A stretch of DNA of 64,000 nucleotides from NCBI RefSeq assembly GCF_039542905.1, contig NZ_BAABIS010000001.1:2728001-2792000 (forward strand). Reading direction: 5' to 3'. This DNA comes from Kitasatospora terrestris. GTDB lineage: Bacteria > Actinomycetota > Actinomycetes > Streptomycetales > Streptomycetaceae. The notes under the pieces were generated by a model. It was not told the DNA's origin. It saw only the letters and a list, made by a program, of their open reading frames with translations, and did no database searches. A program made the position numbers and the translations under genes. Of this stretch, positions 1 to 64,000 are shown piece by piece. Each line of letters begins with the position of its first letter. The first letter of the stretch is position 1.

Positions 1-1113
1 GTCGGTGTCCACCCCCGGTGCGCTCGGGTCCGCCGAGTCGACGGCGCCCTTCATCGACTCCGGCAGCACCAGGCCCTGCGAGAGGTTGAGGTCGAACGGG
101 ACGTCGAGGTCGAGGTCGTGCGCGGCCTGGCCGGGCTGCGCCGCGGCGAACGCGGCCGCCGTCGGGTACGCGGTGCCGGCCCAGGTGTACGCCGAAGCGT
201 CCGACCACGGGTGCACCGTGTTGTAGTCCACCTTCGACCCGGCGGTCGACGCCGCGGAGACGGAGATCTCCGTCTCCCCGCGCTTGCCGGAGGTCGCGCC
301 GCACCCGCTGTACAAGCCGACGGCGCCGCCGTACTGAGCGGTGATCACGTTGTTCTCGATCAGCGCGCCCGGCGAGGCCCCGTCGATCTTGACGCTCTCC
401 GCGCAGGAGAAGGCGATGCTGTTGCCGGTGACCGCCGTGTTCGGCGCGTCCACCGCCGAGACCGCCGCCGAGGTCGTCTGGTTGAACTCGTTGGCGGTGA
501 TCAGCGAGTCGTGCACCCCGGCGCCCACGGCGATCCCGCCGACGCTCCTGAAGAGGCTCCGGCTGAGCGTCACATGGTCGCTGCCGTCGGACAGCTGAGC
601 GCTCAGCGGACCGGCGCTGCCGTACCGGATCCGGTCCAGCACCACCCGCGAGGAGTTGGCCACCGAGACCAGCGGGACGGTGGTCGCCGAGTAGTCGCTG
701 TACAGCGAGAAGTTCTTCACCACCACGTCGTGCACGTTCGACAGCACCAGGGCATTCTTCGTACCGAGCACCGGATGCAGCGGGGTGGGCCCGTTCGCGG
801 CCGTACCGACGAAGGTGATCGGCTTGTCCGGCGTACCGGAGTTGGTGATCGCCACCGTCTCCCGGTACGACCCGTCGACGATCTGGACGGTCTGGCCCGG
901 CAGGGCCGCGTGGGCCGCGGCGGAGATCGTGCAGAACGGCCGGTCGGCCGCACCGCTGCCGGCGTCGGTGCAGGTGGTGGCCCTGTTGTTGACGTACAGC
1001 GTGCCCGCGGGATCCGCCGCCGACGCGGCGGTCGGCATGGCGACGAGGGCGGTGACGGCAGCCGCGGTGAGCGCGGCGGGCTGGCGCAGTCGCACGTTGA
1101 AAAGACTCTCCAT
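1..1113 (-). CDS. Secreted right-handed beta-helix (pectate-lyase-like) protein, 3' end outside window
   Basis: The reading frame stays open from an ATG at 1113 to the window edge, giving 371 codons, so the C-terminus is missing. Residues 1-33 look like a Sec signal peptide: a short basic start, a hydrophobic Ala/Val/Leu stretch, then an Ala-x-Ala cleavage site. The following residues (CTISAAAHAALPGQTVQI, then DGSYRETV and NSGTPDKPITFVG) are typical of the first rungs of secreted parallel beta-helix proteins of the DUF1565/pectate-lyase-like kind. Later residues repeat short N/V/I-rich rungs with asparagine ladders. A polysaccharide lyase or adhesin role is possible, but no catalytic residues can be assigned. 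The fold call is inference from pattern. Confidence 0.75.
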   Translation of the reverse strand, partial: MESLFNVRLRQPAALTAAAVTALVAMPTAASAADPAGTLYVNNRATTCTDAGSGAADRPFCTISAAAHAALPGQTVQIVDGSYRETVAITNSGTPDKPITFVGTAANGPTPLHPVLGTKNALVLSNVHDVVVKNFSLYSDYSATTVPLVSVANSSRVVLDRIRYGSAGPLSAQLSDGSDHVTLSRSLFRSVGGIAVGAGVHDSLITANEFNQTTSAAVSAVDAPNTAVTGNSIAFSCAESVKIDGASPGALIENNVITAQYGGAVGLYSGCGATSGKRGETEISVSAASTAGSKVDYNTVHPWSDASAYTWAGTAYPTAAAFAAAQPGQAAHDLDLDVPFDLNLSQGLVLPESMKGAVDSADPSAPGVDTD

Positions 1114-1280
1114 GAGGTGAGAAACGGGCACAGCTTGGCATTCGAACCACTGTTCCGTCGACTCGGTTTCCGGAATCGTCGTCAATGTCCCGAATGATCA
1201 GTTGCCCCCACCGCCCCGCCGGGTGACTTCACGGCGTGTCGGGGCCCTGCCCGCGAGGGGGCTGCTCTAGGTTGCCGAGG

Positions 1281-1354
1281 TGGGGCGGGTGGGACTCGAA
1301 CCCACGACCAGAGGATTATGAGTCCCCTGCTCTAACCGGCTGAGCTACCGCCCC
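1281..1354 (-). tRNA. tRNA with CAT anticodon (tRNA-Ile2 or elongator tRNA-Met)
   Basis: The minus strand folds into a 74-nt cloverleaf: 7-bp acceptor GGGGCGG/CCGCCCC, D-arm GCTCAGCCGGTTAGAGC, anticodon loop CTCATAA and T-arm GTGGGTTCGAGTCCCAC. The anticodon is CAT. No CCA is encoded. It is not the initiator tRNA, because the acceptor starts with a paired G. The variable region TGGTCG resembles E. coli ileX more than elongator Met, so tRNA-Ile2, whose C34 is modified to lysidine, is a little more likely. The sequence alone does not settle it. Confidence 0.9.
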
Positions 1355-1520
1355 CCGGGCCCGGCGACCTGCCGTCCGGGCCGACGTGCGCGGCCCCGGC
1401 AGCAGCAGACGGCCCCTCAGGGCCGTCCCGGGCAGCATAGCCGGTCGATCAGTCGCGGTGCGCGCCGGGGGCGCATCCGGGTATCCGGTGGCGGGCGCCG
1501 GCGGGCCGGGCGAAGCTCGA

Positions 1521-2172
1521 TCATCGGCGGCTCGGGCGAGGGCGGCAGCGGTCGCCCTGGTGGTGACCGGGTACGGCTCCTCCAGGCGTCCGAGCGGCAC
1601 GCCGGGCGGCCCGGGCGCTGGCACCGCACCGGCCGGCACCACGCACACCGCGAAGGCGACCCCGCTCAACAGCCTGGTCGGCGCGGTCTTCACCAACGGC
1701 CCGGACGGCGAGACCCCGAACGGCGTCCGGCCGCTCGGCACGGTGACCGTGGACCCGAGCTGGCGGAGCAGTGGCGACCAGGACCTGGACGTGGCGCTCG
1801 CCATCGTGCAGGCGCAGAGTGGTCGGCAGGTGCAGGTGCTCGGCGCCAACCGGCTCGGCACCGACCCGGCTACCGGCTGACGGTGAAGGTCACCGGCTGC
1901 CCGAGCAGCGCGGACGCCCCGATCACCTGCGCCGGCCCGGCCCGGCCACCGAGCAGAGCCCCACCCAGTTGCGGATCGACTGCCCCGACCGGACCGGCGG
2001 CACCAGCGGCAGCCCCTGGGTCACCGACCTGGACCCGACCACCCGCACCGGCGCGGTGGTCGGTGTGATCGGCGGCTACCGGGAGGGCGGGGACACCGCC
2101 GACACCTCGTCCAGCAGTTACTCCGGCGACCGGGTGCGGGTGCCGTACCAGCGGGCGAGCGGTGGCGGCTGA
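1521..2172 (+). pseudogene. Frameshifted remnant of a trypsin-like serine protease
   Basis: Three successive reading frames match the intact protease at 2269-3021. The first frame (to about 1870) ends in NRLGTDP, matching NRLGTG in the intact copy. The second (about 1870-1935) gives YRLTVKVTGCPSSADAPI. The third (about 1936-2172) gives TGGTSGSPWV and GVIGGYREGGDTADTSS, matching the catalytic-serine motif and C-terminus. Two frameshifts are therefore needed. The VTAAHC segment with the catalytic His is also absent, so there is an internal deletion. The 5' end is uncertain. It lies directly upstream of the intact paralogue, so this is a decayed tandem duplicate. Confidence 0.8.
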
Positions 2173-2268
2173 CCGTTCGCACGCGGGCGGTAGGGTGCTG
2201 CCGACCGTGCCGGTGCTTCGACCGGCCCGGCACCGGTACCGGCAGGGCGACGGACGGGGGCGGGACGG

Positions 2269-3021
2269 ATGGGCGGGCGGCGGGCGGCAGCGGTGGCGCT
2301 GGGCGGGGTGCTGCTGGCCTCGGGCGCACTGGCGGGCTGCGGCCCCACCGGGGCGGCGGCGGACCCGCCCTCGGCGGCGGCTCCGCTGCCGAGGGCGACC
2401 CCGGCCCCGGCGGACACCGCGGCCAACCGGGTCGGCGTCCTGTTCAAGGGCGGCACCCGGCTGTGCACCGCCAGCGTGGTGCACAGCCCCCGCGGCAACC
2501 TGCTGGTCACCGCCGCGCACTGCGTCTGGGCCGGTGACCGCCCCCTCGACGGCGTGGTCTTCGCCCCGGGCTACCGCGACGGGGACAGCCCGTACGGGAG
2601 CTGGCCGGTGACCGAGACCTTCGTGGACGGCCACTGGTCCCGCTCGGCGGACCCGGAGTACGACGTGGCCTTCCTCGCCGTGGGCGAGGAGGGCGGGAAG
2701 CGGATCGAGGACCTGCTCGGCGGCAACCGGCTCGGCACCGGCCTGGGCTTCGGCCTGGAGGTCACCGTCACCGGCTACCCGCACGAACGCGAGGCTCCGG
2801 TCAGCTGCCGGGTGCGGACCACCGCGCAGTCCACCACCCAGGAGCGCTTCGACTGCGCCGGCTACACCGAGGGCACCAGCGGCGGACCCTGGGTCACCGG
2901 AACCGGCCAGGTGGTCGGCGTGATCGGCGGCTACCAGGAGGGCGGGGACACCGCCGACACCTCGTACAGCGTCGCCTTCGACGACCGGGTGGCCGAGCTG
3001 TACCGCCGCGCCACCGCCTGA
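2269..3021 (+). CDS. Trypsin-like serine protease, lipoprotein
   Basis: This 250-aa protein has a lipoprotein signal with lipobox LAGC (Cys24), followed by a disordered Pro/Ala linker. The chymotrypsin-fold triad is complete: His84 in VTAAHC, Asp132 in YDVAFL and Ser204 in GTSGGPW. Cysteines at 66/85 and around the Ser motif fit the usual disulphides. It should act on the outer face of the membrane after lipid anchoring. The C-terminal GVIGGYQEGGDTADTS is shared with the pseudogene upstream. A strong hairpin follows the stop, so it is probably monocistronic. Its substrate is unknown. Confidence 0.9.
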   Translation: MGGRRAAAVALGGVLLASGALAGCGPTGAAADPPSAAAPLPRATPAPADTAANRVGVLFKGGTRLCTASVVHSPRGNLLVTAAHCVWAGDRPLDGVVFAPGYRDGDSPYGSWPVTETFVDGHWSRSADPEYDVAFLAVGEEGGKRIEDLLGGNRLGTGLGFGLEVTVTGYPHEREAPVSCRVRTTAQSTTQERFDCAGYTEGTSGGPWVTGTGQVVGVIGGYQEGGDTADTSYSVAFDDRVAELYRRATA

Positions 3022-3071
3022 GGCCCCACCGGACGGCCCGGGGGCCGGGGCGAGGCAGAGGGTCGGGAACG

Positions 3072-3109
3072 GCAGGAGGCCCCCCGGCTGACGCCGGAGG
3101 GCCTCCTGC
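3072..3109. terminator. Hairpin terminator between protease gene and tRNA-Asn pair
   Basis: A 17-nt inverted repeat with one mismatch (GCAGGAGGCC.. paired with ..GGCCTCCTGC) closes a TGAC loop. It lies 50 nt after the protease stop and just past the 3' end of the minus-strand tRNA-Asn genes, so it may serve both directions. Confidence 0.7.
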
Positions 3110-3115
3110 TCCTTG

Positions 3116-3188
3116 CTCCCCCAATTGGACTCGAACCAATAACCTGCCGATTAACAGTCGGCTGCTCTGCCAATTGAGCTATGGGGGA
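3116..3188 (-). tRNA. tRNA-Asn (GTT), copy 1
   Basis: The 73-nt minus-strand cloverleaf has acceptor stem TCCCCCA/TGGGGGA, anticodon loop CTGTTAA (anticodon GTT) and T-loop GGTTCGAGTCC. No CCA is encoded. Apart from the acceptor stem it matches the second copy 5 nt away, showing a recent tandem duplication. Confidence 0.97.
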
Positions 3189-3193
3189 CCGTG

Positions 3194-3266
3194 CTCCTCC
3201 AATTGGACTCGAACCAATAACCTGCCGATTAACAGTCGGCTGCTCTGCCAATTGAGCTATGGAGGA
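3194..3266 (-). tRNA. tRNA-Asn (GTT), copy 2
   Basis: This is the same 73-nt tRNA-Asn as its neighbour, but with acceptor stem TCCTCCA/TGGAGGA. The fourth acceptor pair has changed from C-G to T-A by substitutions on both strands, so pairing is kept. The two genes are probably co-transcribed leftward, with this copy first. Confidence 0.97.
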
Positions 3267-3576
3267 TTGACCATCTGCCCGACCGCCTCACCCCGGGGCT
3301 TCCCCCGACCGCTCGGCGCTCGCTGCGGGACATACATTAGCGCACTCAGGGGGGTGGTTCGCCAATCGCTTTCGCCCGACCCCTCCCCCCGGCGCGCCCC
3401 CGCGCGCGCGGGGGCGGCGCTGCGAGGATGCTGGTGCACGGCGGCGGAGCCCGTCCGGGGCTGGCCCGGACCCGCCACCGGCGGGGCGATTCGCACCCCG
3501 GCCGGGCGGGTAGGGCAACGCGGCACAGGATCGCTCGTAGGCGCCGTACCGGCGCGAGGAAGGGTGGAACCGCACC
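3267..3576. other. Intergenic region, no gene seen
   Basis: These 310 bases separate the tRNA-Asn pair from the YtxH-like gene. They probably hold the promoters of both, in opposite directions. I find no convincing hexamers, hairpin or small gene. Open frames here are GC-rich shadows lacking any family signal. Confidence 0.5.
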
Positions 3577-3870
3577 ATGTGGAAGGTGACGTTGATCGTG
3601 GGCGTCGGGATCGGCTACGTCCTCGGGGCGAAGGCCGGCCGGCACCGGTACGAGCAGATCGCCAACGCGGCCCGGCAGATCACCGAGAACCCGAAGGTCC
3701 AGGACGCGGCCGGCAAGGCGAAGCAGCAGGCGGGCGCGGTGGCGGGCCGGGCCGCCGGCGCGGTCGCGGACAAGGTCGGCGACCGGCTGCCGAACGCGGT
3801 GACCGACCGCATGCCGTACTTCGCGCACCGGCAGTCCGAGAACGACGACTGGGGCACCGTCCGCCCGTAG
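3577..3870 (+). CDS. Small YtxH-like membrane-associated protein
   Basis: This 97-aa protein begins with a hydrophobic glycine-rich segment (TLIVGVGIGYVLGAKAG, about residues 5-21), then an amphipathic Ala/Lys/Gln-rich region (QDAAGKAKQQAGAVAGRAAG). That layout is typical of YtxH/YtxH-like general stress proteins: one membrane anchor and a helical LEA-like tail. A purine-rich stretch GGAAGGGTGG lies upstream of the ATG as ribosome binding site. The next gene starts 9 nt after the stop, so the two may be co-transcribed. Function is unknown. Confidence 0.75.
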   Translation: MWKVTLIVGVGIGYVLGAKAGRHRYEQIANAARQITENPKVQDAAGKAKQQAGAVAGRAAGAVADKVGDRLPNAVTDRMPYFAHRQSENDDWGTVRP

Positions 3871-3879
3871 GATCTCGCC

Positions 3880-5313
3880 ATGGGCATCGTCGCGGGCATC
3901 GACAGTTCGACCACTCGCACCCGGATCGTCGCGTGCGACGCCGAGACCGGCGCCGTGCTGCGCCAGGGACGGGCCCCCCATCCGGTGCCGGAGGGCGAGG
4001 ACGCCCGCAGCACCGAGGTGGATCCGCAGTCCTGGCTGCACTCGCTGGGCGACGCTGCCACCGGCGGCCTGCTGGAGGGCGTGACCGCGATCGGCGTCTC
4101 CGCCCAGCAGCACGGCCTGATCGGGCTGGACGCGGGCGGGGTGCTGGTCCGGCCCGCCCTGCTGTGGAACGACCCGCGGTCGGCCGGCGCGGCCGCCGCC
4201 CTGGTGGACGCGCTCGGCGGGCCGCAGCCGTGGGTGGAGGCGATCGGCGCCGTCCCGGGGCCGACGTACACCATCGCCAAGCTGCGCTGGCTGGCCGAGT
4301 TCGAACCGGCCTCGGCCAAGCGGATCGCCGAGGTGCTGCTGCCGCACGACTGGCTGATCTCCCAGCTGCTCGGCACCGTCAAGCGGCGCACCACCGACCG
4401 CGGCGACGCCTCCGGCACCGGCTACTGGTCGCCGATCACCGGCGAGTACCGGCAGGACCTGGTGAAGCTGGCGATCGGCCACGAGCTGCGGGTGCCGGAC
4501 GTGCTCGGCCCCGCCGAGCCCGCCGGGCACACCCCCGAGGGCCTGCTGATCTCGGCGGGCACCGGGGAGAACATGGCCGCCTCGCTGGGCCTGGGCCTCG
4601 GCGTCGGCGACGCCGTGGTCTCGCTCGGCGGCAACGGCACCATCTTCGCCGTGCACGACCGCGCGGTGGTCGACCCGACCGGCCTGGTCTCCTCCTTCGC
4701 CGACGCCACCGGCCGGCACCTGCCGATGGTGGCCACCCTGAACGCGGCCCAGGTGCTGCGCTCCACCGCCGCCATGCTCGGCACCGACCCGGAGGGCCTG
4801 AGCGAGCTCGCCCTGCAGTCCTCCCCCGGCTCGTACGGCCTGGTGCTGCTGCCCTACCTGGACGGCGAGCGGACGCCCAAGCTGCCGCACGCTGCGGGCA
4901 CCCTGACCGGGCTGCGCGCCGAGTCGATGGGCCCGCAGCACCTGGCCAGGGCCGCCGTCGAGGGCATGCTCTGCAACATCGCCGACGCGCTGGACCTGCT
5001 GCGCTCGCACGGCGTCGCGGTCGACCGGGTGTTCCTGCTCGGCGCGGTCGGACGGCTGCCGGCGGTGCGGGAGATCGCCCCGCTGCTGTTCGGCCGCCCC
5101 GTGGTGGTACCGCCGGCCGGCGACCACGCGGCGCGCGGCGCGGCCCGGCAGGCCGCCTGGGCGCTCGCGGGCACCGCCGAGCCGCCGCACTGGGAGCTGC
5201 CGGGAGCCGCGGTGCTGGCCCCGGACCAGGACCACGACCTGGCGGTGGGCAGCGCGGTGCGCCAGCAGTTCGCCGCGGTGCGGGAGCAGATCCACCCGGA
5301 AACCGCCTCCTGA
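3880..5313 (+). CDS. FGGY-family carbohydrate kinase, xylulokinase-like
   Basis: The 477-aa product has the two actin-like FGGY domains. The phosphate loop GIDSSTTRTRIV is at the N-terminus, ISAQQHG-type substrate residues (GVSAQQHG) and LLWNDPRS follow near residue 90-105, and DRGDASGTGYW contributes to the active site near residue 170-185. The second domain has LGGNGTIFAV and the FLLGAVGRLP nucleotide region. Length and motifs fit xylulokinase (XylB, D-xylulose to xylulose-5-phosphate with ATP). No xylose isomerase or transporter is adjacent, so another ketose or polyol substrate is possible. Confidence 0.85.
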   Translation: MGIVAGIDSSTTRTRIVACDAETGAVLRQGRAPHPVPEGEDARSTEVDPQSWLHSLGDAATGGLLEGVTAIGVSAQQHGLIGLDAGGVLVRPALLWNDPRSAGAAAALVDALGGPQPWVEAIGAVPGPTYTIAKLRWLAEFEPASAKRIAEVLLPHDWLISQLLGTVKRRTTDRGDASGTGYWSPITGEYRQDLVKLAIGHELRVPDVLGPAEPAGHTPEGLLISAGTGENMAASLGLGLGVGDAVVSLGGNGTIFAVHDRAVVDPTGLVSSFADATGRHLPMVATLNAAQVLRSTAAMLGTDPEGLSELALQSSPGSYGLVLLPYLDGERTPKLPHAAGTLTGLRAESMGPQHLARAAVEGMLCNIADALDLLRSHGVAVDRVFLLGAVGRLPAVREIAPLLFGRPVVVPPAGDHAARGAARQAAWALAGTAEPPHWELPGAAVLAPDQDHDLAVGSAVRQQFAAVREQIHPETAS

Positions 5314-5334
5314 CGCGCCGCCCCCTTCGGCGCG
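5314..5334 (+). terminator. Small hairpin after the sugar kinase gene
   Basis: CGCGCCG and CGGCGCG form a 7-bp stem with a 7-nt loop immediately after the stop codon. It is a modest terminator candidate with no T-run. Confidence 0.4.
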
Positions 5335-5400
5335 GCTGAAGATGCGTCATCGCGGGGGCGGTGGCAGCGTGGGGATCCCGGCCAGTGAAGGGATCCCGGC

Positions 5401-6807
5401 ATGGCGCTGCACCAAGGTCACGAGGAGAAGGACCGTCCGCTGTCCGTCAGTCCGCTGTCCGCCGCGGTCGACCCGATCGGTGCGATGCAGACGGCGCCGG
5501 CCCGGCACCGGCTGGCGGACCTGCCGGTCCCGCCGCCGGTGGCGTACCAGCTGATCCACGACGAACTGATGCTGGACGGCAACGCCAAGCTCAACCTCGC
5601 GACGTTCGTCACCACCTCGATGGACGACTACGCCGACCGGTTGATGGCGGAGTGCCGCGACAAGAACATGATCGACAAGGACGAGTACCCGCAGACCGCC
5701 GAGCTGGAGAAGCGCTGCGTGGCGATCCTCGCCGACCTGTGGCACGCCCCGGACCCGGCCGCGGCGGTGGGCTGCTCGACCACCGGGTCGAGCGAGGCCT
5801 GCATGCTGGCCGGCATGGCGCTCAAGCGCCGCTGGATGGCCCGCAACCGGGAGCGGTACGCGGCGGGCGCGCGGCCGAACCTGGTGATGGGCGTCAACGT
5901 GCAGGTCTGCTGGGAGAAGTTCTGCAACTTCTGGGAGGTCGAGGCGCGGCTGGTCCCGATGGAGGGCGAGCGCTTCCACCTGGATGCCGAGCAGGCCGTG
6001 GCCCACTGCGACGAGAACACCATCGGCGTGGTCGGCATCCTCGGCTCCACCTTCGACGGCTCCTACGAGCCGATCGCGGAGATCTGCGCCGCCCTGGACG
6101 ACCTGCAGCGGAACACCGGGCTCGACGTGCCGGTGCACGTGGACGGCGCGTCCGGCGGCATGGTCGCGCCCTTCCTCGACCCCGACCTGGCCTGGGACTT
6201 CCGGCTCCCCCGGGTCGCCTCGATCAACACCTCCGGGCACAAGTACGGCCTGGTCTACCCCGGTGTCGGCTGGGCGCTGTGGCGGGACGCCGAGGCGCTG
6301 CCGGAGGAGCTGGTGTTCCGGGTGAACTACCTGGGCGGCGAGATGCCGACCTTCGCGCTGAACTTCTCCCGCCCGGGCTCCGAGGTGGTCGCCCAGTACT
6401 ACACCTTCCTGCGGCTGGGCCGGGAGGGCTACCGGGCGGTGCAGCAGGCCTGCCGGACGGTCGCCGAGTACCTCGCGCAGAAGATCGAGGCGCTCGGGCC
6501 GTTCCGGCTGCTGACCCGCGGCGACCAGCTGCCGGTGTTCGCCTTCACCACGGCCGAGGGCGTCGGTTTCGACGTGTTCGACGTGTCCCGGCGGCTGCGC
6601 GAGCGCGGCTGGCAGGTCCCCGCGTACACCTTCCCGGAGAAACGGGAGGACCTGGCGGTGCTGCGGGTGGTGTGCCGCAACGGGTTCACCCACGACCTGG
6701 CCGACCTGCTGCTCGAGGACCTGACCCGGCTGCTGCCCGAACTGGAGGCCCAGCCGGCGCCGTTGAAGGACTTGGGGATCCCGGCCCGGACGGCGTTCCA
6801 CCACTGA
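5401..6807 (+). CDS. gadB: Glutamate decarboxylase (PLP-dependent)
   Basis: The 468-aa product matches group II PLP decarboxylases of the GadA/B type, about 466 aa in E. coli. It converts L-glutamate to GABA, consuming a proton. Visible motifs are GCSTTGSSEA (PLP phosphate contact), VHVDGASGG (aspartate contacting the pyridine N), and SGHKYGLVYPG with Lys281 as Schiff-base lysine. The N-terminal 40 residues are variable. Two GGGATCCCGGC direct repeats lie within 30 nt upstream and abut the start codon. No glutamate/GABA antiporter is adjacent. It converges with the sigma factor gene, 19 nt away. Confidence 0.92.
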   Translation: MALHQGHEEKDRPLSVSPLSAAVDPIGAMQTAPARHRLADLPVPPPVAYQLIHDELMLDGNAKLNLATFVTTSMDDYADRLMAECRDKNMIDKDEYPQTAELEKRCVAILADLWHAPDPAAAVGCSTTGSSEACMLAGMALKRRWMARNRERYAAGARPNLVMGVNVQVCWEKFCNFWEVEARLVPMEGERFHLDAEQAVAHCDENTIGVVGILGSTFDGSYEPIAEICAALDDLQRNTGLDVPVHVDGASGGMVAPFLDPDLAWDFRLPRVASINTSGHKYGLVYPGVGWALWRDAEALPEELVFRVNYLGGEMPTFALNFSRPGSEVVAQYYTFLRLGREGYRAVQQACRTVAEYLAQKIEALGPFRLLTRGDQLPVFAFTTAEGVGFDVFDVSRRLRERGWQVPAYTFPEKREDLAVLRVVCRNGFTHDLADLLLEDLTRLLPELEAQPAPLKDLGIPARTAFHH

Positions 6808-6826
6808 CCCCGGTCGCCGCGCCGGG

Positions 6827-7993
6827 TCAGTCCAGGTAGCCGCGCAGCTGTTCGGCGAAGGCGTGCTCGCGCAGTCTGGCCAGGGTCTTGGCCTCGATCT
6901 GGCGGATCCGCTCGCGGGTCACGCCGAACAGGTGGCCGATCTCCTCCAGGGTGCGCGGGCGCCCGTCGTCCAGGCCGTAGCGCAACTGGACGACCTGGCG
7001 CTCGCGTTCCCCGAGGGTGGCGAGGACGGCGTCCAGGTGTTCGCGCAGCAGCAGGAAGGCGGCGGACTCCACCGGGGAGGCGGCGTCGGCGTCCTCGATC
7101 AGGTCGCCGAGCGCGACGTCGTCCTCCTCGCCGACCGGGGTGTGCAGCGAGACCGGCTCCTGGGCCAGCTTCAGCACCTCCCGGACGCGCTCGGGCGTGA
7201 GCTGCAGCGCCTCGCCGACCTCGGCGAAGGTCGGCTCCACGCCGCGCTCCTGGAGCAGCGAGCGCTGCACCCGCAGCACCCGGTTGATCAGCTCCACCAC
7301 GTGCACCGGCACCCGGATGGTGCGGGCCTGGTCGGCCAGCGCCCGGCTCATCGCCTGCCGGATCCACCAGGTGGCGTACGTCGAGAACTTGTAGCCGCGC
7401 GCGTAGTCGAACTTCTCGACCGCGCGGATCAGGCCGAGGTTGCCCTCCTGGACCAGGTCGAGCAGGGTCAGGCCGCGGCCGACGTAGCGCTTGGCGACCG
7501 AGACCACCAGGCGCAGATTGGCCTCGATCAGGCGGCGCTTGGCGATCCGGCCGAGCACCACGAGGTGGTCGAGGTCGTCGGTGCAGCGCTCGTCGAGGTC
7601 GGGGGTGCGGTCCAGGGCCTCCTCGGCGAACAGGCCCGCCTCGATCTGGCGGGCGAGTTCGACCTCCTCGGCGGCGGTGAGCAGGCGGACCCGGCCGATC
7701 TCGCGCAGGTACTGGCGCAGCAGGTCGGCGGCCGGCCCGGCGGATTCGTCGACGGCGGGTTCGGGGCGTTCCTCCTCGACCTGTTCGGGGGTGAAGTCCG
7801 TTCCACCGGTCGGGTCTTCGGGCTCTTCGAGTTCGGGCTCCTCGAGAAGGTCGGGCGCGGCCGGGCGATCAGGCTCGGGGGTCGGGTCAAGCTGGTCCTC
7901 GGCCGTGACGGCCTGGGGCCGGCGGACAGCGGCTAGCTCCACGGGCATCCCTCCAGGGGCCGGGCGCGGCGTCTGGGGGCCGCCGCGCGCCAC
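6827..7993 (-). CDS. hrdA: Group 2 (HrdA/HrdD-type) RNA polymerase sigma-70 factor
   Basis: The 388-aa protein has an acidic, Pro/Glu-rich N-terminus of about 85 residues, then region 1.2 ([15 protein letters not shown]). Region 2 follows ([18 protein letters not shown], then [15 protein letters not shown]), then region 3, and region 4.2 ends with the helix-turn-helix [14 protein letters not shown]. It lacks the long N-terminus of the principal factor HrdB, so it is a non-essential HrdA/C/D-type factor. The symbol hrdA rests on remembered position beside dnaG in S. coelicolor and is not checked. A GTG at 7993 is taken as start. An ATG at 7948 has GGAGGG too close to be a normal ribosome binding site. 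Confidence 0.85.
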
Positions 7994-8056
7994 CCCACTG
8001 GGATACCCACCCTTGCGGGTTACGCCACCTCCGGGCCCCGGGCGCCCGGTCCCGGG

Positions 8057-9967
8057 TCACAGCCCTGCCGCGCCCCGGCTCTTGAGCATCGCCTTGTACT
8101 GCTGCAGCGCGTAGAGCTCGCCCTGGACGGCGAGTTGCTGCTCCTCGGTGGCCCGGTTGCCGAGCCGCCGCAGGTAGCTGTGCGACTCCTCGATCCGGCG
8201 CTCCACCGCCTGCAGGCGGAGCTTGACCAGGAACTCGCCCGCGTAGAGCTCGTCGGCCTTGCGCCGGGAGCGGATCGGCTCGACGGTCAATTCGGTGACC
8301 AGGCCGCGGACCTGGTCGTCCGGGCAGACCTCGCGGACCGCGCCGACGAAGTCCGGCAGGGCCGCGCCGTACGCCGTGCCGCCGGCCTGGCCGATGGCCC
8401 GCCGGACCGCCTGGTACGGCGGGGTGGGGAACTCGTCCTCGCCGTACTGGTCGAACGCCGGGCTGACCAACTCCGGGTGCTGGAGCGCGAGTTTGAGCAG
8501 CTCGCGCTCGACGAACTGGGACTGGTCGCGCGGGTTGAGCCGGTACGCGGGCTGCGCGGGCACCGCCGGGGCGGCCGGCGTCTCGACCCGGCGGGCGCCC
8601 GGTCGCTGGCTGCCGTTCTTCTCGTTCTCCCGCTGCCAGCGCGCGAGTTGGCCGATCCGGCGGACCACGAACTGCTCGTCCAGGATGCCGAGCATGCCGG
8701 CCAGCTGCACGGCGTACTCGTGCTGGATCGAGCGGTCCTTGATCTTCACGATGATCCGGGCCGCCTCCTCGAGGGCGGCGGCACGGCCCTCTGCGGTGTC
8801 CACCCGGTGCCGGTCGACGGCCGAGCGCAGGGCGAACTCGAAGAGCGGGACCGGGTTCTCGATCAGCTCGCGGACCGCGTCGTCGCCCTTGGCCAGGCGC
8901 AGCTCGCACGGGTCCATGCCGCCGGGGGTGATCGCGATGGAGGTGCGGGCGGCGAACTTCTGGTCGTCCTCGAAGGCGCGCAGGGCGGCCTTCTGGCCGG
9001 CGGCGTCGCCGTCGAAGGTGAACACCGTCTCGCCGCGGTAGGCGGAGGTGTCCATCAGCAGCCGGCGGATGATCTTGATGTGGTCCTCGCCGAACGCGGT
9101 GCCGCAGGTGGCCACCGCCGTGGTGACACCGGCCAGGTGGCAGGCCATCACGTCGGTGTAGCCCTCGACCACGACCGCCCGGCCCGACTTGGCGATCTCC
9201 TTGCGGGCCAGGTCGATGCCGTACAGCACGTTCGACTTCTTGTAGATCGGCGTCTCGGGCGTGTTCAGGTACTTCGGCCCGTTGTCGTCCTCGCGCAGCC
9301 GGCGGGCGCCGAAGCCCACCACGTCGCCCGAGCTGTCCCGGATCGGCCAGACCAGCCGGCCGCGGAAGCGGTCGATCAGGCCGCCGCGCTGGCCCTGCGA
9401 GGCCAGGCCGCCGACCGAGATCTCCTTGTCGCTGAAGCCCTTGCCCCGCAGGTAGCGCACCAGGTGCTCCCAGCCGACCGGGGCGTAGCCCACGCCGAAG
9501 TGCTTGGCCGCCTCCTCGTCGAAGCCGCGCTCGGCGAGGAAGCGCCGGCCGATCTCCGCCTCCGGCGAGGCCAGCTGCTCCTGGTACCAGGCGGCCGCCA
9601 CCTTGTGCGCCTCGACCAGCCGCGTCCGCTCGCCCTGCTGGTGGCGCGGGCTGTAGCCGCCCTCCTCGTACCGCAGCGTGATGCCCGCCTGCGCGGCCAT
9701 CCGCTCCACCGCCTCGGCGAAGGAGCAGTGCTCGATCTTCATCAGGAAGGTGATGGTGTCGCCGCTCTCACCGCAGCCGAAGCAGTGGAAGACGCCCTTG
9801 CCCGGGTGCACGTAGAACGACGCGGACTTCTCGTCGTGGAACGGGCAGACGCCCTTCAGCTGCGCCCCGCCACCGTTGGCCAACTGGACGTAGTCGCCGA
9901 CGACCGCGTCGATGGGCAGCGCGTTGCGCACCGCCTGCACGTCTTCATCCCGGATCCGACCAGCCAC
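8057..9967 (-). CDS. dnaG: DNA primase DnaG
   Basis: The 636-aa protein synthesises RNA primers for replication. It has the N-terminal zinc ribbon (Cys41, His44, Cys62, Cys65), the central RNA polymerase domain with a TOPRIM core (VVVEGYTDVMA with the catalytic Glu, then FTFDGDAAG), and a C-terminal DnaB-binding helical region. Start is a GTG at 9967. Only 9 nt separate it from the dgt gene upstream, so the two are probably co-transcribed, as in other actinomycetes, and the sigma factor gene follows 63 nt later. Confidence 0.97.
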   Translation of the reverse strand: MAGRIRDEDVQAVRNALPIDAVVGDYVQLANGGGAQLKGVCPFHDEKSASFYVHPGKGVFHCFGCGESGDTITFLMKIEHCSFAEAVERMAAQAGITLRYEEGGYSPRHQQGERTRLVEAHKVAAAWYQEQLASPEAEIGRRFLAERGFDEEAAKHFGVGYAPVGWEHLVRYLRGKGFSDKEISVGGLASQGQRGGLIDRFRGRLVWPIRDSSGDVVGFGARRLREDDNGPKYLNTPETPIYKKSNVLYGIDLARKEIAKSGRAVVVEGYTDVMACHLAGVTTAVATCGTAFGEDHIKIIRRLLMDTSAYRGETVFTFDGDAAGQKAALRAFEDDQKFAARTSIAITPGGMDPCELRLAKGDDAVRELIENPVPLFEFALRSAVDRHRVDTAEGRAAALEEAARIIVKIKDRSIQHEYAVQLAGMLGILDEQFVVRRIGQLARWQRENEKNGSQRPGARRVETPAAPAVPAQPAYRLNPRDQSQFVERELLKLALQHPELVSPAFDQYGEDEFPTPPYQAVRRAIGQAGGTAYGAALPDFVGAVREVCPDDQVRGLVTELTVEPIRSRRKADELYAGEFLVKLRLQAVERRIEESHSYLRRLGNRATEEQQLAVQGELYALQQYKAMLKSRGAAGL

Positions 9968-9976
9968 CGGGGAATC

Positions 9977-11266
9977 CTACGGGACCAGCCTGGCGTGCAG
10001 GGCGAGGGCTGAGGCGTCGGTGAGGGTGGCGATCTGGTCGATCACGGCGCGCAGCGCGGCCCGGTCGTCCTCGGCCTCGTCGTAGAGGGCGGCGAACACC
10101 GGATCCAGGCCGTGCGGGGCGTCGCGCATCAGGACGTCGGCGAGCTCGGCGATCACGATCCGCTGCCGGGAGCGCAGCTGGGCCTGCTCGTCGCGCTGCA
10201 TCACGTACCGCACGGCGACCGCCTTGAGCACCGCGCACTCCAGCCGCACCCCGCGCGGGACGACCAGCTCGGCCGCGTACCGGGTCAGCGGGCCGGGGCC
10301 GTACCGGGCCCGGGTGGCCTGCTCGGCGGCCAGGCAGAAGCGGCCGATCAGCTGGCTGGTGAGGTCCTTGAGGCCGGCCCGGGCGCGGGCGGTGCCGTCG
10401 TACGCGCGGGGCCACCACTCCTGGGCCTGCAGGCGGTCGAGCGCCTCGGCCAGCTCCTCGGGGGCGGCGTCGGGCGCGTACCGCTCGGCGATCTTGAAGA
10501 GCTCGGCGCGCTCCTCCGAGCCGCGCAGCGCGTCCGGGTCGATGTGGCCGGCCTGCAGGCCGTCCTCCACGTCGTGGGTGGAGTAGGCGACGTCGTCGGA
10601 CCAGTCCATGACGGTGGCCTCGAAGCACTTGCGGCCGTCCGGCGCGCCGGCCCGCAGCCAGCGGAAGACCGGCAGGTCGTCGCCGTACACGCCGTACTTG
10701 GTGGAGGCCGGATCGGTGGGGTGGCCGCCCCGGGCCCACGGGTACTTGGTGGCCGCGTCCAGCGCGGCGCGGGTCAGGTTGAGGCCGACGCTGCGGCCGG
10801 GCCAGGGGGCGAGCCGGACGGGCTCCTCGTCGGCCGGGGCGAAGCGCTTGGGCTCCAGGCGGGTCAGGATGCGCAACGACTGGGCGTTGCCCTCGAAACC
10901 GCCGCAGGCCTCGGCGGCCTGGTCGAGCGCCTCCTCTCCGGTGTGGCCGAACGGCGGGTGGCCGATGTCGTGCGCCAGGCAGCCGGCCTCCACCAGGTCC
11001 GGGTCGCAGCCGAGGGCCGCGCCGAGCTCGCGGCCGACCTGCGCGCACTCCAGGGAGTGGGTGAGCCGGGTGCGCGGGAAGTCGCTGCGCATCGGCGCCA
11101 CCACCTGCGTGGTGCCGGCCAGCCGGCGCAGCGCGGCCGAGTGCAGGACGCGGGCGCGGTCGCGCTGGAACGCGGTGCGGCCGGGGCGCTTGTCCGGCTC
11201 GGGCACCCAGCGGGCCTCGGCCTGCGGGTCGTACGGGGTGGTTTCGTACCGGGTGGTGTCGTTCAT
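9977..11266 (-). CDS. dgt: Deoxyguanosinetriphosphate triphosphohydrolase-like HD-domain protein
   Basis: This 429-aa HD-superfamily hydrolase removes triphosphate from dNTPs. The HD-domain metal ligands are visible in [13 protein letters not shown], then [18 protein letters not shown], and further on [14 protein letters not shown]. The ATG at 11266 is chosen because GGTGAG lies a suitable distance upstream and the family normally begins near this point. An in-frame upstream ATG at 11317 only adds unlikely sequence. The close link with dnaG suggests a role in nucleotide pool control during replication. Confidence 0.93.
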
Positions 11267-11318
11267 ATGCCACTCACCGTACGCCCGGTGACCGACATTG
11301 CACCGTGCGCCGCGCAAA

Positions 11319-11337
11319 GACCGGCCGGCGGCCGGTC
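11319..11337 (-). terminator. Short hairpin after the YrdB-like gene
   Basis: GACCGGCC and GGCCGGTC form an 8-bp stem with a 3-nt loop directly at the stop codon of the minus-strand membrane-protein gene. Confidence 0.45.
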
Positions 11338-11681
11338 TAACAGGCGGTGGCGCGCAGGCGCTGCCAGCGGGGCTGCTCGGTCAGCAGGCAGGCGGCGGCG
11401 AGCAGCGAGGTGGCGGCGGCGGCCCAGCCGGGCCAGACCGCCCAGGTGGCCACCACGGCGGCGACCAGCTGGAACAGCACCAGGGCGATGGTGACCCGGC
11501 CGGAGACCGGGACGATCACCTGGTTCTTGTCGCCGGGGGTGGCGAAGACGGTCGGCAGTCCGATCAGCAGGACGACGGAGAGGACCGCCAGCGGGACGGA
11601 GCGCCCGGCGAGCGCCCAGGGCGTGGCCACCCAGGCGATCAGCTCGGTGAGGAAGCGGAGAGGGGCTGCCAGTCGGTCCAC
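11337..11681 (-). CDS. Small integral membrane protein, YrdB/DUF2568-like
   Basis: From a GTG at 11681 the product is 114 aa. It has four hydrophobic segments, seen as [48 protein letters not shown] and [13 protein letters not shown]. The loop ATPGDKNQV between segments 2 and 3 resembles the DUF2568/YrdB family. An ATG at 11747 in the same frame lies inside the operator region and is less likely. Function is unknown. It is divergent from the HTH regulator gene and shares the palindromic operator region. Confidence 0.65.
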
Positions 11682-11728
11682 GGGCGGAGTCTGCCATGCG
11701 GAGCCCGGGCGCAGGACGATTTCCAAGA

Positions 11729-11774
11729 TGCAGAGGATTCTCTGCAAAGAACTCTATGCAGAGAGTCCTCTGCA
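11729..11774. promoter_or_regulatory. Two 18-bp palindromes, probable operator of the HTH regulator
   Basis: TGCAGAGGATTCTCTGCA (11729-11746) and TGCAGAGAGTCCTCTGCA (11757-11774) share the form TGCAGAG-N4-CTCTGCA, 28 bp centre to centre. They lie between the YrdB-like gene and the regulator ATG at 11791. A -10-like TAGGGT (11779-11784) sits 6 nt before that ATG, so the right-hand palindrome would overlap the promoter spacer. This suggests autorepression of the regulator/MFS operon and possibly control of the leftward gene. Confidence 0.75.
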
Positions 11775-11790
11775 ACCTTAGGGTGAGGGC

Positions 11791-12366
11791 ATGAACCAGG
11801 AACTGCCCCGCCGTCAGATCGACGCCAGGAGCCTGCGCGCCCTCGCCCACCCGCTGCGCATGCGGATCCTCGACGAGCTGCGCGAGAACGGCCCCGCCAC
11901 CTCGGCGAAGCTCTCCGACCGGCTCGGGGAGTCCACCGGCACCATCAGCTGGCACCTGCGCCACCTCGCCGAGCACGGCTTCATCGAGGACGAGCCCGAG
12001 CGCGGCACCAAGCGCGAGCGGTGGTGGCGCGCCACCCGCAGCCGCAACGTCCTCAACACCACCGACTTCGACCGCGACCCGCAGACCAGGGCCGCCCTCG
12101 ACGTCTACCTCGGCGAACTGCTCCGCTCCCAGTACCAGCGGGTCGCCGACTCGATGGCCACCGAGTGGCCCGAGGAGTGGCGCGGCGCCGGCACCGTCTC
12201 CGACTGGAACAAGCTGCGCCTCACCCCCACCCAACTGCGCTCGCTCATCGACGAGTTGATGGACGTCATCGAACGCCACACGCCCGACCCGGACGCCGAA
12301 CCCGATCCGGCGGCCCGCCCCGTCCTGCTCCAGCTCCAGGCCCTGCCGCGGAAGGAAACCCCATGA
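11791..12366 (+). CDS. Winged-helix (ArsR-like) transcriptional regulator
   Basis: The 191-aa protein has an N-terminal winged helix. LRALAHPLRMRILDEL and the recognition region SAKLSDRLGESTGTISWHLRHLAEHGFI are typical of ArsR-type/HTH_20 regulators. The C-terminal 110 residues are helical, with tryptophans (WPEEWRGAGTVSDWNKL) that could form an effector pocket. No metal-binding Cys pair is visible, so it is unlikely to be a metal sensor. Its stop overlaps the start of the MFS gene (ATGA), so the two are translationally coupled. It most likely controls its own operon through the two palindromes just upstream, as a drug- or metabolite-responsive repressor. Confidence 0.85.
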   Translation: MNQELPRRQIDARSLRALAHPLRMRILDELRENGPATSAKLSDRLGESTGTISWHLRHLAEHGFIEDEPERGTKRERWWRATRSRNVLNTTDFDRDPQTRAALDVYLGELLRSQYQRVADSMATEWPEEWRGAGTVSDWNKLRLTPTQLRSLIDELMDVIERHTPDPDAEPDPAARPVLLQLQALPRKETP

Positions 12367-13667
12367 GTGCCGGGACGAACACCGAGACCACCGGCGGGCT
12401 GCTGCGCCGCCACCGCGACTTCCGCCTGCTGTGGACCGGCGAGACCGCCAACAAGTTCGGCTCCGCCGTCACCGGCCTCGCCATGCCGCTGATCGCGGTC
12501 ACCGCCCTGCACGCCTCCACCTTCCAGGTCGGCCTGCTCGGCGCCGCCGGCTGGCTGCCCTGGCTGCTCATCGGCCTCCCGGTGGGCGTCTGGGTCGACC
12601 GGCTGCGCAGCCGACCGATCATGCTCGCCGCCTCGGCCGCCTCCCTGCTGCTCTTCGCGACCGTGCCCCTCGCCGCGCACTTCGGCATGCTCAGCCTCGC
12701 CCAGCTGCTGGTGGTCGCCCTCGCCACCGGCGTCGCCGGGGTGTTCTTCCAGACCGCGTACACCGCCTACCTGCCCCGGCTGCTCGACCCCGCCGACCGG
12801 GCCGAGGGCAACGCCAAGCTCCACGGCAGCGCCTCCGCCGCCGGCATCGCCGGCATCGGCGCCGGCGGACTCCTCGCCCAGCTCGCCGGGCCGGTCTCCG
12901 GCCTGCTCGCCAACAGCGGGACGTTCGCGCTCTCGCTGTGGTGCACCCGGCGGATCCGCCACCGCGAGCCGGCCCGCGCCGAACGGCCGGAGCGGGCGCT
13001 GCGGCAGGAGATCGCGGAGGGCCTGCGGCTGGTCGCCGGCGACCGGTGGTTCCGCACCTTCACGCTCTTCGGCGCCACCTCCAACCTGATGCTCACCGGG
13101 TACCAGTCGCTGGTCGTCGTCTTCCTGATCCGCGAGGTCGGCGTGGCCGAGGGCGCGGTCGGCGTGCTCGCCGCCGTCGCCTCCACCGGCGGCATCGCCG
13201 GCGCGGCCGTCGCCCGCCGGGTCGCCGCGCGGATGGGCACCGCCCGGGCGATGCTCTTCTTCGAGCTGGCACTGCCCTCGCTCGCGGTGCTCATCCCGCT
13301 GACCGCGGGCGGGGCCCGGCTGGTGCTGTACGTGGTCGGCGGCTTCGGGGTCTCGGCGGGCGTCGTCGCCGGGAACGTCATCAAGTCCACCTTCCAGCAG
13401 CGCTACTGCCCGCCGGAGCTGCTCGGTCGGCTCTCCGCGAGCAGCGCCGTCCTCAACTTCGGGGCGATCCCGGTCGGTGCGCTGGTCGGCGGCCTGCTCG
13501 GCGACCGGCTGGGCGTGCTCCCCGCGATGTGGATCCTCACCGCCGGCGTGCCGCTGGCGGCCCTGATCCTCTGGTTCTCCCCGCTCCGCACCTGCCGCGA
13601 CCTGCCGACCGAGCCCCTCCGGCTCCCCGACACCGTCCCGGCCCCGACCGCGGCCCTGGCCGCCTGA
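12363..13667 (+). CDS. MFS transporter (DHA3-like efflux family)
   Basis: The 434-aa protein has about 12 hydrophobic segments in two halves. An N-terminal FRLLWTGETANKFGSAVTGLAMPL and the loop LPVGVWVDRLRSRPIM (motif A-like, between segments 2 and 3) are typical of the DHA3/MefA-like macrolide exporters common in actinomycetes. It starts inside the regulator stop codon (ATGA overlap), so its level should follow the regulator. The substrate cannot be told from sequence; a drug or peptide exporter under its own repressor is the simplest reading. Confidence 0.88.
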   Translation: MSAGTNTETTGGLLRRHRDFRLLWTGETANKFGSAVTGLAMPLIAVTALHASTFQVGLLGAAGWLPWLLIGLPVGVWVDRLRSRPIMLAASAASLLLFATVPLAAHFGMLSLAQLLVVALATGVAGVFFQTAYTAYLPRLLDPADRAEGNAKLHGSASAAGIAGIGAGGLLAQLAGPVSGLLANSGTFALSLWCTRRIRHREPARAERPERALRQEIAEGLRLVAGDRWFRTFTLFGATSNLMLTGYQSLVVVFLIREVGVAEGAVGVLAAVASTGGIAGAAVARRVAARMGTARAMLFFELALPSLAVLIPLTAGGARLVLYVVGGFGVSAGVVAGNVIKSTFQQRYCPPELLGRLSASSAVLNFGAIPVGALVGGLLGDRLGVLPAMWILTAGVPLAALILWFSPLRTCRDLPTEPLRLPDTVPAPTAALAA

Positions 13668-13704
13668 GAACCGGCAGAGCCCGCAAGAACCGGCCCCGGC
13701 CGGC

Positions 13705-13721
13705 CTGCGGCGGCGCCGCAG
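13705..13721. terminator. Short hairpin between convergent MFS and chelatase genes
   Basis: CTGCGGC and GCCGCAG form a 7-bp stem with a GGC loop in the 73-nt gap between the two convergent stops. It is a weak bidirectional candidate. Confidence 0.4.
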
Positions 13722-13740
13722 TGCGTCACCGGGGGCCTCG

Positions 13741-14493
13741 TCAGACCGCCAGGCGGACGGGGGCCCGGACGACGGACTGGTAGCGGTGCAGGACGAGGCG
13801 CGCCATCAGCGGGTGGGAGCCGAGCGGGGCGGAGGCCAGGGTCGCACCGGCCGCGGCCGCCAGGCGGGCGAAGTCGCCGGGCGCGGTGAAGTAGCCGGCG
13901 ACGGCGGTCTCCGGATGGCCCTCCGCGGTGAGTGCGGCGACCTGCCGGGCGACGCTCGGGCCGCCCGCGGCGACGTAGCCGGGACGGACCGGGACCCCGA
14001 GCCGGGCGGCGAGCAGCGCGGCCTGCGCCCCGGTGTCGACGGCGGCTTCCGGATCCCGGGAGCCGGAGGCGGCGAGCACCACGGGCTGGCCGGCCCAGCC
14101 GGCCTCCAGCAGCCGGGCGTGCAGTGCGTCGGTGAGCAGCGGGTCCGGCCCGAGCGGGTCGGCGACCGTGCCGTGGACGTGCGGTGCGGCGGCCAGCGCC
14201 TCGGGAATGTCCACCTTGACGTGGTAGCCGCGGCCGAGCAGCAGCGGGACGAGCACCACCCGGCCGGACAGCTCGGCGAGCACCTCGGGCAGCAGCGGGG
14301 CGTTGAGCCCCAGGTGCGCCAGGCGGACGTCCAGCTCCGGGCGGGCCGAGCGGACGGCGGCCAGCAGGCGGCGGATCTCCGCCTCCGCGGCGGGGTCGCG
14401 CGAACCGTGGGCGACGAGCACCAGGGCCGGGCGGCGGGCGGCGTGCAGCACCCTCGGCGGGGCGGCGGGGCCGGGATGCGGGATCACGGTCAT
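13741..14493 (-). CDS. Sirohydrochlorin chelatase (CbiX/SirB family)
   Basis: The 250-aa protein has two homologous halves of the class II chelatase fold. The first half has LVLVAHGSRDPAAEAEI, with the metal-site His, and LLLGRGYHVKVDIPE; the second half is divergent (VLAASGSRDPEA). Family members insert Fe2+ or Co2+ into sirohydrochlorin. The gene is divergent from the nitrate reductase gene and near nirBD, so iron insertion to make siroheme for nitrite reductase is the likely role. GlnR-like half-sites lie just upstream of its start. No other siroheme genes (cysG/cobA) are in the window. Confidence 0.85.
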   Translation of the reverse strand: MTVIPHPGPAAPPRVLHAARRPALVLVAHGSRDPAAEAEIRRLLAAVRSARPELDVRLAHLGLNAPLLPEVLAELSGRVVLVPLLLGRGYHVKVDIPEALAAAPHVHGTVADPLGPDPLLTDALHARLLEAGWAGQPVVLAASGSRDPEAAVDTGAQAALLAARLGVPVRPGYVAAGGPSVARQVAALTAEGHPETAVAGYFTAPGDFARLAAAAGATLASAPLGSHPLMARLVLHRYQSVVRAPVRLAV

Positions 14494-14515
14494 GGCAAGA
14501 GCCTCGCCGACGGCT

Positions 14516-14542
14516 GTTTCTGTGCGGTTGCCCGGTGGTCAC
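14516..14542 (-). promoter_or_regulatory. Candidate GlnR half-sites upstream of the chelatase gene
   Basis: GTTTC-N6-GTTGC-N6-GTCAC occurs with exact 11-bp spacing. This is close to the reverse complement of the GlnR pattern of alternating GTNAC and GAAAC sites. A further GTAAC (14605) and GAAAC (14627) lie nearer nasA, 22 bp apart. The match is imperfect, so the call is tentative, but nitrogen control of both divergent genes would make sense. Confidence 0.4.
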
Positions 14543-14654
14543 GGGTCATGTCACGGCGCTCACGGCGGCGGGGTCGGCCCCGGTGAGGGCCGTGTGCTGG
14601 GGACGTAACGCGGGGGCCGCCGGGTGGAAACAGCCCTGTTGCACGCTGAGGCGC

Positions 14655-14883
14655 ATGAGCGAGCGCAGCGAGCGGATCATCGAGGGGCGTGTGTCGCGAA
14701 GCGACTGCCGAGCGGAGCGGGGCGGGCGCATGAGCGAGCGCAGCGAGCGAATCATCGAGGGGCGCGTGTGTCGCGAAGCGACTGCCGAGCGGAGCGGGGC
14801 GGGCGCATGAGCGAGCGCAGCGAGCGAATCATCGAGGGGCGCGTGTGTCGCGAAGCGACTGCCGAGCGGAGCGGGGCGGGCGC
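14655..14883 (+). repeat. Three tandem 75-77-bp repeats containing ATG-led mini-ORFs
   Basis: Copies span 14655-14729 (75 nt), 14730-14806 (77 nt) and 14807-14883 (77 nt). Copies 2 and 3 are identical as read; copy 1 differs by one substitution and a 2-nt deletion. Each begins ATGAGCGAGCGCAGCGAGCG and encodes MSERSERIIEGR. In copies 2 and 3 the 26-codon frame ends with a TGA that overlaps the next ATG as ATGA. The last copy thus ends on the nasA start codon at 14884. This kind of repeat appears, from memory, in other Streptomyces intergenic regions. Confidence 0.9.
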
Positions 14884-16956
14884 ATGAGTGACGCCACTGA
14901 CACGCACTGCCCGTACTGCGCGCTGCAGTGCGGGATGGGTCTGCGGGCCGCCGAGGGGCCGGTGCCGGTCTCGGTGGTGGAGCGGCCCTCGTTCCCGGTG
15001 AACCAGGGGGCGCTGTGCGGCAAGGGCGCCAACGCGGCGGCCGTGCTGGCGCCCGGTGCCCGGCTGACGACGCCGCTGGTCCGGCAGGACGGGGTCCTGC
15101 GGCCGGCCGGCTGGCCGGAGGCACTGGGCCGGATCGCCGAGGCGGTGGGCGCCACCGCCGAGGCGTACGGCCGGGACGCGGTCGGGGTGTTCGGAGGCGG
15201 CGGCCTGACCAACGAGAAGGCGTACGCGCTGGGCAAGTTCGCCCGGGTGGTGCTGGGCACGTCGGCGATCGACTACAACGGCCGGTTCTGCATGTCGTCG
15301 GCGGCGGCGGGCGGCATCCGCGCGTTCGGCCTGGACCGGGGGCTGCCGTTCCCGGTGGCGGACATCCCGTTCGCCGGCTGTGTGGTGCTGGTGGGCTCCA
15401 ACCCGGCGGAGACCATGCCGCCGTTCGTCCGGTACCTGCGCGAGCTCCGGGAGAACGGCGGCACGCTGATCGTGGTCGATCCGCGCCGCACCCGGACCGC
15501 CGAGCTGGCGGACCTGCACCTGGCGCCGCGACCGGGCACCGACCTGGCGCTGGCGCTGGGCATGCTGCACTTGGTGGTCGCGGAGGGCCGCACCGACGAG
15601 GAGTTCATCGAGCTGCGCACCACCGGCTGGGAGCAGACCCGGGCGGCGGCGATGGCGCACTGGCCGGAGCACGTGGAGGCGGTCACCGGCGTTCCGCTCC
15701 CGCAACTGCGGTCGGCGGCAATGATGTTCTGCGATGCTTCGAGCGCCATGGTGCTGACCGCACGCGGTCCGGAGCAGCAGGCGAAGGGCACCGACACGGT
15801 CAGCGCCTGGATCAACCTGTGCCTGGCGACCGGCAACGCCGGCCGCCCGTACGCGGGGTACGGCTGCCTGACCGGGCAGGGCAACGGCCAGGGCGGCCGC
15901 GAGCACGGCCAGAAGGCCGACCAGCTGCCCGGGTACCGGAAGTTGGACGATCCGGCGGCGCGCGCGCACGTCGCCGCGGTGTGGGGCGTGGACCCCGACT
16001 CGCTGCCGGGGCCGGGGCGCAGCGCGTACGAGCTGCTGGAGTCGCTCGGCGGCGAGGTCCGCTCGCTGCTGCTGATGGGCTCCAACCCGGTGGTGTCGGC
16101 GCCGCGTTCGGCCCATGTGGCGGAGCGGCTGCGGGCGCTGGACTTCCTCGCGGTGAGTGACGTGGTGCTCTCCGAGACGGCCGAGCTCGCGGACGTGGTG
16201 CTGCCGGTCACCCAGTGGGCCGAGGAGACCGGCACGATGACCAACCTGGAGGGTCGGGTCATCCTGCGGCGCAAGGCCGTTGACGCGCCGGGGGGCGTGC
16301 GCAGTGACCTGGAGGTGCTGCACGAGCTGGCCGCGCTGCTGGGCCGTCCCGAGGGCTTCCCGACCGATCCCGAGCTGGTGTTCGAGGAGCTGCGGCGGGC
16401 GTCGGCGGGCGGGGTGGCGGACTACGCGGGCATCAGCTACGAGCGGATCGCCGCCGAGGACGGGGTGTTCTGGCCCTGCCCGGCCGAGGAGCACCCGGGG
16501 ACACCGCGGCTGTTCCTGGACCGGTTCGCCACGCCGGACGGGCGGGCCCGGTTCACGCCGGTGCAGCACCGGCCCGCGGCGGAGGAACCGGACGCCGAGT
16601 TCCCGGTGCGGCTGACCACCGGACGGGTGCTGGCCCAGTACCAGTCCGGCGCGCAGACCCGCCGGGTCGATGCCCTGAACGACGCCGCTCCCGGCGCGTT
16701 CGTCGAGCTGCACCCGGCGCTCGCCGAGCGCCTCGGGGTGCGGGAGGGGGACCGGGTCGCGGTGGTGAGCCGGCGCGGGCGGACCGTCACCCCCGCGCGG
16801 CTGACCACCGCGATCCGCCCCGACACGGTGTTCATGCCGTTCCACTGGCCCGGCGAGGGCAATGCCAACCTGCACACCAATCCGGCGCTGGACCCGGTCT
16901 CCCGGATGCCGGAGTTCAAGGCGTGCGCGGTGCGGCTGGAAGCCGTGGCGCCGTGA
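14884..16956 (+). CDS. nasA: Assimilatory nitrate reductase catalytic subunit (molybdopterin oxidoreductase)
   Basis: The 690-aa protein reduces nitrate to nitrite in the cytoplasm. The N-terminal [4Fe-4S] ligands are Cys9, Cys12, Cys16 (CPYCALQCGM) and Cys45 (LCGKG). The molybdenum-ligand cysteine is Cys136 in NGRFCMSSA. Bis-MGD binding motifs (VGSNPAETMPPF, GYGCLTGQGNGQGGREHGQ) and the C-terminal molydopterin dinucleotide domain (LTTGRVLAQYQSGAQTRR) follow. It lacks the extra C-terminal Fe-S domain of some NasC proteins. The ATG at 14884 is chosen because the conserved Cys motif begins 8 residues later; upstream in-frame codons belong to the repeat. Confidence 0.93.
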   Translation: MSDATDTHCPYCALQCGMGLRAAEGPVPVSVVERPSFPVNQGALCGKGANAAAVLAPGARLTTPLVRQDGVLRPAGWPEALGRIAEAVGATAEAYGRDAVGVFGGGGLTNEKAYALGKFARVVLGTSAIDYNGRFCMSSAAAGGIRAFGLDRGLPFPVADIPFAGCVVLVGSNPAETMPPFVRYLRELRENGGTLIVVDPRRTRTAELADLHLAPRPGTDLALALGMLHLVVAEGRTDEEFIELRTTGWEQTRAAAMAHWPEHVEAVTGVPLPQLRSAAMMFCDASSAMVLTARGPEQQAKGTDTVSAWINLCLATGNAGRPYAGYGCLTGQGNGQGGREHGQKADQLPGYRKLDDPAARAHVAAVWGVDPDSLPGPGRSAYELLESLGGEVRSLLLMGSNPVVSAPRSAHVAERLRALDFLAVSDVVLSETAELADVVLPVTQWAEETGTMTNLEGRVILRRKAVDAPGGVRSDLEVLHELAALLGRPEGFPTDPELVFEELRRASAGGVADYAGISYERIAAEDGVFWPCPAEEHPGTPRLFLDRFATPDGRARFTPVQHRPAAEEPDAEFPVRLTTGRVLAQYQSGAQTRRVDALNDAAPGAFVELHPALAERLGVREGDRVAVVSRRGRTVTPARLTTAIRPDTVFMPFHWPGEGNANLHTNPALDPVSRMPEFKACAVRLEAVAP

Positions 16957-16981
16957 CCCGGCCGGGTGGGAGACTTCCGGC

Positions 16982-17881
16982 GTGATCGACGACCTCCCAC
17001 CCGGGTTGACGGCGCGTCATCCGGTCGAGGGCGACCACCCGAGGGTGCTCGCCGTCCTGGACCGCTGGTGGGGCGGGCTGAAGGGCGCGGCCGGCGCACG
17101 GGAGCGGGCGCTGCTGCTGCCCCGGCTGTACTTCCAGCACTTCGCCGCGAGCAGCTTCGTGGTGGAGCACCCGGACGGCGGACTCGCCGCCTTCCTGGTC
17201 GGTTTCCTCTCCGACAGCGAGCCGGACGCCGCCTACGTGCACTTCGTCGGCGTCGACCCGGCCCTGCAGGGGTCGGGCGTCGGAGCGGCGCTCTACCGGG
17301 CGTTCTTCGCCCTCGCCCGGCGGCACGGCCGACGGACGGTGCGCTGCGTCACCAGCCCGGAGAACACCGGCTCGCGGGCCTTCCACGCCCGGCTCGGCTT
17401 CACCGCCTCGCCGGTGCGCCCCGACTACGACGGCCCGGGCCTGGACCGGGTGGTCTTCACCCTGGAGCTGGATCCCGACCCTGCGTCCGCCCCTGTGTCC
17501 GCCCCTGTGCCAGAACCTGCTCCAGCCCCGGCGCAGGCCCGCGGGCTGCGGCTGCTGGACGGCGTGTACGCGCTGGAGCACCGCCCGGACGCGGCCGGAC
17601 CGGCCGGCGACTGGCTCGCGGCGGTCCGGGCACCGGAGGGGCTGACCGTGATCCGCCCGGCCGGTCCGGACGAGGAGCGGTGGCTCGCGCTGTACGACGC
17701 CGATCCCGACCACGGCCTGGACGTGCCCGGCCTGCTCGCCGCCGTCCTGGTGCCGCTGGCCGCCGCCGGGGTACCGGTGTTCACCGCCTCCACGCACCAC
17801 GCGGACGTGGTCCTGGTCCCCGAACGGCGGCGCGCGGACGCGCTGGTCTCCCTGCACAGGGCCGGGTTCACGGTGCGTTGA
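16982..17881 (+). CDS. GNAT acetyltransferase fused to an ACT-like (CASTOR) domain
   Basis: From a GTG at 16982 the product is 299 aa. Residues 1-160 form a GNAT domain, with the acetyl-CoA loop VDPALQGSGVGAALYRAFF and the C-terminal ENTGSRAFHARLGF. A Pro/Ala linker of about 25 residues follows. The last 120 residues (LRLLDGVYALEH, then PGLLAAVLVPLAAAGVPVF and ADALVSLHRAGF) resemble stand-alone ACT/CASTOR amino-acid-binding proteins. An amino-acid-regulated acetyltransferase is inferred. It lies between the nitrate and nitrite reductase genes, 25 nt after nasA, and may be in the nasA transcript. Confidence 0.75.
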   Translation: MIDDLPPGLTARHPVEGDHPRVLAVLDRWWGGLKGAAGARERALLLPRLYFQHFAASSFVVEHPDGGLAAFLVGFLSDSEPDAAYVHFVGVDPALQGSGVGAALYRAFFALARRHGRRTVRCVTSPENTGSRAFHARLGFTASPVRPDYDGPGLDRVVFTLELDPDPASAPVSAPVPEPAPAPAQARGLRLLDGVYALEHRPDAAGPAGDWLAAVRAPEGLTVIRPAGPDEERWLALYDADPDHGLDVPGLLAAVLVPLAAAGVPVFTASTHHADVVLVPERRRADALVSLHRAGFTVR

Positions 17882-17956
17882 ACCGTGTGCCGACCCGTGC
17901 GCCGAACCGCTCCCGGCAGCCGCTCACAGCCTCCGCCGGACCGCGATGAGGGCTAA

Positions 17957-17994
17957 GTTCCGGCCGTGAAACAGCGCGGCACCTGACGAGAAAC
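17957..17994 (+). promoter_or_regulatory. GlnR-type binding site upstream of the nir operon
   Basis: Four 5-bp sites occur in exact 11-bp steps: GTTCC (17957), GAAAC (17968), GCACC (17979) and GAAAC (17990), each separated by 6 nt. The published Streptomyces GlnR consensus alternates gTnAc and GaAAc sites with 6-nt spacers, so both GAAAC sites are perfect and the others partial. It lies 12 nt upstream of the first possible start of the reductase gene. Confidence 0.7.
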
Positions 17995-18005
17995 ACCCGC
18001 CGACC

Positions 18006-19331
18006 ATGCTCGATGGCATGACAGCGACCGAGACGCGGGTAGTGGTGGTGGGCGGCGGCATGGCCGGCCACCGGCTGGCCCGGCAGGTGGCCGCCCGGGG
18101 CGGACGCGAGGTGCTGCTGCTCTGCGAGGAGCCGCAGGCCCCGTACAACCGGGTGCTGCTCGCCGAGGTGCTGGCCGGGCGGTACGCGCCCGAGCTGGCC
18201 GCCCTCACCGAGCTGCCCGACCAGGTCGTCCGGCGGCACACCCGGGTGGTGCGGATCGACCGCGACCAGCACCGGGTGCTGTGCGACGACGGCTCGGCGA
18301 TCGGCTACGGCGACCTGGTGCTGGCCACCGGTTCCAACCCGGTGCTGCCCGCGCTGCGCGGCCTGTTCGACGACTCTCCCCCAGCCTCCGGCCGGGAGCG
18401 ATGGGGGCGCCTCCCAGCCGCCAAGACCCGGGGAGAACTCCCCTCCGGGGTCTTCGCGTTCCGCACCCTGGCGGACTGCGCCGACATCGACGCCTACCTG
18501 CCGGACGTCCGGCAGGCGGTGGTGGTCGGCGGCGGGCTGCTCGGGGTGAGCGCCGCCCGGGCGCTGGCCGGCCGCGGCGTGCCCACGGTCCTCGCCCACC
18601 AGGGCGAGCACCTGATGGAGCGCCAGCTCGACGAGGACGCGGCCGGACTGCTGGCCGGCCACCTGGCCGAGCTGGGCATCGAGGTGCACACCGAGTGCCG
18701 GGTCCGCTCGGTCCTGACCGACGGCGAACGCCGGGTCACCGGCGTGGAACTGGCGGACGGCTTCCGGCTCGACGCGCAGCTGCTGGTGGTCGCGGTCGGG
18801 GTCCGCCCGCGCACCAACCTGGCGCAGGCCGCCGGCCTCGCGGTCCGCAAGGGCATCGTGGTCGACGACCGGCTCACCACCTCCGACCCGCGCATCCACG
18901 CCGTCGGCGACTGCGCCGAGCACGACGGCGAGGTCTACGGCCTGGCCGGCCCGGCGATCGCCCAGGCCGACCTGCTGGCCCGGGTGCTCGGCGGCGAGGA
19001 CGCCGTCTACCGCGGCAGCCGGCTGCTCACCCGGCTCACCCTGCCGCACACCGACCGGCCGCTGGACCTCGCCGCGTTCGGCGAGACCACCCCGGCCGGA
19101 CCGCAGGACCGCGTGGTCCGCCTCACCGACGCCGGCCGCGGCTCCTACCGCAAGGTGATCGTCCGCCGCGACGAGCTGGGCGGTGACCGCCTCGTCGGCG
19201 GCGTCCTGCTCGGAGACCTCGACACCGTCGGGACCATCGCCGACACCTGGGAGGGCGACGAGGCCCTGTCAGCGCATCCGCTCCACCTGCTCACCACCCT
19301 GGGCACGAACTTCGGAGGGCCTTCCCGATGA
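18006..19331 (+). CDS. FAD/NAD(P)-dependent reductase of the nitrite/nitrate reductase system
   Basis: The 441-aa protein has the class I pyridine-nucleotide oxidoreductase layout. FAD binding is [16 protein letters not shown] at the N-terminus, followed by LVLATGSNP. The NAD(P) motif AVVVGGGLLGVSAARAL is near the middle, and IHAVGDCAEHDGEVYGL is the second FAD motif. It resembles the N-terminal half of NirB and NasB-like electron donors, so it may feed electrons to NasA. Residues 124-142 are an in-frame insertion from a repeat. An ATG at 18018 is an alternative start. Its stop overlaps nirB (ATGA). Confidence 0.85.
   Translation: MLDGMTATETRVVVVGGGMAGHRLARQVAARGGREVLLLCEEPQAPYNRVLLAEVLAGRYAPELAALTELPDQVVRRHTRVVRIDRDQHRVLCDDGSAIGYGDLVLATGSNPVLPALRGLFDDSPPASGRERWGRLPAAKTRGELPSGVFAFRTLADCADIDAYLPDVRQAVVVGGGLLGVSAARALAGRGVPTVLAHQGEHLMERQLDEDAAGLLAGHLAELGIEVHTECRVRSVLTDGERRVTGVELADGFRLDAQLLVVAVGVRPRTNLAQAAGLAVRKGIVVDDRLTTSDPRIHAVGDCAEHDGEVYGLAGPAIAQADLLARVLGGEDAVYRGSRLLTRLTLPHTDRPLDLAAFGETTPAGPQDRVVRLTDAGRGSYRKVIVRRDELGGDRLVGGVLLGDLDTVGTIADTWEGDEALSAHPLHLLTTLGTNFGGPSR
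18375..18431 (+). repeat. Repeat-like insertion in frame within the reductase gene
   Basis: The 57 nt between codons for FDD and GELPSGVF begin CTCCCCCAGCCTCCGGCCGG on the inner strand and end in hairpin-forming sequence. The encoded peptide SPPASGRERWGRLPAAKTR interrupts a conserved FAD-reductase region where homologues have only a short turn. The DNA resembles the CTCCCCCAGC...GGGGG palindromic repeats found between genes in Streptomyces (remembered, not searched). Confidence 0.6.
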
Positions 19332-21937
19332 CCACCACCAAGCCCACGCTGCTCCTGGTCGGGTACGGCATGGTCGGCCACCGCTTCCTGGAAGCCCTGG
19401 CCGACGCCGGCGCCGCCGACCGCTACCGCGTCGTCGTGCTCGCCGAGGAACCCCGGCACGCCTACGACCGGGTCGCCCTGACCTCGTACTTCTCCGGCAA
19501 GAGCGCGGACGACCTGCTGCTCGCCGAGGAGGGCTTCACCGACCGCCACGGCTACCAGGTGCACCTCAGCTCCCCGGCGGTGGCCATCGACCGGGCCGCG
19601 AAGACCGTCACCACCGCCGCCGGCCACACCGTGGCGTACGACACCCTGGTGCTGGCCACCGGCTCGTACCCGTTCGTCCCGCCGGTCGACGGCAAGGACG
19701 CCGAGGGCTGCTTCGTCTACCGCACCATCGAGGACCTGCAGGCGATCGAGACGTACGCGGCGGGCGCCAAGGTCGGCGCGGTGGTCGGCGGCGGCCTGCT
19801 CGGCCTGGAGGCGGCCGGTGCGCTCAAGGGCCTCGGCGTGGAGACCCACGTGGTCGAGTTCGCGCCCCGGCTGATGCCGGTGCAGGTCGACGACGGCGGC
19901 GGCGAGGCGCTGAAGCGCACCATCGAGGAGATGGGCGTGGTCGTGCACACCGGCGTCGGCACCAAGGCGGTCACCGTCTCCGCCGAGGGCAAGGCCGTCG
20001 GGATGGACTTCACCGACGGGTCGGCGCTGGCCACCGACATGGTGATCTTCTCGGCCGGTGTCCGCCCCCGCGACCAGCTCGCCCGGGAGAGCGGCCTGAC
20101 GGTCGGCGAGCGCGGCGGCATCAGCGTCGACGAGTACTGCCTGACCAGTGACCCGAACATCTACGCCATCGGCGAGTGCGCGCTGGCCGTCGACGGCCGG
20201 GTCTACGGCCTGGTCGCCCCCGGCTACGAAATGGCCCAGACCGTCGCCCAGCAGCTCGCCGACGTCTCCGCCAAGCCCTTCACCGGCGCCGACCTCTCCA
20301 CCAAGCTCAAGCTGCTCGGCGTGGACGTGGCCAGCTTCGGCGACGCCTTCGGCAACACCCCCGGCGCGCTCGACGTGGTCTACTCCGACTCCCGCTCCGG
20401 CATCTACAAGAAGCTGGTCGTCACCCCCGAGGGGGCGCTGCTCGGCGGCATCCTGGTCGGCGACGCCGAGGCGTACGCCTCGCTGCGGCCGCTGGCCGGC
20501 ACCGGCAACCCGCTGCCCGTCCCGGCGGAGTCCCTCGTCCTCCCCGCCGGCGCCGGCGCCCCCGTCTCGCTCGGCAGCTCCGCCCTCCCCGACGACGCCG
20601 TGGTCTGCAACTGCCACAACGTCACCAAGGGCGCCGTCCGCTCCGCCGTCACCGAGCACAACTGCACCACCGTGCCCGAGGTCAAGAAGTGCACCAAGGC
20701 CGGCTCCGGCTGCGGTTCCTGCATCAAGCTGCTCTCCACCATCGTCAGCGAGGAGCTGGAGGCCAGCGGCGTCGAGGTCGACAAGGGCCTGTGCCCCTGC
20801 TTCGCCCACACCCGCGCCGAGCTGTACGAGATCGTCCGGGTCAAGCGCATCGCCACCCACCGCGAGCTGCTGCGCAAGCACGGCCGCGCCCCCGAGGGCG
20901 CCGAGGGCTGCGAGGTCTGCAAGCCCACCGTCGGCTCGATCATCGCCTCGCTCGCCCCCGAGCTGGAGGCCTCCGGCCACATCCTGGACGGCGAGCAGGC
21001 CGCCCTGCAGGACACCAACGACCACTTCCTGGCCAACCTGCAGAAGAACGGCTCCTACTCGGTCGTCCCGCGCATCCCCGGCGGCGAGATCACCCCGGAG
21101 AAGCTGATCGTGATCGGCGAGGTCGCCCGCGACTTCGGCCTCTACACCAAGATCACCGGCGGCCAGCGGATCGACCTCTTCGGCGCCAGCGTGGACCAGC
21201 TCCCGCTGATCTGGACCCGCCTCGTCGAGGCCGGCTTCGAGTCCGGCCACGCCTACGGCAAGTCGCTGCGCACCGTGAAGTCCTGCGTCGGCTCGACCTG
21301 GTGCCGGTACGGCGTCCAGGACTCCGTCGCCATGGCGATCCACCTGGAGCTCCGCTACCGCGGCCTGCGCTCCCCGCACAAGCTCAAGTCCGCCGTCTCC
21401 GGCTGCGCCCGCGAGTGCGCCGAGGCCCGCGGCAAGGACTTCGGTGTCATCGCCACCTCCAACGGCTGGAATCTCTACGTCGGCGGCAACGGCGGCGCCA
21501 CCCCGCGCCACGCCGACCTGCTCGCCCAGGACCTCGACGACGAGGGGCTGATCAAGCTCATCGACCGGTTCCTGATGTTCTACATCCGCACCGCCGACCG
21601 GCTCGAGCGCACCTCCACCTGGCTGGAGCGGATCGAGGGCGGCCTCGACCACGTCCGCGACGTGGTCGTCCACGACACCCTCGGCATCGCCGCCGACCTG
21701 GAGGAGCTGATGGCCCACCACGTCGCCGACTACCAGGACGAATGGGCCGCCACCCTGGCCGACCCCGACCGGATGCGCCGCTTCGTCTCCTTCGTCAACG
21801 CGCCCGGCGTGCCCGACCCCAGCATCCGCTTCACCCCCGAGCGCGACCAGATCAAGCCCGACCTGGTCCTGCTCGCCACCGAGGAGGAGCTGCTCGCCGC
21901 CCTCGACCCCGACAACGCCATCCTGGAGACCCGATGA
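19328..21937 (+). CDS. nirB: Nitrite reductase large subunit NirB
   Basis: The 869-aa protein reduces nitrite to ammonium with NAD(P)H in the cytoplasm. Domains in order are FAD (LLVGYGMVGHRFLE), NAD(P) (GAVVGGGLLGLEAAGAL), and a BFD-like [2Fe-2S] domain near residues 425-480 (VCNCHNVTKGAV, then CTKAGSGCGSC). The siroheme/[4Fe-4S] domain follows, with ligands in CVGSTWC and SGCARECAEA near residues 650-700. Length matches the family. It overlaps its neighbours by ATGA at both ends, so the reductase, nirB and nirD form a coupled operon. Confidence 0.97.
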   Translation: MTTTKPTLLLVGYGMVGHRFLEALADAGAADRYRVVVLAEEPRHAYDRVALTSYFSGKSADDLLLAEEGFTDRHGYQVHLSSPAVAIDRAAKTVTTAAGHTVAYDTLVLATGSYPFVPPVDGKDAEGCFVYRTIEDLQAIETYAAGAKVGAVVGGGLLGLEAAGALKGLGVETHVVEFAPRLMPVQVDDGGGEALKRTIEEMGVVVHTGVGTKAVTVSAEGKAVGMDFTDGSALATDMVIFSAGVRPRDQLARESGLTVGERGGISVDEYCLTSDPNIYAIGECALAVDGRVYGLVAPGYEMAQTVAQQLADVSAKPFTGADLSTKLKLLGVDVASFGDAFGNTPGALDVVYSDSRSGIYKKLVVTPEGALLGGILVGDAEAYASLRPLAGTGNPLPVPAESLVLPAGAGAPVSLGSSALPDDAVVCNCHNVTKGAVRSAVTEHNCTTVPEVKKCTKAGSGCGSCIKLLSTIVSEELEASGVEVDKGLCPCFAHTRAELYEIVRVKRIATHRELLRKHGRAPEGAEGCEVCKPTVGSIIASLAPELEASGHILDGEQAALQDTNDHFLANLQKNGSYSVVPRIPGGEITPEKLIVIGEVARDFGLYTKITGGQRIDLFGASVDQLPLIWTRLVEAGFESGHAYGKSLRTVKSCVGSTWCRYGVQDSVAMAIHLELRYRGLRSPHKLKSAVSGCARECAEARGKDFGVIATSNGWNLYVGGNGGATPRHADLLAQDLDDEGLIKLIDRFLMFYIRTADRLERTSTWLERIEGGLDHVRDVVVHDTLGIAADLEELMAHHVADYQDEWAATLADPDRMRRFVSFVNAPGVPDPSIRFTPERDQIKPDLVLLATEEELLAALDPDNAILETR

Positions 21938-22287
21938 CCACCGTCGCCGTACAGACCCGCGTCGAACTGCTCACCGGCCGCACCTGGACCCCCGTCTGCG
22001 ACTGGGACCAGCTCGCTCCCGGCCGCGGCGTCGCCGTCCTCCTCCCGGACGGCCAGCAGGCCGCGCTCTTCCGGGACGCCAACGACCGCGTCCACGCCGT
22101 CTCCAACCGTGACCCGTTCACCGGCGCGTACGTGCTCTCCCGCGGCCTGATCGGCTCCACCGCCGACGGCCGGGTCTACGTCGCCTCGCCGCTGCTCAAG
22201 CAGCGCTTCGACCTGGTCACCGGCGAGTGCCTCGACGACGAGACGGCCCGCATCCCCGTCCACACCACCCGACTGACCGACCACTGA
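21934..22287 (+). CDS. nirD: Nitrite reductase small subunit NirD
   Basis: The 117-aa protein has a Rieske-like beta fold without the [2Fe-2S] ligands, as is usual for NirD. Visible parts are WTPVCDWDQLAPGRGVAVLL, then NRDPFTGAYVLSRGLIG and SPLLKQRFDLVTGECL. It partners NirB in the NADH-dependent nitrite reductase. It starts inside the nirB stop (ATGA) and is followed by a strong terminator, making it the last gene of the operon. Confidence 0.96.
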   Translation: MTTVAVQTRVELLTGRTWTPVCDWDQLAPGRGVAVLLPDGQQAALFRDANDRVHAVSNRDPFTGAYVLSRGLIGSTADGRVYVASPLLKQRFDLVTGECLDDETARIPVHTTRLTDH

Positions 22288-22306
22288 CCACTGACCACCT
22301 GAGCTC

Positions 22307-22366
22307 CTGACGGCCCCCGAAACTCGGCAGTTGCCCGCCCTGACGCTGCCGGCAGGGGGCCGTCAG
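22307..22366 (+). terminator. Terminator of the nir operon
   Basis: CTGACGGCCCCC (22307-22318) and GGGGGCCGTCAG (22355-22366) are perfect 12-nt complements enclosing a 36-nt region that can fold further. It lies 20 nt after the nirD stop. Confidence 0.7.
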
Positions 22367-22517
22367 GCATTCTCGTCCCCCTCCGAGACCCCGGCGCCCC
22401 GGCAGGGGCATGGGGGACTGCGTGCCCAGCCGCCCACGGCCCTCAGCCACCACTGCCCTCAACCACCACGGCCCTCAACCGCCGATGGCTCGGACGGAAG
22501 CCCCCGGTCGGTCCGCG

Positions 22518-23492
22518 TCAGCGCAGGCGCGCCAGCACCGCTCCCGCCATCCCCTCCTGGCCCCTGGCGTTCGGGTGCACCGGGGCCGCGCCCGCCGCCG
22601 GCTGCGGCGGCTCGATCCAGCGCTCCGCCTCACCCGCGCACATGTCGTGCCCCTGCGAGGCCGCCCAGGTGTCCACGTAGACCGCTCCGCCGGCCGCCGC
22701 GCGGGCGCTGAGCATCGCGTTCAGCGCCCGCTCCTGCTCCCCGACGAACAGCACGTCCCCCGCCGCCACGCCGTCCCCGAGCGCGGCCGCGCAGCGCGCC
22801 GGATCGCCCGGCAGCAGCGCCGGGTACCCGACCACCAGCACCCGTGCCTGCGGCGCCCGCCGCCGGATCTCGCCCAGCGCGGACGCCAGCCGCTGCCCCG
22901 CCGCGTCCAGCCGCCGCTCCACCTCGCCGCGGCCCGCGCCCTCGGTGTAGTACGCCCGGCACGGCGCGTCCGCCACCGCGCGCTCCCCCAGCAGGCCGGA
23001 CCGCAGGCTCTCCACCGCGCAGCGCCCGAGCACGTCGAGGAAGCCCGCGTCGTTGCCCCCGATGCCGACCGTGACCAGCCGGGTGGCCGGCGTCAGCGCG
23101 TCCAGCTGCGGCGGGTTGGTCCCGTCGTCCGTCCGCTGGGCCGCTGTCAGGTCGGTCGTCCGGGCGCCGCTGCAGCTGACGTCCGTGAACTCCGTCACCT
23201 TCAGGCCGCGAGCGACCAGTGACGGGTAGTTCACCCCGGACCTCGCACAGCCCGCCGGCAGCCCTACCTGGGGCTGGATCCGCAGCCCCGAGGTGTACGA
23301 ATCCCCCAGCGCGACGTACGGCCCCAGCGGCACGGCACCCGGGCCGGGACTCGGGCTCGCGCCGGTGCCCGCCCGCGCCGCACCGGTGCTCGGCACCGGC
23401 ACCGGCCGCTCCGCCGGGCCGCCACCGCAGCCGGCCACCAACACCCCCAGGGCCACCGCGACAGCGGCGGCCGCCACCCCCGAGCGCCGCAC
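22518..23492 (-). CDS. SGNH/GDSL-family hydrolase, lipoprotein
   Basis: From a GTG at 23492 the product is 324 aa. The lipobox is LVAGC (Cys22), followed by a Ser/Pro/Ala linker. SGNH blocks are clear: GDSYTSG with the nucleophile Ser, GIGGND with the oxyanion Asn, and VHPNARG with the catalytic His. Several cysteines fit the disulphides of Streptomyces secreted lipase/esterases. It would hydrolyse esters at the outer membrane face. The GTG is preferred because it starts the signal peptide and lies only 1 nt after the PAC2 stop, so the two are likely coupled. Confidence 0.88.
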   Translation of the reverse strand: MRRSGVAAAAVAVALGVLVAGCGGGPAERPVPVPSTGAARAGTGASPSPGPGAVPLGPYVALGDSYTSGLRIQPQVGLPAGCARSGVNYPSLVARGLKVTEFTDVSCSGARTTDLTAAQRTDDGTNPPQLDALTPATRLVTVGIGGNDAGFLDVLGRCAVESLRSGLLGERAVADAPCRAYYTEGAGRGEVERRLDAAGQRLASALGEIRRRAPQARVLVVGYPALLPGDPARCAAALGDGVAAGDVLFVGEQERALNAMLSARAAAGGAVYVDTWAASQGHDMCAGEAERWIEPPQPAAGAAPVHPNARGQEGMAGAVLARLR

Positions 23493-23493
23493 C

Positions 23494-24435
23494 CTACTCG
23501 GTGTCGCGCTCGTGCTCGGCGAGGAACTCCTCGAACCGCCGGCCCAACTCGTCCGCCGAGGGCAGGTCGACCTCCTCGGCGAGCAGGCTCTCCCGGCTGA
23601 CCGCACCGGAGACCGCGTCGTACTGGCCCTCCATGCCCTGGATCGCCGACCGCAGCTCGCCGTCGCCCTGGGCCAGCTGCTCCTCGATCTCGGCGTGCAC
23701 CTCGTCCGTCCGGACCCGCAGCTCGGTGCCGGGCAGCACCAGACCGGTCGCGGACTGCACCGACTCGAGGATCACCACCGCGGCCGAGGGGTAGGCCGAG
23801 CGGGCGATGTAGTGCGGCACGTGCACGGCGAAGCCCAGCACGTCGTGCCCGGCCTCGGCCAGCCGGTACTCCACCAGCGCCTGGGCGCTGCCGGGCACCT
23901 GCGCCTGGTCGAACCACTTCGGGTGGCCCGGCGCCAGGTCGAGCCGGTTGCCGTGCGGGGTCAGGCCGACCGGGCGGGTGTGCGGCACGCCCATCGGGAT
24001 GCCGTGGAAGTCGACCGCGAGCCGGACCTGGAAGCGCTCGACCAGATCGGCCACGGCCGCGGCGAACAGCTCCCACTCGGTGTCCGGCTCCGGGCCGGTG
24101 AGCAGCAGGAACGGCGCGCCGACCGAGTCGTGCACCAGCTGGAGCAGGATCTCCGGCGGGTCGTACGCCACCCAGCTCTCGCGGTCGAAGGTCATCGCGG
24201 GCCGGCGGGCCCGGTAGTCGACCAGGCGGTCGTGGTCGAACCGGGCGACCACCTGCGGCGCCCCGTGCTCCAGCAGGTGGGAGACCACCTGGCCGCCGGC
24301 CTCCCCGGCGTCCATGAAGCCCTCGAAGTGGTAGAGCAGCACCAGACCGCTGCCCGCCTCGGCGGCGGCCCGCGCGGCCGCCAGCGCGGTCACGCCCTGC
24401 GGCTCCAGCTCGTACAGCTCCTTGGGATCACGCAC
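23494..24435 (-). CDS. PAC2-family protein
   Basis: From a GTG at 24435 the product is 313 aa, beginning [12 protein letters not shown], the usual actinobacterial PAC2 start. Characteristic parts are [13 protein letters not shown] near residue 35, [13 protein letters not shown] near residue 68, and [13 protein letters not shown] in the middle. The C-terminal 60 residues are acidic and helical ([13 protein letters not shown]). The PAC2 fold occurs in proteasome-assembly chaperones, and actinomycetes have a proteasome, but direct evidence for that role in this protein is lacking. A longer in-frame start at 24507 adds no conserved residues. Confidence 0.88.
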
Positions 24436-25101
24436 GGTGCACCCAACCCCGTCCCGTCTCGTCGTCGTACCTGTCGTCCAGTCCAGCGTGGCGGAGGCCG
24501 CCGACATTCCCGCTGTGGTCCCGCACTCCGGTCAGAGTCTTCACCTCCCCTCGCGAATCCTCTCACTTCCGCTAAAAACCGCAGGTGGACTGCGTGGCGC
24601 CGGGATCGGAAGGTAGGATTCCGGCCGGGATCGAACAGTCCGCGGCGTACCGCACGGCTTCGCGCGCCCCCCATGGCGCGCCGCGAAGTGACGCATTGCC
24701 CTCGGACGGGTATCGTCCTCTCGCTGCCTCGCATCGTCGCGTCGTCGCGCCACGCCGTCTGTCACGTCGTGGGCCACGCCCCGGTCCGGTGTGCGGCCAG
24801 CCACTCCTAGCGCACCTTGCCTTCACCTGGCCGCCTGCTTCGCTTCGTGATCTCGTCTCTCTCTCGGCCATCTCGCGGACGCACACTGTCCCCTCGCTCG
24901 TCCCGCCGGACCGGTCCGTCGACCCGTGTCCGTCTCCGGCACCGCGCTGCCCGCTTCCGGGCCGCCGCACCCCCGCACGTCCCAGCCTCGGGCGTGACCG
25001 GACCGGGCGGCCGTTCCGAAGCCGGGGCGAAACGACCACTGCCCTCGTGCCGCAACCCTGGTGCGCGGGCCCCCGACGACCGTCGAAGGACCGAAGGATC
25101 C
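24436..25101. other. Long intergenic region between divergent genes, nothing convincing inside
   Basis: These 666 bases separate the PAC2 gene (leftward) and a GNAT gene (rightward). A TAGGAT hexamer at 24614-24619 is a possible -10 element, but I see no matching -35. Open frames here have no family signal or sensible start. A pyrimidine-rich stretch near 24850-24900 stands out slightly. Confidence 0.5.
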
Positions 25102-25827
25102 GTGCCCGTACCCGTCACCCTCTACGGCCGCACCGTGCGGCTGGAGCCCCTCGCCGAGCACCACGCCCCGGCCCTGGCCGAGGCAGGCGCTGAGGACCGT
25201 ACGACTTACGCCTTCACCCCCGTCCCGCACGGCCTGGAAGCCGCCCGCGACTACGTCGCGCGCGCCCTGGCCGACCGGGGTGCGGGCCGGTCGCTGCCCT
25301 TCGCCATCGTCAGTACCGCCGACAACCGGGTCGTCGGCTCGACCCGGTTCCTGGAACTCGACTACTGGCAGGGCCCGCTGGTCTGGCCGCCGACCCCCGG
25401 CGTCCCGCACGGCGACCCGCTGCTCGCCGTGCCGGACGCCGCCGAGATCGGCAACACCTGGCTGTCCCCGCGCGCCCAGGGCACCGGCATCAACACCGAG
25501 GGCAAGCTGCTGATGCTGCGGCACGCCTTCGAGGAGTGGGGCGTGCGCCGCATCTCGCTGCGCGCCGACGCCCGGAACACCCGCTCGCGGGCCGCGATCG
25601 AGCGGCTCGGCGCCACCTCCGAAGGGGTCCGCCGGGCGCACTCGCGCGGGCTGGACGGCGTGGTCCGGTCGACCGCCTTCTACTCGATCCTGGACGAGGA
25701 GTGGCCGGCCGTCCGCGACATCATCGAGCTGCGGATCGCCGCCGCCACCTCCCCGAGCGCGCCCGACCCGGCGCCCCTCAACCAGGAGTGCCTTAGACAC
25801 GGCAGCAGCCCGCTGATCCCGGTCTGA
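25102..25827 (+). CDS. GNAT-family acetyltransferase (RimJ/RimL-like)
   Basis: From a GTG at 25102, with GAAGGA just upstream, the product is 241 aa. It begins VTLYGRTVRLEPLAEHHAPA and continues with NRVVGSTRFLELD, EIGNTWLSPRAQGTGINTEG and RISLRADARNTRSRAAIERL. This is the Acetyltransf_3 pattern of RimJ/L-type N-acetyltransferases, including the ribosomal or N-terminal acetylating enzymes. The substrate is not predictable. The C-terminal 25 residues beyond the domain are variable. Confidence 0.85.
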   Translation: MPVPVTLYGRTVRLEPLAEHHAPALAEAGAEDRTTYAFTPVPHGLEAARDYVARALADRGAGRSLPFAIVSTADNRVVGSTRFLELDYWQGPLVWPPTPGVPHGDPLLAVPDAAEIGNTWLSPRAQGTGINTEGKLLMLRHAFEEWGVRRISLRADARNTRSRAAIERLGATSEGVRRAHSRGLDGVVRSTAFYSILDEEWPAVRDIIELRIAAATSPSAPDPAPLNQECLRHGSSPLIPV

Positions 25828-25914
25828 ATCCGGGCTTGACGCCGGCCCGGGCCTGAGCCCGGTGTTCCGTCCGCCGGGCCCGTCCCTCCCGTCCCCCTGC
25901 CCGTCCGTCCCGGC

Positions 25915-26595
25915 TCAGTCCTCCGGGGCGTAGGGCGGGGTGGCGGTGCGGCGGCGGGCCAGCTCGCGGTCCTCCTCCGGCAGCTCGGCGATGTCCACCA
26001 GGCGGGGCAGCAGCGTGGCGTCCGTCATCAGCGCGCGGAACACCAGCGAGACGCTGACGTCGTGGTCGGGCCGGTGCACCACCTCGACCGGGTCGCCGGC
26101 CCGGACCGGCCCCGGCTCGACCACCCGCAGGTACGCGCCGGGCAGCCCGCGCTCGGCGAACCGGCGGGCCCAGCGCTGCTCGTCCAACCAGCGGGCGAAG
26201 GTCGAGCACGGGATCCGCGGGCAGGTGACCTGGAGCACCAGCCGGTCGCCGATCCGCCAGCGCTCGCCGATCAGCGCGCCGTCCACGTCCAGCCCGACGG
26301 TGGTGAGGTTCTCGCCGAAGCACCCGCCCGGAAGTTCCCGGCCCAGTTCCCGCTCCCACTCGTCCAGGCTCTCCCGGGCGTACGCGTAGACCGCCTGGTC
26401 GTCGCCGCCGTGGTTGCGTGTGTCGAAGATCGCATCACCGACCAGCCCACTGTGCAGACCGGTGCCCTTCGGGCCCGGCGCCCGCACCTCCACCGGCCCG
26501 GCGGTCGGCCGCTTGTCGATGCCGGTGCTCCCGACCGCCGGCTTCGCCGGGTTGGGACGGGGGTGGGCGAGATTGACCGAGAGGATGTGTGTCAT
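25915..26595 (-). CDS. MOSC-domain protein (YiiM-like)
   Basis: The 226-aa protein begins MTHILSVNLAHPRPNP from the ATG at 26595. The MOSC core has KGTGLHSGLVGDAIFDTRNHGGDDQAVYAY in three short blocks, then GGCFGENLTTVGLDV and CPRIPCSTFARW with the conserved Cys. MOSC domains bind sulfur or molybdenum cofactor and YiiM-type members reduce N-hydroxylated compounds. An upstream in-frame ATG at 26736 adds sequence with no conservation. Proximity to a molybdoenzyme (nasA) is 9 kb away and probably coincidental. Confidence 0.85.
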   Translation of the reverse strand: MTHILSVNLAHPRPNPAKPAVGSTGIDKRPTAGPVEVRAPGPKGTGLHSGLVGDAIFDTRNHGGDDQAVYAYARESLDEWERELGRELPGGCFGENLTTVGLDVDGALIGERWRIGDRLVLQVTCPRIPCSTFARWLDEQRWARRFAERGLPGAYLRVVEPGPVRAGDPVEVVHRPDHDVSVSLVFRALMTDATLLPRLVDIAELPEEDRELARRRTATPPYAPED

Positions 26596-26745
26596 GCGCG
26601 GCAGCGTACGACCGCTCCTCCCGTACGGCGCCCGGTTTTCCTTCCAGGACAGCGCCCCTGACCGACACTCATGAAATCGTGACGTCGGCTCAGTCCGCTG
26701 CGACGGACGGCCCCCGGTCGGTGCGTCCGGTCTCACGCCGACGGC

Positions 26746-28128
26746 TCACAGCCCCCGCAGGACGTCCGCGAGCAGGCGTTCCGGATCCCGGAAGCGGGCC
26801 GGATCCGCCTCGCACTCTCCCGCCGCCGGCCGCCACCCGCCCCGCACCGGCTCCACCCGGACGGCCGCCAGCCGGTGCCCGGTCGACTCCTCGTGCACGG
26901 AGAGCACGCCCTCGGCGGTGGACACACCCCACCGACCCGTGCTGCGAATGGTCCTGACGCGCTGCCAGTCCCCGTCCGTCCAGAACAGGTCCGGCGGCGT
27001 GACCGGGCGGGGAGCGAGAAAGTGCTCCGACCTGCCGGGCCGCACGGTCGCCACCCCGCCGGCCCGCGCGTCCGCCACCCCGGCGGCCCGCGCGTCCGTC
27101 GGCTTGCCGGCCCACGCGTCCATCACCCCGCCCGGCTCGGGGAACGCCCAGCCGGGCAGCGGCTCACGGGCTGCTGACCAGGCGGCGGGGACACCCGCCG
27201 TACCCGTGCGGGCGGCGACGATGCCGCCGACGATCGCCGCCGTGGTGTCCACGTCCCCGCCCGCCGAGACGGTCGCCCAGACGGCCGCCGGGTAGTCGTC
27301 CAGGTGCCGGGCCGCCACCAACAGTGCGAACGGCACCGTGTCGAGCGCGCTGACCCGGCTGCCGTTGCCCAGCAACCGGGCGGCGGTGCCGGTATCGGCC
27401 ACGGTGACCAGCGCGGCCGCCTCCTCCACCGCCCGCCGGACCGCACCGTCCGGGGTCAGCCCCGCCACCTCGCCCAGGAACTCCGCCGGACCGATCGGCT
27501 CCTCGCGCGAGCGAGCGGCGAACGCCGCCGCGACCGCGACGGCCACCGCGCCGTCCACCGCCTGGGGATGCGTGTGCGTGATCACCGCCGTCTCGGCCGC
27601 GGGCCCCACCACCGCCGCCGGGTCCCCGGCGAACGCCGCGCCCAGCGGGGCCACCCGCATCGCCGCGCCGTTCCCGAACGAGCCCTGCCCGTCGAACAGC
27701 GCGCCCGCCAGCTCCCGGGCGTCCCCGCCCTCCCGGATCAGCCGCAGCAGCCGGTTGGCCGCCGGGCCGTAGCCCCGGTCGAAGTCGTGGCGCCGGGCGA
27801 AGGCGTGCGTGAGGTCGAAGGAGTCGATCCGGCCGCGCTCGCGGAACGCCGCGTACACCGAGCAGGCCATCTCGGTGTCGTCCGTCCACGGCCACGGCCC
27901 GGGCGGGGCCTGCAGCGCCGTCAGGTACGGGCGGTTGGCCGGGACGAAGAACTGGGCGCCGAGCGCGTCGCCCACGGAAAGCCCGTGCAGCGAGTCGAGC
28001 GCAGGATCGGAGGCGGGGTCCGAAGTCGGGTCGGAGGCCGGGCCCGAAGTCGGGTCGGGGGTCGGGTGGGAAGCGGTGCCGGGAGTCGGGTGGAAAGCGG
28101 TGCCGGGGGTCGAGTGGGAGGTGGTCAT
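26746..28128 (-). CDS. ADP-ribosylglycohydrolase-family protein with variable ends
   Basis: The 460-aa protein starts at 28128 with about 35 residues of Pro/Thr/Ser/Asp tandem repeats (SDPTSDPASDPA-like). The ARH domain follows at about residues 38-330: LHGLSVGDALGAQF, WTDDTEMACSVYAAF and AGGDVDTTAAIVGGIVAA hold the metal-binding Asp/Thr residues. A second repeat-rich linker (ARAAGVADARAGG) leads to an 85-residue C-terminal domain (LFWTDGDWQRVRTIRSTGRW) that I do not recognise. It may remove ADP-ribose from a protein or metabolite. Confidence 0.85.
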   Translation of the reverse strand: MTTSHSTPGTAFHPTPGTASHPTPDPTSGPASDPTSDPASDPALDSLHGLSVGDALGAQFFVPANRPYLTALQAPPGPWPWTDDTEMACSVYAAFRERGRIDSFDLTHAFARRHDFDRGYGPAANRLLRLIREGGDARELAGALFDGQGSFGNGAAMRVAPLGAAFAGDPAAVVGPAAETAVITHTHPQAVDGAVAVAVAAAFAARSREEPIGPAEFLGEVAGLTPDGAVRRAVEEAAALVTVADTGTAARLLGNGSRVSALDTVPFALLVAARHLDDYPAAVWATVSAGGDVDTTAAIVGGIVAARTGTAGVPAAWSAAREPLPGWAFPEPGGVMDAWAGKPTDARAAGVADARAGGVATVRPGRSEHFLAPRPVTPPDLFWTDGDWQRVRTIRSTGRWGVSTAEGVLSVHEESTGHRLAAVRVEPVRGGWRPAAGECEADPARFRDPERLLADVLRGL

Positions 28129-28195
28129 CCCGCCCAGGATGGCGTCCGCCGACGACCCGGCCAACCGAATTGCGTCCGGCTGCCGGCGGCGGCCC

Positions 28196-28747
28196 TCAGC
28201 AGCGGGCGTCGATCTCCTGGAAACTCGCGTAGTGGTCCGCGGTCCAGTACTGCTCGCCCGCCGTGCCGGTGACGATCCGCCGGGTGCCGCGGTCGTCCGA
28301 GCCCGGGGTGACCACGGTGTACTCGTGGTAGTAGCCGGTCCGCTCGCGCGGCAGACGGCTCTCCCGGTTCTCGAAGACGATGCCGTCCGAGCGGTACGGG
28401 TACGGGCCGCCCTTGGCGATCAGGGTGAGGGTGTCCAGGGCCTGCGTGGGGAGCTTGGTGCGGCACACGTCGGCGAGGGAGGTGCTGCTCGGTACCCACG
28501 CGGGGGAGGCGGGGATCGTCGACGCGGGCGCCGACGGCTTGGGCGCGCCACTGGCCGACCGGCTCGCACCGGCCCCGGGGCTCGCACCCGTGCCCGCGCT
28601 CGCGCCGGCAGTCGCGCCGTTGCTCGGGTTGCCGTTTCCGCCGCCGCTGCCGCTCCCGCCCGAGCCGGAACTGCCGCAGCTGCTCACCACCAGGGCGGCG
28701 GAGAGGGCGACGAGGACGGTGACGAGGCGGGTTCGGCTGCTGTGCAT
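28196..28747 (-). CDS. Guanyl-specific ribonuclease (RNase Sa/barnase family), lipoprotein-like
   Basis: The 183-aa protein ends with a 95-residue domain very like RNase Sa: VCRTKLPTQALDTLTLIAKG, then PYPYRSDGIVFENRES, GYYHEYTVVTPG and QYWTADHYASFQEIDARC. The catalytic Glu (YYHEYTV), Arg residues (RGTRRIVTG) and His (DHYASF) are present, as are both disulphide cysteines. The N-terminus has a signal with VSSC (Cys24), which looks like a lipobox, then about 60 residues of Gly/Ser/Ala linker. It cleaves RNA after guanine outside the cell or at its surface. I see no barstar-like inhibitor gene nearby. Confidence 0.9.
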   Translation of the reverse strand: MHSSRTRLVTVLVALSAALVVSSCGSSGSGGSGSGGGNGNPSNGATAGASAGTGASPGAGASRSASGAPKPSAPASTIPASPAWVPSSTSLADVCRTKLPTQALDTLTLIAKGGPYPYRSDGIVFENRESRLPRERTGYYHEYTVVTPGSDDRGTRRIVTGTAGEQYWTADHYASFQEIDARC

Positions 28748-28824
28748 GGCCCCAGCTTGCCGTCTCCCGATTTCCCCCGTCCGGCTCACTCGCCGGAGAG
28801 ACGGCCACGAGCGGGAAAACGCCG

Positions 28825-28864
28825 CCGGGGCGGGAACGGACGCCATTGTCCGTTCCCGCCCCGG
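28825..28864 (-). terminator. Strong hairpin downstream of ppdK
   Basis: A perfect 17-bp stem (28825-28841 pairs with 28848-28864) closes a 6-nt GCCATT loop in the gap between ppdK and the RNase gene. It would stop leftward transcription before the RNase gene. Confidence 0.8.
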
Positions 28865-28871
28865 CTGCCTA

Positions 28872-28908
28872 CGTACGGCGGCTCTCCTGCGCCGAGCTCC
28901 GCCGTACG
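28872..28908 (-). terminator. Second hairpin downstream of ppdK
   Basis: CGTACGGCGG and CCGCCGTACG form a 10-bp stem with a 17-nt interior that can pair further. It is 52 nt past the ppdK stop and probably acts with the next hairpin. Confidence 0.6.
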
Positions 28909-28959
28909 CCCCTCCCCAGTGGAGGGGTGCGGTCAGCGATGGGACCGCGCTGCTTCGTG

Positions 28960-31668
<2,709 letters not shown>

Positions 31669-32150
31669 GGGTCGTTCTCCTCGCACACGGTTGCCCTGAC
31701 GCCGGAGAACATACCCATTTCGAAGGCTGTGTAGGGGGACCAATGTCACGTACGAGCCTCGGAGCGGGCACCGACCCGACAGATCGAATGCCTGTCAGGG
31801 CGTTTACCTCTGTTGCCGAAATCGTCCGGCTGACGCTAGCGCTCGTTCAAGTAGTGAACGCATCGAAACTCGAAGATCACATGAGTCGGACGCAGAGTAG
31901 CGGCCTGTCGACCGCCACGTTTCCCCGGCTTGATTTCCTGCAGTCAGCTGCAGCGATCCACCCCGGCGAGCCTTCGGGAAGCGATCCCGACTTATACACC
32001 TTGGCGAACACCACTGACTGACCGTCAATCGCAACGATATGTGGCAAGCGTCACGAGTGCATCTCAGCGTCTCGGCGTAGCCCGGATCCGCCAATCGTTG
32101 CATTGGGCGATGACGGGGGCGCGCAGCGTGAGCAAAATCTGCCGAAAAGG
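31669..32150. other. Intergenic region upstream of ppdK, one small palindrome
   Basis: No gene is supported here. The region is less GC-rich than its surroundings. At 31844-31860, CGTTCA-AGTAG-TGAACG is a 6-bp-arm palindrome about 180 nt upstream of ppdK that could be an operator. A 92-codon open frame at 31743-32021 has no family signal or ribosome binding site and is not accepted. Confidence 0.4.
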
Positions 32151-32181
32151 AGCCCTCTTGGCCAGATCGGCAAAGAGGGCT
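32151..32181 (-). terminator. Terminator downstream of dusB
   Basis: AGCCCTCTT pairs with AAGAGGGCT, extended by three further pairs after one mismatch, with a 5-nt loop. Leftward the hairpin is followed by CCTTTT, a short T-run. It lies 53 nt after the dusB stop. Confidence 0.75.
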
Positions 32182-32233
32182 GGGCCGAGGAGGCGGGACC
32201 CCATGAGGGGGCTATTTTGCCTCCTCGTCCTGA

Positions 32234-33526
32234 TCATCCACCGGATGTATCCGATTCGGCATCTTCGCCCGGCCGGGCACAGTCATACGGATCGTCCAAC
32301 CAGCCCTCGGGCAGGACCACCCGGTTGTTGCCGCTCGTCCGGCCGCGAGGACCGTCCGCCCCGGCCGGCCAGGACTGCTCCTGGTCGACCTCGGCCAGCG
32401 TCCCCGCCAGCTCCGCCAGCGTCGAGGAATTGGCGAGTCGCACCCGCAGCTCGGAACCGACCGAGAAACCCTTGGTGTACCAGGCCACGTGCTTGCGGAA
32501 GTCGATCACGCCCCGTGCCTCGTCGCCCAGCCACTCCCCCAGCAGCTGCGCGTGCCGCACCATCGCCGACGCCACGTAGGCGAAGGTCGGACGGGCGTAG
32601 TCCACCTCGCCCTCGAAGATCGAGACCAGGTCCTTGAACAGCCACGGCCGGCCCAGGCAGCCACGGCCCACCACCACGCCGTCGCAGCCGGTCTCGCGCA
32701 TCATCCGCAGCGCGTCGTCCGCCGACCAGATGTCACCGTTGCCCAGCACCGGGATCTCCGCCGGAACCGACTCCCGCAGCCGGGCGATCGCCGACCAGTC
32801 CGCCGTACCGCCGTAGTGCTGCGCCGCCGTCCGCCCGTGCAGCGCGATCGCCGAGACTCCCTCCTCGGCGCCGATCCGCCCGGCGTCCAGGAAGGTGAGG
32901 TGGTCGTCGTCGATGCCCTTGCGCATCTTCATGGTGACCGGCAGGTCACCCGCGTTGGACACCGCCTCCCGCAGGATCTCGCGCAGCAGGTTCCGCTTGT
33001 ACGGCAGCGCCGAGCCGCCACCCTTGCGGGTCACCTTCGGCACCGGGCAGCCGAAGTTCAGGTCGATGTGGTCGGCCAGGCCCTCCGAGGAGATCATCCG
33101 GGCCGCCTTGCCCACCGTCTCCGGGTCCACTCCGTACAGCTGGATCGAACGCGGCTTCTCGCTCGCGTCGAACTTGATCAGCTGCATGGTCTTGGCGTTC
33201 CGCTCCACCAGCGCCCGAGTGGTGATCATCTCGGAGACGTACAGCCCCTTGCCGCCGCTCTGCTCGCGGCAGAGCGTCCGGAACGGCGCGTTGGTGATGC
33301 CCGCCATCGGCGCGAGCACCACCGGCGGCCACACCTCCAGCGGGCCGATGTGCAGCGGCGAGAACTCGCCGTCGGCGGGGGCGCCGGTGAGCGCGTCGGT
33401 GGGGGCACCCGCCGGCCTGTTGGTGGGGGCGCCGGTGGGGGCGCTGGTGAGCGCGCCGGCGGGCACGTCGGTGGGCACGTCGGTGGAGGTGGGGATCGGG
33501 GTGGTCTCGGCGGGAGTGGCGGTCAT
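32234..33526 (-). CDS. dusB: tRNA-dihydrouridine synthase (DusB type)
   Basis: The product is 430 aa from the ATG at 33526. It reduces uridine in the tRNA D-loop using FMN and NADPH. Motifs are VVLAPMAGITNAPFRTLCRE, DLNFGCPVPKVTRKGGGSAL with the catalytic Cys, ALHGRTAAQHYGG, and VLGNGDIW. Residues 5-50 are a Pro/Thr/Ala repeat tract absent from most homologues. An upstream ATG at 33580 has its own purine-rich sequence and would add 18 residues; family members begin MTAT, which favours 33526. Confidence 0.92.
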   Translation of the reverse strand: MTATPAETTPIPTSTDVPTDVPAGALTSAPTGAPTNRPAGAPTDALTGAPADGEFSPLHIGPLEVWPPVVLAPMAGITNAPFRTLCREQSGGKGLYVSEMITTRALVERNAKTMQLIKFDASEKPRSIQLYGVDPETVGKAARMISSEGLADHIDLNFGCPVPKVTRKGGGSALPYKRNLLREILREAVSNAGDLPVTMKMRKGIDDDHLTFLDAGRIGAEEGVSAIALHGRTAAQHYGGTADWSAIARLRESVPAEIPVLGNGDIWSADDALRMMRETGCDGVVVGRGCLGRPWLFKDLVSIFEGEVDYARPTFAYVASAMVRHAQLLGEWLGDEARGVIDFRKHVAWYTKGFSVGSELRVRLANSSTLAELAGTLAEVDQEQSWPAGADGPRGRTSGNNRVVLPEGWLDDPYDCARPGEDAESDTSGG

Positions 33527-33620
33527 GCTCGGCGGATCCTCAAGGGTCGGGTCCCAACGGCGGAATTCGGGACGTTCCATTGTCCCCCACCTGGCGGAGT
33601 GGCCGTGGGCGCGCGGGCTC

Positions 33621-33680
33621 GGGATGCCCCGACGTGCCTCGAGGTGCCGCGATGTGCCTCGGAATGCCTCGATGTGCCTT
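33621..33680. repeat. Six degenerate 10-bp tandem units upstream of dusB
   Basis: Successive units are GGGATGCCCC, GACGTGCCTC, GAGGTGCCGC, GATGTGCCTC, GGAATGCCTC and GATGTGCCTT. The period is about one helical turn. They lie in the gap between dusB (starting leftward at 33526) and the end of the DUF4097-like gene at 33801; no other feature is seen in that gap. Confidence 0.7.
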
Positions 33681-33800
33681 TGGAGGGGAAGCGGCGGAGC
33701 AGGGCTGGGGACTGGGGAATAGCGGGGCCCGGGACGTAGCGGGCGGGCTGCCTCGGGGGGCCGGCGGCATCGCGTGGGGGTAGGCGCCTGGTCGGGCGGG

Positions 33801-34781
33801 TCAGTGGGCGGAGGCGGTCGCCTTCCCCCGGGTGATGCTGATGGGTGCCGTGGCAGTGGAAAGATCGAGGAGTCGTGGTGCGGTGGTGTCCTCGATGCCT
33901 CGGGCGACGGCGAGGCGGCCGTCGATGGTGAGGGATTCGATCCGGTACCCGGCGCCGTCGTCCGGGAGGCCGACGATCAGGGGGCCCGACGCAAGCCGTG
34001 CCTTCACCACCTCCGGCGGACGGGCGAAGTCCAGGACGGACTGGCCGGAGTCGGCAGCCAGCTCCACGGTCTGCGAGGAGAGCCCCTTGCCGTCGATCTG
34101 TCCGGCGTCGGACTTCACCCAGAGCCGACCTGCCAGGTCGCGCAGCTCCAGCCGCCCCTCCTCGGTCGAGGCGTGGACCTCGCCCGAGATGCCGCGTATC
34201 GCCGCTCGCCCCGAGCGGGTCGCAACCCGGAGTGCGGTCGACGCGGGCACGGTGATGTCGACCGTGGCGGCGCAGCCCAGGACGGCCGCGCCGTGCGGGC
34301 AGTCGACGCTGACCTTCAGCGTGTCACCCGTCACCTCCTGGGAGACTGTCGGTCTCCCCAGCACCCAGCCCACCAGCTCGTCCACCACAACCCGGCCGTC
34401 GTCGCCGGCGCTGACGGCCACGTTCGCCGCGCCGCCGTCCACCTCCACCGTATGGATCGGCTCGGCGTAGGACTGCCGGTGGCGCTCCTCCTGCTGGGCG
34501 AGCTGGGACCAGGCCAGTACCGCACCGGCGAGGACGGCGACTGTCAGAACCAGCCCGGCGACCAGGCGCCAGCCTCGCGCCGCGGTGAGGGGCTGGGCAG
34601 CTTCGGGTCCGGTGGAGGTGGCGCGCGCGGTGCGCCCGGCGCGACCGGCGGTCGCGGTGCCGGTACCAGTGCCGGTACCTGTGTCGGTGCCGGTGCCGGT
34701 ACCTGTGTCGGTGCCGATGGAGGTGGTCGCGCTGGTGGTGGCAGCTCCGGTGGTGGTTGTGACGTGCTCAGGGGGCGTCAC
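33801..34781 (-). CDS. DUF4097-like membrane-anchored beta-solenoid protein
   Basis: The 326-aa protein starts with GTG at 34781, overlapping the regulator stop (GTGA). Residues 1-60 are a Thr/Gly-rich low-complexity tract, made of near-identical GGTACC/GGTGCC hexamers in DNA. One transmembrane helix follows at about residues 70-92 (LVAGLVLTVAVLAGAVLAW). The rest repeats beta strands such as VRVATRSGRAAIRG-type rungs (LRVATRSGRAAIRGIS, GRLELRDLAGRLWV), typical of the DUF4097 putative adhesin/LiaX-type fold. As the third gene of a two-component operon it may be the sensed or regulated envelope partner. Confidence 0.75.
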   Translation of the reverse strand: MTPPEHVTTTTGAATTSATTSIGTDTGTGTGTDTGTGTGTGTATAGRAGRTARATSTGPEAAQPLTAARGWRLVAGLVLTVAVLAGAVLAWSQLAQQEERHRQSYAEPIHTVEVDGGAANVAVSAGDDGRVVVDELVGWVLGRPTVSQEVTGDTLKVSVDCPHGAAVLGCAATVDITVPASTALRVATRSGRAAIRGISGEVHASTEEGRLELRDLAGRLWVKSDAGQIDGKGLSSQTVELAADSGQSVLDFARPPEVVKARLASGPLIVGLPDDGAGYRIESLTIDGRLAVARGIEDTTAPRLLDLSTATAPISITRGKATASAH

Positions 34782-35425
34782 GGGCTCACCTCCAGGTAGC
34801 GGAGCACGGCCAGGACCCGGCGGTGGGTGGCGTCGGCAGGAGGCAGGTCGAGCTTGGTGAAGATGGAGTTGATGTGCTTGGCGACGGCGCTGTCACTGAT
34901 CACCAGAGCCTCGGCGATCGCGGTGTTGGAGCGTCCCTCGGCCATCAGGGTGAGGACCTCCCGCTCGCGCGGGGTGAGCCGGCGCAGCGGGTCGTTGTCC
35001 TTGCGGAGCAGCAGCTGGGCCACCACCTCGGGGTCGAGTGCGGTGCCTCCGTCGGCGACCCGCTGGAGGGCGTCGACGAAGTCGTCCACATTGGCCACCC
35101 GCTGCTTGAGGAGGTAGCCCACCCCGCTGGTGTTGGTGGAGAGCAGGTCAGCGGCGTAGCGCTCCTCGACGAACTGGGAGAGCAGCAGCACAGCCACCTC
35201 CGGCCACTGCCGGCGGATCATCAGCGCGGCCCGGACTCCCTCGTCGGTGAAGCCGGGTGGCATCCGGACATCGACCACGACCACCTGCGGGCGGTGCTCC
35301 TCCACCGCTGCGAGCAGGGTCTCGGCGTCGCCGACGGCAGCCGGGACCTCGAAGCCCACCGTTTCGAGGACTTTGACCAGGCCGACTCTCAGCAGGACCG
35401 AGTCCTCCGCGATCACAGCTCGCAC
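34778..35425 (-). CDS. NarL/LuxR-type response regulator
   Basis: The 215-aa protein has a receiver domain with acidic pocket Glu7-Asp8, phosphoacceptor Asp52 (VVVVDVRMPPG) and the conserved Lys in VGYLLKQRV. A LuxR HTH follows (LTPREREVLTLMAEGRSNTA, then AVAKHINSIFTKLDLP). The GTG start at 35425 overlaps the kinase gene by 13 nt, and its stop overlaps the next start, so all three genes are coupled. It probably binds the 18-bp inverted repeat upstream of the operon, although this is inference. Confidence 0.93.
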   Translation of the reverse strand: MRAVIAEDSVLLRVGLVKVLETVGFEVPAAVGDAETLLAAVEEHRPQVVVVDVRMPPGFTDEGVRAALMIRRQWPEVAVLLLSQFVEERYAADLLSTNTSGVGYLLKQRVANVDDFVDALQRVADGGTALDPEVVAQLLLRKDNDPLRRLTPREREVLTLMAEGRSNTAIAEALVISDSAVAKHINSIFTKLDLPPADATHRRVLAVLRYLEVSP

Positions 35426-36639
35426 GGCAGCTCCATGGTGATGGTGGTCGGGCCCCCGCGGGGGCTGGTGAGGGTGAAGGTGCCGTCGACGGATGCGGCC
35501 CGTTGGCGCAGGCCGTGCAGCCCGCTGCCGCGGCTGGCATCGGCGCCGCCCACTCCGTCGTCGGTGATGGTGATGTGCAATCGGTCGGCTGTCTGGCGGA
35601 GGGTGAGGTCGACCCTGGAGGCCTTGGCGTGCTTGGCGGCGTTGGTGAGTGCCTCGGAGACGGTGAAGTAGGCGACGGCTTCCACCGTGGGTGCGACCCG
35701 GTGGGGCAGGTCGACGGTGAGTCGGACGGGGACGGGGCTGCGGGCGGCGATGCCGGACAGGGCGGCATCGAGGCCGCGGTCTTCCAGGACCACCGGGTGG
35801 AGGCCGCGGACCAGGTCGCGCAGCTCCTCGATCGCTGCCTGCGCCTCCTGGTGGGCCTCGACGATGACCTGCATGGCCTCCGGGGGTATGTCGTGCAGGA
35901 CGCGTCGGGCGAGCCCGAGATTCATCGCGAGGGAGACCAGGCGTTGTTGGGCACCGTCGTGGAGGTCGCGCTCGATCCGGCGGCGCTCGGCGTCGGCGGC
36001 GTCGACCACGCCTGCACGGCTCTCCGCCAGGTCCTCGACCCGGCGGGCGAGGAGGTCGGCGCGGTTGGGACCGAGCAGCGCCGACGCCGTACGGATCTCG
36101 GCCCGGGCCAGCCCGTCGAGCAGCCACGGCAGGAGGGCCAGGACGAGCAGGCCGGTGAGGGTGATCCACAGATCGGTGGTGCTCCACCCTGGGCCGGCCC
36201 GGAAAGGGCCACCGAAGGGGATCAGCCAGGCCCAGGCGTACACGCTCGCCATCAGCAGGCCGGCGCCCCAGAGGGAGAGCGCGACGGCGGCGAGCACGGC
36301 GTGCAGTGGCGCGGCCACCAGGTGGTGGGCGACCTGCCGCCAGGTGAACCCGGCCTTGATCCGCGCGCTCCATCCGGCACCGGCGGGCAGTCGGCCGGGG
36401 ACGGAAACACCGCGCAGGGCGTGCAGCCGGCTGCGTTGTGCGGTGGTGAGGAGATCGGAACCGACCACGGAGAGCGGGATCAGGAACCACAGGTTCTTCG
36501 GGTCGGAGAGGGCGAGGAGGCAGGGCAGACCGAGCGGGACTCCTGCCGCGAGGAACAGTGAATCCCGCCGTGCCGCGGCCGACCACGGAGCGCGCAGGAC
36601 GCTCCGGATCGGCTGAGGGCGAGGGCTGGATTTGAACAT
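35413..36639 (-). CDS. Sensor histidine kinase (HisKA_3 type)
   Basis: The 408-aa protein has about four transmembrane segments in its first 190 residues (SLFLAAGVPLGLPCLLAL, VVGSDLL region, LHAVLAAVALSLWGAGLL, LWITLTGLLVLALLPWLL). The dimerisation domain has ERRRIERDLHDGAQQRL with phosphoacceptor His227. A HATPase domain follows (VSEALTNAAKHAKAS, then ITDDGVGGAD and GSGLHGLRQR). This is the family of envelope-stress kinases. A -10-like TACGCT (36652-36647) sits exactly 7 nt before the ATG, suggesting a leaderless mRNA. Confidence 0.92.
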   Translation of the reverse strand: MFKSSPRPQPIRSVLRAPWSAAARRDSLFLAAGVPLGLPCLLALSDPKNLWFLIPLSVVGSDLLTTAQRSRLHALRGVSVPGRLPAGAGWSARIKAGFTWRQVAHHLVAAPLHAVLAAVALSLWGAGLLMASVYAWAWLIPFGGPFRAGPGWSTTDLWITLTGLLVLALLPWLLDGLARAEIRTASALLGPNRADLLARRVEDLAESRAGVVDAADAERRRIERDLHDGAQQRLVSLAMNLGLARRVLHDIPPEAMQVIVEAHQEAQAAIEELRDLVRGLHPVVLEDRGLDAALSGIAARSPVPVRLTVDLPHRVAPTVEAVAYFTVSEALTNAAKHAKASRVDLTLRQTADRLHITITDDGVGGADASRGSGLHGLRQRAASVDGTFTLTSPRGGPTTITMELPCEL

Positions 36640-36686
36640 GGCGCTCAGCGTAGGCGGCGGCTGATCACGGCTGCCATGGCGTGAGC

Positions 36687-36728
36687 TTCAGTCTTTGGGG
36701 TGTAGTCAGGTACACCCCAAAGACTGAA
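36687..36728. promoter_or_regulatory. Perfect 18-bp inverted repeat between two divergent operons
   Basis: TTCAGTCTTTGGGGTGTA (36687-36704) and TACACCCCAAAGACTGAA (36711-36728) are exact complements around GTCAGG. The element is between the kinase operon (starting leftward at 36639) and the unknown gene at 36775. It is next to a possible leftward -35 (TGGCAG, 36676-36671). Its position upstream of both starts argues for an operator, most simply of the adjacent response regulator, rather than a terminator. Confidence 0.8.
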
Positions 36729-36774
36729 GTGTGGACTAACGACACCGCTCCGGCGGACGGCGAGTCTTGACGGC

Positions 36775-37497
36775 ATGACGAAGACGAACATCACGTACAT
36801 GCTGCACGGCGGCCTGACCGCCTTTCACACCGGGCAGCACGGCCTCTCGCACGGCCGACCGGAGGAGTGCCGGCCGGCCGAAAGCTCGGGCCCCGTCGAG
36901 GGGATCGGAGCGGAGGGCACCGGGCTTCCGCTCGGGCGCAGGGTGGAGTGGGTCGATCCCGGTCCTCCCGACGGGCCGTGGGCGGTACGGGTGCTGTCCG
37001 GTGGTGGCCGCCGGGCCGCGATGGAGATCCACGAGCTCGGTGAGCTCCGCGATGTGGTCGTGGAGTCGGCGCTGACCGTCGGCTTACTGCGCGGCGCACG
37101 ACGGGTCGACCGGCGAAGGCGGTGGCCCTTCAGCCACCTGCACGGCACGTCCGGTCCCGGCGACGGATGCTCGGCGCTGGGCGACAGGCCTTCCGGTCGG
37201 AGCGACAGCGTTCCGGCGCCGACCACCATCGCCTGGGGTCGGCTCCCCGAGTCCGGCATGCCCCCGCTGGTCACCTTCCTCAACGGGGTCCGGGGCGGTC
37301 GCCGTTGTGCCGGCCAGGTCGTACCCGTCGCCGAGCGGTTCTGGATCGCTTACGCCGAAGGCGCGTTCACCACAGTGCGGGCGGAGACCGCCGGCGGCGA
37401 CTGGGCCGAAGTGCGGGCCCGTCGCACCCCGGCAGTCGGCCGGTCCACCACGGACGACACCCGGTCCGCAGCGACGGGCACCGGTGGTGCGTCATGA
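36775..37497 (+). CDS. Unrecognised protein with a TTA codon
   Basis: The 240-aa product shows no family I recognise. It is hydrophilic, with Arg/Gly-rich stretches, no signal peptide or membrane helix, and a better-ordered C-terminal half (TIAWGRLPESGMPPLVTF, then VPVAERFWIAYAEGAFTTV). Codon 104 at 37084 is TTA, the rarest leucine codon in these genomes, normally read by the bldA tRNA, so translation may be developmentally delayed. The stop overlaps the next start (ATGA). GAGTCT lies 7 nt before the ATG, a possible leaderless -10. It is divergent from a two-component operon. Confidence 0.65.
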   Translation: MTKTNITYMLHGGLTAFHTGQHGLSHGRPEECRPAESSGPVEGIGAEGTGLPLGRRVEWVDPGPPDGPWAVRVLSGGGRRAAMEIHELGELRDVVVESALTVGLLRGARRVDRRRRWPFSHLHGTSGPGDGCSALGDRPSGRSDSVPAPTTIAWGRLPESGMPPLVTFLNGVRGGRRCAGQVVPVAERFWIAYAEGAFTTVRAETAGGDWAEVRARRTPAVGRSTTDDTRSAATGTGGAS

Positions 37498-38111
37498 GTG
37501 CGGTCCTGGCGGTCCGGCCGACAGTCGGCAGCATCAGGCGAGTACGCGCGTTCACGCCCCGCGCCGCGTCCCGGATACTGGTCTGGTGCGGGCTCGCCCT
37601 GGTCCCCTGGGCCGCCCTGCTGGCCACCCTGCCGGGCGGCCGGGGGTGGGCCGTCCTCGACCTGGCCGAGGCGACTGCCCTGATCATCGGCGGCATCCGG
37701 CTTCACCAGGGGCAGGGCGCACACCGGTTCGCGGTGGCACTGGCCGCAGCACTGCTGCTGGGCGACGCCTGCTGCGATCTGGCCACCGCCGCGCCGGGCT
37801 CGGAGCTGGCCGCGGCGCTGCTGATGGCCGTCTGCGCCGAGGGGCCGCTCGCTGTCCTGTGCGGGAGGCTGGCGCTCGACCGGCCGACACCGGTTCCCAC
37901 ACCACCGCGCCCTCACCGCCCCGCGCTCCCGCGCCCTCACCGCTCCGCGCACCGGCGCCCTCACCGCCCCGAGCGCCCTCAGGTCCCCCTCTCGAAACCC
38001 AGGCGCGGCGCCCAGCACCGCCGTCCGACACCGCCTCCCAGGGAAGGGCCGTGCCCGGATCTCCGCAGGTCGCCGCCGGATATTTGCAAGCAGATCGTCA
38101 GTGGTCGATGA
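37494..38111 (+). CDS. Unrecognised small membrane protein with Pro/Arg/His-rich tail
   Basis: From the ATG overlapping the previous stop, the product is 205 aa. Three or four hydrophobic segments fill residues 25-130 (ILVWCGLALVPWAALLATL, LDLAEATALIIGG, FAVALAAALLLGDACCDLA, LAAALLMAVCAEGPLAVL). The last 75 residues are a low-complexity tail with repeats such as RPHRPALPRPHRSAHRRPHR, probably cytoplasmic and cationic. It is translationally coupled to the TTA-containing gene, so it would share its developmental limit. I do not recognise a family. Confidence 0.65.
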   Translation: MSAVLAVRPTVGSIRRVRAFTPRAASRILVWCGLALVPWAALLATLPGGRGWAVLDLAEATALIIGGIRLHQGQGAHRFAVALAAALLLGDACCDLATAAPGSELAAALLMAVCAEGPLAVLCGRLALDRPTPVPTPPRPHRPALPRPHRSAHRRPHRPERPQVPLSKPRRGAQHRRPTPPPREGPCPDLRRSPPDICKQIVSGR

Positions 38112-38123
38112 CACCATGGCGGT

Positions 38124-38708
38124 ATGACCACTTCCCCTGCCCAGGAGCCGACCGACACCCGGTCCCGCGAGGAGCTCACCGAGCTCGTGTCCCGCGGCGC
38201 CCGGCCCAAGTACCTGCTGTTCTGGGGACACCGGCCCGAGCGGGACGGCCGGATCGGGGCGGGTTCACTCAGCCAGTGGTGGCCGTCGCCGTTCACCGTC
38301 GACGGGGTCACGTACGCGACGGCCGAGCACTGGATGATGGCGGGGAAGGCCAGGCTGTTCGGCGACGAGCAGATCGTGCCACGCATCCTCCAGGCGCGGA
38401 CACCGGCGGAGGCCAAGAAGCTCGGCCGGCTGGTGAGCGGATTCGACGAGGAGCGCTGGGTCGCCGAGCGCTTCGGTCTGGTCGTCGATGGCAACGTGGC
38501 CAAGTTCGGCCAGGACAACGCACTGCGCTCCTACCTGCTCGGTACCGGGCACCGGGTACTGGTCGAAGCGAGTCCGCTCGACCGGGTCTGGGGCATCGGT
38601 CTCGCGGCGGACAACGAGCAGGCCACCAGGCCTGCCGAGTGGCGCGGTCTGAATCTGCTGGGCTTTGCCCTGATGGAGGCTCGCGCCCGGCTCTCCACCG
38701 GCAGCTGA
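38124..38708 (+). CDS. NADAR-family (YbiA-like) protein
   Basis: The 194-aa protein matches the NADAR/YbiA family: YLLFWGHRPERDGRIGAGSL, LSQWWPSPFTVDGVTYATAE, HWMMAGKARLFGD, and later KFGQDNALRSYLLGTG and SPLDRVWGIGL. Members act on ADP-ribose-type or riboflavin-pathway intermediates as N-glycosidases, and some remove ADP-ribose from guanine. It starts 12 nt after the previous gene, so it may belong to that transcript. A protein ADP-ribosylglycohydrolase is encoded 10 kb away. Confidence 0.88.
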   Translation: MTTSPAQEPTDTRSREELTELVSRGARPKYLLFWGHRPERDGRIGAGSLSQWWPSPFTVDGVTYATAEHWMMAGKARLFGDEQIVPRILQARTPAEAKKLGRLVSGFDEERWVAERFGLVVDGNVAKFGQDNALRSYLLGTGHRVLVEASPLDRVWGIGLAADNEQATRPAEWRGLNLLGFALMEARARLSTGS

Positions 38709-38894
38709 GCGTTTCCCCGCTCCTGCCCGCTTCGTCCGTAACTTCCGTGCTTCGCACGGCAATCGAAGTGAATATCGCAAAGCTTCGGACGCACTCCCGT
38801 AACGTTCTCGCCGTATCGCGACGAAAGGATGACCCGCAGTCGATGGCGGGAGCTGGTGGGAGGCTCCCGGCCGAGAGATCGGGGCGGGATCACC

Positions 38895-40316
38895 ATGACG
38901 CTGCAGGAGCTGGAGCCGACATCGGCCGAGGTCCAATCGCTACGGGCGGAACTGGACGAGCTACTCAGAGCACGGCAGTTCGCGGCACAACGCGAGCGCC
39001 GGCTCACCGAGGCCCTGCGCTCGGCCGACGCCTCGGCCGGGGACCGCCGCCAGCACGGCGACCTTCAGCGCCAGCTCGCCCAGGCACAGTACCTGCGCGA
39101 GGGACTCGGCACCCGGTGCCTGGAGCTGAGCGGCCGTCTCATCGCCATGGAGGACAGCCTTCTCGTCCAGCAGCGCTACTCCGGCAGTCGCCGATCCGCC
39201 GCGGAGGCGGACCACCGACCACCGACGTCAACAACGCCGCCCACTCCGCCGCAGGCCTCGACCGCCCCGCCCCCGAAAGTCTCGGAGACAGCACCTGCCG
39301 CCGAGCTGTCCGGGCACCCGCACCGGAGGATCCCCGCAGCGGAGGCCACCACCGCGCCGACCCGGCCGCCGGCAGTACCCAGCCGCCCAACGGCGACGGC
39401 AACGGCAACGGCAACGGCAACGGCCGCATCGACCGGGCCCGCCACACCGTTCACCGGAATCAATCGCCCCCGGAACGCAGCACCCTCATCCGCCCCGCCC
39501 CTCACTTCTCCCATCAACCCGGATTCGACGGACGCGTACCAGCAGCGGCCCCAGCCCGCGCGGCACCGCACCGTCGTCGAGCTCGGCGCACTGGCGAAGC
39601 GCATCACCGACCTGCACCTGCAGGGCGCGGTCCGGGACTCGGCGGCAATCGTCGCGCAGGCGGCGATATCGCTCGTCCCCGCCGACGTCGCCCGACTGGT
39701 CGGCCTCCTGCGGGACGGCGGTCCGGCCGGGGCCGCCGGATACCTGGCGCGGGCAACCTCCTACGGGCCACCCGAGCAGACGGCAAGGACACTGGCGGAG
39801 CTACGCACCACCGGGCTGGTGGAGGAGGCCGCCGAGCTCTTCCACACGCTCTGGTCGGTGCCGGTCAGCGCGCTGCCCGCGATGCTGGCGGCGCTCGAGC
39901 AGGCAGGGCAGTCGGCGGACGGGCACACGCTGCTCTGGGAGTGGGCGTCCGCGCCACCGGCCGAACTGGCCGAGCTCGCAGCCCGCTTGCGGGAGGCAGG
40001 GAGGTCCGACGACGTCAGCAACCTCCTGCGGCAGGCGGTGGGCCGGCCGATGGGCGAGGCGGCGGCGGTCGCCCTGGCACTGGATCCCGCGCTCGCGGTC
40101 GGCCTGGTCGGCGAAGTGGTTCGGCTCCGGTCGGCCGGCGACCTCGGCGAGTTCGCGGCAGCGGTTCACGGGCAGCCGGTCCTCTACGAGGCACTGCTCG
40201 GCGCCGTGGCGGCGCTGGACGAGAGCCGCGCCCGCAGTGCCTTCGCCTCGCTCCGCTCGGTCGGCCTCCCGACCGAGTCTCCCCGCACCCGAGGCCGCGG
40301 CCGCATCCGCCGCTGA
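38895..40316 (+). CDS. Unrecognised coiled-coil and helical-repeat protein
   Basis: From the ATG at 38895 the product is 473 aa. An N-terminal coiled coil covers residues 5-95 (VQSLRAELDELLRARQF, QRERRLTEALRSADASA). A Pro/Thr/Ala/Ser linker of about 135 residues contains a (TA) run from a six-base DNA repeat. The C-terminal 240 residues form helical pairs of about 35 aa with recurring L..LR..G pattern (VARLVGLLRDGGPAGAAG, ELAARLREAGRSDDVSNL), like an alpha-solenoid. It could be a scaffold or regulator partner; function is unknown. The ATG at 38829 is possible but has its purine run directly against it. Confidence 0.7.
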   Translation: MTLQELEPTSAEVQSLRAELDELLRARQFAAQRERRLTEALRSADASAGDRRQHGDLQRQLAQAQYLREGLGTRCLELSGRLIAMEDSLLVQQRYSGSRRSAAEADHRPPTSTTPPTPPQASTAPPPKVSETAPAAELSGHPHRRIPAAEATTAPTRPPAVPSRPTATATATATATAASTGPATPFTGINRPRNAAPSSAPPLTSPINPDSTDAYQQRPQPARHRTVVELGALAKRITDLHLQGAVRDSAAIVAQAAISLVPADVARLVGLLRDGGPAGAAGYLARATSYGPPEQTARTLAELRTTGLVEEAAELFHTLWSVPVSALPAMLAALEQAGQSADGHTLLWEWASAPPAELAELAARLREAGRSDDVSNLLRQAVGRPMGEAAAVALALDPALAVGLVGEVVRLRSAGDLGEFAAAVHGQPVLYEALLGAVAALDESRARSAFASLRSVGLPTESPRTRGRGRIRR

Positions 40317-40528
40317 CCCCGGCCGGTCCGAGCCGCCGACCCAGCCGCCGAACCAGCCACCGCCCGAGCGACCCCCGCCAAGAACTTCGACGCCCCTGAC
40401 CGGTCCGAGCCCCCACCCCAAAATGCCCCGGCGCAAATGCCCCGGCGCCCAGCCCGATCAACCACGACGCCCACCCACCCCGAACGCCTCCAGCGCTCCG
40501 AACGGCAACACCCCACCCCCAACGACAA

Positions 40529-40560
40529 CGGCTCCCCACCGCCGCAGCGGTGGGGAGCCG
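40529..40560. terminator. Terminator between convergent genes, next to glyS
   Basis: CGGCTCCCCACCGC and GCGGTGGGGAGCCG form a perfect 14-bp stem with a 4-nt CGCA loop. It lies 26 nt after the glyS stop and can act in both directions. Confidence 0.85.
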
Positions 40561-40586
40561 GGTGTCCTGGTCGAACGGCGGCTTCG

Positions 40587-41969
<1,383 letters not shown>

Positions 41970-42138
41970 AGTGCTCTCTTCGGTACGGACGCCGGCACGG
42001 GGTACCGGCGGCACGGTCTAGGCGCGGCTGGTTGCACGCACCCGAATACCTCAGGTTACCGGGGAGGCGGGTGGGCGGTTCAACTCGGTAATTGCGCGCG
42101 CGTCGGTCAGGTGAGCGAGCAGAGAACAGCTGCGCAAG

Positions 42139-42176
42139 TTGACAATCATTTCCACTTAAGATGAGAATGGTTGTCA
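42139..42176 (+). promoter_or_regulatory. znuA promoter with two Zur-like boxes
   Basis: TGACAATCATTTCCA (42140-42154) and TGAGAATGGTTGTCA (42162-42176) each have the 7-1-7 palindrome form of Zur/Fur-family sites. A -35 TTGACA (42139-42144) and a -10 GAGAAT (42163-42168) are 18 nt apart, and the -10 ends exactly 7 nt before the ATG at 42176. Zur bound at either box would block the promoter. This fits zinc repression of znuACB. Confidence 0.75.
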
Positions 42177-43144
42177 TGAAGATCCGACGCCGCCCCACCT
42201 CCATAGCCCTCGCTGCCACCGCCCTTGTCAGCGCGCTCACGCTCTCCGCCTGCGGCGGGAGCAGCAGCGCGAAGGACGGCAGCGGCAAGCTGGCGGTGGT
42301 GGCGTCGTTCTATCCGATGGAGTTCCTGGCCCAGCAGATCGGCGGCGACCACGTGGTGGTCACCGACCTCACCGCCGCCGGCGTCGAGCCGCACGACCTC
42401 GAACTGACCGCCAAGCAGGTCGGTGCGGTCACCAAGGCCGGCGCCGTCCTCTACCTCAAGGGCCTGCAGCCCAGCGTGGACAAGGCGGTTGCCCAGTCCC
42501 ACTCCCAGCACGTGGTGGACGCGGCCGCCGCCTCCCCGCTGGTCGACCACCACCTCGACGAGGGCACCGAGGAGCACGGCGGCGAGGCCGGTCACGAGCA
42601 CGCCGACGCCGCCGGCGACCCGCACATCTGGCTCGACCCGACCCGCTACGCCGCCGTCGCCAAGAGCGTCGGCGCCGAGTTCGCCAAGGCCGACCCGGCC
42701 CACGCCGCCGACTACCAGCAGAACACCGACGCCCTGGTCACCAAGCTCGCCGCCCTCGACAAGGAGTTCCAGGACGGTCTGAAGGACACCAGGACCAAGG
42801 CCTTCGTCACCAGCCACGCCGCGTTCGGCTACCTCGCCGACCACTACGGCCTGGAGCAGGTCGCGATCAGCGGGGTCGACCCGGAGGCGGAGCCCACTCC
42901 GGCCCGGCTCGCCGCGATCCAGCAGGCGGCGAAGGAGCACGGCGTGACCACCGTGTTCTTCGAGACCCTGGTCAGCCCGAAGCTCGCCGAGACGGTGGCG
43001 AAGGACCTCGGTCTGAAGACCGCCGTCCTCGACCCGCTGGAGGGCGTCAAGGACCCGGCGAAGGACGACTACTTCTCGGTGATGAAGCAGAACCTCACCA
43101 ACCTCCGGTCCGCCCTCGCTGCCACCCCCACCACCACCGGCTGA
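42176..43144 (+). CDS. znuA: Zinc ABC transporter substrate-binding lipoprotein
   Basis: The 322-aa product has lipobox LSAC (Cys26). The cluster A-I fold is seen in VVASFYPMEFLAQQIGGDHV and VEPHDLELTAKQ with the first metal His. A histidine-rich loop (DHHLDEG, EEHGG, GHEHADAAGDPH) near residues 118-150, then TSHAAFGYLADHYGLEQ and the C-terminal FFETLVSPKLAETVA, match ZnuA proteins. It captures Zn2+ outside the membrane for ZnuBC. The ATG at 42176 is taken because the -10 sits 7 nt upstream; an ATG at 42161 would lie inside the promoter. Confidence 0.93.
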   Translation: MKIRRRPTSIALAATALVSALTLSACGGSSSAKDGSGKLAVVASFYPMEFLAQQIGGDHVVVTDLTAAGVEPHDLELTAKQVGAVTKAGAVLYLKGLQPSVDKAVAQSHSQHVVDAAAASPLVDHHLDEGTEEHGGEAGHEHADAAGDPHIWLDPTRYAAVAKSVGAEFAKADPAHAADYQQNTDALVTKLAALDKEFQDGLKDTRTKAFVTSHAAFGYLADHYGLEQVAISGVDPEAEPTPARLAAIQQAAKEHGVTTVFFETLVSPKLAETVAKDLGLKTAVLDPLEGVKDPAKDDYFSVMKQNLTNLRSALAATPTTTG

Positions 43145-43253
43145 CACCACCCGGCACGAGCCACGGCCGCGAACCACAAGCCGCCGACCACCGGCCACGA
43201 GCCACACGCCACAAGCGACAAGCCACCGGAACAACGGAACCTCGGGAACCACC

Positions 43254-44084
43254 ATGAGTGCTGTGATCTCCACGGCAGACTCCGACCAGGCGCGGCGCCC
43301 CCTCCTCGGGGACGCCGCGCCGGCGGCGGTCTGCCTCCGCGACGCCGTCGCCTCGGTCGGCGGCCGGCCGGTGCTGCGCGGCGTCGACCTGACCGTCCGG
43401 CCCGGCGAGGTGGTCGCCCTGCTGGGCGCCAACGGCTCGGGCAAGTCCACCACCGTCAAGAGCGTGATCGGTTCGGTGCCGCTGGACCGCGGCGACCTGG
43501 AGCTGTTCGGCACCCCGTTCTCCCGCTTCCGCGACTGGCGGCGGGTCGGATACGTGCCGCAGCGCACCACCGCGGCGAGCGGGGTGCCGGCGACCGTGCG
43601 CGAGGTGGTCTCCACCGGCCGGCTGCCGCTGCACCGCCTGCTGCCGTTCCGGCGCAAGGACCGTGAGGCGGTGGACCGGGCGCTGGCCGCGGTCGGCATG
43701 CTCGACCGGGCGTCGGACGGCGTCGCCAACCTCTCCGGCGGCCAGCACCAGCGGGTGCTGATCGCCCGTGCGCTGGTCGGCGAGCCCGACCTGCTGATCA
43801 TGGACGAGCCGATGGCCGGCGTGGACGTGGTCAGCCAGCAGCTGCTCGCCGAGATCCTCCGCCGCGAGGTCGAGCGCGGCTGCTCCGTCCTGCTGGTCCT
43901 GCACGAACTCGGTCCGCTGGAGCCGCTGATCGACCGGGCCGTGGTGCTGCGCGACGGCTGCGTGGCGCACGACGGTCCGCCGCCCCGCGGCGTCGGCCAG
44001 CACGCGCTGCCGGGCCACGACCACGTCCACCCGCACGCGGACGACGACCACCACCGCTCCACCACCCGAGGGCTGCTGACGTGA
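43254..44084 (+). CDS. znuC: Zinc ABC transporter ATP-binding protein
   Basis: The 276-aa protein has Walker A GANGSGKSTT, signature LSGGQHQRVLIARAL, Walker B LLIMDEP and the switch His in LLVLHELG. It energises ZnuB. The C-terminal 30 residues are His-rich (GHDHVHPHADDDHH) and may bind zinc. Its stop overlaps the znuB start. The 109-nt gap after znuA is low-complexity (CCAC-rich) with no clear promoter, so it is probably read from the znuA promoter. Confidence 0.93.
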   Translation: MSAVISTADSDQARRPLLGDAAPAAVCLRDAVASVGGRPVLRGVDLTVRPGEVVALLGANGSGKSTTVKSVIGSVPLDRGDLELFGTPFSRFRDWRRVGYVPQRTTAASGVPATVREVVSTGRLPLHRLLPFRRKDREAVDRALAAVGMLDRASDGVANLSGGQHQRVLIARALVGEPDLLIMDEPMAGVDVVSQQLLAEILRREVERGCSVLLVLHELGPLEPLIDRAVVLRDGCVAHDGPPPRGVGQHALPGHDHVHPHADDDHHRSTTRGLLT

Positions 44085-45145
44085 TCGACCTGACCGAGAT
44101 GCTGCAGTACGACTTCATGCAGCGGGCGCTGATCGCCGCCGTGCTGGTGGGCATCACCGCGCCGGCCGTCGGCATCTACCTGGTGCAGCGGCGGCAGGCG
44201 CTGATGGGCGACGGCATCGGCCACGTCGCGCTGACCGGTGTGGGCCTGGGCTTCCTGTTCCAGACCAGCCCGGTGTGGATGGCGGTCCTGGTCTGCGTGC
44301 TGGGCGCGATCGTGATGGAGCTGGTCCGCTCGCGCGGCAACCAGCGCGGGGACATCGCACTGGCGATGCTCTTCTACGGCGGCATGGCCTGCGGAAAGTT
44401 GCTGGTCTCGAAGAGCGCGCAGGCGGGCAGCGGCAGCCTGGAGAGCTACCTGTGGGGGTCGATCCTCACGGTCTCTCCCGCCGACCTGGTGGTGATCTCC
44501 GGACTGGCCGCTGTGGTGATCGCGGTGACCTTCGGGCTGCGCCGCCAGCTCTTCGCGATCTGCCAGGACGAGGAGTTCGCCCGGGTCACCGGCGTGCCGG
44601 TGCGGCTGCTGAACCTGCTGCTCGCGGTGATGGCCGCGGTCACCGTCACGGTGGCGATGCGGGTGGTCGGACTGCTGCTGGTCAGCGCGCTGATGGTGGT
44701 CCCGGTGGCGGCCGCGCAGCAGCTGACCCGGTCGTTCGCGGCGACCCAGGCGGCGGCGGTGGGCCTCGGCATCACGGTCGCGGTGCTCGGCGTGGGCGGC
44801 TCGTACGAGACCGACCTGCCGCCCGGGCCGACCATCGTGCTGCTGGCGATCGCCGCGTTCGCGCTGTTCAGCGCGGTGGCCGCGCCGCTCGCCCGGCGCC
44901 GGCACCGGTCCGCCCCGGACACCGGTCCGGCGGTCTGCGACGTCGTCCTCCCCGCGCAGGACGACCAGCGCGGCGCGCAGCACGGCAACCGCGGCGCGCA
45001 GCACGACCACCGCGGCACGCTGCACGGCGACCTCGGCACGCTGCACGGCGACCGCGGCACGCTGCACGGCGACCACCCCGCCGACGGGCCGGACGGCACC
45101 CGTCGTGCGGAGGATCCGCTGCCAAGTGGAGGGCTGGCACAATGA
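44081..45145 (+). CDS. znuB: Zinc ABC transporter permease with His-rich repeat tail
   Basis: The 354-aa protein starts with GTG inside the znuC stop. Residues 15-270 have about eight membrane segments of the ABC-3 permease family (LIAAVLVGITAPAVGIYLVQ, QALMGDGIGHVALTGVGLGF, VVGLLLVSALMVVPVAAAQQ). The family normally ends near 280-300 aa. Here an extra hydrophilic tail of about 75 residues contains five 7-residue repeats with a His in each. The tail should face the cytoplasm and could sense or buffer zinc. Confidence 0.93.
   Translation: MIDLTEMLQYDFMQRALIAAVLVGITAPAVGIYLVQRRQALMGDGIGHVALTGVGLGFLFQTSPVWMAVLVCVLGAIVMELVRSRGNQRGDIALAMLFYGGMACGKLLVSKSAQAGSGSLESYLWGSILTVSPADLVVISGLAAVVIAVTFGLRRQLFAICQDEEFARVTGVPVRLLNLLLAVMAAVTVTVAMRVVGLLLVSALMVVPVAAAQQLTRSFAATQAAAVGLGITVAVLGVGGSYETDLPPGPTIVLLAIAAFALFSAVAAPLARRRHRSAPDTGPAVCDVVLPAQDDQRGAQHGNRGAQHDHRGTLHGDLGTLHGDRGTLHGDHPADGPDGTRRAEDPLPSGGLAQ
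44969..45073 (+). repeat. Five 21-bp tandem repeats within znuB
   Basis: Units start at 44969, 44990, 45011, 45032 and 45053 and encode RGAQHGN, RGAQHDH, RGTLHGD, LGTLHGD and RGTLHGD. Units 3-5 are almost identical, so expansion is recent. The reading frame is kept. Confidence 0.9.
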
Positions 45146-45180
45146 TGTGCGACACCACTCGACGAGCAGGAGGACCCACG

Positions 45181-45594
45181 GTGACCACCGCAGGCCCGTC
45201 GCCACGCGCGCGTTCGACTCGGCAGCGCACCGCCGTCTCGGCGGTCCTGGACGAGATCGAGGACTTCCGCAGCGCGCAGGAACTGCACGACATGCTCAAG
45301 CACCGGGGCGACTCGGTCGGTCTCACCACGGTCTACCGGACCCTGCAGTCGCTCGCCGACGCCGGTGAGGTGGACGTGGTCCGCACCGCCGGCGGCGAGG
45401 CCGTGTACCGGCGCTGCAGCAGCGGTCACCACCACCACCTGGTCTGCCGGCAGTGCGGCGCGACCGTCGAGGTCGAGGGCCCGGCGGTCGAGCGCTGGGC
45501 GAACGCGGTGGCCGCCGAGCACGGCTTCACCGACATCGCCCACACCTTGGAGATCTTCGGCACCTGCGCGGAGTGCGCCAGGAACCAGGGCTGA
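45181..45594 (+). CDS. zur: Zinc uptake regulator Zur (Fur family)
   Basis: The 137-aa repressor has the Fur-family winged helix (FRSAQELHDMLKHRGDSVGL, TVYRTLQSLADAGEVD) and the metal-site HHHHLVCRQCG, followed by HTLEIFGTCAECA. The Cys pairs form the structural zinc site. AGGAGG lies 8 nt before the GTG at 45181. Being last in the znuACB-zur cluster, it closes the feedback loop through the Zur-like boxes at znuA. Confidence 0.94.
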   Translation: MTTAGPSPRARSTRQRTAVSAVLDEIEDFRSAQELHDMLKHRGDSVGLTTVYRTLQSLADAGEVDVVRTAGGEAVYRRCSSGHHHHLVCRQCGATVEVEGPAVERWANAVAAEHGFTDIAHTLEIFGTCAECARNQG

Positions 45595-45626
45595 GCGCGG
45601 CAGGACGAAGGAACGGCAGTACGCGA

Positions 45627-45664
45627 GAGGGGAGGTCCCGGGCCGCGGCCCGGGACCTCCCCTC
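45627..45664. terminator. Terminator between zur and uppS
   Basis: An uninterrupted 18-bp stem (45627-45644 with 45647-45664) is separated by only GC at the centre, so it is close to a perfect palindrome. It lies between convergent genes and can serve both. Confidence 0.85.
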
Positions 45665-45701
45665 GTCGATCAGCTCGGCCGGCCCGGTCGGCCCGGCCGG
45701 A

Positions 45702-46538
45702 TCAGCGCTGCGCCGGCAGGTCCGGGTTGCCCGCGGCTTCGTTGGGGATGGCGCCGCCGAAACGGCGGTCGCGGCGCGCGTACTGCTCGCAGGCCTGCCA
45801 GAGGTTGCGGCGGTCGAAGTCCGGCCAGAGCACGTCCTGGAACACGAACTCGGCGTACGCGGACTGCCAGGCGAGGAAGTTGGAGGTGCGCTGCTCGCCG
45901 CTGGGGCGCAGGAACAGGTCCACGTCCGGCATGTCGGGGTAGTACAGGTACTTGGCGAAGGTCTTCTCGTTGACCTTGGACGGGTCGAGCCGGCCGGCGG
46001 CGACCTCGCGGGCGATGGCCTGGGCGGCGTCCGCGATCTCGGCCCGGCCGCCGTAGTTGACGCAGAAGTACAGCGTCATGGCGTCGTTGCCCTTGGTCTG
46101 CTCCTGGGCGATCTGGAGCTCCTGGACGACGCTCTTCCACATCTTCGGCATCCGGCCGACCCAGCGGATCCGGATGCCGAGGGCGTCCATCTCGTCGCGG
46201 CGGCGGCGGATCACGTCCCGGTTGAAGTTCATCAGGAACTTCACCTCATCGGGCGACCGCTTCCAGTTCTCGGTGGAGAAGGCGTACAGCGAGAGGTTCT
46301 TGACGCCGATCTCCAGGCAGCCCTTGAGCACGTCGAGGACGACCGACTCGCCGATCTTGTGGCCCTCGGTGCGGGGCAGGCCGCGCTCCTTGGCCCAGCG
46401 GCCGTTGCCGTCCATGACTACCGCGACGTGGTTCGGGACCAGCTCACCGGGGATCTTCGGCGGCCGGGCGCCGCTCGGGTGCGGCTCCGGGGTCTGGTAG
46501 TCCCGCTTCTTGCTGCCGAACAGCCGTCGCGCTGCCAT
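45702..46538 (-). CDS. uppS: Isoprenyl (undecaprenyl) diphosphate synthase
   Basis: The 278-aa enzyme builds cis-polyprenyl diphosphate carrier lipid for cell-wall synthesis. Motifs are [20 protein letters not shown] with the catalytic Asp, [23 protein letters not shown], and the C-terminal [19 protein letters not shown] and FQDVLWPDF. The ATG at 46538 has GGAG 9 nt upstream; a GTG two codons earlier is too close to it. It begins 2 nt after the recO stop, so the two are co-transcribed. Confidence 0.96.
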
Positions 46539-46540
46539 GC

Positions 46541-47287
46541 TCACTTCTCCACGTATCTCATCGAGCGGATACCCCGCTCAAGGTGCCACTGCAGATAGGC
46601 GGCCACCAACCCGCTGCCCTCGCGCCAGTACCGGGGTTCGCAGGCGTCGGCCGTCTGCCAGTCCCCCGACAGCAGCGCGCCGAGCAGTACCAGTGTCTCA
46701 GGGGAGGGTACGGCACTGCCCGGCACCCGGCAGTCCCCGCACAGGACCCCGCCGGCCTGCAGCGAGAAGAAGCGGTTGGGGCCGGGCAGTCCGCATTTCG
46801 CGCAGTCGGTGAAGCTGGCGCCGTAGCCGTTGACCGCGAGGGAGCGCAGCAGGAAGGCGTCCATCACCAGGTGCGGCTCGTGCTGCTCGCCGGCGAGCGT
46901 GCGCAGGCCGCCGACCAGCAGCAGGTACTGCTGGACGGCGGGCTGGCCCTCGTTCTCGGCGAAGCGCTCGGCGGTCTCCAGCATCGCGGTGCCGGCCGTG
47001 TACCGGGCGTAGTCGGTGACGATCCGGGCACCGTAGGGGGCGATGGTCTCGACCTGGGTGCACAGCGGCAGGGTCCGGCCGACCAGGTCGGTGCCGCGGC
47101 TGAAGAACTGGACGTCGACGTGGCAGAACGGCTCCAGCCGGGCGCCGAACTTGGACTTGGTGCGGCGCACGCCGCGGGCCACCGCGCGGACCTTGCCGTG
47201 CTGACGGGTCAGCAGCGTGATGATGCGGTCGGCCTCGCCGAGCTTCTGGGTGCGCAGCACGATGCCGTCGTCGCGGAAGAGACTCAT
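46541..47287 (-). CDS. recO: DNA repair protein RecO
   Basis: The 248-aa protein loads RecA on SSB-coated DNA in gap repair. The N-terminal OB fold starts [20 protein letters not shown] and continues with [20 protein letters not shown]. The C-terminal helical region has the zinc site CAKCG and CGDC. Length is typical for actinobacteria. It is directly upstream of uppS, an order common in this group. Confidence 0.95.
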
Positions 47288-47434
47288 GGTCCCCCCATTG
47301 TCGCCCAGCCCACCGACAACCCGGCCCGCAGCCGGGCAGCCATGAACCCGCACCGGGGGCCCGTGGGGGGAATCGCCCGTAGGTGCGGGTCACGGCGGGC
47401 CCGGGAGGGGGGTTTCGGGCCCGGCTGTGGGGGC

Positions 47435-48100
47435 TCAGTGCGACGCGCTGGTGGCTGCTTCGAGGAGCGCGTCGACCTGGGCGGTGGAGAGTTTGAGGCA
47501 GCGGCCGACGACACCGAGCGCGGCGCGCTCCTGCGGCAGGTACCGGCCGTCGGCGAGGGCCACCCAGGCGCCCTGGGTGAGCAGTCGGGCCCGGCCCTGG
47601 AGGGCCAGGTGCGGGGCGAGCGGCTCGAGGGCGGCGTGCAGTTCGACGGCGAGGCCGCTGCCCTCGGCGGCGACGTCGATCGGGTCTCCCCCGCCGTGGC
47701 CGGAGAGCGCGGCGAGCGCGGCGAGCACCTGGGCCTCGCCGCAGTCCTCGAAGCCGGCCTCGCGGATCACGGTGCAGGCGGCGTCCCGGCCGGCCCGGCC
47801 GGCGGTGCCGCCGGCGGCGAGCGCGGCCAGCGCGATGGTGTACTGCGCGTCCCGGAGCATGGCGGCCAGCCGCAGCGAGGTGAGCTGCTCGAGCGCGTCG
47901 GTGCCGTAGCGGCCGTGGCAGGAGGTGCACTGCACGCTGCCGATCACCGGGCCGAGCGGGAGGACCGGGGTGCCGAGCAACCGCAGCCACCGCCGGCCGT
48001 GCTGCCGACGGTAGTTGCGATCCCCACCACAGCCCGGGCAGAAGAACTCACCGAGAACATCAGTCCGCCAGCGAGGGCGGACACCCCACAACCCTGTCAC
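47435..48100 (-). CDS. TerB-like protein with zinc ribbon
   Basis: The 221-aa protein begins with about 70 residues containing two CxxC pairs (FFCPGCGGD and QCTSCHGR), a zinc ribbon. The rest is all-helical, with two TerB-like four-helix units (MLRDAQYTIALAALAAGG, QGAWVALADGRYLPQERAAL). Members are annotated as tellurite-resistance TerB-like, but a role in metal or membrane stress is not shown by the sequence. It sits between recO and leuA on the same strand, 147 nt from recO. Confidence 0.75.
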   Translation of the reverse strand: MTGLWGVRPRWRTDVLGEFFCPGCGGDRNYRRQHGRRWLRLLGTPVLPLGPVIGSVQCTSCHGRYGTDALEQLTSLRLAAMLRDAQYTIALAALAAGGTAGRAGRDAACTVIREAGFEDCGEAQVLAALAALSGHGGGDPIDVAAEGSGLAVELHAALEPLAPHLALQGRARLLTQGAWVALADGRYLPQERAALGVVGRCLKLSTAQVDALLEAATSASH

Positions 48101-48285
48101 GGCGCCACTCCCCAGACATGGCAGGCGGCCTGCACATCAATGGGCAGGTCACGCGACCGGACGCCGCGGGCCGTCCCACCGACCCCGAATCCGGTGGATC
48201 GATGTTGCCACGGTTGCCCCCGGGTGTCAGCACCCCGAACGGGTCAAGAAGCGAAAATTTGTGACGCGGGCCACACGAAGCCGAA

Positions 48286-48312
48286 GGGCCACCCGCCGAC
48301 GGCGGGTGGCCC
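48286..48312 (-). terminator. Terminator of leuA
   Basis: GGGCCACCCGCC and GGCGGGTGGCCC form a perfect 12-bp stem with a GAC loop, 21 nt after the leuA stop. Confidence 0.8.
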
Positions 48313-48333
48313 CAGGAGGTCCTACCGGGGAGG

Positions 48334-51312
<2,979 letters not shown>

Positions 51313-51414
51313 TCACCGGATGCCGAGGCATGAACGCCGGACACGGGCCGCGTGAACGGGCAGTGCGCGAGTCCTCCACAAATCGCGCACCGCCCACTGC
51401 AATCCGACGAAGCG

Positions 51415-52707
51415 TCAGCTCCGGGCGGGAACCTCCAGGGCGACCGTCAGTGGACGATCGGCAACGCTCCGGCCGGCCTCGACCGTGCACGTTCCGGGCC
51501 TGGTGACCCAGCCGCCGAGGGTCTCGTCCCAGGTCTGCACGGTCCTGACCGACAGCTGCAGCCGTGCGGCGGCCACCTCGCCGGGGCCGGCCTCGACCAC
51601 CGCGAATCCGGCCAACTGCCGGTCGGGGCGCGAGCGGTCCACGCCGTCCGGCGCCAGGTAGACCTGGACCACCTCGCGGCCGGCCCGCCGCCCGGTGTTG
51701 CGCACCCGCACGCACACCTCCGCGAGGGTGTCCTCGGGCCCGCCGAGGGGCCCGCCGAGCCGGACCTCCAGCCCCTCGTAGGCCCACTGGGTGTAGCCCA
51801 GGCCGGCGCCGAACCAGTACGCGGGCTGCGCGCCGGACCGCCGCTGCCAGGCCCGGTAGCCGATGAACAGGCCCTCCCGGTAGGCGAGCCGGCCCTCGGT
51901 CGGGGCGACCTCCCAGACCGGGCAGTCGGCCTCCTCGGCCGGCCAGGTGGTGGGCAGCCGGCCGCCCGGCTCGACGACGCCCAGCAGCACGTCGGCCAGC
52001 GCCGCGCCGCCCTGCTGGCCGGGGAACCAGGCCAGCAGCACCGCCGCGACCTGCCCCCGCCACGGCATCAGCACCGGCGCGCCGGCGTTGACCACCACCA
52101 CGGTGCGCGGGTTGGCGGCCGCGACCCGGGCCACCAGCTCGTCCTGCCGGCCGGGCAGCGCCAGCGAGTCGCGGTCCACGCCCTCGCTCTCCACCTCCTC
52201 GGTGGTGCCGACCACGACCACCGCCACCTCGGCGGCGCGGGCGGCGGCCACCGCCTCCTCGATCAGCTCGTCGGGGCCCGGGCCGGGCGCGCCGTGGCCG
52301 AGTTGGAAGGAGACCAGACCGAATCCGGCCAGTCCGGTGTGCTCCGGCAGCACGCAGGTCAGCCGGACCTGCCGCAGCGCCGCGAAGTCCACGCCGCCGG
52401 GCAGCGTCCCCAGCCAGTGCACCGAGCCGTCGGCGGTGGCCGCCGTGCCCAGCGGCTCGCCGTCCGCCCCGAGCAGCTGGGCACGGCCGGGGAAGGCCGC
52501 CGGGGGCAGGAAGGTCCGCGGGTCGGCGCCGGGCGCGTGGCGCAGTTCCGTGCCCGCGCCGAGCGCCTCGCGCAGCCCCTCCAGCGGGGAGACCACCCGC
52601 TCCGGGAAGACCTGGGCGCTGCCGCCTCCGCCGAACCGCAGCTCGGCCGCGGCCGGGCCGATCAGCGCCACCGAGGCGGGCGCCGGGTCGAGCGGCAGGA
52701 CGCCGCC
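51415..52707 (-). pseudogene. 3' remnant of a GH3 beta-glucosidase gene
   Basis: The frame encodes only the C-terminal part of a GH3 enzyme: GGVLPLDPAPASVALIGPAA, then VESEGVDRDSLALPGRQDEL, AAANPRTVVVVNAGAPV, GGRLPTTWP and YWFGAGLGYTQW, and a final Fn3-like domain. The N-terminal TIM-barrel with the nucleophile Asp is absent. About 430 residues remain of an expected 750-850. Similarity stops at about 52707, exactly where a truncated LacI-type frame begins on the other strand. No start codon with a sensible context exists there. Confidence 0.8.
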
Positions 52708-52992
52708 GTGCTCTGCTTCGAACCGCTGCTCACCCCCGCCGGCGTGGAGCTGCTGCACCGGGCCGGCACCCGGGCGGTCGCCACGGTCGGCGCCGACGAC
52801 CTGATGCTGGCCCGGCTGCTGCGCCCCCGGCTCACCACCGTCCACATGAGCCTGCCGGCCGGCGAGGAGCTCGCCGAGCTGGTCGACCGGCTGATCTCCG
52901 ACCCGGTCGCCGAGCCGGTCGCCGACCCGGTCGCCGAGCCGGTCTCCCGCGAGCTGATGACGGTCCGCCTGGTGGTCCGCGACTCCGGCTGA
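52702..52992 (+). pseudogene. 3' remnant of a LacI-family regulator gene
   Basis: The plus frame gives AAVLCFEPLLTPAGVELLHR, then VATVGADDLMLARLLRPRL, TTVHMSLPAGEELAELVDRL and a final LMTVRLVVRDSG. This is the C-terminal 95 residues of a LacI/GntR-sugar regulator (ligand domain end, LTTV and LVVRDS motifs). The HTH and most of the ligand domain are missing. It joins the truncated GH3 remnant head to head. VAEPVADPVAEPV is a short repeat of 21 nt near the end. Confidence 0.78.
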
Positions 52993-53013
52993 GCACGCCG
53001 GCCGAACACGCCG

Positions 53014-53045
53014 GAGGCCCGGCGGGTGGTCACCCGCCGGGCCTC
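53014..53045. terminator. Terminator next to era
   Basis: GAGGCCCGGCGGGTG and CACCCGCCGGGCCTC form a perfect 15-bp stem with a GT loop, 13 nt after the era stop and 21 nt after the LacI remnant. Confidence 0.85.
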
Positions 53046-53058
53046 GACGGACGCTCCG

Positions 53059-53988
53059 TCAGAATCCGAGCTTGCGCAGCTGCTTGGGGTCGCGCTGCCA
53101 GTCCTTGGCGACCTTGACGTGCAGGTCCAGGTAGACCGGGGTGCCGAGCAGCGCCTCGATGTGCTTGCGGGCGGTGGTGCCGACGTGCTTCAGGCGCGAG
53201 CCCTTGGCGCCGATCACGATCGCCTTCTGGCTCTGCCGCTCGATGTAGACGTTGGCGTGGATGTCCAGCAGCGGACGGTCGGCCGGGCGGCCCTCGCGCG
53301 GGATCATCTCCTCGACCACCACCGCCAGCGAGTGCGGCAGCTCGTCGCGGACGCCCTCCAGCGCGGCCTCGCGGATCAGCTCGGCGACCATGATCTGCTC
53401 GGGCTCGTCGGTCAGATCGCCGTCCGGGTAGAGGGGCATGCCCTCCGGGAGCAGCTTGGTGATCAGCTCGCCGACCAGCTCGACCTGCTTGTCGCCGACC
53501 GCCGAGACCGGGATGATCTCCGCCCACTCGATGCCCAGCTCGGCGCCCAGCTGGTGGACGGCGATCAGCTGCTCGGCCAGCCGCTTGGAGTCGACCAGGT
53601 CGGTCTTGGTGACGATGGCGACCTTGGGGGTCTTCTTGATCTCGGCGAGCTCCTTGGCGATGAACTTGTCGCCGGGGCCGAGCTTCTGGTCGGCGGGCAG
53701 GCAGAAGCCGATCACGTCGACCTCGGCCCAGGTGGAGCGGACCAGGTCGTTGAGCCGCTCGCCGAGGAGCGTGCGGGGCTTGTGCAGGCCGGGGGTGTCC
53801 ACCAGGACGAGCTGCGCGTCGGGGCGGTGGACGATGCCCCGGACGGTGTGCCGGGTGGTCTGCGGGCGGTCGGAGGTGATCGCGACCTTCGTCCCGACCA
53901 GGGCGTTGGTCAGGGTCGACTTACCCGCGTTGGGACGGCCGACGAAGCACGCGAACCCGGAGCGGTACGGGGAGGAAGGACTACTCAT
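53059..53988 (-). CDS. era: GTPase Era
   Basis: The 309-aa protein assists 16S rRNA and 30S maturation. The G domain has GRPNAGKSTLTNAL (G1), DRPQTTRHTVRG (switch I), VDTPGLHKP (G3) and TKTDLV (G4). The C-terminal KH domain has YIERQSQKAIVIGAKGSRLK. The ATG at 53988 is preferred since GGGAG is about 10 nt upstream; one at 53997 would be too close to it. It is the last gene of the rRNA-maturation set on this strand. Confidence 0.96.
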   Translation of the reverse strand: MSSPSSPYRSGFACFVGRPNAGKSTLTNALVGTKVAITSDRPQTTRHTVRGIVHRPDAQLVLVDTPGLHKPRTLLGERLNDLVRSTWAEVDVIGFCLPADQKLGPGDKFIAKELAEIKKTPKVAIVTKTDLVDSKRLAEQLIAVHQLGAELGIEWAEIIPVSAVGDKQVELVGELITKLLPEGMPLYPDGDLTDEPEQIMVAELIREAALEGVRDELPHSLAVVVEEMIPREGRPADRPLLDIHANVYIERQSQKAIVIGAKGSRLKHVGTTARKHIEALLGTPVYLDLHVKVAKDWQRDPKQLRKLGF

Positions 53989-54024
53989 GGGCACCATTCT
54001 CCCTGATCACCGACGCCCGGCCGG

Positions 54025-54180
54025 TCAGCCGGTCTTCTTGCCGCCCGTCAGCCCGCCGATCAGCACCAGGACCAGCAGCGCGATCGATCCGGCGAGCCAC
54101 CACGGCGAGCCGGTCTCGTGCCAGCGGCCGAGCCCCATCACGGTCAGCAGCAGCCCGGCGAAGAACGCCAGTACGCCCAT
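54025..54180 (-). CDS. Small two-helix membrane protein
   Basis: This 51-aa frame starts with ATG at 54180, with GGGAGGGG just upstream. It is mostly two hydrophobic helices (MGVLAFFAGLLLTVMGLG and WLAGSIALLVLVLIGGLTGG) with a short Lys end. It lies between era and the cytidine-deaminase-like gene on the same strand. The good ribosome binding site and codon use support it as real; function is unknown. Confidence 0.7.
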   Translation of the reverse strand: MGVLAFFAGLLLTVMGLGRWHETGSPWWLAGSIALLVLVLIGGLTGGKKTG

Positions 54181-54251
54181 GGTCCCCTCCCCCGACGCCA
54201 CCCTTGCGGTCAGATTATCGCCCTGCCACAAGGGGGCTCGGGAGGAGTCGC

Positions 54252-54605
54252 TCAGCGGGCCCCGGTGACCGACCGCACCGTGCCGTCCGGACCGGCCAGC
54301 AGCACCGGCGTACCGGCCCCGCCCAGGTCGCGCACGGCCGCCAGGTCGGCGTCGGCCGGGGCGCCGGCCGCGGTCACCACGGCGGCCGCCTCCAGGCCCT
54401 TGGCGCCGCTGGCGACGGCCATCGCGACCGCCGTCTGCAGGGCGCTCAGCCGCAGCGACTCCAGCGCCACGGTGCCCGCCACGTACGTGCGGCCGGTCTC
54501 GTCGCGCACCGCCGCGCCCTCCTCGACGCCGTTGCGGGCGCGGGCGGATCGCGCCAGCGTGACGATCTTCTTGTCCTCGGGGTCCAGCTCGGAGATCTCG
54601 CTCAT
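54252..54605 (-). CDS. Cytidine-deaminase-fold protein lacking zinc ligands
   Basis: The 117-aa protein follows the cytidine deaminase pattern in length and secondary structure: DKKIVTLARSARARNGVEEG, then VRDETGRTYVAGTVALESLR and ALQTAVAMAVASG. Where active enzymes have the zinc/catalytic HAE or CAE and PCxxC motifs, it has SALQTAVAMA and no cysteine at all. It is probably a non-catalytic paralogue. It lies between corC/DUF4383 genes and era on one strand, 18 nt after the aldo/keto reductase stop. Confidence 0.7.
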   Translation of the reverse strand: MSEISELDPEDKKIVTLARSARARNGVEEGAAVRDETGRTYVAGTVALESLRLSALQTAVAMAVASGAKGLEAAAVVTAAGAPADADLAAVRDLGGAGTPVLLAGPDGTVRSVTGAR

Positions 54606-54622
54606 GGGCAACGAGCATAGGC

Positions 54623-55591
54623 TCACTCCATCAGCGCGCCCTCACCCACCGGGGCGAACGCCGCCAGCGCCGCGTCGATCCGGGCCAGCGTCGGTGCGTC
54701 CAGCGCGAGTTCGGCCGCCGCGAGGTTCTCCGCGATGTGCGCCGGGGTGCGGCTGCCGGGGATCGGCACCACCTGGGCGTCCTGGTGGAGCAGCCAGGCC
54801 AGCGCCAGCTGCCCGGGCGTCACGGCCAGCTCGGCGGCGATCGCCCGCACCGGGGCGTAGCGGTCGTTGTTGGTCCGCAGGTTGTCCCCGCTGAAGCGCT
54901 CCTGCTGGTGGCGGAAGTCCCCTTCGCCCAGCCCCTCGACGGTGCCGGTGAGGAAGCCGCCGCCGAGCGGGCTCCAGGCGACCACGGCGGTGCCCAGCTC
55001 CTTCGCCGCCGCCAGCAGCTCCGGGTCGACCGCCTGCCACATCGACCACTGCGCCTGCACCGCCGCGACGGGATGCACGGCGTGCGCCGCCCGCAGCTGC
55101 TCGGCGGTGACGTTCGAGACGCCGAGCCGGCGGACCAGCCCGTCCTCGATCAGCTCGGCGACCGCGCCCACGGTGTCCTCGAAGGGCACCTGCGGGTCCG
55201 GGAAGTGCGGGTAGTAGAGGTCGATCGCCTCCACCCCGAGCCCGCGCAGCGACTGCTCGGCGTACCCGCGGACGAACTTGGGCTCGCAGTTCACCGCGAG
55301 CTCGCCGAAGGCGTAGTTCACCGGGAAGCGGTGCGCCTCGGCGCCGTCCGGGATCCGGAACCCGAACTTGGTGGCGACCAGGACGTCGTCCCGGCCGTCC
55401 AGCGCCCGCCCGACCAGGCGCTCGTTGTGCCCGTCCGGCCCGTACCCGTCCGCGGTGTCGATCATCACCGCGCCGGCGTCCAGCGCGGCCCGCAGCGCGG
55501 CCTCCCCGCGCCGGTCGTCGATCTCCCCGTACATGCCGGGCGACAGCACCATCGCGCCGTACCCGATCCCCGACCGCCCCTCGATCACCAT
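54623..55591 (-). CDS. Aldo/keto reductase
   Basis: The 322-aa protein has the (beta/alpha)8 NADPH-dependent aldo/keto reductase pattern: GYGAMVLSPGMYGE, DTADGYGPDGHNERLVGRAL with the catalytic Asp/Tyr, LVATKFGF with the Lys, then IGVSNVTAEQL-like RLGVSNVTAEQLRAAH and IPGSRTPAHIAENL near the end (cofactor 2'-phosphate). The usual active-site His region reads LYYPHFPDP. It resembles the AKR13/YajO-like group. The physiological substrate is unknown. GGAAGGGGACC lies before the ATG at 55591. Confidence 0.9.
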   Translation of the reverse strand: MVIEGRSGIGYGAMVLSPGMYGEIDDRRGEAALRAALDAGAVMIDTADGYGPDGHNERLVGRALDGRDDVLVATKFGFRIPDGAEAHRFPVNYAFGELAVNCEPKFVRGYAEQSLRGLGVEAIDLYYPHFPDPQVPFEDTVGAVAELIEDGLVRRLGVSNVTAEQLRAAHAVHPVAAVQAQWSMWQAVDPELLAAAKELGTAVVAWSPLGGGFLTGTVEGLGEGDFRHQQERFSGDNLRTNNDRYAPVRAIAAELAVTPGQLALAWLLHQDAQVVPIPGSRTPAHIAENLAAAELALDAPTLARIDAALAAFAPVGEGALME

Positions 55592-55689
55592 GCCGGTGGT
55601 CCCCTTCCGTCCGTAGGCGTACGGGGACCACTCTCACCCGGCGGCGCGCGCCCGGCATGCCGCGGCGCGCGCCGATCACCCCCAGAACA

Positions 55690-56229
55690 TCAGTGCCCGG
55701 TCGGGTTGGGCGGCCCGGGCCGCATCACCTTGACGAAGGTGGGCGGGCCGGAGGGCAGCGTCTCCGGGCGCGAGTGCCGCTCCTTCCAGTACGGGTTGTC
55801 CTTGGGCAGGTGGCTGCTGACCCTGCCGTACATGCCGAAGGTCAGGACCACGAAGCCGAACACGAAGCTGAAGATCACGTTGGAGATGTGGAAGGCCAGC
55901 CGGTTGGCGCTGCTGTCGAGCACCATCAGTCCGACGAAGCCCGCCAGGACGAACAGCAGGCCGATCGCCATGTTGATGTTGGAGGCGATGTTGCCGCCGA
56001 TCACCGCGCCGAGGATCAGCACGCCGCCGGCGACCAGCGAGAGCACGCTGAGCGCGCCGTTGCTGGAGAGGCCCAGGACCTCCTTGCCCTCGGTGTCGAT
56101 GAAGCCGGGGTGGCTGCCGGTCAGCCCCAGGATGCCGAAGACCACCAGGAAGACGCCGCCGAGGCCGGCGCCGAACCGGTAGACCCGGCCGAGCTTGTGG
56201 TCGACCGGTAGTTCGTCCTGCAATTTCAT
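55690..56229 (-). CDS. DUF4383-type membrane protein
   Basis: The 179-aa protein has four membrane segments (FGAGLGGVFLVVFGILGL, ALSVLSLVAGGVLILGAVIG, NMAIGLLFVLAGFVGLMVL, NVIFSFVFGFVVLTFGMYG) and a hydrophilic C-terminus. The pattern, with SNINMAIGLLF and ISNVIFSFVFG, is typical of actinobacterial DUF4383 proteins. GGAGG lies before the ATG at 56229. Function is unknown. It is 12 nt downstream of the small Cys-pair gene, so the two are probably co-transcribed. Confidence 0.85.
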   Translation of the reverse strand: MKLQDELPVDHKLGRVYRFGAGLGGVFLVVFGILGLTGSHPGFIDTEGKEVLGLSSNGALSVLSLVAGGVLILGAVIGGNIASNINMAIGLLFVLAGFVGLMVLDSSANRLAFHISNVIFSFVFGFVVLTFGMYGRVSSHLPKDNPYWKERHSRPETLPSGPPTFVKVMRPGPPNPTGH

Positions 56230-56241
56230 CGCAACCTCCGC

Positions 56242-56472
56242 TCAGGCCCAGTCCTCGGGGAGGAACGGGGCTTCGTGCAGGTACAGCGAGCCGCACTGCT
56301 GGCAGCTCCGCAGGCCGGTGCCCCAGTCCGACTCGGGCCGGGTCTCGGCGTCCGCGACGATCTCCGCGCCGCACATGCCGTGCGACGGGTCGGTGCTCCG
56401 GACGACGTGCCACCTGGCCACCTGGCCGGACGGCCCCCCGGCGCCGTACTCCGCGCGCAATTGATGTGCCAT
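56242..56472 (-). CDS. Small protein with Cys pairs
   Basis: From the ATG at 56472 the product is 76 aa (MAHQLRAEYGAGGPSGQVAR). It holds MCGAEIVAD and SCQQCGSLYLH, giving three cysteines and a His that could form a small zinc site. Such actinobacterial proteins have no known function. The reading frame is compact and ends 12 nt before the DUF4383 gene. Confidence 0.65.
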   Translation of the reverse strand: MAHQLRAEYGAGGPSGQVARWHVVRSTDPSHGMCGAEIVADAETRPESDWGTGLRSCQQCGSLYLHEAPFLPEDWA

Positions 56473-56539
56473 GTGTCCATCGTCGTCATCCCGGCGAGCC
56501 CGGGGCAAACGCTGCGCGCAGGCCCGGCGGTTCCTCCAA

Positions 56540-56583
56540 GGACAAGGCGGCCCGCGGGGGGCTCCCCGCGGGCCGCCTTGTCC
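56540..56583. terminator. Terminator downstream of the corC-type gene
   Basis: A perfect 20-bp stem (56540-56559 with 56564-56583) closes a 4-nt GGCT loop, 15 nt past the corC stop. It is the longest perfect stem in the window and separates the rnz-to-corC operon from the next genes. Confidence 0.88.
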
Positions 56584-56598
56584 GGAACGCCGGGACTG

Positions 56599-57933
56599 CT
56601 ACTCGTGCTCCGCCTCCACCGGCTCCCCGATCTCCGCGGGCTCGCGCACCGGCGCCGCGACCACGGTGCCGATCCGGTTGCGGCGGCCGGCCGAGCTCTC
56701 GGCGGTCAGCCGGATGGACAGCAGGTCGCTGCCCGTCTCCTCCGGCACCGGGATGGCGCAGGAGGACCCGGGGATCGGCACCCGGCCCAGGTGCTTGGCG
56801 AGCAGGCCGCCGACCGTCTCCACGTCCTCGTCGGCCAGCTCGATGCCGAACAGCTCGCCGAGGTCCTCCACCAGCAGCCGGGCGGTGATCCGGTAGGAGC
56901 CGTCGCCGAGGTCCTCGACCGGGGCGATCTCCCGGTCGTACTCGTCGGTGATCTCACCGACGATCTCCTCCAGGATGTCCTCGATGGTCACCAGGCCGGC
57001 CGTGCCGCCGTACTCGTCGATGACGATCGCCACGTGCGAGCGCATCTGCTGCATCTCGCGCAGCAGGTCGGCGGCCGGCTTGGAGTCGGGGACGAACACC
57101 GCCGGGCGCATCACCCCGTCGACCTGCTCGGACTCCGACTCCCGGTTGATGTGGGTGCGCCGGACCAGGTCCTTCAGGTACACGATGCCGACCACGTCGT
57201 CCTCGTTGTCCCCGACCACCGGGATCCGGGAGAAGCCGGAGCGCAGCGCCAGGGTGAGGGCCTGCCGGACGGTCTTGTGCCGCTCGATCATCACCAGGTC
57301 GGTGCGCGGCACCATCACCTCGCGGACGATGGTGTCGCCCAGCTCGAAGACCGAGTGCACCATCCGGCGCTCCTCGTCCTCGATCAGGTCGTCCTGCTCC
57401 GCCAGGTCCACCAGGGCCCGCAGCTCCGCCTCGGAGGCGAACGGCCCCTCCTTGTACCCCTTGCCCGGGGTGAGCGCGTTGCCGACCAGGATCAGCAGCT
57501 TGGGGATCGGCCCGAGGATCCGGGCCAGCGGCAGCAGCACGTACGAGGCGGTGGTGGCCGTGGTCAGCGGGTGCTGGCGGCCGATGGTGCGCGGCGAGAC
57601 GCCGACCGCCACGAAGGAGACCAGCACCATCACGCCGACCGCGGTCAGCACCGCCTGCCAGGTCTCCTCGAAGCTCCGCACGCAGACCACGGTGACCAGC
57701 ACGGCCGCCGCCATCTCGCAGGCCACCCGGATCAGGGTGGCCAGGTTGAGGTAGCGGATCGGGTCGGAGGTCAGCGCGAGCAGCCGGTCGGCGCCGCGCC
57801 GGCCGGCCCTCGCGGCCTCCTCGGCGCGGAACCGGGAGATCCGGGAGATGCCGGCCTCGGCGCACGCCGCGAGCCAGCCGAGCACGACCAGCAGGAGAGC
57901 TCCGACGAGGAAGCTCGTACTCTCACCACTCAC
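56599..57933 (-). CDS. CNNM/CorC-type hemolysin-family membrane protein
   Basis: The 444-aa protein begins with a DUF21/CNNM membrane domain (FLVGALLLVVLGWLAACAEA and three further helices to about residue 150). Two CBS domains follow (MVPRTDLVMIERHKTVRQAL, VFVPDSKPAADLLREMQQ), then a CorC/HlyC transporter-associated domain. Family members handle Mg2+ or Co2+ export. In actinomycetes this gene often follows ybeY, as it does here with a 13-nt gap. The terminator after it ends the operon. Confidence 0.92.
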   Translation of the reverse strand: MSGESTSFLVGALLLVVLGWLAACAEAGISRISRFRAEEAARAGRRGADRLLALTSDPIRYLNLATLIRVACEMAAAVLVTVVCVRSFEETWQAVLTAVGVMVLVSFVAVGVSPRTIGRQHPLTTATTASYVLLPLARILGPIPKLLILVGNALTPGKGYKEGPFASEAELRALVDLAEQDDLIEDEERRMVHSVFELGDTIVREVMVPRTDLVMIERHKTVRQALTLALRSGFSRIPVVGDNEDDVVGIVYLKDLVRRTHINRESESEQVDGVMRPAVFVPDSKPAADLLREMQQMRSHVAIVIDEYGGTAGLVTIEDILEEIVGEITDEYDREIAPVEDLGDGSYRITARLLVEDLGELFGIELADEDVETVGGLLAKHLGRVPIPGSSCAIPVPEETGSDLLSIRLTAESSAGRRNRIGTVVAAPVREPAEIGEPVEAEHE

Positions 57934-57946
57934 AGACGGCCGGCCC

Positions 57947-58441
57947 TCAGTGGGTGGTCGGCGCCGGGGAGATCCCGGACAGTCCGCGACCGGCGCGCCA
58001 GTCGTCCAGGATCCGCTTCTGCAGCGCGAACATCTCGCGCTCCTCGTCGGGCTCCTCGTGGTCGTAGCCGAGCACGTGCAGCACGCCGTGCACGGTGAGC
58101 AGCTGCAGCTCCTCGTCCATGGAGTGCTTGGACGGGGCGGCCAGGCCCTGCTTCTCGGCGACCTCGGGGCAGAGCACGATGTCGCCGAGCAGCCCCTGCG
58201 GCAGGTCCTCGCCCTCCTTGCCGGGACGGAGCTCGTCCATCGGGAAGGACATCACGTCGGTGGGGCCCGGGAGGTCCATCCACTGCACGTGCAGCTCCGC
58301 CATCGCGTCGCTGTCGACCAGGATCACGGACAGTTCGGACTGCGGGTGGATCCGCATCTTGTCGAGGGCGTACCGGGCGACGTCGAGGATGGACTCCTCG
58401 TCCGCGTCCCAGCCGGACTCGTTGGCGATGTCGATCGACAT
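57947..58441 (-). CDS. ybeY: Endoribonuclease YbeY
   Basis: The 164-aa zinc-dependent RNase takes part in 16S rRNA 3'-end maturation. The UPF0054 signature is [19 protein letters not shown], with the His-x3-His-x5-His zinc ligands; [11 protein letters not shown] and DVMSFPMDE are conserved upstream parts. It lies 14 nt after phoH, a near-universal gene pair, and 13 nt before the corC-type gene. Confidence 0.96.
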
Positions 58442-58455
58442 GGAGGGTGCGTTAC

Positions 58456-59559
<1,104 letters not shown>

Positions 59560-59738
59560 GGGTCGGCGCTGCCGCCTGCCTCATCCCCATCCGTCGTCTC
59601 GTGTGGCGCTCCGGGCTCTCCGGGTCACCAGGGTACGCCGCGCAGGTGTTCGCCGGAGCGGCGCAGCGCGTTCGATGGTCCGCCTGATCCGCGGCCGACG
59701 CGAATGGTTTTCCGCCCGTTCCGCGCTCGGCCCCGCGC

Positions 59739-60656
59739 TCAGTTCCGGGCCGGCAGCGGGATGCGCGCCAGGTCCTCGGCGACCACGATTTCGCCGTCGA
59801 AGTGCTTGCGCGCCTCCGCGAGATGGCCCTCCGGGTCCGGGTAGCGCTGCGAGAAATGGGTGAGCACCAGCGTCCGCACGCCCGCCTCGGCCGCCACCCG
59901 CGCCGCCTGCGCGGCCGTCAGGTGGCCGTGGTCCTCGGCGAGGTGCGCGTCCGCGTCCAGGAAGGTCGCCTCGATCACCAGCAGGTCGACGCCGGACGCC
60001 AGCTCCTGCACGCCCCCGCACAGCCGGGTGTCCATCACGAACGCGAAGCTCTGCCCGGGCCTCGGGGCGCTGACCTCGTCGAGGGTGACGGTGCGGCCGT
60101 CCAGCTCGACCCGGCCCTCGCGCTGCAGCCGGCCCACCGCCGGGCCGGCGATCCCGGCCGCCCGCAGCAGCGCCGGGTCGAGCCGCCGGCCGTCCGGCTC
60201 GACCAGCCGGTAGCCGAACGACTCCACCGGGTGCGACAGCCGCACCGCCTCCAGCGCGAACGGCGCCCCCGGCGCCTCCAGCGGCCCGGGCTCCGAGATC
60301 GGCCGGGGCCGCAGCTCCGCGGTCTCGAAGTACGCCGTGGCGTGCCGCAGCCGGTCGAAGAAGACCTGCCCGGACACCGGGTAGTAGGCGTCCACCGGGT
60401 GCGGGACGCGGTCCAGGTTGATCCGCTGGATCACGCCCGCCAGGCCCAGGCAGTGGTCTCCGTGGAAGTGCGTCACGGCGATCCGGGTGATCCCGGTGGC
60501 GGACACCCCGGCGTGCAGCATCTGCCGCTGGGTGCCCTCCCCCGGGTCGAACAGCAGGCCCTCGCCGTCCCAGCGCAGCAGGTAGCCGTTGTGGTTGCGG
60601 TTCCGGGTCGGCACCTGGCTGGCGGTGCCCAGGACGACGAGTTCACGCTGCGACAC
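59739..60656 (-). CDS. rnz: Ribonuclease Z
   Basis: The 305-aa metallo-beta-lactamase-fold nuclease trims the 3' end of tRNA precursors. The zinc motif is [36 protein letters not shown] at the N-terminus and [36 protein letters not shown] and [10 protein letters not shown] near the end are typical. Several tRNAs in this window lack an encoded CCA, the kind of substrate this enzyme prepares. It starts 6 nt after the HIT-protein stop. Confidence 0.95.
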
Positions 60657-60662
60657 GGTGCC

Positions 60663-61016
60663 TCAGATCATCCGCTCGGTCATCGGCGTGCCGCCGAGGA
60701 CGTGCACGTGCGCGTGGAAGACCGTCTGCCCCGCGCCCGCACCCGTGTTGAAGATCAGCCGGTAGTCGGAGATCCCCTCGTCCTCGGCCACCCGGCCCGC
60801 CTCCGCCAGCAGCTCACCGGCGATCTCCGGCTCCGCCGCCGCCAGCCGGGCGGCGTCCGGGTAGTGCGCGTGCGGGATCACCAGCACGTGCACCGGCGCC
60901 TTCGGCGCGATGTCCCGGAACGCCAGCGTGCGCTCCGTCCTGCGCACCACCGTCGCCGGGATCTCCCCCGCCACGATCCTGCAGAACAGGCAGTCGGACT
61001 GCGCCTCGCCGGCCAT
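60663..61016 (-). CDS. HIT-family (HINT-like) nucleotide hydrolase
   Basis: The 117-aa protein has DCLFCRIVAGEIPATVV at the N-terminus with the zinc Cys pair and FHAHVHVLGG, the histidine triad, at the end. VHVLVIPHAHY in the middle is also typical. HINT proteins hydrolyse AMP-lysine or similar nucleoside phosphoramidates. The ATG at 61016 has GGAGGAGAAG upstream. It is the first gene of the operon that continues with rnz and phoH-type genes. Confidence 0.94.
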   Translation of the reverse strand: MAGEAQSDCLFCRIVAGEIPATVVRRTERTLAFRDIAPKAPVHVLVIPHAHYPDAARLAAAEPEIAGELLAEAGRVAEDEGISDYRLIFNTGAGAGQTVFHAHVHVLGGTPMTERMI

Positions 61017-61075
61017 CTGCTTCTCCTCCTGAACGCTTGTCAGTACGCCCGGAAGCGTACAACCAGGGGCGCTCC

Positions 61076-64000
61076 CTAGGAGGGAGCGGCCGGTGCCGTC
61101 TTCGCGGGGGTCCGCGCGAGCGCGGCGAGCGCCAGCCGGACGCCCTCCTCCAGCTGGGTGTCGCGGCCGGCCGCCCAGTCCTGCGGCGTGACGGGCACCT
61201 CGACGTCCGGGTCGACGCCGTGGTTCTCCACGCCCCAGCCGTACCCCTCCAGCCAGAAGGCGTACTTGGGCTGGGTCACCAGGGTGCCGTCGACCAGGTG
61301 GTACTTGCTGTCGATGCCGATGACACCGCCCCAGGTGCGGGTGCCGACCACCGGGCCGATGCCCAGCGCCTGGATCGCCGCGTTGACGATGTCGCCGTCC
61401 GAGCCGGAGAACTCGTTGGCCAGCGCCACCACCGGCCCGCGCGGGGCGTCCGCCGGGTACGGCTCGGCCGCGTCGATGTCACGGGCCCGGTCCCAGCCGA
61501 TGATCCTCCGGCCCAGCTTCTCGATGATCAGCTGCGAGGTGTGGCCGCCGCGGTTCTCCCGCAGGTCGACCACCACCCCCTCGCGCGCCATCTCGGCCCG
61601 CAGGTCGCGGTGGAGCTGCGCCCAGCCGGCGCTCTGCATGTCCGGCACGTGCAGGTACCCGAGCCGCCCGTCGGACAGCTCGCGCACCAGCTCCCGCCGG
61701 CCCGCGACCCAGTCGTGGTAGCGCAGCGCCTCCTCGTCGGCGAGCGGCACCACCACCGGGTGCCGCTCCCCGGTGCCGTCCTTGCCGACCACGGTGAGCT
61801 CCACCGGCTGCCCGGCGGTGCCGGCCAGCAGCGGGAACGGGCCCGCCACCGGGTCCACCGGCCGGCCGTTGACGGCCAGCACCGCGTCACCGGGCCGGAT
61901 CGCGACGCCGGGCGCGGCCAGCGGCGAGCGCGCCCGCGGGTCCGAGGACTCGCCGGGCAGGATCCGCTCGACCCGCCACACCTCGCCCTCCCGCACCAGG
62001 TCGGCGCCGAGCAGGCCCTGCCGGCGGGCCGCCTCCGCGCCGCGCCCCGGCGGGATCACGTACGCGTGCGAGGTGCCCAGCTCGCCGACGGTCTCCCAGA
62101 GCAGGTCGACCAGGTCGGTGTGCGAGCCGACCCGCTCGACCAGCGGTCGGTAGCGCTCCAGGACGCCCGCCCAGTCGACGCCGCCGAGGTCCGCGCGCCA
62201 GAAGTTGTCGCGCATCAACCGGCCGTTCTCGTCGAACATCTGCCGCCACTCGGCGGCCGGGTCGACGGTGACCCGGATCCGGTCCAGGTCCACGTCCAGG
62301 TCCTCGTCCTCGCCGGCCTTCCGGTCGGCGGGCACCACCCGCAGGGCGCCCTCGTCGAGGACGGCGAGCCGCGCCCCGTCGCCGCTGACCGCGAATCCGT
62401 CCAGCTCGCCGAGCAGCTGCTCGACCCGGCGCTTCTTCAGGTCGTAGCGCTCCAGCGCGGCCCTGGGCTCGTCGGCCTCCAGCGAGGACGCGATGTCGCC
62501 GAGCTCGCCGACGAACGGGAGCCGGGTCCACAGCACGCCGTCCTTGGCCGCCCGCAGCGAGCCGAACCGGCCGCCCTCCACGGGGAAGGGGACGATCCGG
62601 TCGGCGATCCCGTCCAGGTCCACCCGGGTCGCCGGGTGCGCGGAGGCCTCGTCCTTCTTCTCGTCCTTCGGCTCGTCCTCGTCCCCGCCGAGGCCGAGCC
62701 CGGCCCGCTGCGGGCCGAACGGCGACGGGGTGTCGGCCGCCAGCGTGATCAGGTACGGCCGGGTGCCCGCCGGGAAGGACAGGTCGAAGACGTGCGCGTC
62801 GTACACCGGGTCGAAGTTGCGCACCGAGAGGAACGCCAGGTGCTTCCCGTCCGCGGTGAAGGCCGGCGAGTAGTCGTGGAAGCGCTGCGGGGTCGCCTCG
62901 CTGACGGTCCGTGAGGTCAGGTCGGCCAGCATGATCTGGCGCAGCGCCCACGGGCCGAGCACCGGCTGCGACCAGGCCAGCCACGCCGAGTCCGGGCTGA
63001 ACACCAGCCCGCTCACCTCGCCGTCACCGCTGCGGGCCAGCTCGTGCACCGCGCCGTCGCTCAGGGCGACCAGCAGCACCCGGCCGTCGTGCGCGGCGAC
63101 CGCCAGCAGCTTGCCGTCCGGGGAGACCTCCAGGGCCCGGACCCGGCCGAGCCGCCCGGCGGCCAGCCGCCGCCGCTCCGCCCCCAGCACGGCGGGCGCG
63201 TACTCGATCGCGTCGTCGCCCTCGGCGTCGGTCACCCACACCGCGCCCTGCCCGCCGTCCTCGCCGGGCACCACCCGCACCTGCCGGGCCCGCACCCCGG
63301 CCGTCTCGTCCAGCACCCGGGACGGGCCCTCCCGGTGGGTCAGCCAGTGCACGGTGCCGCGCACCACCACGGCGCTGGCCCGACCGGTCCGGTCCGGGGC
63401 CACCCAGTCGATCCGGCCGGCGGCCGACACCGGCCGGGGCTGGCGCAGCGTGCGGGGGCCGGCCGGGCTGAGCTCCAACCGGCGCGGTTCGGCGCCCCGC
63501 AGGTCGTCCAGCAGCCAGACGTCGCCGGCGCTGTACCAGACCACCCGGGTGCCGTCGGTGGACGCGCCGCGGGCGTAGAACCCACCGTCCGTGTGCCGGC
63601 GCAGGTCAGCGCCGTCGGGGAGGCTGGAGTACAGCTGCCCGACGCCCTCGTGGTCCGACAGGAACGCCACCCGCTCGCCCACCCACAGCGGCGACTCCAG
63701 GTGCCCGTCCAGGTCCGCGTGCAGCCGGGCGAACTCCGTCGCACCGATCCACAGCTTGCCCGCCTGCCCGCCGCGGTAGCGCTTCCACATCGCGGGCTCC
63801 CGGCCGAACGCCGACACCAGCAGCGTCCGCTCCCCGCCCGGCTCCTGCGCCAGCCCGCTCACCGGGCCGTACGGGAGCCGCTCGGCGGGGCCGCCGTCCA
63901 GCGGCACGGCGAACGCCCAGGTGCGGCGGATCGTCGCCTGCCCGCCGGTGGTCGTCGCCACCGGCCGGCCGTCCGCCGTCCAGCCGCGCACCGCCGTGAA
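61076..64000 (-). CDS. Tricorn protease homologue, 5' end outside window
   Basis: About 974 codons are visible; the N-terminus lies beyond the right edge. Residues up to about 640 form two beta-propellers with repeated blades (GTRVVWYSAGDVWLLDD, LLAVAAHDGRVLLVAL). A PDZ-like region (IRPGDAVLAVNGRPVDPV) and S41 catalytic core follow: GELGTSHAYVIPPG with the catalytic His, VVALANEFSGSDGDIVNAAI with the catalytic Ser, and WGVENHGVDPDVEVP near the end. It degrades peptides released by the proteasome or other proteases. It ends 59 nt before the HIT gene, same strand. Confidence 0.92.
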   Translation of the reverse strand, partial: FTAVRGWTADGRPVATTTGGQATIRRTWAFAVPLDGGPAERLPYGPVSGLAQEPGGERTLLVSAFGREPAMWKRYRGGQAGKLWIGATEFARLHADLDGHLESPLWVGERVAFLSDHEGVGQLYSSLPDGADLRRHTDGGFYARGASTDGTRVVWYSAGDVWLLDDLRGAEPRRLELSPAGPRTLRQPRPVSAAGRIDWVAPDRTGRASAVVVRGTVHWLTHREGPSRVLDETAGVRARQVRVVPGEDGGQGAVWVTDAEGDDAIEYAPAVLGAERRRLAAGRLGRVRALEVSPDGKLLAVAAHDGRVLLVALSDGAVHELARSGDGEVSGLVFSPDSAWLAWSQPVLGPWALRQIMLADLTSRTVSEATPQRFHDYSPAFTADGKHLAFLSVRNFDPVYDAHVFDLSFPAGTRPYLITLAADTPSPFGPQRAGLGLGGDEDEPKDEKKDEASAHPATRVDLDGIADRIVPFPVEGGRFGSLRAAKDGVLWTRLPFVGELGDIASSLEADEPRAALERYDLKKRRVEQLLGELDGFAVSGDGARLAVLDEGALRVVPADRKAGEDEDLDVDLDRIRVTVDPAAEWRQMFDENGRLMRDNFWRADLGGVDWAGVLERYRPLVERVGSHTDLVDLLWETVGELGTSHAYVIPPGRGAEAARRQGLLGADLVREGEVWRVERILPGESSDPRARSPLAAPGVAIRPGDAVLAVNGRPVDPVAGPFPLLAGTAGQPVELTVVGKDGTGERHPVVVPLADEEALRYHDWVAGRRELVRELSDGRLGYLHVPDMQSAGWAQLHRDLRAEMAREGVVVDLRENRGGHTSQLIIEKLGRRIIGWDRARDIDAAEPYPADAPRGPVVALANEFSGSDGDIVNAAIQALGIGPVVGTRTWGGVIGIDSKYHLVDGTLVTQPKYAFWLEGYGWGVENHGVDPDVEVPVTPQDWAAGRDTQLEEGVRLALAALARTPAKTAPAAPS

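Follow-up and report, generated by a model that had tools for sequence, protein, structure and literature searches.

In Kitasatospora terrestris, two gene fragments meet head to head between era and a gene of the Emfourin family: on the minus strand the C-terminal portion of a GH3 glycosidase, and on the plus strand pieces of a LacI-family regulator. The window, the whole 64,000-nucleotide stretch that was analysed, covers positions 2,728,001-2,792,000 of the first contig of a genome of 8.57 Mb assembled in 2 contigs. Features of the locus, numbered from the first base of the window, are collected in Table 1.

Table 1. Genes, remnants and joins at the era locus of the window.
Feature	Position	Strand	Remarks
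Emfourin-family gene (PF20242)	50464..50781	+	other flank
Deletion D site (inferred)	50732..50916	.	12.6-15.8 kb block of G030/G065 absent here
GH3 glycosidase remnant	51415..52707	-	PF01915 and PF14310 present; N-terminal domain, start codon and promoter region gone
Join of deletion A, in GH3	52360..52368	.	in frame; seen against G030 and L085
Join of deletion B (GCCGCC)	52702..52707	.	GH3 middle fused head to head with LacI middle
LacI-family regulator remnant	52702..52992	+	two effector-binding-domain pieces; HTH and N-terminal half gone
Join of deletion C, in LacI	52776..52779	.	in frame; seen against G030 and L085
12-base tandem repeat, 6.2 copies	52871..52944	+	in LacI stump near 3' end
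era GTPase	53059..53997	-	intact conserved flank anchoring the locus

The GH3 stump matches the C-terminal domain model PF01915 over profile positions 9-200 of 200 (E 1.7e-55) and the Fn3-like model PF14310 (E 1.6e-16), and a profile search of the frame at 51415-52707 gives no match to the N-terminal domain PF00933, which is found at E 3.6e-39 in the intact GH3 of the genus genome G030. The GH3 nucleophile sits in that N-terminal domain. No stop or frameshift occurs across the 430 codons of the stump. For the LacI stump, 124 codons are missing inside and only the last part of the Peripla_BP_3 profile is matched (E 2e-4, at 21.9 bits against a cut-off of 26.5); the LacI HTH model PF00356, found at E 1.3e-15 in the intact G030 regulator, is absent from 52702-52992 by profile search. 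An earlier note on this DNA had read the two frames as C-terminal ones, the GH3 frame ending near 52707 and the LacI-type frame starting near 52702, each without its N-terminal half from a single point. Both assignments are confirmed, and so, at the DNA level, is the common point, where homology to G030 ends exactly at 52707 on the GH3 side and restarts at 52702 on the LacI side. By eye, the tandem repeat of the LacI stump is missing from the LacI genes of G030 and G065, and a GC-rich inverted repeat at 53014-53045, between the LacI stump and the era stop, looks terminator-like.

Three missing segments, each seen against two independent references, were delimited by comparison with G030 and with Streptacidiphilus jeojiense NRRL B-24555 (L085). 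Deletion B, at the head-to-head junction, amounts to about 3530 bp relative to the four-gene form in G030 and about 1.5 kb relative to the two-gene form in Streptacidiphilus. Deletion A removes 201 bp (67 codons) from the GH3 stump relative to G030 and 207 bp relative to L085, and deletion C removes 372 bp (124 codons) from the LacI stump, a length equal against both references; each keeps the frame. The proposal that a single deletion had crossed a divergent pair holds in that the promoter region and both 5' ends were removed, and fails in that at least three separate segments are missing, not one clean cut. The large within-gene deletions examined, namely A, C and one in G005, are all in frame, though the genes are otherwise broken; the chance of this is about 1 in 27. 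In-phase repeats may be favoured by codon-periodic composition.

At join A a 9-base run, CAGCCGGAC, is found in G030 at both ends of the segment missing here, and at join B six bases, GCCGCC, are common to both stumps. Overlap by chance has a probability of about 0.04 for at least 4 bases, 0.006 for at least 6 and 0.0003 for at least 9, so that a chance overlap as long as that at join B, though rare, cannot be neglected. The GCCGCC suggested earlier as microhomology does occur in G030, G065 and G073 on the GH3 side; in each of these genomes the LacI side has GCGGCG instead. Judging from these sequences a six-base microhomology at join B is possible; we reject it as proof of mechanism, because the relatives stand in for the ancestor and their LacI side differs from GCCGCC at two bases.

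Intact counterparts were sought with the GH3 stump in 70 genomes of the genus, of which eight, the window's own counted, have a match at E <= 1e-100. Gene surroundings were compared for G030, G065, G073, G024 and G002, the further copies being those of G091 and G075. In G065 and G073 the GH3 match is found next to era, the same place as in the window, and in G030 the module lies 25 kb away from era. Gene order in these three genomes, given in the orientation of the window, is GH3 (-), alpha/beta hydrolase (-), MFS transporter (-), LacI (+), era (-), with protein families profiled in the G030 copies only. The unit thus holds two genes, the transporter and the hydrolase, beyond the plain pair. 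Such a plain pair, an intact LacI gene adjacent to and divergent from an intact GH3 gene, for which the earlier note had proposed a search in related genomes, is present at the same locus in Streptacidiphilus jeojiense, where it is flanked on one side by era and on the other by an Emfourin-like gene, an M4-type protease (so labelled from its translation) and leuA. Since the divergent LacI/GH3 unit occurs at the era locus in two genera, parsimony points to a loss in the lineage of the window.

Other candidates were set aside. The LacI / MFS - GH3 unit of G024 was rejected as a counterpart at the era locus, lying at 0.5 Mb with era at 2.96 Mb, and in G002 an MFS - GH3 unit stands at a contig end with era on another contig. 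Streptomyces diastatochromogenes (L114), considered as a decayed copy on the strength of a weaker E-value, was dropped; the window matches it inside GH3 only, with none in the flanks. A DNA search matched 60 of 61 genomes, nearly all of the matches shown being short and GC-rich, and only those to G030, G024 and G002 were used.

The fragments in the window are very probably a pair of deletion pseudogenes descended from a divergent LacI / GH3 unit. In the ancestor, a LacI-family regulator would have stood divergent from a GH3 beta-glucosidase unit, between era and the Emfourin gene, the GH3 side consisting either of GH3 alone or of MFS transporter, alpha/beta hydrolase and GH3. The main deletion, from mid-GH3 to mid-LacI, would have taken the promoter region, both starts and everything between, leaving two stumps head to head. 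Two more deletions, in an order that we infer, would have taken 67-69 codons out of the GH3 stump and 124 codons out of the LacI stump, and the stumps would now be without function. Illegitimate joining over short repeats is the proposed mechanism, and the joins could have been made by NHEJ or by slippage between short repeats, both being possible. The genome carries two Ku genes, so end joining is available, and NHEJ as described for Streptomyces, in the portion of Hoff et al. 2018 (PMC5869714) considered here, is a plausible maker of such joins.

An alternative that we hold to be very unlikely is that the GH3 stump now encodes a functional, exapted C-terminal protein, whose start would fall within antisense LacI sequence. 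The frame is indeed open to 52845 and beyond, giving 476 aa from a GTG at 52845 and 547 aa from stop to stop, and both internal deletions are in frame. Such a protein, however, would have lost the GH3 N-terminal domain, start and promoter region, and its added N-terminal part would be antisense LacI. At E <= 1e-100 the 70 genomes yield seven further matches, all in open frames of 859-1296 aa, so no second truncated form is seen at this cut-off, which would miss short remnants like that of G079 (below). Codon evolution was examined with a branch model coded for this analysis, using the window and seven full-length relatives and 416 of the 430 codons after gapped columns were dropped. Omega for the GH3 stump is 0.149 on the window branch against 0.116 in the background (likelihood ratio test, p 0.38), with a profile within 1.92 log units of 0.10-0.24, its upper edge falling just under 0.27 (approximate 95% range 0.09-0.27). 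An omega of 1 on the window branch is rejected (lnL -6027.8 vs -6016.0), and an omega of 0.15, not elevated, is what an exapted protein might show. The branch codon test, intended to reveal decay, did not reveal it (p 0.38), and it is noisy, since the branches of G030 (p 6.6e-5), G002 (p 0.0097), G091 (p 0.018) and G073 (p 0.075) all deviate more strongly from the background than that of the window. Sites invariant in the seven relatives but changed in the window number 8 of 218, an uninformative count given that the other seven sequences have 2 to 15.

Codon evolution of the stump thus looks still constrained. If the stump is assumed to be neutral now, this constraint implies that the loss was recent; the constraint is compatible with recent loss, and continued selection on the stump would look no different. 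Under a simple mixture with neutrality assumed since loss, the neutral time is at most about 17% of the branch, from (0.27-0.116)/(1-0.116), with a point estimate of about 4%. The description of the junction as a datable scar is accordingly sound as far as an upper bound on age, about 17% of the branch, and goes no further than that bound, which itself assumes neutrality since loss.

The era locus was also surveyed in other members of the genus. At E <= 1e-150, era is found in 69 of the 70 genomes (the window's own counted), the exception being G061. The stretch adjacent to era was compared in 65 loci besides those of the window, G030, G065 and G073, counting matches above 30 bits; six of the 65 stretches end at contig ends (L118, L121, L122, L135, L170 and L173), and for L127 and L135, which give no Emfourin match, the whole stretch was used. 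Of the 65 loci, 40 match neither the module proteins nor orf51, a small frame following GH3. Hydrolase alone is matched in 18, hydrolase with orf51 in two, orf51 alone in three, LacI pieces in one (G005), and pieces of GH3 and LacI with orf51 in one (G079). In 20 of the 65 loci (for example L139, L142 and L155) the hydrolase stands 34-147 bp from era with none of GH3, MFS and LacI present; a lone alpha/beta hydrolase could be either the oldest gene of the unit or one selectively kept.

G079 has the end of GH3 fused head to head with a LacI piece, the alignments overlapping by 8 bases. The ends of this join differ from those in the window, and about 5.1 kb is missing relative to G030. G079 has LacI sequence absent from the window and lacks GH3 sequence present there; since each keeps sequence that the other lost, neither remnant can derive from the other, and a common first deletion, later enlarged in G079, is possible. 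In G005 about 600 bp are gone from inside LacI, in frame relative to G065, and a separate small loss breaks the frame. A tree of leuA plus era, read without support values and with deep nodes not relied on, places the window as sister to G026 and puts G079 and G005 in other clades. In G026 the Emfourin gene lies 45 bp from era, with no module sequence between.

These comparisons bear on the possibility that the joins are an artefact of sequencing or assembly, with GC-rich segments dropped. The joins are read from the assembly, and several missing pieces lie close to one another, as such an error might produce. The genome, however, is assembled in just 2 contigs, the three joins are separate and two of them are in frame, and a similar head-to-head join appears in the assembly of another species, G079, so that we consider an artefact highly improbable. 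That the stumps are fragments inserted by a partial acquisition, and so not left over from genes that once stood here, is barely credible: related units elsewhere in G024 and on another contig in G002 suggest that the unit may move, but era, the LacI 3' end, the GH3 3' end and the downstream sequence agree in order and orientation with G065, G073 and G030, and the era-LacI-GH3-Emfourin order in a second genus, Streptacidiphilus, strongly disfavours this reading.

G065 and G030 carry a block, of 15.8 kb and 12.6 kb respectively, between Emfourin and the sequence that follows GH3; the window lacks it. From their translations, we take its genes to encode PstB-, PstA- and PstC-like proteins and phosphate-binding proteins, presumably a Pst-like phosphate-type ABC transporter. 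Emfourin-era spacing is 17.0 kb in G014 and 16.0 kb in G024, G079 retains about 540 bp from the end of the block, and in Streptacidiphilus Emfourin is the next gene after GH3. Deletion of this block (D) in the window lineage is likely, though less certain than deletions A to C.

Emfourin is a protease inhibitor, and the Emfourin-family gene of the window is the only PF20242 match found in the genome. In Streptacidiphilus an M4-type protease (L085:9881-11263) adjoins its counterpart; no such neighbour is present in the window, and of the 12 Peptidase_M4 matches in the genome none falls within the window. The gene looks like that of an orphan protease inhibitor.

Taken across the genus, the survey invites a broader conjecture, which we regard as doubtful and offer tentatively: that the LacI / (MFS - hydrolase) - GH3 module at the era locus was lost repeatedly and in parallel, via unrelated internal deletions that twice gave a head-to-head GH3::LacI arrangement and spared the hydrolase in 20 of 65 loci, and that selection, not only drift, strips the plant-glucoside-use unit and keeps one gene. 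The series of parallel remnants at one locus is a useful set of natural replicates that deserves a second look. Two genera hold intact forms, and partial remnants and bare loci occur as well, with era as the anchor throughout; the series provides a worked example of a sugar-use unit dying in a large actinobacterial genome. With more strains it could be tested directly in which order, at what size and in which frame successive deletions fell, and what became of the regulator as against the enzyme. For annotation it carries a warning: automated gene calling could report a 476-aa C-terminal GH3 protein at this place, most likely a dead one. Among the matches listed in the open-access literature none is a paper on this locus, which says little.

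For the lost function, the nearest solved structure by sequence to the intact G030 GH3 is BcpE2 of Streptomyces scabiei (PDB 7PJJ), aligned over residues 20-835 of 840 at E 8.4e-283 and described, in the part of PMC9426481 drawn on here, as a promiscuous GH3 beta-glucosidase. Given this closeness, the lost unit most likely served the regulated uptake and hydrolysis of plant-type beta-glucosides. Three other stump-related loci, at 37-40% identity, remain in the window genome, so general glycoside use need not be lost. The segment removed by deletion A aligns to BcpE2 chain positions of roughly 455-520 (a hand count on the alignment), around F499, a residue assigned in that paper to the PA14 domain. 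Unlike BcpE2, the window copy has no N-terminal domain and is unlikely to be active as a GH3 enzyme. By that paper's account the search for the regulator of bcpE2 orthologues was still under way, and the word LacI is absent from its main text.

Deletional decay of bacterial pseudogenes is already well known: Kuo and Ochman 2010 (PMC2916853) describe how deletions eliminate inactivated bacterial genes, young pseudogenes vanishing quickly. The present case is ordinary gene loss, unusually well documented. It resembles the decay described there in that at least three deletions have built up, the GH3 stump staying free of stops and frameshifts, and differs in its material, which there is drawn from Salmonella genomes and here from species of one actinobacterial genus at one locus.
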